Part shown: positions 1-41,254 of the stretch, piece by piece
Position numbering within the stretch: the stretch's first letter is position 1
Layout: each line of letters starts with the position of its first letter
Source: Akkermansiaceae bacterium
GTDB lineage: Bacteria > Verrucomicrobiota > Verrucomicrobiia > Verrucomicrobiales > Akkermansiaceae
Direction: 5' to 3'
DNA: 41,254 bases
Assembly (NCBI GenBank): GCA_023263995.1
Contig: JALQTQ010000004.1
Location: 1-41,254, forward strand
Translations under genes and position numbers: made by a program
Notes under the pieces: model-generated
Database searches by the model: none
Told to the model about the DNA's origin: nothing
What the model saw: the letters and a program-made list of their open reading frames with translations, nothing else

Positions 1-1
1 T

Positions 2-3000
2 GTGACCCCAGCCAACTCCGAAGGCCCACCCAGCGAAACGACCCGCCTGATCAATCTCGATTCCACCTGGAAATACGATCAAAACACCGCCAACGCCGAC
101 CTCGGTACCACTTGGCGGGAACCAGACTACGACGACAGCCACTGGCCGGCCGGGCCGGGCCTCTTCGGAGTGGACCCAGGCGAGACCTTCGCCACCCCTT
201 GGACCACCGGAGGCCGTGTCACCTACTACCTCCGCCACCATTTTCGGATCGAAGAAGGCTTCTCCGCCGCCAGCATCGACCTCAGGGCACACATCGATGA
301 CGGCGCAGTCGTCTATTTGAACGGACAGGAAATCACCCGCTTCAATCTCCCCGCGGGTGAAATCAATTTCGATACCCTCGCGGTCGACAGCCGGGAGTGG
401 GGTGAATTGGTCGAAATGACTACCGGCACCGACGTCACCAACAGCCTGCGAGTTGGGGACAACGTCCTCGCGGTGGAGGTCCATAACCGAACGGCGGGCA
501 ACAACGACATCGTCTTTGGCACCGAGGTCGATCTGACCTTGGCCGCCCTCCCCTTCGATCCCCCTCCGGGCCTAGTCATCAGTGAATTCCACTTCGACAG
601 CGAAGGCCTCATCGACTGGGTCGAATTGCACGCTCCCGGTGACTCTCCCGTCGCGGTCGATGGCATGACCTTGACCACTACCCGCTCGTTTACCAATTCC
701 GTGCCCATCAGCGGCAGCGTCCCCGCCAGAGGGTATCAAAGTTTCCCGGTGAGCCTCGCGATCGATGAAAACGGGGACGTCGACCTCTTTCTTGTGAAAG
801 GCGAGGCCGTGGTCGCCGCCGCCCGGCTGAACCGGGGATTCAACGAAGAATCCTTCCAGTCCTTGCCGGTCGGCGAGGAATGGTTTGGCAGCCGTGAGAA
901 CACCCGCAATGCCCCTAACAACCCGGCCAGCCGGCAGACTTCTATCGTCATCAATGAAATCATGTACGACGCCCCCTCAGACCATGTCTCGGCGGAATTC
1001 ATCGAACTCTACAACCGGGGCAACGAAACAGTCGACCTCTCGGGCTGGGAATTCACCGATGGCATTCGTTTCGAGTTCCCGCCCGGAACCACGATGGCTC
1101 CCGGTCAGTTCCTCGTGGTGGCTGCTGATGCCGATCATATCCGCAAGACCTACGGTGCCATCCGGGTGCTGGGCAATTGGTCCGGTGGTCTGGCCGACCG
1201 GGGCGAACTTCTCCGCCTCGAAGACCGCTTCGGATACCTCGTCGACGAGGTCGATTACCTTCCCGAAGGTGATTGGCCCAACCGGGCCGACGGAGATGGT
1301 AGCAGCATGGAACTCCGGCATCCTGACATGAACAACAACGTGGCCACTGCGTGGGCCGACAGCGACGAAAGCGAAAAATCAACGATGCAGACCTTCACCT
1401 ACACTTCTGATTTCGTCCGGTCCAACTTCAATCCAGTGTTCTCGGGCCAGGAACTGCACGCTCACCTGGTAGGCGATGCCCATCTCATCCTTGAGAACAT
1501 CTCCGTCGAGCTCGACAACAATGGCAACAACCTTCTTCGTAATCCTGACAACATGTCTCCCACTTCATCGAGTGCCTCCGGTTGGGTCTGCCAGGGAAAC
1601 CATCACCCGAGTTTTTTTGATGGAGCTCAGCTCAACCTGATTTCAACAGGGCACGGCGACAACAAGGCCAACCGAGCTGAGGTCGACTTTGCGATTTCCC
1701 CAGTCATAGGAAACAGCTATACCCTTTCCTTTGATGCTCGTTGGATTTACGGGAAATCACGGCTCATCATCCAGACCCTCGACCACGGTTTCGGCACCTC
1801 TTTCCTCATTCCCATCCCTGAAAACCTCGGCACCCCCGGAGCACCCAACTCCGCCGCCACCGAAAGCCCGGCTCCAACCGTGACCGGCGTGATCCACCAA
1901 CCTGCCGTTCCCAAGTCATCCCAGGGCGTGACGGTGTCGGCTCAGGTGGAATCAACGGCCCCCGGACTGCAAGTCGACTTGGTCTACCGACTCGACACGA
2001 ATACTGGCAATGGTCCCTGGCTGAGAGCCCCCATGGGGCCGACGAGCGGCGGCCTCCACCAAGCCATCGTCAACAACTTCACCAACCAGGGGAACATCGT
2101 GCAGTTCTACGTTGAAGCCACGGTGGATGGAGTCACCACCACCCAGCCCAGATTCGGAGCCGCACGCCCGGCCATGTGGGTCGTCGATGACCGCGAAATG
2201 CCCGACACCCTCCTGCAACACCGATTCATCGTCTCCCAATATGACCTCCAGGCTTTCAACGTTTCGCTCGGGAATGGTCCGGCCTATGACTACAACTTCC
2301 CCCGCATGTCGAATCAATACTTCAATGCCACCTTCATCGCCAACGAGAGTGAGATCTACTACAATGCGGAAATCCGCAAGAGTGGCAGCCCCTTCACCCG
2401 ATCCAGCTCAATCATAGATCAGGGGAAATGGAAGCTCCCGGGAGATCGCCTCTTCCGGGGGCGGGGTCGCAATGTCCTTGACCGCTCCGGCAGCGGAGAA
2501 GGAACCAACCCCACCCCGCGTTTTTACGACGACCGGCTCGGACGCTTCATGCTCTATCAACTCGGCCACCCCACCAACGAGATGGAATTCATCCACAGCG
2601 TGATCAATACCGGGGCCTTCAAACGACACGAAAGTCAGGAACCAATCTCGAATGATTTCCTGCGGCGCAATTTCCCTGATGGGACGAAGGGCACGCTCCT
2701 GCGCATGGACGACCACTGGCGCTTCGACGACAATGGCAACTCGGCCGGCTCGCAAAATGCCGACTGGTCTTACAAGGATACCGAAAATCCCATCGCCTAT
2801 CACAGCCCCTTCCTGATGCGTAGTCAGGAGGCCGAATACAACTATGGGCCTTTTATCGAACTTACCCGACTACTGGATGAAAACCGCCTCGACCCGGAGA
2901 TTCTCGACCGCGTCACCGACAGCAAGATGCTCGCCTTGAATGCGGCGGTTCGCGGATACAACGGGGACTGGGACACCATCACCTTGCGCCGCGGTAAAAA

Positions 3001-5413
3001 CGGATATTTCTATCGCCCCAAAGAAGGCGACGGATGGATGCTCATCCACTGGGATGGCGACCGCGTCTTCGGCAACACCGGCGAACCCTTCCTCGGAAAC
3101 CTTCCCGGAGTAGGGAAATACTTCAGCCAACCCTTTGTGCGACGGCAGTTCAATTACTTCCTCACCAAGCTCCTCGACGAGCACACCAGAAATTCCGCGC
3201 GCACCGTTGCGTGGATGGATGCGGAGATTGAGGCCGTCGAGGGAAGCGGCATCCCGATGCCCAAATCCCACTATCTCAATTGGTTCAACAACAGAGAAAG
3301 TGGTGCGCGCAATTTTATCACTTCGGCAGTCGCCAATACCAGCTTTGCCATCACCACCTCAAACAGCCCCACCAGCGCAAATCTCCTTTCCCTGAACGGG
3401 ACTGCTCCTCCCACCATCTTCTCGGTCCGCTTGGCCGGACAACCCGATGCCACCGTGCGCTGGGTCGACCGCACGAGTTGGGAAATCTCCGGGGTTTTTC
3501 TTCGCGAAGGAATCAATAACCTCACCATTGAGGGCCTTGACCACGATGGCAAATTGGTTGAACAACTTGCCTTCAGCATCAACAAAACCACCAATGCCCC
3601 ACCAGTGGTGCAGTTCAATTCGTTTCCTGACACCCCAGGAATCCCGGTGGGCCAAAGCCTGCTGATCGACGGAATCGGAAGCTTTGACCCCGAAGGCAAC
3701 AACCTCAATTTCGAGTGGTCCGTCCTCCCCGAAACCGAAGCCGAGCTCACCGCTATCGGCAACACTTTGGCCGTCACTTTCGCTCGGCCCGGCTTTTATG
3801 TCGTCACTGCAAACGTCAGTGATGGAAGTCAAAGCTCTACCCGCTCGATGGGTGTCACAGTTTACCAAGCCAGCAGTTTTACCGAGTTCAACTCGATCCA
3901 GCTCGACGAGGCATGGACGCCGATCAATGCCGAGCGGCAAGAAAACTCATCGGACGGTGCCCACTACTCGCTTGAGGAACGGGACGGCCGACTGGTCCTC
4001 TCGATACCTTTCGGACAGCGTTCGATCGGACTGCCGGAGCCCGTTTTACCCGATCCGGTCACCTATCTTGATTTCGGAGCCACTTGGAAATACGATGACT
4101 CCGGTCAGGAACTCACCGGCACCTTTGCCCAGCCCTCGTTCGACGACTCGGCATGGGCTTCCGGACCGGGTTTCCTAGGTTTCAACGAAGCTGGCCTTCC
4201 CGGCCCGGGCATGCAAACCGATAACTTGACCCGTCGTCGCATTGCCTACTACTTCCGCCATGAATTTGAATTCACCGACGACCCTATCGGAGCACAACTG
4301 AGCATCGACCACATTGTGGACGATGGAGTTCGCTACTACCTCAACGGACAGGTTCTCGGTTCCATTCGTCTGCCCGATGGCCCCATCACTTCCACTACCC
4401 CGGCCGAAAGCCTACCCGGTGCCGAAGAAGACATCATCGCAGAAGGGGTCATTTCTCTCGATGCCTCGGCCTATCTTGTCAATGGCACCAATGTGCTCGC
4501 TGCCGAGGTGCACAATGCCAGCGCCGGTAGCAGCGACCTCGTCTTCGGAGCACGGGTCGCAATCGCGGCCAACCCCATCTCGGACGGGCCACCCAATCTC
4601 GATAAAGCCCCCCACCCTTGGATCACAAGAACCCTGCCGGAAGGTGACTGGATTCTCGAAACCGAATTGAAGATGGAGACTTCGCAATTTGCCGATTCCT
4701 ACGCCGGTCTGCTGGTGTCGGCCAATCAAGACGGCATGGCCTTCCGCTACGGAGTGGGATTTGTCAATGGCAGCGAGATCGCGGCCTTCCGGGTCAATCC
4801 ATCGGGAAGCCCGGAAACCCTTGGCAGCGAAGACCACACGGGCCTCAACCAGGCAACGATCCGTCTTGAGCGAAAAGGTAATGTGCTGAACTTCGAACAG
4901 AAAATCGGCGGCCTCTACCAGCTCGTTCATCAACTCACCCTTCCTACAGGAACTACCTTTGGCGTTGGGGGGATCTTCGCTTCAACCGAAAGCGATCAGT
5001 CGCTGGAAGTCAGCTTCGGCCACCTCGCCCTGATTGGAGGCGACAGCGATTTCTCCGACTGGATGGTGAGCAATGGCCTGACCGACCCCAACGCGGAATA
5101 CCTCGATTCCGGAATGAGTAACCTCTTGGCCTACGCCTTGGGCCGCGACCTCAATCCGGCGGTCGCCCCCGCGATGACCTTCGCCAATGGCACCATCGGC
5201 TTCAGTCACCGCCAGCGGATCCAAGGCGGTCAGGTCACCTACCGCGTTGAAAGATCCACTGATCTGATCAACTGGGAAGCCGCCGGGGACCTTAGCCCGG
5301 TCGGAGACCCGGTTGCCAATCCCGATGGCACTTTCACCGTAAACCTCCTGAGCAGCATGACAGCGGCAAGCGGTCAGCAGAACTACTACCGATTGGTGGT
5401 CACGGTATTCTAA
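2..5413 (+). CDS. CotH kinase / lamin-tail-domain (LTD) giant secreted protein, probably 5'-partial at the window edge
   Basis: 1803-aa ORF starting at base 2 with no signal peptide. LTD-like segments (IVINEIMYDAPSDHVSAEFIELYNRGNETVDLSGWEF), CotH-like core (NAEIRKSGSPFTRSS...DGWMLIHWDGDRVF), PKD-like segment (GSFDPEGNNLNFEWSV), and C-terminal segment typical of verrucomicrobial secreted proteins (NLLAYALGRDLNP...YRVERSTDLINWE). Confidence 0.85.
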   Translation: MTPANSEGPPSETTRLINLDSTWKYDQNTANADLGTTWREPDYDDSHWPAGPGLFGVDPGETFATPWTTGGRVTYYLRHHFRIEEGFSAASIDLRAHIDDGAVVYLNGQEITRFNLPAGEINFDTLAVDSREWGELVEMTTGTDVTNSLRVGDNVLAVEVHNRTAGNNDIVFGTEVDLTLAALPFDPPPGLVISEFHFDSEGLIDWVELHAPGDSPVAVDGMTLTTTRSFTNSVPISGSVPARGYQSFPVSLAIDENGDVDLFLVKGEAVVAAARLNRGFNEESFQSLPVGEEWFGSRENTRNAPNNPASRQTSIVINEIMYDAPSDHVSAEFIELYNRGNETVDLSGWEFTDGIRFEFPPGTTMAPGQFLVVAADADHIRKTYGAIRVLGNWSGGLADRGELLRLEDRFGYLVDEVDYLPEGDWPNRADGDGSSMELRHPDMNNNVATAWADSDESEKSTMQTFTYTSDFVRSNFNPVFSGQELHAHLVGDAHLILENISVELDNNGNNLLRNPDNMSPTSSSASGWVCQGNHHPSFFDGAQLNLISTGHGDNKANRAEVDFAISPVIGNSYTLSFDARWIYGKSRLIIQTLDHGFGTSFLIPIPENLGTPGAPNSAATESPAPTVTGVIHQPAVPKSSQGVTVSAQVESTAPGLQVDLVYRLDTNTGNGPWLRAPMGPTSGGLHQAIVNNFTNQGNIVQFYVEATVDGVTTTQPRFGAARPAMWVVDDREMPDTLLQHRFIVSQYDLQAFNVSLGNGPAYDYNFPRMSNQYFNATFIANESEIYYNAEIRKSGSPFTRSSSIIDQGKWKLPGDRLFRGRGRNVLDRSGSGEGTNPTPRFYDDRLGRFMLYQLGHPTNEMEFIHSVINTGAFKRHESQEPISNDFLRRNFPDGTKGTLLRMDDHWRFDDNGNSAGSQNADWSYKDTENPIAYHSPFLMRSQEAEYNYGPFIELTRLLDENRLDPEILDRVTDSKMLALNAAVRGYNGDWDTITLRRGKNGYFYRPKEGDGWMLIHWDGDRVFGNTGEPFLGNLPGVGKYFSQPFVRRQFNYFLTKLLDEHTRNSARTVAWMDAEIEAVEGSGIPMPKSHYLNWFNNRESGARNFITSAVANTSFAITTSNSPTSANLLSLNGTAPPTIFSVRLAGQPDATVRWVDRTSWEISGVFLREGINNLTIEGLDHDGKLVEQLAFSINKTTNAPPVVQFNSFPDTPGIPVGQSLLIDGIGSFDPEGNNLNFEWSVLPETEAELTAIGNTLAVTFARPGFYVVTANVSDGSQSSTRSMGVTVYQASSFTEFNSIQLDEAWTPINAERQENSSDGAHYSLEERDGRLVLSIPFGQRSIGLPEPVLPDPVTYLDFGATWKYDDSGQELTGTFAQPSFDDSAWASGPGFLGFNEAGLPGPGMQTDNLTRRRIAYYFRHEFEFTDDPIGAQLSIDHIVDDGVRYYLNGQVLGSIRLPDGPITSTTPAESLPGAEEDIIAEGVISLDASAYLVNGTNVLAAEVHNASAGSSDLVFGARVAIAANPISDGPPNLDKAPHPWITRTLPEGDWILETELKMETSQFADSYAGLLVSANQDGMAFRYGVGFVNGSEIAAFRVNPSGSPETLGSEDHTGLNQATIRLERKGNVLNFEQKIGGLYQLVHQLTLPTGTTFGVGGIFASTESDQSLEVSFGHLALIGGDSDFSDWMVSNGLTDPNAEYLDSGMSNLLAYALGRDLNPAVAPAMTFANGTIGFSHRQRIQGGQVTYRVERSTDLINWEAAGDLSPVGDPVANPDGTFTVNLLSSMTAASGQQNYYRLVVTVF

Positions 5414-5432
5414 ACCGCTTCCGACCGACGAT

Positions 5433-7751
5433 TCAGGCCGTTTCGATATCGGCTGGTGCCTTCCACAACCATTGCCAGACGACCGGAACCACCAAGACAC
5501 TCAGCGACATCGTCAGAAAAACCCCGACACTACAGAAAATCCCCATCGTCTGAAGCATTTCGTTCGAAGCAAAGGCAAGCGACCCGAAACCCACCACCGT
5601 GGACAGACCACAGAAAAGAATCCCTTTCCCGACCCCGTTCCACACCCTCACGAAGTCGCCCTCATTCCGGCGGAGAGCAAAGATCAGGTGAATGCTGTAA
5701 TCGATTCCGGTCCCGACGATCAACGGGATTGCCATGCTGCTGAGGAAGTTCCAAGGGCGGCCTGAGAGCACTGCAAGGGCATTTACTAAAAGAAGAACGA
5801 CGAGAAGAACCCCCGCGGTGAGGACCGCGTCTTTCCAAGAGCGGAAGACCGCGATCAAGGCTGTGAGAAGAACAGCAGTGGCGGGGATAAAGAGAAAATA
5901 GAGGTCGGCTTTGACCCGATTGAGAAGCAACAGACGCAAAACACCCCACCCTGAAACCGTGACCTGTTCTTGGGTCAGATCTGTGACTAGGTGAACATTC
6001 TCTTCATTGACCCTGTCGGCCAGTTGAATTCGCCCCACAAAATAACCATCGGGATGGTAAAACAAGCGAGTGAAGGAATCGAGTTCGGCTGGCACCTCGC
6101 CGAGACCTCGGAGAATCGCCGCATCCAAGGCCCGTCCTCTCTCACTGAAGCCGGCCTTGTCCATCGCCGCGAGAATCTCTTCTGATTTCGCTGAGACTTC
6201 TTCCCAAAGCACCCTATTCTGCATCCTGGCCTCGGGATTAGGAAGGATCTCCACGGGCCATTCCGACCGGGTAATCACTTCCGCCTTTTTGAGTTCAGCG
6301 ATCCCGTCTTGTGCCGATTCAATCGCCTGCCGGACCGCCGTCAAATCGTCACCCTCTGCTACCAAGGAAAGATTCTTTTTGGACCAATACGGGAACAACT
6401 CCCGTAAAGATTCAAGGGTCGTGGCAGCCTCACTGTCCTTGGGATTCGCCATGCCGACATCGAAGTCCACCATCGGCAACCCGCGCACCAAAAAAGCCCC
6501 TCCCGCACCAAGAACAAGGGCGATCAGGATACCAATGGCGAAATGAAGGGGTGGAAAAGGAGGCTTCAAAAAGTATTTGGGCTGCCGTGAGGGCACTTTC
6601 CGCAGCGCAACCGGCATAAGCCAAAGACACACCACCGCACCAACCACCAATCCAATGAGAACGAGGATTCCAAGTTCCTGCACCCCCTTAAAGGTGCTAA
6701 GGATCAAAATACCGAAAACGACTGCGGTGGTCACGGCCGCCCATAGGATGCCTGGAGCCATTTCCCTCCTCAGGGACGACGATGACTGCCCCAGTTGTGA
6801 CTCTCTCGCAATCACCACGCCATAGTCAATGACCAAGCCCAAGAGGATTGCCGCGAATGCCACACTCACCAAATTCAAAGTGCCAAGAATCCATCCGGCC
6901 AGCCCGAGGGTGATCAAAAACACGACGCCGAGAATCCCGCCCAGCGCAAGTAATTGACCGAAGCTGCGCTGAATCAACAAAAAGAGCAGACCGACGATCA
7001 ATGACGTCAGCGCAATGGTGCCTCCCATATCCTTTTCCATTCCTGCCCCCACCTCCGCACTAAACACCGGCCCTCCCGTCAGCCGATAGTGAAACCCGTC
7101 TTTCATCCATCCATCGGCCGTCTCTCGGATCCGACCAACCCACTCGGTATGGGCGCGGTAATTAATGCCTAAACCAGGATTTGCAATCATGATGAGCCAA
7201 AGAGCCCCGTCCTCACTTTGGTGGTTGATGCTTTCCCCCCGCAGTTGAGCCATTGCCGGATGATCCGCAAAGCCAAGCGGATCATAGGCCGCCAGGGTCG
7301 CCTCCCCCTGATCGAGAGAAAGCGCAATCAACTCCTTACGCTCCTCAAGATATGCCTCCAGCCGTTCCGGATCGAGAAGCATGCCACCGAAATCAGCCGC
7401 CGCTTTCGGATCGGAATCCGCCCACATCCGCGCAAGAGAAGGGGCGATGCTCACTGGGTCATCCTCAAAACGAGGGCGATACTCGATCCTTGCCTCGGGT
7501 AACCTCTCCCGAAGATAAGCGGTGAACTCGGCAGCATCCTCCTCAAACACCTCGTCCTCGTGCCCCAAAAGAAGAAGGACACGATGATCGTCGTCAAAAT
7601 ACTCCCTCAGAACTTGGAAGGCCTCCACTTCGGGAATCCCGTCCGGCAAAACTTCCATGACATCAGTTGCAAAATGAAGTCGCTGAAGTCCAAAAACCGC
7701 AAAAGCAAGAATGAGTCCAAGGGCGAGATAGGACGGCAGGGAGCGCAACAC
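5433..7751 (-). CDS. MMPL/RND-superfamily transporter (predicted exporter)
   Basis: 772-aa ORF with two repeated blocks of TM helices (LTSLIVGLLFLLIQRSFGQLLALGGILGVVFLITLGLAGWILGTLNLVSVAFAAILLGLVIDYGVVIARE; SSMAIPLIVGTGIDYSIHLIFALRR), the typical RND/MMPL GxxxDY motifs. Confidence 0.9.
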   Translation of the reverse strand: MLRSLPSYLALGLILAFAVFGLQRLHFATDVMEVLPDGIPEVEAFQVLREYFDDDHRVLLLLGHEDEVFEEDAAEFTAYLRERLPEARIEYRPRFEDDPVSIAPSLARMWADSDPKAAADFGGMLLDPERLEAYLEERKELIALSLDQGEATLAAYDPLGFADHPAMAQLRGESINHQSEDGALWLIMIANPGLGINYRAHTEWVGRIRETADGWMKDGFHYRLTGGPVFSAEVGAGMEKDMGGTIALTSLIVGLLFLLIQRSFGQLLALGGILGVVFLITLGLAGWILGTLNLVSVAFAAILLGLVIDYGVVIARESQLGQSSSSLRREMAPGILWAAVTTAVVFGILILSTFKGVQELGILVLIGLVVGAVVCLWLMPVALRKVPSRQPKYFLKPPFPPLHFAIGILIALVLGAGGAFLVRGLPMVDFDVGMANPKDSEAATTLESLRELFPYWSKKNLSLVAEGDDLTAVRQAIESAQDGIAELKKAEVITRSEWPVEILPNPEARMQNRVLWEEVSAKSEEILAAMDKAGFSERGRALDAAILRGLGEVPAELDSFTRLFYHPDGYFVGRIQLADRVNEENVHLVTDLTQEQVTVSGWGVLRLLLLNRVKADLYFLFIPATAVLLTALIAVFRSWKDAVLTAGVLLVVLLLVNALAVLSGRPWNFLSSMAIPLIVGTGIDYSIHLIFALRRNEGDFVRVWNGVGKGILFCGLSTVVGFGSLAFASNEMLQTMGIFCSVGVFLTMSLSVLVVPVVWQWLWKAPADIETA

Positions 7752-7828
7752 GGGGGGAGAGTGACGAAACTTCCAGAAATATCGATCTCCTAGATTGAGA
7801 AAATTCCAAAACGAGTCAGGTTTTGCGC

Positions 7829-8467
7829 ATGTTTCAAATCATTTGGGCCTTTGCCCTTGCCTCAACTTTGGTGGTCGCTGATGAGATCGAGCCACTCAAG
7901 ATGGCCCTTCAAAGGCAGGCCAACCATGAATCAGTGGAAGTTACCTTTCGCCAGACCAAGAAAAGCCCGGCGCTGGCAGACGAAATCAAAACGATGGGCA
8001 AGCTTTGGCTCATTCCCGGCAAGTCATTCCGCTGGGAACTCGGGCAACCAGCCAAGCAGACGGTCGTTTTTAATGGCGGAGACGTTCTCGTGCTGAACGA
8101 AAAAGATCAATCGGCTCAGCGCTTTTCTCCGGACCACAAGACGGTCAAACCCCTCTTTCTGACTCTTGGTATGGGCGAAGACGCGTCATTTGAAGGCCTG
8201 TCAAAGCTCTTTTCGATCCGCGGAACCAATCAGGAAAATGGTCGTTTTGTGGCGACCTTCTCCCCAAAACCCCGCTCGATCCGAAAGGTGATCAAAACCT
8301 TGTTGATGCAAGTGAATCTCGATACCTCCTTCCTGGAGAGAGTCGGTTGGGTTCAGCAGGACGGAACGGAAGCGATGACCGAATTCTTCAAGCCAACATT
8401 CAACGAGGGAATTCCTTCGACAACTTTCGAAGTCGATGAGGCCCGCTACACTTGGAAAAGCGAGTGA
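7829..8467 (+). CDS. LolA-like outer membrane lipoprotein carrier family protein
   Basis: Signal-peptide-like N-terminus (MFQIIWAFALASTLVVADE), then LolA-like sequence (VEVTFRQTKKSPALADEIKTMGKLWLIPGKSFRWELGQPAKQTVVFNGGDVLVLNEKDQSAQRF). ATG at 7829 preferred over TTG at 7823. Confidence 0.8.
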   Translation: MFQIIWAFALASTLVVADEIEPLKMALQRQANHESVEVTFRQTKKSPALADEIKTMGKLWLIPGKSFRWELGQPAKQTVVFNGGDVLVLNEKDQSAQRFSPDHKTVKPLFLTLGMGEDASFEGLSKLFSIRGTNQENGRFVATFSPKPRSIRKVIKTLLMQVNLDTSFLERVGWVQQDGTEAMTEFFKPTFNEGIPSTTFEVDEARYTWKSE

Positions 8468-8616
8468 GGAAGGGGGTGATCAGCAGCTCGCTGGGGCCGC
8501 TTCTCGCAAAAACAGACCGCACCTCGGAGCCGCTTCTGCTCTCAGGTCTTTCCCCGACCCTCCTTACCCGGGTAAAAGGGCTCACAAAGTCAACTCCACG
8601 GGGAAAATGATGGGAA

Positions 8617-9219
8617 TCAGGCTCCTCCCGCCTCAAGGGCTCGACGAACAAAAGTATGGATTTCACCCCGTCCTTGTCCTGTGGTCGAAGAGGTGAGAAA
8701 AGTCACAGGCTCTCCTTCGCTGAAGGCCTTCATTTCTTGCAGGAAAAGAGCCCGGTGTTTCTCAACAACCCTCGCCTTACTCTTGTCGATCTTCGTAAAA
8801 ACCAAGACAAAAGGGAGTTGGCTCTCAACGAGCCAAGCAACGAATTCGAGATCAATATTCTGCGGTGGGTGTCGGGAATCAAGCAAAAGCAAGACACCCC
8901 GTAGGTTGGGGCGGTTCAGGAGATAGTCAGAGACAAATTCATTGAAATTCTCCTGTCGTTTTCGTGAGACTTTCGCAAAACCATATCCGGGGAGATCGAC
9001 GAGGGTCCATTGATCGTTCAGGGAGAAAAAGTTGATCTCCCTCGTTCGACCCGGACTTTTTGAAACCCGGGCCAAGCCTCTTTGGTTGGTCAAGCAGTTG
9101 ATCAAGGAAGACTTTCCAACATTGGAGCGTCCAATGAAAGCGAACTCCGGAAGATCGCTTTTCGGACAATCTTTTAGACTGGTTGCGGATTGAAGAAAAC
9201 TGATTGTTTGGATTTTCAT
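8617..9219 (-). CDS. engB: Ribosome biogenesis GTP-binding protein YihA/YsxC (EngB)
   Basis: G1 GRSNVGKSSLIN, G3 DLPGYGFAKV, G4 TKIDK, typical YsxC size. Start chosen at MKIQTISF (9219) rather than the ORF limit 9357. Confidence 0.93.
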   Translation of the reverse strand: MKIQTISFLQSATSLKDCPKSDLPEFAFIGRSNVGKSSLINCLTNQRGLARVSKSPGRTREINFFSLNDQWTLVDLPGYGFAKVSRKRQENFNEFVSDYLLNRPNLRGVLLLLDSRHPPQNIDLEFVAWLVESQLPFVLVFTKIDKSKARVVEKHRALFLQEMKAFSEGEPVTFLTSSTTGQGRGEIHTFVRRALEAGGA

Positions 9220-9375
9220 CTTTGCGGTTTCACTCTTTCGTGGGAGACAAATGTAACAAGCCCGGCCAAAAGTCTCGAACCTCCGTTTTCTTTGGATTTC
9301 TCCCAGCCAAGAGACAGCGAAACGATCGATCTCGGACTTCCGAGGAGTCCAATTCACATCCTCGTTTGGGTAATA

Positions 9376-9408
9376 AAAAAACAGCTGCTTTCCGGAGAAA
9401 GCAGCTGT
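9376..9408 (-). terminator. Rho-independent terminator downstream of the PEP-CTERM gene
   Basis: Perfect 12-bp stem ACAGCTGCTTTC-CGGA-GAAAGCAGCTGT (9381-9408), with a T-run on the minus strand immediately 3' (TTTTTT at 9380-9375). Confidence 0.85.
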
Positions 9409-9459
9409 GAAAACAAAAAGTAAAACGTTTGTCGTATTGCGCCTGCGCCCGATGATCGC

Positions 9460-10098
9460 CTATCGACGACGGCGAGCAACGAGACCAAGTCCGGCCAGAG
9501 CAGCAAGGAGGCTGGTCGAGGGCTCGGGGATACCAACAGCCGAGAGCTGGAGGCCTTCGGCGAAATTGAAGGCAACCGGTCCGCTCGGCTGAGCGCTAGG
9601 ACTCACGAGGAAACCATACTCAACGGTGGCAGTGGCACCAGTGATGGTGGCGTCAACCGTTCCGAGGTCAGCGTCGTTCTCGTTCTGGAACTGAGTCCCA
9701 AGACGAACAACGCCGAAGAGCGTCGAGCTCGCGAGGGTATCTTGGTCACCGAAAAGGACGAAGACGTCATTTCCAGTGAACGGCGACCCGCCTTCCTTAG
9801 GGATGTTGGCAGAGGTTGAGTTAGGAGCACCGATCAGTCCGTCGAAGACGAAGCTGTTGAGCTCAGAACCGAACTGGGTGATTCCATCACGGACCTGCTC
9901 GCCAGTTGAGCCGACGAAGTCAAAGTCGCTGGCGTAAAAACCAACAGCATAGCTACCGCGGATCGGAGTGCCGGTGTTGTCGAGAATCGGAAGACCAGCG
10001 GTCGGGCTGGTGAAGTTCCGGACGGTAGCGGTGGTCACCGCGCTTGAAAGGGCAACACTTGCGGTAAGCAATGCCGATGCAATTAGGGTTTTTTTCAT
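9460..10098 (-). CDS. PEP-CTERM sorting-domain-containing secreted protein
   Basis: N-terminal signal peptide MKKTLIASALLTASVALSSA and C-terminal sorting signal IPEPSTSLLAALAGLGLVARRRR (PEP motif + TM + Arg cluster). Confidence 0.9.
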   Translation of the reverse strand: MKKTLIASALLTASVALSSAVTTATVRNFTSPTAGLPILDNTGTPIRGSYAVGFYASDFDFVGSTGEQVRDGITQFGSELNSFVFDGLIGAPNSTSANIPKEGGSPFTGNDVFVLFGDQDTLASSTLFGVVRLGTQFQNENDADLGTVDATITGATATVEYGFLVSPSAQPSGPVAFNFAEGLQLSAVGIPEPSTSLLAALAGLGLVARRRR

Positions 10099-10152
10099 AA
10101 TAATAATGATCTTTTAGGTTTTAGGTTGAGCATCTTCCTTCAGCCGTGCCGA

Positions 10153-11142
10153 TTAAAGGTCAGCGTAGAAGGAGGGTGCGGAACCGAGGACTGGGTTGTC
10201 GGTCGCGTCGTTCACAATGATGAAACCACTGGGGAGTTCGACGGTGGCCGGATCAACGGCGGCACCACTGTCAAAGTTCGCCCAAGTTGCAAGACCATCG
10301 TCATAGTAGAACTTCTCGAATCCAGCGGCAACCGGAGTCCAGATCTGATCACCACCCGGCGCAAAGAAACCGCCGTTCAGGCCCGACTCATTGGACGCTC
10401 CAAAGAACGATGCCAAGGTGGCGCCGACAGGGTAAATTGAGCTGTAGTAATTGAAGCTACCAGAGCCAGTGAGAGCGAGGGAGGTCGCACCAAGCTTCAC
10501 CGAACCAGAAATCACGAGACTCTCGGTCTCGCCAGTGTCGACAACAATGAAACCATCGGTGTAGACGAGAGGCACGGTGCTTGCATCAACCGCAGCACCT
10601 GTTTCGAAATTGGCCCAAGTAGCGGTTCCGCTATCGTAGTAATACTTAACGAATCCTGCACCTTCGGGGACCCAGATCTGGTCACCACCTGGGGCGAAGA
10701 AACCTTCATCAAGACCAGCGGAATTGGCGGCTCCAAAGACCGAAGCAAGAGTTGCAGAAGGCCGGATTGAGAAAGTGTCCCCTCCAAAGAAATTGTCAGA
10801 GAGATCGTCCGCGAGGGTAACAGTGTCAGAGTTGTCGGCGGGAGTGAAGATCGTCACAGCACCGGCAGCATCGCCCGAGGTCACCTCGAAAATGTGAACA
10901 GCACCCGGAACAAGGCTAGCACCCAATCCGTCGGGAAGGGTCACGGTTGCCCCAACAACGTCAGCCGCTTCGCCGGAGGCAAGAGAGGCTTCGTGGAGGC
11001 GAAGGCCGACATAGTTGAAACCAGAAGTGAGAGCGAGAGTCTCATAACCAACCGGCTTGGACACTGATTCCTGGGCGGCGGCATTCCCGATCACCAGAGC
11101 GGTGAGACCGGCGGCAGCGGCTTTGGTAAGAGTAGTTTTCAT
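10153..11142 (-). CDS. TIGR02597-like verrucomicrobial secreted protein
   Basis: Signal peptide MKTTLTKAAAAGLTALVIGNAAAQ, then SVSKPVGYETLALTSGFNYVGLRLH. Repeated FFAPGGDQIWxPxxAGFxKxYYDxGxATWANF modules characteristic of this family. Start at 11142; ORF upstream to 11295 is probably leader. Confidence 0.78.
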   Translation of the reverse strand: MKTTLTKAAAAGLTALVIGNAAAQESVSKPVGYETLALTSGFNYVGLRLHEASLASGEAADVVGATVTLPDGLGASLVPGAVHIFEVTSGDAAGAVTIFTPADNSDTVTLADDLSDNFFGGDTFSIRPSATLASVFGAANSAGLDEGFFAPGGDQIWVPEGAGFVKYYYDSGTATWANFETGAAVDASTVPLVYTDGFIVVDTGETESLVISGSVKLGATSLALTGSGSFNYYSSIYPVGATLASFFGASNESGLNGGFFAPGGDQIWTPVAAGFEKFYYDDGLATWANFDSGAAVDPATVELPSGFIIVNDATDNPVLGSAPSFYADL

Positions 11143-11337
11143 TTTTGTTTTCGTTTTGTTTGGTGTTGAAGCCCCGCACGTGAATGCGGGTTTCCGCAGG
11201 CAATCCTCTTGCAAGCTACCGATTCTCCCCCATGGCGTCAATGACTTTCTGAGGAGTTTTTGGGGTTTTTCGATTTGTTTCATTTTCCCTAACAAAAACC
11301 GTCCAAAGCCCCTAGATTTCGGCGAATTCGAGACGGC

Positions 11338-12252
11338 TCACCATGAAGAAAGAGTTCGAAAATCCTCGAGGCGTCTCAAAAAACCATCTTTTTTGGCCTT
11401 CTCGAGTGATTTTGTGGAAAAATCTTCGCAGGTGAAGGAAGCGAGGATGGATCCTGCCACAACTGCTTCCTTCAGCTGCCCGAAGTCCGGATTGACCGCC
11501 CGCCGATCTGCCAGAAATCCGGTCAAACCGCCGAGAAAAGTATCGCCCGCTCCGGTGGGGTCGGCGATCTCGCGCAGGGGCCAGGCCCCGCAACGAAAGA
11601 AAGAGCCATCGGGGCCAAAGAGGAGGGCTCCGAATTCCCCGAGTTTGACCACCACATAGCGGGGCCCCTTGGACTGAAGGATCTCACCGCATCGTACGAG
11701 ATTATTAGTATTTGCGAACTCCCGGGCCTCGCCCTCGTTGATGACGAGCAGGTCGATTTTCCGGAGGACCTCGTGGAGTTCCTCATTAGCCACGGTGATC
11801 CAGAGATCCATTGTGTCAGCGACCACGAAGCGTTCGGCGGCGGTGCATTGGGAAAGCATTTGCAGTTGATTCAGGGGTGCCATGTTGGCGAGGACGATGA
11901 AAGGCGCATCGGCGTGTTCTTCGGGCACCGAGACTTGCCAATGCTCAAGAACATTGATCGCGACATTGTGGGTCGTGCGATCATTCATGTTTTCATGGTA
12001 TTCCCCGGTCCAGGTGAACGAGGGTTGGTCGGAGCGCTCCAGGCCGGAAAGTTGCACTCCTTCCCCTTCCAGCATATCGAGGTGCTCGGCGGGGAAATCG
12101 TGACCGATGATCCCAACCAGATGAACCGGGCTGGCGAGTTTGGCAGCGGCCAAGGAGGCGTAGCTGGCCGATCCCCCGAGGAGGCCCTTTCCTTCAGCCG
12201 TCGGGGTTTTGACATTATCAATGGCGACTGAGCCGCCGACGAGTATTTTCAT
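11338..12252 (-). CDS. PfkB-family carbohydrate kinase
   Basis: N-terminal [17 protein letters not shown]...GGSASYASLAAAKL and C-terminal PfkB signature DPTGAGDTFLGGLTGFLA. ATG at 12252 overlaps the upstream stop (ATGA). Confidence 0.9.
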   Translation of the reverse strand: MKILVGGSVAIDNVKTPTAEGKGLLGGSASYASLAAAKLASPVHLVGIIGHDFPAEHLDMLEGEGVQLSGLERSDQPSFTWTGEYHENMNDRTTHNVAINVLEHWQVSVPEEHADAPFIVLANMAPLNQLQMLSQCTAAERFVVADTMDLWITVANEELHEVLRKIDLLVINEGEAREFANTNNLVRCGEILQSKGPRYVVVKLGEFGALLFGPDGSFFRCGAWPLREIADPTGAGDTFLGGLTGFLADRRAVNPDFGQLKEAVVAGSILASFTCEDFSTKSLEKAKKDGFLRRLEDFRTLSSW

Positions 12253-12881
12253 GGTTGGTATTGGGTGATTTCGAGAGTTGCCTGTTCGGGGTTTTCTGCT
12301 GTCAGGAGATGGGAAACGATCACGAACCGGCGAGCCCCGGCAGCCCACACATGGCCGAGGTTTCCGGGTTTGATGCCCCCGATGCAAAAGGCTGGAATGC
12401 GGGATCCTACTTCTTTTTCCATCGTGGCAATCTCTCCGAGCCCGATGGCGGGACGGCCTTCCTTGGTCGGGGTTGGGTAAAGAGGACCGAACCCAATGTA
12501 GTCCGCCCCCTCGGCGAGAGCTTGGCGGGCTTGGGAGAGGGAATGAGTTGAGCGCCCGATGACCGTCCCGGCAGGCAGGACCCGTCGGGCCTCATCCAGC
12601 GAGCCATCATCCTGCCCCAAATGGAGCCCGTGCGCCCCGGTTTGAAGAGCAAGCTCAAGGTGATCATTGATCACGAAAGGGACCGCAAATTCGTTGCAGA
12701 GAGCTCTGAGTTCCTGTCCCAGTTCGACAAGCGTGGAAGGGGGATGCCCTTTGGCTCGAAGCTGGAGAATGCCGGCTCCTCCCTTCAAGAGCTGACGGGA
12801 AACCCGCAAGGCGTTATCCCCCGAGAGGTATCCAAGATCACAAATGGCGTAGAGCCGGGCCTTTTGAAGTGCCTCCTTCAC
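12249..12881 (-). CDS. thiE: Thiamine phosphate synthase
   Basis: [10 protein letters not shown]...LQLRAKG...[24 protein letters not shown]...[36 protein letters not shown] at 12881 overlaps the accC stop (GTGA); the ORF extends to 12917. Confidence 0.9.
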
Positions 12882-14236
12882 CCGAGCTCTTTTTCCTCGA
12901 GAAACTTGGCGACCCATCCGATGTCGTATTTCCCAGCGATGAAATCGGGATGATCGATGATTTCCTGCTGGAAGGGAATTGTGGTTTTAATGCCCCGAAT
13001 GGTGAACTCCGAAAGCGCCCGCTTCATCCGGGCAATCGCAACCTCCCGGCTGGAGGCGGTGACGATGAGCTTGGCGATCATGGAGTCATAATAGGGGGGG
13101 ACGGTGTATCCAGAGTAGACGTGGGTGTCCACCCGGACGCCTTTGCCGCCGGCCGCATACCAAAGATCAATTGTTCCCGGGCTGGGCGCAAAATTTCGAT
13201 AGGGATCTTCGGCATTGATTCGACACTCGATGGAATGCCCGCGCGGCTCGACTCCGACGACATGTTCCGAGACAGGTTCGCCAGCCGCGATACGGATCTG
13301 CTCCTTGATCAGCTCGCAACCCATCACCTCCTCGGTCACCGGGTGCTCCACCTGGATCCGGGTGTTCATTTCCATGAAATAGAAATCGGTGGCATCGGCG
13401 TTGACGAGATACTCGATGGTCCCGGCGTTGCGGTAGCCAATGGCCTTGATCAAGCGGACCGAGGCCTCTCCCATCTTTTCTCGGAGCTCCGCGGAAATGA
13501 GCGGACTGGGGCATTCTTCAATGATTTTCTGGTTGCGACGTTGCATCGAGCAGTCCCGTTCCCCGAGATGGAGGTAGTTCCCGTGGTCGTCGGCGAGGAT
13601 TTGAAATTCAATGTGGTGGGGATTGAGGACAAGCTTTTCGATGTAGCACTCTCCATTGTTGAAGCAGGCTTCGGCTTCTTTAGAGGCGGCCTGAAACTGC
13701 GACTTGAATTCGCCCTCATTCATCGCGGGGCGCATCCCCCGCCCCCCGCCCCCCGCCGTGGCCTTGATCATCACCGGAAACCCGATTTTTCGGGCGATTT
13801 CAAAACCCTCCTCGACGTCAGTCACAAGCCCGTCGGAGCCTGGAGTGACCGGCACCCCGTTAGCGGTGGCGGTAGCCCGGGCCGTGTTCTTGTCCCCCAT
13901 CATTCGGATCACCTCGGCCGAGGGTCCAATGAACTTGATGTTGCAGCTCTCGCAAATCTCGGCAAAACGGGCGTTTTCGGAAAGAAATCCGTAACCAGGG
14001 TGAATGGCATCAGCTCCGGTGATCTCGGCCGCCGCGATAATACGATCGGGCTTAAGATAGCTTTCCTTGCTGGGACCAGGTCCGATGCAAACCGAGTCGT
14101 CGGCCAACTGGACGTGCATTGAGTCGACATCCGCTTCGGAATAGACAGCTACCGATTCGACACCGAGTTCCCGGCAGGCTCGGATGATACGGAGGGCGAT
14201 TTCGCCACGATTGGCGACGAGGACGCGCGAAAACAT
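12878..14236 (-). CDS. accC: Acetyl-CoA carboxylase biotin carboxylase subunit
   Basis: [62 protein letters not shown]: textbook AccC. Confidence 0.97.
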
Positions 14237-14251
14237 AATGATTGGAAGGAA

Positions 14252-14728
14252 TTACTTCACCCGGAAAAGGGCATCACCGAATTGCACCGGAGTCCCGTCA
14301 TCGACGCAAATCTGAGTGATTGTTCCCGATTTCTCGGCCTTGATCTCGTTCATGACCTTCATCGCTTCGATGATGCAGAGGGTCTGACCCTCGCTCACCG
14401 TGTCACCCACATTGACGAAATCGGGCTCCTCGGGCGAAGGCTTTCGATAAAAGGTCCCCACCATGGGCGAGGTGATTTCCTCTCCAGCCGCCACCGGAGC
14501 AGTGGACTCGGTTGCCGGGGCAGAGACGACCACTGGTGCCGGAGCAATCGCTGGAGCCGGGGCCGCAACCGCATTGCCCGAAGGCAGCGACCCGAGAATC
14601 CGCTGAAGATCATCAAAGTCGCTTCCTTTTTTGAGCTTCAGTTTGAATTCATCCTTTTCGAATTGGAATTGCGACAAGCCATGCTCGTCCATCAATTTCA
14701 TGATTTTGCGAATTTCAGCGAGGTCCAC
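14252..14728 (-). CDS. accB: Acetyl-CoA carboxylase biotin carboxyl carrier protein
   Basis: Biotinylation motif CIIEAMKVMNEI, Pro/Ala linker, N-terminus (V/M)DLAEIRKIMKLMDEHGLSQFQFEKDEFKL. GTG at 14728 chosen; the ORF extends to 14845. Confidence 0.93.
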   Translation of the reverse strand: MDLAEIRKIMKLMDEHGLSQFQFEKDEFKLKLKKGSDFDDLQRILGSLPSGNAVAAPAPAIAPAPVVVSAPATESTAPVAAGEEITSPMVGTFYRKPSPEEPDFVNVGDTVSEGQTLCIIEAMKVMNEIKAEKSGTITQICVDDGTPVQFGDALFRVK

Positions 14729-14948
14729 GGAGGTCGTTTCGAGGTTAATTGAGCGAGGCTCTCGGGCGGAGTATGACGAATTCGCAAGGATGGGCAACCC
14801 CGAAGGTGCGCGGGAATGGCGGACGGGAATCGTCTCCTCCTGCATTCGGACTTTGCAAGAGGCCCATTTTCCGACAGTTTCTTGGGTCCCGATCAGTCAA
14901 AGCTGGGTTCCTCACCCCCTCAAAACCCCAAACCTCCCGCCGCATCAC

Positions 14949-16732
14949 GTGCTCGAACTGAAAGACGTCTGCTTTACCATCCCAAAAGATGGTGAACCCC
15001 TCAATCTCGTCGACCGCGCCAGCTTGAAAATCCCCCGGGGTCATTTCATGGCCATCGTTGGTCCCTCCGGTTGCGGAAAAACCACCCTACTGAAGACCAT
15101 TGCGGGCCTCAATCCGGAGTCCGACGGCTCGCTTTGGTGGAACGGTCGCAATCTTTCGGAAGACGGTGACCTCGAACCCCACGAAATCGGATACGTCCCA
15201 CAGTTTTCAATCGCTTACGATCAACTGACAGTCGATGAGTCGATCGAGGCTGCCACTCGTTTGCGGGTCAAAACGCGGGGGGCCCGGGAGCTCGACGAGC
15301 GCATCGACAAGGTTCTGGAGGAAACCGGCCTTGCCGCCATCGCCGACCGACCGGTCAGCGTGCTCTCGGGCGGTCAGAAACGTCGTCTTGGCCTTGCCAT
15401 GGAACTGGTCTCACATCCCAAACTGCTCCTCTGCGACGAGGTCACCAGCGGACTGGATCCCCGGTCGGAGCGTGAGATCGTCAATCTCTTGCACGACATT
15501 TCCCGCCGGGAGGGTCGCATTGTCCTCTCGGTGACCCACTCGCTGGCCCACCTGGAACTCTACGACTCCATCCTGGTCCTGCATGAAGGGCGAGTGGCTT
15601 ACCACGGCACCCCGGAGCAACTGACCCACTACTTTTCGGTGGATCATATCGAATTGGTCTACCCCCAGCTGGCCAAACAAGCGTCCGAAAAATGGCGTGT
15701 TTCATGGCTGAAACACTGCCAAGACTACTACCAGAAGCTGGAGCGCAATCGCGAGAATCTCATTCAACAAGGACTCCTCGAAGTCCCCCCGCTGGAAGCC
15801 GGGGAAGAGACCGAGCTCGGGGAAAGCGAGACCGGGGAAAAAGACGTCCGCAAACGACGACCTGTCAATGAAGTGTGTGCTCCCGGGCTTTTCAGTCAGT
15901 TCAATACCCTGCTGGGCCGGCGTCTCCGTATTTTTTTCCGCGACCGCGGGCAGGTGTTCCTGCAACTCGCCATCCTGATCTGCTTTCCTATTCTCGTGGT
16001 CCTCTTTTCGCCGAGGGCCAACGAAAACATGCGGAAGTTCACCGACAACGCGGGAGCATCGGCGCAGCAACGATACGAGGAACAAGCCGGAGTCCAAGCT
16101 GACCGGCTCAAGGTTGGCTCGGCCGTCTCAGGCATTATCATGTTTCAGGTGGTTCTTCTCTCCCTGATGGGCTCCAACAACGCGGCCCGGGAAATCGCCG
16201 GCGAGCGACAGATCCTAGAAAAGGAAAAATTCGGAGGCCTCAGTCCGATCGCCTATCTCATGAGCAAGGTGGTCTTTCTCTCAGGTCTCATCCTTGTGCA
16301 GTCCCTTTGGATGGCGGGCTTTGTCGAGCTCTTTTGGTCCTTCAAGGGCCAATTCGCCCAGCACGCCACCTTTCTTGTCTTGGTCAATGCGGCCATGACC
16401 GCGATCTGCCTCGGAATTTCCAGCCTCATGCGACCGCCGAAAAGGCCTCGCTGCTCTCGGTCTACCTCGTTGGTTTCCAACTCCCCCTCTCCGGTGCGGT
16501 ACTTGCCCTGCCGGAAAAAATCGAGCCGCTCACCCGCCCCTTCATCTCAGCCTACTGGGCCTGGTCAGGGAGTGTCGATTCTCTGTCGGGGGACTACCGC
16601 TCAGCCCTCACCAGCATCAGCGAGACCCAGCTTTCCGCGCTCAACATCTGCTTTTTTGTTCTCCTGATTCATATTACCGTCGGTCTCGCGGCGGCTTGGG
16701 TCGGCACCAGCCGCCCACAATGGGAACACTAG
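14949..16732 (+). CDS. ABCG-like ABC transporter (ATPase fused to ABC-2 permease) with an apparent 1-nt frameshift near 16431
   Basis: Walker A GPSGCGKTT, signature LSGGQKRRLGLAME, Walker B LLLCDEVTSGLDP, then ABC-2 permease helices. Membrane-domain homology continues in another frame (EKASLLSVYLVGFQLPLSGAVLALPEKIEPL...) to the stop at 16732. GTG at 14949 inferred; the uninterrupted ORF ends at 16667 in low-quality sequence. Confidence 0.8.
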
Positions 16733-16772
16733 TCATTCTTCAGTATCTCAACCCAACTACCTCTCACGCATC

Positions 16773-17168
16773 ATGCCCCGTCGCGCTAGCTCCGGCGTCA
16801 ATCTCCAAGCCATCCTGATCGGGATCGGTATTCTCGCTCTCCTCCTCGGAGGCGGCTACTTTATCCTCAACAGTAAATCCTCGGCTTTCGACGCCCCCGA
16901 TCTCAACATCGAGGAGGCCCTGGCCAACAGCCGGAGCCTTTCGGGCAACCGATACCAAACCACCGGCAAACTCATTGACCGACGCATCGAGCCTCAGGGC
17001 CAGTTGGTCGTCATCCAAATGGGTGAACAGTCGAACCCAAAACACCTCCCGATCATCATTCCGCCTGACTTCAAGGGCGGCAATCTCAACCTCCAAGCCG
17101 AATACACTTTCCTGATTGAGTTCAACACCAAGGGAGTGGCGGTTGCCATGGACGTTAAACAGCTCTAG
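16773..17168 (+). CDS. Hypothetical single-TM envelope protein
   Basis: 131-aa ORF with N-terminal TM (LQAILIGIGILALLLGGGYFIL) and soluble C-terminal domain; lies between same-strand genes with short gaps. Confidence 0.7.
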   Translation: MPRRASSGVNLQAILIGIGILALLLGGGYFILNSKSSAFDAPDLNIEEALANSRSLSGNRYQTTGKLIDRRIEPQGQLVVIQMGEQSNPKHLPIIIPPDFKGGNLNLQAEYTFLIEFNTKGVAVAMDVKQL

Positions 17169-17198
17169 CTTACGGGCGTTAGTCCGAATCAAAATGTC

Positions 17199-19076
17199 AT
17201 GAAAAAGTCCTTCCTTTCCCTTTCCTTGGTCCTCCCCTTGGCAGGACAGGTCTACACCCCGCCCGCGCCCAGCAACAATCCTTCGTCCGGGACCCCAACC
17301 GACACCGTGGTGCGCTCGAAGCCCGGCCAACCTGCGGCCGGCAACAACGCCAACGGAGGTCTCCTTGGAAACGAAATCGGATTCTTCGATCCCACCAACG
17401 ACACCATCACTTGGAACGGTAAGACTTGGGCCGCCAGCAACAACCGCCTCGTCCAGGCCCGCTTCGAGAAGTACCTGAACGAACCGGAAAACATGACCGT
17501 CGCAGCTGAGCTTTACCGCGCGACAATCGATGAAATCCTCGAAACCCTCTCGCCCCATCGCGACGAGGGCCCGGACTTTCTCGACGCGGTGGCCATGCTC
17601 CCGAAGGCTGCCGAATACCCGGGAGATGCCAAGCTCTGTGACTCACTCAGCAACGCGATCTACACCGCCATCCTCTCTCGCAAGGCCGACACCCGAGCCA
17701 AGGACCTGATGAAGCGGCTGGAAGAGGAAAAGCAGCGCAACATCCTCGACGCCGACTGGAAGGCCCGGACCGAAACCGACCCCAATGCCGGACGTACCCG
17801 CCAGACAGGCGAGAATGCCGAAGCCGCCAATGAGCCAGCCCGTGAACAGGGGCGTGGGGCCCAATCACTGCGCTATGCCGAACACCTCCGTCGGATCGCC
17901 GAAATCGAGGCCACCAAAAAAGCCTCGGAATTGGAACAAAAGGTGAAGAACGAACTTGCCAAGGTGCAATACCAAGCGCTCATGGTGCAATTCTTTGCCC
18001 AACGCCGATTCAAGCACGTCATCATGGCCTCCCGCTTTTACAACCAGATTTGGAAGGAAGGCGACGGCACCCTGTATATTGACAAGGACTCGGACATCAA
18101 CAAGGTCTTCAGTGAAAGCCTCGGGGTTAGCCCCACCGTCTCCACCCTTGATTCGCTTGCCAATGAGGCCATCCGGGACGTCAACAAGGGCGTCGAGGTT
18201 TTCGAATTCCTGGTTGAACGCGGCGAGCTGGAATCGGCTTCCAAGCGCTTGGCCGAAGCCTACGTCGTCGGTGAATTCATGCCTTCCATCAATACCCTTC
18301 CTCGGGAGAAGAAGCGTAAGGTCCTCGAGTTCGTCCGCGGGTCTAATGTTCTCCTCAATGCGATCGATGCCAAAGACTACGCCAAGGCCATTGAGCAGAT
18401 CGATCAGCTGAAGGGCACCGCCAAGGACTTTGACGCCACCAAGGCCGAAGCAGCCGTGGCCACCTTCACTCGCGCCAGCGACATGCACATCATGTCCGCC
18501 AAAAATGCCCTGATCGGAAAGGACACCGAAAAGGCCCAAGAGGAAATCCGCCTCGCCATGGAAATCTGGCCGCAGAACCCCAAGCTCGCCGAGTTCGACC
18601 GCCTCGTGAATGCCGGCGGCACCATGATCAAGCTCCGCAACGACTTCGACCGTCTCTTTGCCGAACAAAACTATCGCGAGGTCTTTCGCCGCCGCTTCGA
18701 ATTCGGACCCGCGATTGATGGCGACGCCGACCGGACCGCGAAATTCCGCCAGATCATGGAGAATATCGCCGCCATCGAAACCGCAGTCAAAGGAGCCGAA
18801 AAGATGGCCAACATAGGGCAGAATTACGCTGCTTGGGAAGAACTCTCGGTAGTGCACGAGCGCTTTCCAGACGACCCCAACCTGAATCAGTTCATGACCA
18901 CTTTGGCTCCAAAGGTTGCCGACTTCACGATCGCCCTCGAAAAGGGCAAAATGCACGAAGAGCGCGGGAATGTCGGCTCAGCTCTCTCGTGGTATTACAA
19001 AGCCAAACACCTCCATCCGCTCAGCGAAAAAGCAGAGACAGGTATCCAACGGCTGGTGCAGTCTGCCTTGCAATGA
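17199..19076 (+). CDS. Hypothetical secreted helical/TPR-like protein
   Basis: 625-aa ORF; signal peptide MKKSFLSLSLVLPLAGQ, Pro/Asn-rich linker, then long alpha-helical sequence with TPR-like C-terminus (ERGNVGSALSWYYKAKHLHPLSEKAETGIQRL). Confidence 0.8.
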   Translation: MKKSFLSLSLVLPLAGQVYTPPAPSNNPSSGTPTDTVVRSKPGQPAAGNNANGGLLGNEIGFFDPTNDTITWNGKTWAASNNRLVQARFEKYLNEPENMTVAAELYRATIDEILETLSPHRDEGPDFLDAVAMLPKAAEYPGDAKLCDSLSNAIYTAILSRKADTRAKDLMKRLEEEKQRNILDADWKARTETDPNAGRTRQTGENAEAANEPAREQGRGAQSLRYAEHLRRIAEIEATKKASELEQKVKNELAKVQYQALMVQFFAQRRFKHVIMASRFYNQIWKEGDGTLYIDKDSDINKVFSESLGVSPTVSTLDSLANEAIRDVNKGVEVFEFLVERGELESASKRLAEAYVVGEFMPSINTLPREKKRKVLEFVRGSNVLLNAIDAKDYAKAIEQIDQLKGTAKDFDATKAEAAVATFTRASDMHIMSAKNALIGKDTEKAQEEIRLAMEIWPQNPKLAEFDRLVNAGGTMIKLRNDFDRLFAEQNYREVFRRRFEFGPAIDGDADRTAKFRQIMENIAAIETAVKGAEKMANIGQNYAAWEELSVVHERFPDDPNLNQFMTTLAPKVADFTIALEKGKMHEERGNVGSALSWYYKAKHLHPLSEKAETGIQRLVQSALQ

Positions 19077-19102
19077 CCGGAACAAGCCCCTTGCCGATCT
19101 CC

Positions 19103-19135
19103 AAAGCATCTTTCCTCGGGGAAAGGTGCTTTTTT
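19103..19135 (+). terminator. Rho-independent terminator downstream of the 17199-19076 gene
   Basis: 13-bp stem with one G-T pair, AAAGCATCTTTCC-TCGG-GGAAAGGTGCTTT, followed by a T-run ending at 19135. Confidence 0.85.
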
Positions 19136-19428
19136 CAAGCCCCAAGACGAAGGAGTAAATCAAAGGAATAAATCCCAGTGCTGTGACCGTCACCCCAAAA
19201 AAAACGCATGGCATAGCCACCCACCACTTCGTGACGGACCAGTTGGAAACTTTTCGGACCATGCGCCACAGAGGGGACAACAACCTTCCCGGTCACGTCC
19301 GGTTCACCCGCGCAAGCGGCACAAGGACAGGCTCGGCGGAGTTGCTCAAAGTTCAGGTAGCTCTCCCGACCATCCGACCAGGCCAAGGCCACCTCGTTTC
19401 CCATCACCGCGAAGTTTGCAAGTTTCAT
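19135..19428 (-). CDS. DUF971 domain-containing protein
   Basis: WSDGRESYLNFEQLRRACPCAACAGE...GGYAMRFFWGDGHSTGIYSFDLL matches the DUF971 / gamma-butyrobetaine hydroxylase-like N-terminal pattern. Confidence 0.88.
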   Translation of the reverse strand: MKLANFAVMGNEVALAWSDGRESYLNFEQLRRACPCAACAGEPDVTGKVVVPSVAHGPKSFQLVRHEVVGGYAMRFFWGDGHSTGIYSFDLLLRLGA

Positions 19429-20132
19429 GGCATTTCTTGTTTGAGCCGGGGACCGAAGATGGCCGACCCCACTCGCACGATGGTCGCCCCCTCCTCGATC
19501 GCCACTTCGTAGTCACTGCTCATTCCCATGCTGATTTCCGGAAAAGATTGGCCCGCCCTTCCTTCCAACTCCTCCTGCAATTCGCGCACCCTCGCAAACC
19601 AGGGCCGCGCCTCCTCTGCGCTCTTCACCCGAGGCGGGATGCACATCAAACCCTGCAAATTCAAGCAGCCAGACGACAGAATCTCGTCGAGACCCTCCCG
19701 AAGCTCATCAGGCGCAAAGCCATGTTTGCTCTCCTCTTCGCCGATGTTGACCTCGAGAAAAACTTTGGGTCTTATTCCCAGCTCCCCGGCCACCCGATCC
19801 GCAAAGCGGACCAGCTTGAGCGAGGACAAACTCTGCACCACCTGGAAGAGAGAGAGGACTCGCCGCACCTTGTTGCGCTGCAGGGTCCCGATAAAATGCC
19901 ACTCGAGATCATCGGGAAGGCGTGGGATCTTCTCCTCCCCTTCCTGCAAACGATTCTCACCAAAAAGGAGCTGACCTGCTTGAACCGCTTCCCCGACCAC
20001 ATCGGCGGGCCAGGTTTTGGAAACCACGAGAAGCTGGACCTCCCGGCCAACCCGCGCAGCAGCCTCGGCGACGTTCCTCCGAACAATCGCCAAATTGGCA
20101 GAAACCACGCTCATCGCTCGCGGCTCACTCAT
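19425..20132 (-). CDS. YggS-family pyridoxal-phosphate-dependent (PLP homeostasis) protein
   Basis: LLVVSKTWPADVV, LLFGENRLQEGEEKI, WHFIGTLQRNKVR, SMGMSSDYEVAIEEGATIVRVGSAIFG: diagnostic YggS/PLPBP motifs. Confidence 0.95.
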   Translation of the reverse strand: MSEPRAMSVVSANLAIVRRNVAEAAARVGREVQLLVVSKTWPADVVGEAVQAGQLLFGENRLQEGEEKIPRLPDDLEWHFIGTLQRNKVRRVLSLFQVVQSLSSLKLVRFADRVAGELGIRPKVFLEVNIGEEESKHGFAPDELREGLDEILSSGCLNLQGLMCIPPRVKSAEEARPWFARVRELQEELEGRAGQSFPEISMGMSSDYEVAIEEGATIVRVGSAIFGPRLKQEMP

Positions 20133-22356
20133 CTCGCTTGAGGACCCCAGCCACTTTCCCAGCCTCCACTGCCTTGATCAGATCACGCAAGATGGCCAAG
20201 CCCTCGCGCTTGGTGGCATCGAGACCGCTGGGCCATTTCGGAGTATCGTCGAGGTCGGCAACGGCATCCTCAGCCTGCCTCATGTGACGTTGTGCGTCGT
20301 CCTCAAGATCCACCTCCGGGAGTGTCTCGAGGTCCACGTCATCGAGAGTGAGGCGGTAACTTTTGAAGGCTTTTTCATCCGCCTCTTTCATCGCCGCAAA
20401 GCGCTTGATTCGCTCAGCATTCCGCTCCTTGCGCCGCCCATCGGCCTCAGCGATCTCCTTTCGGCGGGCCTCGATGTTGAGTGAAGTCTTGTTTGCCTTC
20501 ATTCGTTCCTCGAGCCGCTCGGTGTCCTCAATGACATAGGCAAAGTCTTGGCTAGCTTTGATCCGCTCCGCGCTTTTTTCCTCAAGCATGGCAATAAAGA
20601 GATTCTCCCGCTTGAATGGTTCGAAGTCACGCGCCCGGCGAATTTTATCGTGCGCGAGGGCATGGTCGGCATACTGCTCACCGACTTCAAGGGCATCCCG
20701 CACCGATGGCAACACGATGTCGGGGACCACCCCCTTTTTCTGCGTCGAGCTTCCCGCGACCCGGTAGAACTTTTGGATCGTCAGCTTGACCGCCCCTGCG
20801 CGATCACTGTCAGCAAGCGGAGGCATGAAGCGACCAATTTCCAACGGCTGCTGCACTGTCCCCTTGCCATAAGTCGATGATTCCCCGACGACGACCGCCC
20901 GGTTGTAATCCTGCAAGGCACCCGCCAGAATTTCGCTTGCCGAGGCACTCCCCTTGTCGGTCAGAACAACAATCGGACCATCGTAAAGGGGACGACGAAA
21001 AGGCGATTCCAGGGCCTCGATATGCCCGTTGGTCCGCTTGATTTGGACGACTGGTCCCTCGCCCACAAAAAAACCAGTGATCCGGCGCACCTCCTCCAGC
21101 GACCCTCCTCCATTCCCGCGCAAATCGATCGCGAGACCATCGATTGCCTCCTTTTTGAGCCGATCCAGCAATCGCTCAAGGTCACGCGACACTCGAACAT
21201 CGCGATCCTGAGGATCAAAGTAGAAGGAGGGCATCTTGATCACTCCCAGTTTCATTTGCCCGTCGCCCTGATTGTAATCGATGATCTCGGCGGTGGTGAG
21301 CTCATCTTTCATGGTCACCTCCTCCCGCTTGATGACGATGATGCGCGTTTCCCCGGCCGGGGCACCGGCCGGTTCGACCTTGAGAGCCACCTCAACCCCT
21401 TCTTCCCCACGGATCATTTCGACCACTTTGTCGAGAGGCATGAACATGATGTCGACCCAGTTACCGTCGTTCTTGGAATCCACCCCAACGACCCGGTCCT
21501 TCAACTGCAATTCGCCCTGCCGGTCGGCCGGGCCGTTGTTGACGATGCCCTCGATCTTGGTCGCACCATCATCTTCGGCTCGAAGCAAGGCCCCGATCCC
21601 GACAAGCCGGTTCTGGATGTTCACCTGAAACTGCTGCAACTCGCGGGCACTGAAATATTCGGAGTGTGGATCGTGAGCCCGGGCCACCGCACTCAGGAAG
21701 TAGTTGGCAACGTCCTCTTCATCAGTCCCTTCGATCGTCTTGAAAAAGCGCTCGTAACGCTGGGCAATCTTTTCCTTGGCGTTGGGCTGATCCTTCAGCG
21801 GATCCTCTTTGCCCTGTTCCTTGGCTCGGCGAGCAATTCCTTCGCGACGAAGCGTCTCTGCAAGAAGAGCCTCCTTCAATTGCAAGCGCCAAAGATCCCG
21901 GGCGACCGTGGCATCCTTCGGCCAGGCCGCCTCCTCGCGATCTTGCTCGATGAATTCATCCTTGGTGAAATCAAAGTCATGCTTGTTCAAGAGGTCCTGC
22001 ACCAGTTGGGCACGCTCCTGCACCCGCTTTTGGTAGCGTTTGTAAATCTCAGAAGCAGCATCGATCGACTGCTTGTTCATGAGCAGATCATCGAATTTTT
22101 CGCGATACTTCTCAGCAAATTCATCGACATCGGCCTGCTCGAAGTAAAGGCGAGACGGATCCAGGTCCCCCAAGAAGTCGTCAAAAATCCGCTGACTCAA
22201 ATCATCATCAAGGGGCATGCGGGCGTAGTGCCCATTCTGAAGAATGTAAGACATCTCACGGGCCACCGCATTGAAGTCCGCAGCCAGAGTTGTGCAGCTT
22301 GGTAAGAGCCAAATCGAGAGAACGGGTGCCAAGAAGCGTTTGAGATTTTTCATCAT
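20125..22356 (-). CDS. Carboxy-terminal processing (tail-specific) protease, Tsp/Prc family
   Basis: Signal peptide MMKNLKRFLAPVLSIWLLPSCTTLAAD, PDZ domain, catalytic region VVLTDKGSASASEILAGALQDYNRAVVVGESSTYGKGTVQQ, long charged C-terminal domain. Confidence 0.95.
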   Translation of the reverse strand: MMKNLKRFLAPVLSIWLLPSCTTLAADFNAVAREMSYILQNGHYARMPLDDDLSQRIFDDFLGDLDPSRLYFEQADVDEFAEKYREKFDDLLMNKQSIDAASEIYKRYQKRVQERAQLVQDLLNKHDFDFTKDEFIEQDREEAAWPKDATVARDLWRLQLKEALLAETLRREGIARRAKEQGKEDPLKDQPNAKEKIAQRYERFFKTIEGTDEEDVANYFLSAVARAHDPHSEYFSARELQQFQVNIQNRLVGIGALLRAEDDGATKIEGIVNNGPADRQGELQLKDRVVGVDSKNDGNWVDIMFMPLDKVVEMIRGEEGVEVALKVEPAGAPAGETRIIVIKREEVTMKDELTTAEIIDYNQGDGQMKLGVIKMPSFYFDPQDRDVRVSRDLERLLDRLKKEAIDGLAIDLRGNGGGSLEEVRRITGFFVGEGPVVQIKRTNGHIEALESPFRRPLYDGPIVVLTDKGSASASEILAGALQDYNRAVVVGESSTYGKGTVQQPLEIGRFMPPLADSDRAGAVKLTIQKFYRVAGSSTQKKGVVPDIVLPSVRDALEVGEQYADHALAHDKIRRARDFEPFKRENLFIAMLEEKSAERIKASQDFAYVIEDTERLEERMKANKTSLNIEARRKEIAEADGRRKERNAERIKRFAAMKEADEKAFKSYRLTLDDVDLETLPEVDLEDDAQRHMRQAEDAVADLDDTPKWPSGLDATKREGLAILRDLIKAVEAGKVAGVLKRDE

Positions 22357-22413
22357 GAGAAGCCTGAATTGTAGCGGGGATTTGTGAACCCTGCATGGAA
22401 TTAACGTAACCTA

Positions 22414-23133
22414 CTAGCGACGATCAGCGATGAGATTTTTTCTTTCCCTCTCGATTTCGGCCATTAACCAGCGCCGAAATTCCGCGAGTTGCTCCAAGAT
22501 CTCCGTGGACACCATTCCTCCCCCGTCCACCAAGGCGGCTCGTTGAATCCTCGCGCGCTCGCTTGGAACCGGAAGGATTCCCAACTTGAGCGGAATGTCC
22601 AGCAGCATGCCTTCACGCTTGACCGTGAGGGCTACCGAAGTGTTCGGCGCTTGCCTCTGGATTTCTTTCGCGGCCTCATTGACGCGATCGTCACTTTGGA
22701 ATGGGTGGTTATTGATCTTTAGGATGATATCGCCGGCTTTGAGGCCACTCGCTGCCGCCGGGGTCTGCGGGGCCACTCGAACCACCACGACTCCGGGCCC
22801 CTGTTCAGCAAGCGGTCGCAATCGGCCCAACTGATCATAGCGCGCCGACATCATTTGAACACCAAGATACCCTTTCGGGGGGAAATAAGCGTGCTCAAGG
22901 GCGGGAATGAGGCGGCGGCGAAACTCCGGGTCGGAACTCGTGACGTAGAGTTTGAGGAGCTCCTCCCGGGCCCGGCCACGATTCCTTGACGCCCAATTCG
23001 TGATGATCTCTTGCGCCCGTTCCCTTCGCTCCTCCTCTTCGTGGGACAAGTCAGCGAGAGGCAAAGCTTCCCCAGCCCGAAGCGGGTTGAAATGACCCAA
23101 AAGCGTCAGGAATGTCAGGATCACAACACGCAT
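22414..23133 (-). CDS. PDZ-domain-containing secreted protein
   Basis: Signal peptide MRVVILTFLTLLGHFNPLRAGEA; PDZ segment VVVVRVAPQTPAAASGLKAGDIILKINNHPFQSDDRVNEAAKEI. Confidence 0.88.
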   Translation of the reverse strand: MRVVILTFLTLLGHFNPLRAGEALPLADLSHEEEERRERAQEIITNWASRNRGRAREELLKLYVTSSDPEFRRRLIPALEHAYFPPKGYLGVQMMSARYDQLGRLRPLAEQGPGVVVVRVAPQTPAAASGLKAGDIILKINNHPFQSDDRVNEAAKEIQRQAPNTSVALTVKREGMLLDIPLKLGILPVPSERARIQRAALVDGGGMVSTEILEQLAEFRRWLMAEIERERKNLIADRR

Positions 23134-23178
23134 CTTGGCGATATTCTACAAGACCAAGGGCACGAATCAATCCTCCAC

Positions 23179-23211
23179 AAAAAAACCGGACCTTCAGCGA
23201 AGAAGGCCCGG
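23179..23211 (-). terminator. Rho-independent terminator at the end of the EPS export operon
   Basis: Minus-strand stem CCGGGCCTTC / GAAGGTCCGG (one G-T pair; arms 23186-23195 and 23202-23211) followed by a T-run. Confidence 0.85.
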
Positions 23212-23230
23212 CTCGGACGAAAAACAAACT

Positions 23231-23794
23231 TTAGCGATTGAGGATATTGGTCTGAGGCACCTCAATGGTATCATTGGGGTAGACAAGAATGGCCTTACTC
23301 TTCAGCTCCCTCATGTCATACACGTAAGGCTGACCACGACGATACAGCTTGACCCGATTCATCGCAGCATAAGCAGTTTCTCCACCGGCCGCTTGGATCG
23401 CGCCATACAAGGTCATCCCTTCAGTCCATTGCCGCTGGCCCGGCTGACGCACCTGCCCCCCAATGGTCAGCAGCTGGTTGTCGATCGATTTCCGGTCCTC
23501 CTCACTATAGATTTGAAAGACAGGGTCGGTGTAAATTTCAGCCGCCTTGTATTTTTCGGCGATGTTTTGAGCGAGCTCTGATTTGGTCAAACCGGCTGCC
23601 CGGACTGATCCGATCTGCCACATCGTGATCGTTCCCGAGGCAGACACCGAATAGACGTTGTCCAGTCGCCCTTTCTCAGACACCGGCACTCCGGTGATAG
23701 AAATCTGAAGGGTTTGTCCTGAACGAACAGTCTGAGCGTGGGCTGCGACAAACAATCCGAGAAGGGTCAACGTGATGATTGCAATTTTTCTCAT
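23231..23794 (-). CDS. Polysaccharide biosynthesis/export protein (Wza-like, poly_export/SLBB)
   Basis: Signal peptide MRKIAIITLTLLGLFVAAHAQ, VRSGQTLQISITGVPVSEKG...VSASGTITMWQIGSVRAAGLTKSEL, SLBB-like ITIGGQVRQPGQRQWTEGMTLYGAIQAAGG. Confidence 0.88.
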   Translation of the reverse strand: MRKIAIITLTLLGLFVAAHAQTVRSGQTLQISITGVPVSEKGRLDNVYSVSASGTITMWQIGSVRAAGLTKSELAQNIAEKYKAAEIYTDPVFQIYSEEDRKSIDNQLLTIGGQVRQPGQRQWTEGMTLYGAIQAAGGETAYAAMNRVKLYRRGQPYVYDMRELKSKAILVYPNDTIEVPQTNILNR

Positions 23795-23848
23795 GGTCTT
23801 TGGTTTTGGCGTTCGCGGAGTGCGGTTTTCTTTCGGGTGTCAAGAAGG

Positions 23849-26041
23849 TTAGTAGAGGTCCTCGGCCTTGGTGGAGCGGGATTCCGAAGCCGAATCTTCA
23901 ACTCGGATAGGCTTCGAGGTCGCTGGGGTGTCCATTCCAGCGGTGGCTTCGTCGGTCGCCGTCGGGGCGTAGTAGGTGTAGTAACTGGTGTAGTATTGAT
24001 ACTGACTGTCGCTACGAACATCCACGTTGTTGAGAACAACCCCGATGACCTGGCCACCGACGTTTTCAACGGCCTGCTTGACGCGCATGAGCATGTTACG
24101 GGGAAGCTTGCGATGCTGGACAACCACCATCGTGAGATCGACCTCACTGGCCAGCACCGCAGCGTCACTCACACCAAGGATGGGTGGAGAGTCCACCAGC
24201 ACGAGGTCGAAGCGCTGTTTGACATCCTGCAGCAACTCGGACATGCGACGCGAATTCAGAATCCCGGCCGCATCAGCCGGTAAAATACCGGAAGGCAAGA
24301 AGTAGAGATTGTCGACCGGGCTTTGAAGAATGACATCCTCAAGCGCGAGGTCGGTCGTCAGATAGTTGGTCAAACCAACCGAATTATTAATATCGAAGAA
24401 AGCGTGAAGGCGCGGGCGACGAAGGTCGGCATCAATCATGAGCGTGGTGTATCCGCCTTGCGCACAAACGTAAGCCAAGTTTACCAAGGTCGTTGATTTG
24501 CCCTCGCCGGCACCACCGGAAACCACCGTGATCGAGTTATCTTCCGGGTTCTTGCGGTTGAATTCGATATTGGTCCGCAAGATGCGGTAGGCTTCGGCAT
24601 CGGGGCTCATGCCACTCTGCTTGTGCAGAATTCCCACGTCCTTCGGAATGACCGCAAGCACGGGAACCTGCAGGTAACGTTCCACGTCCTCAAGGCTCTT
24701 GACTGAGGTATCAAGATGCTCAAGCAGGAAGGCAATCCCAACCCCGAAAATGAGCCCGACACCGGCACCAAGGAGCAAATTGAGAGTGAAGTTCGGAAAG
24801 ACGGGCGATTTGCCAATCTTGGGTTTCTCGTGGAGGGTAATCGGGTCACGAGGCATCTTCAGAAGCACGCGTGCTTCCTGCTGACGAATCTTCATTTCCC
24901 GCAACATCGCTCGAGACTGCTCGTAGGCTTCCTTGGCTTGGTTGTAGCGACTCTGCTTGAGCGAGAGTTCGATGGTGTCAAAGGTTTTACCCTCAACCAT
25001 CGTTTCCATACGCTCGACTTGACGATTGATCAGTTCGCGTTTGGTTTGCAAGTTGGCCTTGAGCGATACGACCTCTTTGTGGGCCTCCTCCATCAAACTC
25101 TTGGCCCGCTCATCCATGGCTAGGATGTCTGGGTGCTTCCGCCCCAATCCTTGCGCCATCATGCTGAGGCGCTCCTGCTTGGCCTCACGCGCTTGGGTGT
25201 AGTAATAAGTCACCTGGTTTTCCGGCAAATCGAGGCCAGCAGCAAAGCTGATCAAATCATCGTTATCGAGCTCAACCAACTTTTTGATCTGAATCTCAAT
25301 CTGATCCACCTGCACCTTGAAGTCATCAAGCTTCTGTCGCGCAATCTCAAGCATCTTGCTTTCCGTCATTCCCAAGGGATTAGACTGTCCCTCCTCAAAA
25401 TAAGGGATCCCATATTGCTGGATCAGAACGGTCAGTTCCTTCCTGTTATCCTGTACGATGTCACTTTGGGCCACCAGCTCGTCATCCAAGGCTTTCAGCG
25501 CCTTTTGTGCCCGGCTGACTTCATTTTGACGACGGCGCTCCATGTAAGCCGTCGAAACAGCATCCGCGATGGCCTTGGCATCGGCCGAATTAGCATGGCG
25601 AACGGAAATCTCAATAAAGTCGGTCCCACGGCGGGGAGAAGCAGAGACAATTTCCTTGAGAGTGCTAACCACTTCTTCGAGGGACTGCCCCCAGCGTGTC
25701 GGCAGCTCAATGTCCTCGGCCGCTTTCTTCAAGGTCTCCGGGGCAATGATGGTTTCAAACTCATTCTCCATGTAGTTCCGGGTCATGAGGCTTCCCGGGT
25801 TGGTCCCTCCGCCTCCGTTACCAATTGGGTTAATCGACAACATTGATGGGTGAACCTGAACTACCGAGGAACTCTCATATTTCTCCGGCATCACCGAAGT
25901 AATGACGGCCGCGGTCATGAAAACTAAGAGGAAGGTCAGGAGAATGACCCCGTAACGGTTCTTGATCACCTGCCAGTAATCAATAGAGCCGGTCGATTCG
26001 GTGATAGGCTGAGACTTCCCTTGCATGGCGTATGTTTTCAA
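23849..26041 (-). CDS. Polysaccharide biosynthesis tyrosine autokinase (Wzc-like BY-kinase)
   Basis: Wzz-like N-terminal domain, coiled coil, second TM, Walker A GGAGEGKSTTLVNLA, Walker A' LMIDADLRRPRLH, Walker B LVLVDSPPILGVSD, C-terminal Tyr cluster YQYYTSYYTYY. Confidence 0.95.
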   Translation of the reverse strand: MKTYAMQGKSQPITESTGSIDYWQVIKNRYGVILLTFLLVFMTAAVITSVMPEKYESSSVVQVHPSMLSINPIGNGGGGTNPGSLMTRNYMENEFETIIAPETLKKAAEDIELPTRWGQSLEEVVSTLKEIVSASPRRGTDFIEISVRHANSADAKAIADAVSTAYMERRRQNEVSRAQKALKALDDELVAQSDIVQDNRKELTVLIQQYGIPYFEEGQSNPLGMTESKMLEIARQKLDDFKVQVDQIEIQIKKLVELDNDDLISFAAGLDLPENQVTYYYTQAREAKQERLSMMAQGLGRKHPDILAMDERAKSLMEEAHKEVVSLKANLQTKRELINRQVERMETMVEGKTFDTIELSLKQSRYNQAKEAYEQSRAMLREMKIRQQEARVLLKMPRDPITLHEKPKIGKSPVFPNFTLNLLLGAGVGLIFGVGIAFLLEHLDTSVKSLEDVERYLQVPVLAVIPKDVGILHKQSGMSPDAEAYRILRTNIEFNRKNPEDNSITVVSGGAGEGKSTTLVNLAYVCAQGGYTTLMIDADLRRPRLHAFFDINNSVGLTNYLTTDLALEDVILQSPVDNLYFLPSGILPADAAGILNSRRMSELLQDVKQRFDLVLVDSPPILGVSDAAVLASEVDLTMVVVQHRKLPRNMLMRVKQAVENVGGQVIGVVLNNVDVRSDSQYQYYTSYYTYYAPTATDEATAGMDTPATSKPIRVEDSASESRSTKAEDLY

Positions 26042-26075
26042 AAGTGATGTGGTTGGGATGGGTAGGCATAAATTA

Positions 26076-26105
26076 GCCTTCGCAATGAAAAGACACCGCG
26101 AAGGC
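26076..26105 (-). other. Intercistronic hairpin between the barrel gene and the BY-kinase gene
   Basis: Perfect 8-bp inverted repeat GCCTTCGC (26076-26083) / GCGAAGGC (26098-26105), 14-nt loop, only a weak T-rich tail on the minus strand. Confidence 0.45.
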
Positions 26106-26135
26106 CAAATTGTTCAAAGATAAACCTGAAGCTCT

Positions 26136-27365
26136 TTAGAAAGTGGTGGTAGCACCAATGCTGATCCGATTCCGATCGTAGTCGCGGCCCGCATCCGAGC
26201 TAAGGTCCTCAAAGTTATACCTTGCGTTCAGGTTGAGTGCGTCGGTAACTTGGAGGTTCACCCCAACGTAAGCATTCAGCAACTCCTCCTCGATAGCCGC
26301 AGGACCAATCAAGCCGCGACGCTCGGTGAAATCAAGGAAAACGTAGTTGATTCCCCCGGTGAAAACCAATTGCTCGGAGAGCTGGTAGTCTCCGCTCACG
26401 CCGATGCGGAGAGTGTCAGTATTGTCGTAAAGGACCCCACCAACAGCTGGAATATTCAAGAAGCGCTGCCAGTCCTCCACGCCGTAACGGGCATAGCTAC
26501 GAACTGCGAAACTCTCGTTCACTTGAGTTCTCACGGAGGCCTCTAAATACGGGCTGCTACTATCCTTACCCCCATCGACGTCGCGGACTTGGACACCACC
26601 TCGGACCACCCCGTATGATTGTGGGGTGAAGCGATGCTCAATACCTGCAAGGATGAATTGGTTAGTGGCGTCACTGACTTGAGCATCGGCGCTCACGTCT
26701 TGGTAACGATACGAAAACGTAGTTACGGTGCGCTCACTCACCTGGTAACGGAAGTCGTTGTAAAGCGTAACCAAGGAGCGATCACCACCAGGGATATCAT
26801 CGAAAGTGATCCCCTCGAAGCGAATACCAGAGTAGGTCGCCAAGCGCTCGGTCCAACGATAACCGACAGCACTGTCGCTCGACCAGCGGAGATAGTTACC
26901 GACTTGGCGCTGTGCTTGGAAGCCGATGGAATAATCCGGCTCGAGTTCGTAAGTGATGTTGTTCCGGCTAACAAAACGAAGGCGCTCGCTTACCCTGCGG
27001 GTCCAATTCAGATTGAGAGATGCAGTGAAAGCAGTATCGTCGACACTCCGACCAGGCACATCCAAGTTGTCGAAGTAGTGAATCACTCCGATTTGGGCCC
27101 CGAAGTCCAAATCAGTCTGTGGGCTAGTGCTCAGGAACGCCGCACGAACGTAACCCTGCCCATAAAGAGCCGAATCCCCCCCGATGAGCGGGGTAGGATT
27201 GTCATCGTATCCGAAATTGACGCCAGCGGTGTAGGTGAGAGGAAGCGACTCGCTGCTACCATCTTCTGGTGCCAGATCATAAAGAGACTTGGCGCTCGGA
27301 GTGCCGGCTGCCGAGAGAGCGGCAGAGGCAACAAGAGCCGTGAGGCCTACGGAATATTTTTTCAT
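26136..27365 (-). CDS. Outer membrane beta-barrel protein of the EPS locus
   Basis: Signal peptide MKKYSVGLTALVASAALSAAG; alternating amphipathic strands (FGYDDNPTPL..., YQLSEQLVFTGGINYVFLDFTERRG) ending in a C-terminal Phe (ISIGATTTF). Start at 27365. Confidence 0.85.
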   Translation of the reverse strand: MKKYSVGLTALVASAALSAAGTPSAKSLYDLAPEDGSSESLPLTYTAGVNFGYDDNPTPLIGGDSALYGQGYVRAAFLSTSPQTDLDFGAQIGVIHYFDNLDVPGRSVDDTAFTASLNLNWTRRVSERLRFVSRNNITYELEPDYSIGFQAQRQVGNYLRWSSDSAVGYRWTERLATYSGIRFEGITFDDIPGGDRSLVTLYNDFRYQVSERTVTTFSYRYQDVSADAQVSDATNQFILAGIEHRFTPQSYGVVRGGVQVRDVDGGKDSSSPYLEASVRTQVNESFAVRSYARYGVEDWQRFLNIPAVGGVLYDNTDTLRIGVSGDYQLSEQLVFTGGINYVFLDFTERRGLIGPAAIEEELLNAYVGVNLQVTDALNLNARYNFEDLSSDAGRDYDRNRISIGATTTF

Positions 27366-27412
27366 CGTTGAATTATTTAAGGTTTTAACCATCCCAAATC
27401 GTTGGAGAATGT

Positions 27413-28066
27413 TCAGTCGTTGATCGAACTGTCAGGGACAGGGGTCGTTACGCCCGGATCATCCTCAACCGGCTCAATGAAAAACTCGGGAGCAGTCCGC
27501 ACATCAGCTCCCTTGCTGATCGGACTGATCATCGTGCTCTGGAAGGGCGAATTAAGAGGGTTGTAGGAGACACTACTGAACGCTGCCTCACCCCCACCAG
27601 CCGAGGAACCGCCTGTTGAAGAGCCCCCTTCGGATGAAGACCCAGTTTCGGACGAGACACCCTCGGGCGCGGGCCCAGCTTCGGAAGAAGAATCAGCCTC
27701 CGAAGAAGAATCATCTTCAGTGGTCACAGCGAGAACAACTGCGATGGCGTCCGGAGCGGTCGCAATCGCACACTGGGTAATCATTCGCGCTTCAGAAGGC
27801 GCCTCAAGAATGGCAGTGCTAACGATCTTACCAACAAGAGCCTCGTCGGCGTCTGCCGCGATGATGGCCGCCTTGACGATTTCACACGCACAGGACTCGT
27901 TAGCAGCCACATTGCTTGCGACGATCCGAAGAACCTGACTGGAGTCGGCGACAACAGCAGCCTTGACCGTCTCGCTGAGCTTGGCGCAATCCTTGGCGCC
28001 TGCCGCCGCGATCGGAGCAGCCGAGAGAAGCGCCGCTGAAAGAGCAAATTTGAGGGTATTTTTCAT
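27413..28066 (-). CDS. Hypothetical secreted protein: helical-repeat domain followed by a Ser/Glu/Gly-rich segment
   Basis: Signal peptide MKNTLKFALSAALLSAAPIAAAGA; repeated (I/V)V-x-A-x-(I/V)-x-A units; DDSSSEADSSSEAGPAPEGVSSETGSSSEGGSSTGGSSAGGG tract. First gene of the minus-strand EPS block. Confidence 0.8.
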   Translation of the reverse strand: MKNTLKFALSAALLSAAPIAAAGAKDCAKLSETVKAAVVADSSQVLRIVASNVAANESCACEIVKAAIIAADADEALVGKIVSTAILEAPSEARMITQCAIATAPDAIAVVLAVTTEDDSSSEADSSSEAGPAPEGVSSETGSSSEGGSSTGGSSAGGGEAAFSSVSYNPLNSPFQSTMISPISKGADVRTAPEFFIEPVEDDPGVTTPVPDSSIND

Positions 28067-28124
28067 GATGTATTGGAGGTTAACGCTCGGGATTGCCAGT
28101 TGCCAAGAGCAAACTGGGAAAATC

Positions 28125-28198
28125 TGGAGCGGGTAGAGGGAATCGAACCCTCATGATCAGCTTGGAAGGCTGGAGCTTTACCATTAAGCTATACCCGC
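28125..28198 (-). tRNA. tRNA-Gly (anticodon UCC)
   Basis: Minus strand GCGGGTATAGCTTAATGGTAAAGCTCCAGCCTTCCAAGCTGATCATGAGGGTTCGATTCCCTCTACCCGCTCCA folds as a cloverleaf: 7-bp acceptor, 4-bp D, 5-bp T stem, loop CTTCCAA, encoded CCA. Confidence 0.97.
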
Positions 28199-28361
28199 TT
28201 GACCGGAGCGAAACTAAACTTCTCTTTCCTGCTCTGCAAGCTTTTTTCCACAGTCAGGCGAAGATCTCTCTCGGAGACTCCCCATTTGCCTCAACTCCGG
28301 GCGTTGCTGGTTCTTGCAACACTCACCACATCCTTTAAGAAAGATGAAATATAGGGGATTT

Positions 28362-29117
28362 TCACAGCCCGGTCGGGTGATCGAGGAAGACCCCTGGGAG
28401 GCCAAAGGTCGATTCAAGGAGGGTGGTTAGGGCCCTCACCCCGAAGGTCTCGGTGGCGTAGTGCCCCCCGTAGAGCACGGTCAGCCCCAATTCTTCAGCT
28501 AAGGGGTAGCTCCAGTGTGGACCTTCGCCTGTGATAAAAGTGTCGATGCCCTCTTTTGCCACCGCTTCCACCTCGCTTCCGGCGCCACCAGTAATGACCC
28601 CGACGGTGCCAGCCGACGCTTCGGGGTGTCCTCTCAACAAGACTGGGCCACCCAAGACCTTTTGAAGCGTCTTTTGCAAATTCCCCACGGTGTCTTCAGA
28701 AATCATCCGACGCCCGAGCTGAACCCCTTTCCAGTCAAAAAATGCCTCACCCTCTCCCAGGCCTGTGGCCCGCGCTAATTTTACGTTATTTCCCAGTTCG
28801 GGGTGAAGATCGAGGGGGAGATGCGAGCTGTAGATGGCCAAGTTATTTTCCAGCGCGAGACGAAACTTTCGGTAGACTGGTCCTGTCAACGGTCTCACTC
28901 CTTGCCAAAAAAGTCCGTGATGCACAAGGAGGAGATCAGCTCCGGCGTCAACCGCTTTCTCGATGACTGGAAGACTGGCGTCGACCGCGCAGGCCACCCG
29001 GCTCACTTTCCCAACGTTCTCAACTTGGAGTCCGTTGTGGGCCCCCGGGTAGTCTGGAATTTCGGTGGTACGCAATTCGGCGTCGAGAAACTTCACCACT
29101 TTCGTCAACTCGATCAT
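28362..29117 (-). CDS. Nif3-like dinuclear metal center hexameric protein
   Basis: DLLLVHHGLFWQGVRPLTGPVYRKFRLALENNLAIYSSHLPLDLHPELGNNVKLA and TFITGEGPHWSYPLAEELGLTVLYGGHYATETFGV: Nif3/DUF34 metal-site motifs. Confidence 0.95.
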   Translation of the reverse strand: MIELTKVVKFLDAELRTTEIPDYPGAHNGLQVENVGKVSRVACAVDASLPVIEKAVDAGADLLLVHHGLFWQGVRPLTGPVYRKFRLALENNLAIYSSHLPLDLHPELGNNVKLARATGLGEGEAFFDWKGVQLGRRMISEDTVGNLQKTLQKVLGGPVLLRGHPEASAGTVGVITGGAGSEVEAVAKEGIDTFITGEGPHWSYPLAEELGLTVLYGGHYATETFGVRALTTLLESTFGLPGVFLDHPTGL

Positions 29118-29884
29118 GCCTTCTTGAACGTCACAACGCTCATTGGAGCAACCTCAAAGCACCGAAGATCATCGGGAACGTCGCAACTCACGTCTGTCAG
29201 TTCCCCGTTCCAGGGGAACAGAAGGCGAGCCGCATGCAGAGCCTGTCGGGGAAGGAGCAACTCTTCCGCCAGAGAGTCCGACCAGCCATCTGCGAGAAAG
29301 CGAAGGTAAGCGGAATCATCGCGCCCATAGATTTTGTCGCCCACGATCCCATGGCCCACCGACTCGAGATGAACCCGGATTTGATGAGTCCGGCCAGTTT
29401 CCGGCAAGCACCTGACCTGCGAGAAGCGACCGAATCTGTTTTCCCAACGTTGCAGGACCTCGAAGCGGGTGTTGCTGGGCTTTCCTTCCGGATGGATTGC
29501 CTGCCTCACCCAAATTTCACTCGCGATGAATTCCCCCTTCCGGCGCAGGCCGGTCTCAACGCGACGATTGTCCCACTCCGGCCAGCCATGAACAATGGCA
29601 AGGTATTCCTTGACGACCTCTCCTCGGGCCAGGCTTTTCCCTAGGGTCCGGGCAGACCTACCGGACTTGGCCACGAGAAGACAGCCACTGGTCTCCCGAT
29701 CCAGCCTGTTGACCAAAAAAACTTCCTCGTTCGGCCGGGATTCTCGCAACAGTTCCCATAAGGTCACTTCCGTGCTCCCGCTGGAGGGATGGACCACGAG
29801 GGGAGCGGGCTTTGCCACGACCAGCCAGTCGCAACTTTCCTTCAGGATTTCGAAATCGGTCCGGGAGGGGATCCGCAAGCTCAC
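29114..29884 (-). CDS. RluA-family RNA pseudouridine synthase
   Basis: LVVAKPAPLVVHPSSG, catalytic VNRLDRETSGCLLVAKS, CLPETGRTHQIRVHLESVGHGIVGDKIYG. GTG at 29884 inferred because the longer ORF (to 30442) runs antisense into lpxC. Confidence 0.92.
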   Translation of the reverse strand: MSLRIPSRTDFEILKESCDWLVVAKPAPLVVHPSSGSTEVTLWELLRESRPNEEVFLVNRLDRETSGCLLVAKSGRSARTLGKSLARGEVVKEYLAIVHGWPEWDNRRVETGLRRKGEFIASEIWVRQAIHPEGKPSNTRFEVLQRWENRFGRFSQVRCLPETGRTHQIRVHLESVGHGIVGDKIYGRDDSAYLRFLADGWSDSLAEELLLPRQALHAARLLFPWNGELTDVSCDVPDDLRCFEVAPMSVVTFKKA

Positions 29885-29935
29885 GCTGCAATATAAATCC
29901 CTTTTCAAAATCCGCCTCCAGTCTAAAACCCGCTC

Positions 29936-31246
29936 ATGTCGCAGATGGAGCACACCCTCGCCAGCGAGGCCACCCTCGAAGGAACCTCTCTCCACACCGG
30001 AGAAAAAGTCACCTTGACCCTGAAGCCGGCCCCCGAGGGCTACGGATTCAAGTTCCGTCGAGTGGACCTTCCGGACAAACCGCTCATCGACGCCTGCGTC
30101 TCCAAAGTGCAGACGGTGGAGCGGGCCACCACCCTTGCCGAGGGCTCGGTCCGGGTGCACACCGTGGAGCATGTTCTCTCCGCGCTCGTGGGCATGGGAG
30201 TGGACAATGCGGTGATCGAAATGGACTCCAACGAACCCCCGATCGGTGACGGATCCTCGCGGCCCTACGTCGAGCTCATCAAAAAGGCCGGGCTTCAGGA
30301 GCAGAAAACCCCACGCAAGATCTGGGAAATCCGGGAGCCCATCCACCTCGAAATCGGCGACGGGTCCCTCATCACGATCGTTCCCGACAAGCAATTTCGT
30401 GTCTCGGTCACCAACGTCGGCAAAGACGGGCGCTTCGTGCAATATTTCTCCTCCGTGGTGACACCCGAACTCTACGAAAAAGAGATCGCCCCCGCCCGGA
30501 CTTTCACTTTCTACGAGGACATCAAGCCTCTCCTCGACAAAGGACTCATCAAAGGCGGTTCACTCGAAAACGCGGTCGTGGTGCGCGGCGACGAGATCAT
30601 GTCGAAGGAACCCATGCGCTACGACAACGAATTCGCCCGCCACAAAGCGCTTGATGTCATCGGTGACCTCATGCTTTCAGGGCGAAAATTCATCGGTCAC
30701 GTCATCGCGGTAAAACCCGGTCACGGGCCCAACACCGAAGCGGCCAAAGCCCTGCGCAAGAACTATGCTGCGATGCGCTCGATGGTCCCCCCGGTCAAAC
30801 TTCCCGAGGCAGAGGCCGTCCTCGACATCAAGGACATCCTCAAGATCCTGCCCCATCGCTACCCCTTCCTTCTCATCGATCGCGTGACCGGCTTCTCTTC
30901 GGAGATGAAGTGCACCGCGATCAAGAATCTCACCATGAACGAGGAGTTCTTTCAGGGCCACTTCCCGGACCACCCGGTCATGCCAGGGGTCCTGCAGCTC
31001 GAGGCAATGGCCCAAACCGCCTCCGTCCTCATCATGCGCATGCCCGATAACCAAGGCAAAATTGGCTATTTCCTGAGCGCCGACAAAGTCAAATTCCGGA
31101 AGCCGGTTGTTCCTGGCGATACCCTCTTCATCGATGCCGAAATCCTCTCATTCCGTCGCAACATCGGGACCGCGGTGGCCTCCTGCTCGGTCAACGGCGA
31201 GGTGGTCTCAAGCGCCGAGCTGAAATTCGCGGTGGTGGATTCCTGA
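29936..31246 (+). CDS. lpxC-fabZ: Bifunctional UDP-3-O-acyl-N-acetylglucosamine deacetylase / 3-hydroxyacyl-ACP dehydratase (LpxC-FabZ fusion)
   Basis: LpxC half (EHTLASEATLEGTSLHTGEKVTL, HTVEHVLSALVGMGVDNAVIEMDSNEPPIGDGSSRPY, KALDVIGDLML) continuous with FabZ half (ILPHRYPFLLIDRV, GHFPDHPVMPGVLQLEAMAQTA). Confidence 0.97.
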   Translation: MSQMEHTLASEATLEGTSLHTGEKVTLTLKPAPEGYGFKFRRVDLPDKPLIDACVSKVQTVERATTLAEGSVRVHTVEHVLSALVGMGVDNAVIEMDSNEPPIGDGSSRPYVELIKKAGLQEQKTPRKIWEIREPIHLEIGDGSLITIVPDKQFRVSVTNVGKDGRFVQYFSSVVTPELYEKEIAPARTFTFYEDIKPLLDKGLIKGGSLENAVVVRGDEIMSKEPMRYDNEFARHKALDVIGDLMLSGRKFIGHVIAVKPGHGPNTEAAKALRKNYAAMRSMVPPVKLPEAEAVLDIKDILKILPHRYPFLLIDRVTGFSSEMKCTAIKNLTMNEEFFQGHFPDHPVMPGVLQLEAMAQTASVLIMRMPDNQGKIGYFLSADKVKFRKPVVPGDTLFIDAEILSFRRNIGTAVASCSVNGEVVSSAELKFAVVDS

Positions 31247-31448
31247 AATCCGTCCGCCCCAGAATAACCGTTCCCCCTCCCTTGCGCCCCGTGGATCTCT
31301 CGCAGCGCCTTCGCGCTGCCAACCCAGCCGATGATCAAAATGAAGACGTCGACCAACAAGCCGACAAGGTGTGCCCCTTTTGCCTTTTCCCATGCACGCT
31401 TTGTTCCCAAGTCGACTCTGGCATGCTTTCTGTTAGGAGACACCCACC

Positions 31449-33032
<1,584 letters not shown>

Positions 33033-33055
33033 CCACTTCCACTGAGAAGACAGTG

Positions 33056-33094
33056 AAAGGCCGGGAGGAAGAACACTCACACCGGCCTTTCTCC
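33056..33094 (+). terminator. Probable terminator downstream of pckA
   Basis: Perfect 9-bp inverted repeat AAAGGCCGG (33056-33064) / CCGGCCTTT (33082-33090), 17-nt loop, followed by a pyrimidine-rich tail. Confidence 0.55.
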
Positions 33095-33132
33095 TTCCCT
33101 CGCCCATCCTGATCCGATAGACCCTCGGCAGC

Positions 33133-34005
33133 ATGATTCTCAAATTTCTTACGTCGCTCGTCGCTTTGTCCCTCCTCATCCCCGCGCTCGCGCAGGAGGT
33201 GCCGGCACCGTCCGATGGGCCGGAAAGCGCGGATCCCCTTGCTAAATACAACTGGCAAACCAGCGGAACCGGCAAATTGGGGGAGCATGGCAAAATCGAA
33301 ATCCCCGAGGGATTCATCTTCCTCAATGGGGTGGAAACCGGCGAGATCATGACCAAGGAATTTGGCAACCTGCCCTCGGAATACGAGGGAATGATCGGCC
33401 CCGAGTCCTTGGAATGGTTTGTGGTCTTCGAGTTTGATGGCGTCGGCTACGTCAACGATGACGAGAAAGATGATCTCGACTCCGAGGAAATTTTGGAAGC
33501 CATTCAGGAGGGACAAAAGGCCGCCAACGAAGAGCGGAAACGACGTGGCCTTGACACCCTGACCACCACAGGCTGGATCGTGGAACCAAACTACAACCCG
33601 ACGACCAACAACCTGGAATATGGCTTCGTGCTCGAAAGCTCAGACGGTTCGACCAACATTAACTTCCTGACCAAACTTCTGGGACGCCACGGGGTCATGG
33701 TGTCGACCTTGCTTTGCGGGCCGGCCGAACTTGAGGCCATTCTGCCGGACTACCAAAAGACCCTTACCGGTTTTGACTTCAATTCCGGTCAAACCTATGC
33801 GGAATACCAAGAGGGTGATAAGGTCGCCGAATACGGCCTCAAGGGCCTCATTGCCGGCGGCGCGGTCTTTGCCGCGGCCAAGCTGGGCCTTTTCGGAACC
33901 ATCGCCCTCTGGTTCAAGAAGGCCTTCAAACTGGTGATTGCCGGGGTCATCGCCGTTGGCCTCTTCCTCAAACGCCTGATCGGCGGAAAAAAGGCTGACG
34001 CTTAA
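33133..34005 (+). CDS. DUF2167-family membrane protein
   Basis: Signal peptide, YNWQTSGTGKLGEHGKIEIPEGFIFLNGVETGEIMTKEFGN, GWIVEPNYNPTTNNLEYGFVLES, C-terminal TM pair: the DUF2167 pattern. Confidence 0.88.
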   Translation: MILKFLTSLVALSLLIPALAQEVPAPSDGPESADPLAKYNWQTSGTGKLGEHGKIEIPEGFIFLNGVETGEIMTKEFGNLPSEYEGMIGPESLEWFVVFEFDGVGYVNDDEKDDLDSEEILEAIQEGQKAANEERKRRGLDTLTTTGWIVEPNYNPTTNNLEYGFVLESSDGSTNINFLTKLLGRHGVMVSTLLCGPAELEAILPDYQKTLTGFDFNSGQTYAEYQEGDKVAEYGLKGLIAGGAVFAAAKLGLFGTIALWFKKAFKLVIAGVIAVGLFLKRLIGGKKADA

Positions 34006-34031
34006 AGAGAAATTCCCGCCATCATCCGGGA

Positions 34032-34883
34032 ATGAGTGACGCGCAGTCCTTTTACCTGCTCCTTGCCGCCTTCTACCTTTACGAATGCTTGATCTTCGCC
34101 CCGCGGGGAGCTTGGGCCTTCGTGGGGCAAGGCGGAACGAAATGGCGGTGGCGAATCCCCGTCTTCCACCTGAGCGGTCTCCACCAGGAAGCCTTCTGCG
34201 CCCCCATCCTCCCCTACCCGGGCTTTCAGGTCGTCTTTCCCGCCCCCCCAGACGCGTTACCAGCCCCGACAGCACTGCACAGCTTCCGCCGGGACTCCCT
34301 CCGGATCGACAAGGCCACCCGACACCTGCGCTTCTGCAGCCTCCTCATCTTCCTCCATTATTTCCTCCTCCTTCCCATCACCTATCACCACTGGGTGGGA
34401 ACCCCAATTATGATCGCGGTCATCATCCAAGGGGAACTCCTCGCCTTCTACACCGCCTTCTCCTTCCACCGCCTTCACAAACGCCTCCATCCGGACGACA
34501 AATGGGAGCGCCGTCTCGAAACCCTCTACAATGCCTTCCTTCCGTGGCATGCGATGAGAGCAAGCGACCTCATCATCAAGAAAGGGTGCGCCACCTGGCA
34601 CCCGTTGGCCGCACTCGTGAGTCACCCCAACTCTCCGGCCAACCAAAAACAACTTGCCCTGCTCTGGCGGAGGGCCCTTTACGAAGGCCAATCCGACAGC
34701 CTACAGACCTTTTTGGAAAAGGCCGGAATTGATCCCACGCCGTGGTCCCTTCCTCCCCCACTCGATGAGCCCAGCAACAAATACTGTCCTGTTTGCCAGG
34801 CCGTTTACGAAAAGGAAGCAAGCACTTGTGCCGACTGCACTGGAGTCGCCCTGAAAAGAGGGACAGACCAGTCGGTCTCCTGA
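34032..34883 (+). CDS. Hypothetical membrane protein with C-terminal zinc-ribbon-like motif
   Basis: Hydrophobic N-terminus, central TM helices (FCSLLIFLHYFLLLPITY; PIMIAVIIQGELLAFYTAFSF), C-terminal CPVC...CADC. Confidence 0.72.
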   Translation: MSDAQSFYLLLAAFYLYECLIFAPRGAWAFVGQGGTKWRWRIPVFHLSGLHQEAFCAPILPYPGFQVVFPAPPDALPAPTALHSFRRDSLRIDKATRHLRFCSLLIFLHYFLLLPITYHHWVGTPIMIAVIIQGELLAFYTAFSFHRLHKRLHPDDKWERRLETLYNAFLPWHAMRASDLIIKKGCATWHPLAALVSHPNSPANQKQLALLWRRALYEGQSDSLQTFLEKAGIDPTPWSLPPPLDEPSNKYCPVCQAVYEKEASTCADCTGVALKRGTDQSVS

Positions 34884-34910
34884 GAAAGAAGGAATCCTAC
34901 TTCCGGACTC

Positions 34911-36371
34911 CTACTTCCCCGGAACTTCATTGGCAGTGTAATAAAAGAGCACGTTCTGAATGTTCGTCCCGTCCTTCGACTTGATCTTGGCGAGGTCGAG
35001 TTGATAGACCCGCCCCGCTTCGAGCGAATCGAGGGTCACTTCGACCGATTTGCTTCCGGTCATTTTCACTGCGGTCACCTGGTGGTCCTTCTTGTTTTCC
35101 TGCGGGGATCCATAGGTCCATCTCGACTGGTAGGTGAACGACTTGAACTTGAGATCCGACTCCGTGAGGCTGCCGGCCAGCTCCCGGGTGAAGGTCAGCT
35201 CGAATCCTTTCGGGGTGATCTTGAAGGAAGTGATGTCAAAGGGCTCCGCCTTTTCGGTCGGGGTGATCCGCTGCAGCCCCTCAGCTTCCCGTCCCCAGCC
35301 ACGCACGGTCTGGCCAACGTAGAGCTGCTGACCGTCCGGGCTGAAGCGCACCCGATGGTTTCCGCTACGCAGCCCTCCCTCATTCAGGAAATGGGTGCAG
35401 GCCCCTTGGAACTTCCCGTTGACCTTCTCCAGCATGATGCGGGTGATCCGCCTGCTGTTATTGTCGGGCAAGAGCATCTGGCCGGGGAAATGAGGGAAAT
35501 GAGCCGGGATCTCATAGGGCTCCCCGGCCGAGCGATTCATTTCTTGATGGGGAATCTGGACTGCCGGCATGGTGCGATGCTTGTTGTAGGCATCGAGATC
35601 CTCTCGGTAAGTCGCAAGCGGGTCCTTGTCGCTGGGCCAACGCTCATCCCAAACGAGCGAACTGGGGTGACCGTAAAAATTTCCCTTCTCCAGATGATAC
35701 AAAGGGGTGGTGGCCCGCCAATCGCCTTGGTTGTCGCCACACCAGAGAATCCCGGAGGAATCGAGGTGAATCCCGTTGTGCATGCGGAACCCGAAACAAA
35801 AGGGGGTGAGATTGCCCTCGGCATCGCAATGCAGAGTGGTCCCCTTCCATTTCACCGAGGCGAAGTTGCGACCCCGGCGACCGAACTTGGAATACTCACC
35901 CAAGGTATATTCGCCAGTCGGACCATTGTGGGAGGCTGTTCCCACCGCAAGGTAATACCCACCCTTGCCATCTTCGGTCAGGGCATTCGTTTCGTGGTAA
36001 TTTCCCGACAAGCCCCAGCCGGAAGCAAAAACCCGGTAACGATCGGCCGTTCCATCGCCATTGGTGTCAGTGGCCTCCGTCATGTCCGCCATCTGAGTCA
36101 CCCGCACCTGATCCCGTGAAATGACATCGATCCCACAACCATTGTGAAAGCCGGTCGCAAAGAGCTCCCAAGTCCACGATCCGGGGTCTTTTTTCGGGGT
36201 CGCCCGCATGACGTCACCACGACGAAGAACGACAAACAAGGTTCCGTCGGGTGCAAAATCAATCGCCCCCACCTCGGGGGGAACACCCGGAGGGAACTTG
36301 ATATCCTCGACAAGATAAGGTGCCGCCGACAGCGGCCCAGCACAAAGGAGACAAAAGAGGGCAAGTTTCAT
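34911..36371 (-). CDS. PQQ-dependent sugar dehydrogenase-like / DUF7133-like periplasmic beta-propeller protein
   Basis: Signal peptide MKLALFCLLCAGPLSAA; propeller-like EVGAIDFAPDGTLFVVLRRGDVMRA, CFGFRMHNGIHLDSSGILWCGDNQGDW, FYGHPSSLVWDERW. Exact family assignment uncertain. Confidence 0.8.
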   Translation of the reverse strand: MKLALFCLLCAGPLSAAPYLVEDIKFPPGVPPEVGAIDFAPDGTLFVVLRRGDVMRATPKKDPGSWTWELFATGFHNGCGIDVISRDQVRVTQMADMTEATDTNGDGTADRYRVFASGWGLSGNYHETNALTEDGKGGYYLAVGTASHNGPTGEYTLGEYSKFGRRGRNFASVKWKGTTLHCDAEGNLTPFCFGFRMHNGIHLDSSGILWCGDNQGDWRATTPLYHLEKGNFYGHPSSLVWDERWPSDKDPLATYREDLDAYNKHRTMPAVQIPHQEMNRSAGEPYEIPAHFPHFPGQMLLPDNNSRRITRIMLEKVNGKFQGACTHFLNEGGLRSGNHRVRFSPDGQQLYVGQTVRGWGREAEGLQRITPTEKAEPFDITSFKITPKGFELTFTRELAGSLTESDLKFKSFTYQSRWTYGSPQENKKDHQVTAVKMTGSKSVEVTLDSLEAGRVYQLDLAKIKSKDGTNIQNVLFYYTANEVPGK

Positions 36372-37318
36372 TTCGAAAGGGACTGGATGTAAAGCACGAG
36401 CGAATCAACTTCCTGTGCACTGAGTTGGTAGGGAGGCATGTATCCCGGAGGAAAGCCCTTTGCGGTCTTGGCGTTGGGCGAAAGGATGGACTCCCTGAGA
36501 TAGGCCGCATCGGCTTTTACCGGATCACCACCTTCGACCGGCCGGGTCGAGCCAGCCAGACCTTGTAAACTGGGACCGTGGCCCTGGGAACCATCGATGG
36601 AATGACAGGCCACACAACCGTAGGCCCCAAAAACCTGCTCACCAGCCTCGGCGGTCGCCGACTTGATCTTGAGGTTTCGCTCAAATCCTTGGTGCTCCGA
36701 AAGCAACTCCCCCTTGAGGGTCGTCGCTTTCCCGTTCACGGTTCGCTGGAAGGAATAAAGTCCGTCCACCGGCAGAATGGTCTCGGCGTATTCCTGATCA
36801 CCCAGCCGATACCGGAAGGTCGGGACGCCCATCTCAGAAAGATCATATCCCAAAAACTTCGGGGTCTCCGTCTTCATCGGCTTCGCCAGATAAAAGAGAT
36901 TACCAACCAGACGGGCTCCGTAGTCGAACGAGCGACGCCCCCCGCTTCCCTCAATCCCCCAATACGGATAGAGGTCGAGAAAGCCGCCCTGCCAAGCATA
37001 GAGCAATCGGCATTCGGTGGTATCCCAAACATAAGAAAGTGCGGGCCCGTGATTCACCGCGATCGCAGCGGGAATCACCCTCATCATACCATACTCCCCC
37101 TTGGTGTCGCGCCCCGTCTTCGGGCTATACTTGGGGGACTTCGATGCCTTGCCATGATGGGCAAAAACAGCCGGATCAAGGCCAGGATCCGGCACATACG
37201 TCCTCAATATCAAGGGGCGATCCACCTCTCCCAATGGATTGGTATCGTAGGTCAACGGATCGGCCACGACCCGGGACAACCCCAGGAAAAGCAGCGGCAG
37301 AAGAAGGCGCGATTTCAT
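36368..37318 (-). CDS. c-type cytochrome domain protein (N-terminal DUF6797-like region)
   Basis: Signal peptide MKSRLLLPLLFLGLSRVVA; heme motif GCVACHSIDGSQGHGPSLQGLAG with distal Met region GYMPPYQLSAQEVDSLVLYIQSL. 4-nt overlap with the downstream gene. Confidence 0.88.
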   Translation of the reverse strand: MKSRLLLPLLFLGLSRVVADPLTYDTNPLGEVDRPLILRTYVPDPGLDPAVFAHHGKASKSPKYSPKTGRDTKGEYGMMRVIPAAIAVNHGPALSYVWDTTECRLLYAWQGGFLDLYPYWGIEGSGGRRSFDYGARLVGNLFYLAKPMKTETPKFLGYDLSEMGVPTFRYRLGDQEYAETILPVDGLYSFQRTVNGKATTLKGELLSEHQGFERNLKIKSATAEAGEQVFGAYGCVACHSIDGSQGHGPSLQGLAGSTRPVEGGDPVKADAAYLRESILSPNAKTAKGFPPGYMPPYQLSAQEVDSLVLYIQSLSK

Positions 37319-37325
37319 TGTCAAT

Positions 37326-38150
37326 TTACTTTCCGGAGCGAACAATATTTTCAAAGAATTGACCAGCCTCGGCACATTCTTGTGCGAGGTCTGCGGTCAC
37401 GGTCGCCTCGACCGATATCCCACCGCGGTAACCGATTCCGACCAATTCTTCGAAAAAGGCCTTGATCCCCGGAATTTCCACCTCTGGCTTCGGAAAACAA
37501 CGCCCGTCGGGATTGGCCAACTGCACCGCACAAACCAGATCGGCCGCTTCCCTCATGACTTGGGGCGACTCCCCTTCCATCGCAAAATGGTAAAAGTCCG
37601 CCGCCAGGCCGATCTCCTTTCGGTCAATTTCCCGCACGATCGCGAGGGCTTCCGCAAAGGTATTCAAAAAGTTGGTCTCGGTATGATTGACGTGCTCGAC
37701 CGCGATCCGCAGGCCCAATCGCTTTTCACGAATAACCTCGGCGGCGAGACGGCAGAACCGCATCATCTGCTCGCGGGCCCGAAGCTCGGACCACCCGGTC
37801 GGAATGGACCGCGACCCCGGGCTCCCAAAGACCACCGCGCGGGCCCCGAGCCGCGCGGCCCGTCCCAAGGCCAGCTCAAGAAACGCCCGGGAATCCTTCT
37901 CGTTCTCTTCCGGCCCCACTACTTTGAGCGAAGGTGGCAGAAACCAGTTGGCCGAAAGCACCGGCACCCCGGCTCCCTGCAAAGCCTTCGCTGCCGCCTC
38001 GAATTCCTCTTCGGTCAGCGCTGCCGCCTTGGCCAAACCGGGCTCGACAAAATCCAGCCCGCTCTCTTTGATTAACCGACCATTACGTAATGGCTCAGTC
38101 GTCGAAAAATCGGAAACTCCAAACTGCCAGGAAGAGGTGGTTGAGGCCAT
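37326..38150 (-). CDS. Sugar phosphate isomerase/epimerase (xylose isomerase-like TIM barrel)
   Basis: GLDFVEPGLAKAAALTEEEFEAAAKALQGAGVPVLSANWFLP, LRIAVEHVNHTETNFLNTFAEALAIVREIDRKEIGLAADFYHFAMEGESP; typical AP_endonuc_2-fold metal ligands. Confidence 0.88.
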   Translation of the reverse strand: MASTTSSWQFGVSDFSTTEPLRNGRLIKESGLDFVEPGLAKAAALTEEEFEAAAKALQGAGVPVLSANWFLPPSLKVVGPEENEKDSRAFLELALGRAARLGARAVVFGSPGSRSIPTGWSELRAREQMMRFCRLAAEVIREKRLGLRIAVEHVNHTETNFLNTFAEALAIVREIDRKEIGLAADFYHFAMEGESPQVMREAADLVCAVQLANPDGRCFPKPEVEIPGIKAFFEELVGIGYRGGISVEATVTADLAQECAEAGQFFENIVRSGK

Positions 38151-38243
38151 GCGTCGGACCCTAGGACCTTCCGACCGCGAGTCCAAGCTAAGTGAGCAGG
38201 AAAGTCCCTTCTCTTTTCACAGATCGCCGCTTAACTCCTCGTC

Positions 38244-38975
38244 GTGTTTGGCAATCTCTTGCGTTGGGCCGTTCTCAAGCCCATTCTGAAACCACTCACC
38301 CGTCTCCTTGTCGGGCTCATTGCCATTCCGATCTTCCGCCTCGTCATCCGCCGCGGCATGCGCATGGCCAAGGTCGAAGAAGAGCTGGAGGCCGACCTAG
38401 AACAGTGGTTTCGCGCCGCCCTCATCCTCCTCGTCGCCACCGCCAACATGGAACACCTCCTCTTCGGGTGGGTGCCGCTCGACCTCGAGGGAGACCAGAG
38501 CTGGATCGGGGTCTTCTTCCGCCTTCTCTTGGTCATTGGGGTGATTGAACTCATGCCAGACCAAGCCCTCTTTGCCGTCCTCCATTCCGGTCCCCTCCAG
38601 CTGCCGATCGGCCGGCGAATCCTGATCGAGCTCTGGCAAGACCGCACCCAATGGCTCCAAAAAATGGGTTGTATCCACCTCAACCGCTCCAGCCCGGTCT
38701 TCGCCATGATGTCGGCCATCTTCGGCGGCGACCCCGAGAGCCCAGCGGCCGCCACCGGTTGGACCTGCTACTTCGTCGCCATTGTCCAATACCTCATCAT
38801 CGCCCTGATCACCTCAGCCGACAAAGCCGGCGACCTCCTTTCCACCTTCGACCGCACCATCGCCGAACGACGCCATGACCTCGTCGAGGAATTTGTCGAC
38901 GAAGAGGAGTTGGCTGGCGAAGACAACGACACTGGCACCCCCCCCGAAGAAGGCGAACGCTTGGAGCGGGACTAA
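38244..38975 (+). CDS. Hypothetical membrane protein with acidic C-terminal tail
   Basis: 243-aa ORF, GTG start; hydrophobic segments plus C-terminal EEFVDEEELAGEDNDTGTPPEEGERLE. Confidence 0.7.
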   Translation: MFGNLLRWAVLKPILKPLTRLLVGLIAIPIFRLVIRRGMRMAKVEEELEADLEQWFRAALILLVATANMEHLLFGWVPLDLEGDQSWIGVFFRLLLVIGVIELMPDQALFAVLHSGPLQLPIGRRILIELWQDRTQWLQKMGCIHLNRSSPVFAMMSAIFGGDPESPAAATGWTCYFVAIVQYLIIALITSADKAGDLLSTFDRTIAERRHDLVEEFVDEEELAGEDNDTGTPPEEGERLERD

Positions 38976-39029
38976 AAAAGATCTCCATTTGCATTTCCCC
39001 AAGCGGTCAGCAATCCCTATTCAGCCCCG

Positions 39030-40091
39030 GTGATCCTCAAATTGAATTTCGAATCAGTGCGCATCGACGGCCTGGTCCTCGCCAAGGTCGGCAATCCCTC
39101 GCGCGATGAACCTCTGCAAACTTCCAAGACCCTGTTTCAAGTCGAAAACGACGATCAGGCTACCCTCTGCCCGCTCTTCCTGAAACCTTTCCGCAATCTC
39201 ACCGGCCAACGCTTCACCCACCATAGCTCACTCGACAAAAACGAGGTCAATACCAGTGCCGCCAGTATCTTTCAAGATCCCACGACCCTCCTCGCGCAGG
39301 GTTGCGACATCGCCCAACGCCTCTACTCGAAATCTTCCCATCCCAACATCAAATCGGGCGACCTCTGTCTCTCCCTCCTCAGTGGGGTGGAGATCGAGGG
39401 CGAAACCAAACGGGCCTTGTGCATCCTGAAATCCGAGAGCATGACGCCCTTCCTCAGCATCTCGACCCGGGATGGTGATCTCCAGCTGGAAACCGAGCAA
39501 GGCATCAACCCGGAAAAAATCGACAAGGGCTGCCTCATCATGGAGCATTTCGAAAAAAAGGGCTTTTACGTTCTCACCTTTGACCGCGGCGGTTCGGAAT
39601 CGCGCTTCTGGGTTCGTGATTTCTTGGGCGTCCGCCCCATCCCCGACTCTGCCCTGATGAGCAAAAGAGTGGCCGAGATGGCCGTCACCGCAGTCTCCCC
39701 GGACCACGCGGAAGCAGACTCCCCGCCCTGGGAGGTCAACGAACCAGCCCGCGAGGCCCTTTCCTTTCTCCAAGACCGAAAGCAGTTCAGCCTCCAAGAA
39801 TTCGAGGAAAACGCCCTCCGGACCGAAGCCGCCAAAGCCCGCTTCGCCGAGGAACGCAAACGGCTTGCCGAAGAGGAAGGACTAGAACTCCAAGACCAAT
39901 TCGAACTCTCCAAACGCGACATCACCAAAGCCAAAAAGCTCATGAAATCCGTGATGAAACTCGACTCCGGCGTCGAGATCCGCCTCAAACCCAAGGCCCT
40001 CGACCACCCCGGCGAGATCCTCGAAAAAGGCTTCGACGAAAAACGTCGGATGAATTTCATCAAGATCTACTTCAATGAGGACCTCGCCTGA
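39030..40091 (+). CDS. Nucleoid-associated protein (NdpA/YejK-like, 37-kDa family)
   Basis: 353-aa ORF; VGNPSRDEPLQTSKTLFQVENDDQATLCPLFLKPFRNLTGQRFTH, central and C-terminal region similar in layout to NdpA-family proteins; GTG start. Confidence 0.72.
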   Translation: MILKLNFESVRIDGLVLAKVGNPSRDEPLQTSKTLFQVENDDQATLCPLFLKPFRNLTGQRFTHHSSLDKNEVNTSAASIFQDPTTLLAQGCDIAQRLYSKSSHPNIKSGDLCLSLLSGVEIEGETKRALCILKSESMTPFLSISTRDGDLQLETEQGINPEKIDKGCLIMEHFEKKGFYVLTFDRGGSESRFWVRDFLGVRPIPDSALMSKRVAEMAVTAVSPDHAEADSPPWEVNEPAREALSFLQDRKQFSLQEFEENALRTEAAKARFAEERKRLAEEEGLELQDQFELSKRDITKAKKLMKSVMKLDSGVEIRLKPKALDHPGEILEKGFDEKRRMNFIKIYFNEDLA

Positions 40092-40380
40092 TCCACGGGC
40101 GGCGCAAAGCCACCACGATCGCTGCCAGCACCAGCGGGAGAAAAGCGGAACTCACGGAATGGGCAATCCAACCTGCACCCAACTCCCTGCGAACCGCAAC
40201 GCTGAAGGAACCCGCCCCAAAGGCCTCCACGACCGCTCCGTAGGCCAAGACCGCTGAAAAACCCCCGGCCAAGCAAATCACCACCAAACTCCCGGCCTTC
40301 CCCTTGACCCGAAATGCTCCGAGCAAAAAGGGCAAACTCCAGAACACCTGAACCAGCCAGAGCTGGAAAACGCCCGCCAT
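40072..40380 (-). CDS. Small hypothetical membrane protein
   Basis: About 102 aa, several hydrophobic helices (MAGVFQLWLVQVFWSLPFLLGAF; AGSLVVICLAGGFSAVLAYGAVVEAFG; SSAFLPLVLAAIVVALRRPW). Start uncertain (ATG 40380 or upstream GTG 40410). Confidence 0.6.
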   Translation of the reverse strand: MAGVFQLWLVQVFWSLPFLLGAFRVKGKAGSLVVICLAGGFSAVLAYGAVVEAFGAGSFSVAVRRELGAGWIAHSVSSAFLPLVLAAIVVALRRPWIRRGPH

Positions 40381-40521
40381 CTTGTCTGCTATTTCCGCTA
40401 CGATCCATTTCACTCTGCCAAGCTCCGACCCCGGACCCCACATCTCAAGACCAAAGCCCCGCCGCCCTCGCAAGCCTTCCCTCTTCTCGTCGGTTTCTTG
40501 GCTGATCACTCCCACTTCTGA

Positions 40522-41097
40522 ATGTGCAACGCCTTTAACACCGCCCGTCAACCGGCAGACATCCACCCCGAACGGATCCCCATGGAAACCCGTTTGATCC
40601 GCCGCACCGACCTCGCGCCTGTGATCCTCCACACCGGCAAAATCGTCATGATGCGATGGGGCTTCCAACGCCGCGGACTAGGACCGGTCAACAATACCCG
40701 GAGCGATCACCTGGCCAGCCCGATGTGGCGCGAGGCCATCGCACAACGACGCTGCCTCATTCCACTCGTCTCCTACTATGAATGGACCGGACCAGTGGGA
40801 CAAAAGACCACCCACCTGTTCCGTCACCCGGAGGACAGGTGGCTCAAGGTGGCCGGACTCTGGGAGGACTCCAAGGAACACGGCCCCTGCTTTTCGATGC
40901 TCACCACCGCTGCCAACACCGTCGCCGCCCCCATCCATCATCGCATGCCTGCAATCCTCGGATCGACCGACCAAGCGCGGTATCTCGACGATGGACTACC
41001 CGAATTCCAACCTTCCGAAGAACCGCTGATCTCCAAAACGACAAGCAACCCTCTCCTCAAAAATCCACCCAACCCCATTCAGGACGAACTCTTTTAG
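40522..41097 (+). CDS. SOS response-associated peptidase (SRAP; YedK/HMCES-like)
   Basis: Cys2 after the initiator Met (MCNAFNT), WGFQRRGLGPVNNTRSDHL, RRCLIPLVSYYEWTG, LTTAANTVAAPIHHRMPAIL: SRAP active-site motifs. Confidence 0.93.
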   Translation: MCNAFNTARQPADIHPERIPMETRLIRRTDLAPVILHTGKIVMMRWGFQRRGLGPVNNTRSDHLASPMWREAIAQRRCLIPLVSYYEWTGPVGQKTTHLFRHPEDRWLKVAGLWEDSKEHGPCFSMLTTAANTVAAPIHHRMPAILGSTDQARYLDDGLPEFQPSEEPLISKTTSNPLLKNPPNPIQDELF

Positions 41098-41254
41098 CCA
41101 TCGCCACGAGGGAGCGGCGTATTGGCCTTCACCGCCCCCGCCGGATAAGGATTTCCGGGCCCGAAAACCAACATCTTCTCCCTAGTCTCAACGGTCACAA
41201 AGGACTCGTCAACCTTCCCGTCAGCCCCGCAGACCCGATCAAGGTCGAGCTTCA
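41094..41254 (-). CDS. C-terminal end of an unidentified protein, truncated by the window edge
   Basis: Open minus-strand frame to the edge: ...KLDLDRVCGADGKVDESFVTVETREKMLVFGPGNPYPAGAVKANTPLPRGDG*. Not in the ORF track (partial). Confidence 0.45.
   Translation of the reverse strand, partial: KLDLDRVCGADGKVDESFVTVETREKMLVFGPGNPYPAGAVKANTPLPRGDG

Follow-up and report, generated by a model that had tools for sequence, protein, structure and literature searches.

A helical-repeat protein encoded ahead of outer-membrane barrel, Wzc and short OPX genes in Verrucomicrobiales: a candidate polysaccharide exporter component

What does a small secreted protein do at the head of a polysaccharide export operon? 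The question is raised by a minus-strand gene at 27413..28066 of the window, by which we mean the whole 41,254-nucleotide stretch of DNA analyzed here. A sequence-only reading had described its 217-residue product (ATG start) as a secreted protein of short helical repeats with a Ser/Glu-rich tail, and had offered a surface scaffold, a polymer-binding protein or a tether as possible roles. The data point more to an outer-membrane exporter component than to a surface scaffold or polymer-binding role, and our preferred reading, to which we give a probability of about 0.57, makes the protein the helical-repeat part of a composite OPX/beta-barrel polysaccharide exporter.

The export unit and its first product

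The helical-protein gene is followed on the same strand by genes for an outer-membrane beta-barrel, a Wzc-type co-polymerase/kinase and a short OPX protein, and then by a hairpin, which bears out the earlier proposal that it heads an exopolysaccharide (EPS) operon. The barrel gene (26136..27392, minus strand, with a likely true start at 27365) begins 20–47 bp beyond the helical-protein gene, and its product is EpsL/TIGR03016/BBP2_2-like by profile matches, with BBP2_2 matched in 18 of 23 barrel homologues and the window barrel itself matching the EpsL and TIGR03016 models weakly (E of 4e-5 and 2e-6, respectively, far under the curated cut-offs). Next come the 730-residue Wzc-type polysaccharide co-polymerase with its BY-kinase domain (23849..26041, minus strand; Wzz and AAA_31, TIGR01007) and the 187-residue short (class 3 or D1D2-type) OPX protein (23231..23794, minus strand), in which the domain search found Poly_export and SLBB domains (PF02563 and PF10531/PF22461) only, with no Wza_C or GfcC. 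This is the sole Poly_export gene found in the assembly, which is 81% complete. A terminator-like hairpin of 13 pairs with a T tail (23183..23214, minus strand; a consensus match only) lies directly after the OPX gene and likely closes the four-gene unit; genes for PDZ, Prc and YggS proteins come next, also in relatives, but past the hairpin. At the other end, a tRNA-Gly (TCC) gene (28125..28198, minus strand) lies 58 bp upstream of the helical-protein ORF and is a conserved positional marker in most of the loci scanned. A polymer pathway that the unit could serve exists on another contig of the same genome, where genes for a Wzy_C protein, a priming sugar transferase (Bac_transf) and a DUF3485 protein stand in a row (L246, contig C518, 7201-11953), and this cluster is likely the polymer-synthesis partner of the window exporter.

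The translation of the first gene begins with a putative signal peptide (residues 1–24; 27995..28066, minus strand) that is SPI-like, with cleavage between IAAAGA and KD, and direct reading of the window sequence gave no lipobox Cys at this site. Residues 25–123 (27698..27994, minus strand) fold into a compact domain in the structure prediction that had been proposed as a check: AlphaFold, run on a 43-sequence alignment, places six helices at residues 21–40, 42–55, 57–70, 75–88, 90–103 and 105–123, with a core pLDDT of 96–98. The helix spacing of the model (15/18/15/15 residues) is the same as the periodicity of the sequence (15/18/33/48). Self-similarity of the family profile peaks at offsets of 15, 33, 48 and 18 residues (z of 6.2, 4.6, 4.3 and 4.1), values that 0 of 1000 shuffles reach, and the single window sequence gives p of 0.0035, 0.003 and 0.007 at offsets 15, 18 and 33. 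The repeat exceeds chance, and since the periodicity of both profile and single sequence matches the helix spacing, the repeat noted earlier is genuine and the description of a secreted short-helix protein stands. The about five units that had been listed are present, but the model shows six helices, and in this predicted fold the domain is best described as six helices paired in hairpins of roughly 33 residues.

Four Cys residues of the domain (27, 59, 61 and 99) are retained in 36, 41, 38 and 40 of the 43 homologues, respectively. Their partial losses would fit the pairs C27–C59 and C61–C99, a suggestive pattern that rests on co-loss across homologues, not on model coordinates. C27 alone is missing in five of the 43 sequences, and some operon homologues (G605 and several Akkermansia proteins) have no Cys at all, so that the disulfides suggested at first agree with the co-losses but the Cys residues are not essential.

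The remainder of the protein (residues 124–217; 27416..27697, minus strand) is probably disordered, with pLDDT mostly between 43 and 63, and its acidic, Pro/Asp-rich C-terminal end is confirmed. Tail identity among relatives is only 12–35%, whereas the core reaches 67% within the genus, and because the tail changes so fast its contact, whatever that may be, should be lineage-specific. The Ser/Glu tract starts within the last helix and contains 2.4 copies of a Ser/Glu-coding 18-bp tandem repeat (27676..27718, minus strand), which a repeat scan and a composition comparison mark as the species-specific part of the tract. Ser and Glu make up 31% of the tail in the window species, compared with a maximum of 26% and typically 7–20% in relatives. 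By this comparison, the tract is a local expansion specific to the window species and no family trait, and the proposal of a conserved, glycosylatable Ser linker was dropped, given a species-specific repeat expansion in so poorly conserved a tail. A PEP-CTERM anchor (C-terminal PEP motif, transmembrane segment and basic cluster) was sought by direct reading in the window sequence and in the 43 homologue tails listed, with none seen in the window sequence.

A conserved family and its coupling to the barrel

The helical-repeat proteins form a real, conserved family, for which we found no earlier description and which is strongly tied to the outer-membrane polysaccharide exporter. Pfam gave no meaningful match for any of the 43 aligned homologues, and its TPR models none at E <= 1; nothing in NCBIfam matches the window protein, no PDB chain matches it in sequence, and Foldseek against the PDB gave no match at E <= 0.001, the top, non-significant ones (E of 0.7, probability 0.3–0.4) being TPR domains and designed helical repeats. 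Assignment to a known family was therefore rejected, and the view that the protein belongs to no named or characterized family holds. In a phylum-wide sample the family was found in 22 of 388 genomes, all within Verrucomicrobiales, and in a sample of that order it occurs in 175 of 240 genomes and 43 of 48 genera. A pattern scan of genomes gave 145 confirmed relatives, and the 80 listed among these come from Verrucomicrobiota, mostly Akkermansiaceae, with one listed only as "Bacterium". Plasmid spread was also considered and discarded, as tblastn gave no match. Within the genus, conservation of the helical core is about that of the barrel (67 and 64%, respectively). The architecture varies: one 360-residue homologue carries two tandem helical domains ahead of a barrel gene (L060:8015-9097), and off-operon paralogues of about 300–365 residues, in genera such as g27, have an additional region N-terminal to the helical domain (L185, L186, L188, L189, L197).

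The same operon order recurs in relatives, as the genome-neighborhood check for homologues beside Wzc-like genes makes clear: 113 of the 150 homologues listed lie directly upstream of the barrel gene on the same strand, in 111 of 129 genomes, with a gap of 0–653 bp (median 99) among the listed pairs, all counts covering only the homologue and barrel places listed. In most genomes, those of Akkermansia and of several families among them, the helical-protein gene is immediately preceded by tRNA-Gly(TCC), and long ORF predictions frequently extend into the tRNA gene, which gives them a spurious N-terminus (MVKLQPSKLIMRVRFPLPAP). Direct reading of fifteen barrel loci for which no partner was listed showed a weaker-scoring homologue in front in nine (L236–L244), for which reason the HMM alone was not accepted as proof of absence. 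Some genomes have two or three tandem copies of the short OPX gene after Wzc (L232, L233, L242).

Overall the homologues are not scattered without EPS association, although several genomes hold off-operon copies, up to 3–4 copies per genome. In family f3 the barrel-Wzc-OPX genes are preceded by an empty gap, mostly still with tRNA-Gly (L230, L231, L232, L234, L235), and the helical-protein gene stands at an unlinked locus (L052, L054, L245), both genes still being kept. There its neighbors, which we take from sequence recognition to be hemL-like and M20-peptidase-like genes, can enclose it between them. In genus g11 a weak homologue lies behind tRNA-Gly and beside a ComEC-like gene (L065 of G053, and other g11 genomes), where no barrel of the exporter family was detected. 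The coupling of helical-protein gene and barrel is strong, not absolute.

The two genes are also found fused. In two species of g16 a single frame behind tRNA-Gly encodes helical domain, linker and barrel (G041, L062:6712-8547, 611 residues; G462, L184:5479-7428), and the helical-domain HMM matches them at 7.4e-29 and 2.5e-27, respectively. With 56% identity to each other, the proteins count as two independent sequences; the barrel profile (A2) includes the G041 protein, while the G462 protein and both helical-domain matches are independent of training. No Poly_export gene was found in G041 (96% completeness), which together with the fusion argues that the barrel rather than OPX is the closest partner, and the barrel is most likely the direct partner of the helical protein. 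A ComEC-like gene adjoins the fused gene of g16 as well.

The Akkermansia counterpart

The genus Akkermansia (g3) gave no family-HMM matches, and the barrel is present in 23 of its 40 genomes. A small secreted-looking ORF precedes the barrel in 22 of the 22 Akkermansia loci with upstream DNA, in most of them 150–231 residues long and 20–70 bp from the barrel gene (one is truncated at the edge of a contig and one has an over-long start), and this slot sits between tRNA-Gly(TCC), found in the loci scanned, and the barrel-Wzc-OPX genes. AlphaFold on 19 of the slot proteins predicts helices at 40–53, 55–66, 74–87 and 89–104 with high confidence, followed by further helices and a loose tail, and these four nearly overlay window-protein helices 42–55, 57–70, 75–88 and 90–103. 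Profile comparison of the window family with the Akkermansia proteins gave 93% with the signal region included and 22% for the mature core alone, the mature-core score lying above all column shuffles (0 of 100 match it). Position, helix layout and profile comparison are together suggestive of homology between the slot protein and the helical family.

Gene order and the 735-residue Wzc identify these loci with Amuc_1411–1414 of Akkermansia muciniphila, which has been predicted to be an EPS locus (PMC13343947) and in which Amuc_1412 is a porin-like outer-membrane protein and frameshifts in Amuc_1413 (Wzc) abolish mucin binding (PMC13055324). The layout is that of the window, with tRNA-Gly, a small secreted helical protein, barrel (Amuc_1412), Wzc (Amuc_1413) and OPX (Amuc_1414), whereas the product of the first gene is missed by the family HMM and has no Cys in many versions. 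From gene order, not type-strain sequence, we infer that the slot protein is Amuc_1411. An identity with Amuc_1409, the reported stem-cell-active protein, was rejected, that protein being 16.5 kDa and PepSY-like. The G-tract of Amuc_1413 was not found in any of the three genomes checked among the loci.

An exporter component and the rival explanations

In Myxococcus, short OPX proteins without a membrane-spanning domain pair with a beta-barrel, and both EpsY/EpsX of Myxococcus and VpsN/VpsM of Vibrio resemble the window unit in combining a short Poly_export-SLBB OPX, an outer-membrane beta-barrel and a Wzc/PCP-type protein (PMC9601211, PMC9603273). Those are two-part outer-membrane complexes, whereas the window unit adds a secreted helical protein before the barrel gene that is sometimes fused to it. 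Among the features of a composite translocon, the window's genome has a short OPX without Wza_C or GfcC, a coupled barrel gene, a Wzz/BY-kinase PCP and the Wzy_C and Bac_transf genes on C518; the keyword "Verrucomicrobi" does not occur in either PMC9601211 or PMC9603273. Exporters of alginate and PNAG have a helical-repeat part at the barrel (AlgK and the TPR region of PgaA, respectively) that binds polymer or modifying enzymes, and this part is separate (AlgK) or N-terminally fused (PgaA, BcsC), as in the window family (PMC9384988, PMC9734138). The window family differs in having no TPR sequence signature, a core of only about 100 residues and a Wzc/OPX operon in place of a synthase. Against the 34-residue hairpin of TPRs, hairpins of about 33 residues are predicted, and the best PDB matches include TPRs, none of them significant. 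By analogy, the best reading is that the role of the protein would resemble that of the TPR components in AlgK/AlgE or PgaA, although by sequence it is no member of the TPR family; separate in most genomes and fused in g16, it would reproduce the AlgK/PgaA theme inside a Wzc/OPX system.

There is also a likeness to exosortase (PEP-CTERM) EPS loci, since the window barrel matches the EpsL and TIGR03016 models of their barrels, if weakly, and the DUF3485 gene of the window's genome sits with Wzy_C and the priming transferase. A PEP-CTERM TPR lipoprotein occurs in exosortase EPS loci, and the NCBIfam model for it does not match the window helical protein. In G040 a gene for a PEP-CTERM-like protein with the C-terminus VPEPGSSLLVGISGAMALLRRRRA intervenes between helical-protein gene and barrel (L238:5433-6170), which ties the exporter to exosortase-type EPS systems.

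As we picture the exporter, a Wzx/Wzy-type pathway would make the sugar polymer and the Wzc-like co-polymerase would pass it to a short periplasmic OPX ring; this ring could not span the outer membrane, and the adjacent beta-barrel would supply the pore. The helical protein, secreted to the periplasm, would dock at the barrel's periplasmic opening and there help to recruit, guide or gate the polymer, while its variable disordered tail may reach a partner such as the barrel lumen, the OPX ring or the polymer. What is observed in favor of this arrangement is a conserved protein, its predicted fold, the operon order, the domains of the neighbors, the natural fusion and the positional counterpart in Akkermansia. 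Counting against it are the off-operon copies, the unlinked copy of f3, the g11 homologue without a barrel, the 22% profile value for the mature Akkermansia core and the non-significant Foldseek matches.

The view closest to the sequence-only reading places the protein in the extracellular matrix or at the cell surface, where, expressed together with the exporter, it would bind the exported polymer and tether it to the cell or other surfaces. It seems reasonable in that the protein is secreted with no lipobox or membrane segment, that its tail is low in complexity and fast-evolving, as in surface proteins, and that Amuc_1413 of the matching Akkermansia operon is needed for mucin binding (PMC13055324). 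We nevertheless consider it unlikely, as the N-terminal fusion to the barrel in two species would place the helical domain in the periplasm given the usual barrel topology, the helical core is conserved as much as the barrel, and no PEP-CTERM, lipobox or other anchor was seen. The same fusion bears on the idea that the protein stands outside the polymer path and serves the barrel or the complex in folding or assembly, as a dedicated chaperone or stabilizing partner: fusion would hold the chaperone on its client permanently, and the PDZ and Prc genes that follow in relatives, which might be read in favor of such a role, are set apart from the unit by the terminator-like hairpin. Thus, even with the gene immediately 5' of the barrel and tightly coupled to it, and with helical repeats often serving as protein-protein scaffolds, this role is improbable. 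Least probable of all is a general envelope family of helical repeats with no specific EPS role, whose operon position was inherited with the tRNA-Gly locus. The off-operon copies (as many as 3–4 in a genome), the f3 and g11 genomes, in which the gene lies apart from the barrel or stands without one, and a tRNA-Gly flank conserved as strongly as the barrel would all agree with it, but the gene is kept before the barrel in 111 of 129 genomes (among those listed) of several families despite its fast evolution, the fusion with the barrel exists, and f3 genomes retain both genes.

Returning to the exporter component, a broader form of it can be put forward only tentatively and is more doubtful than not: a three-part outer-membrane translocon of Verrucomicrobiales, in which a fast-evolving, secreted helical protein would be the obligatory partner of the barrel in almost all lineages, Akkermansia with its Amuc_1411 included, and a lineage-specific tail would tune the choice of exported polymer or its retention at the surface, and hence mucin binding. 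The question of how polymer gets across an outer membrane that OPX does not span was not taken up until 2022, for two-part complexes. The family described here is a candidate extra part of such exporters, resembling the helical scaffolds of the alginate and PNAG exporters, and we found no such description for Verrucomicrobiales. For Akkermansia, it also offers a testable role for the gene that opens the locus in which mucin binding depends on Wzc.
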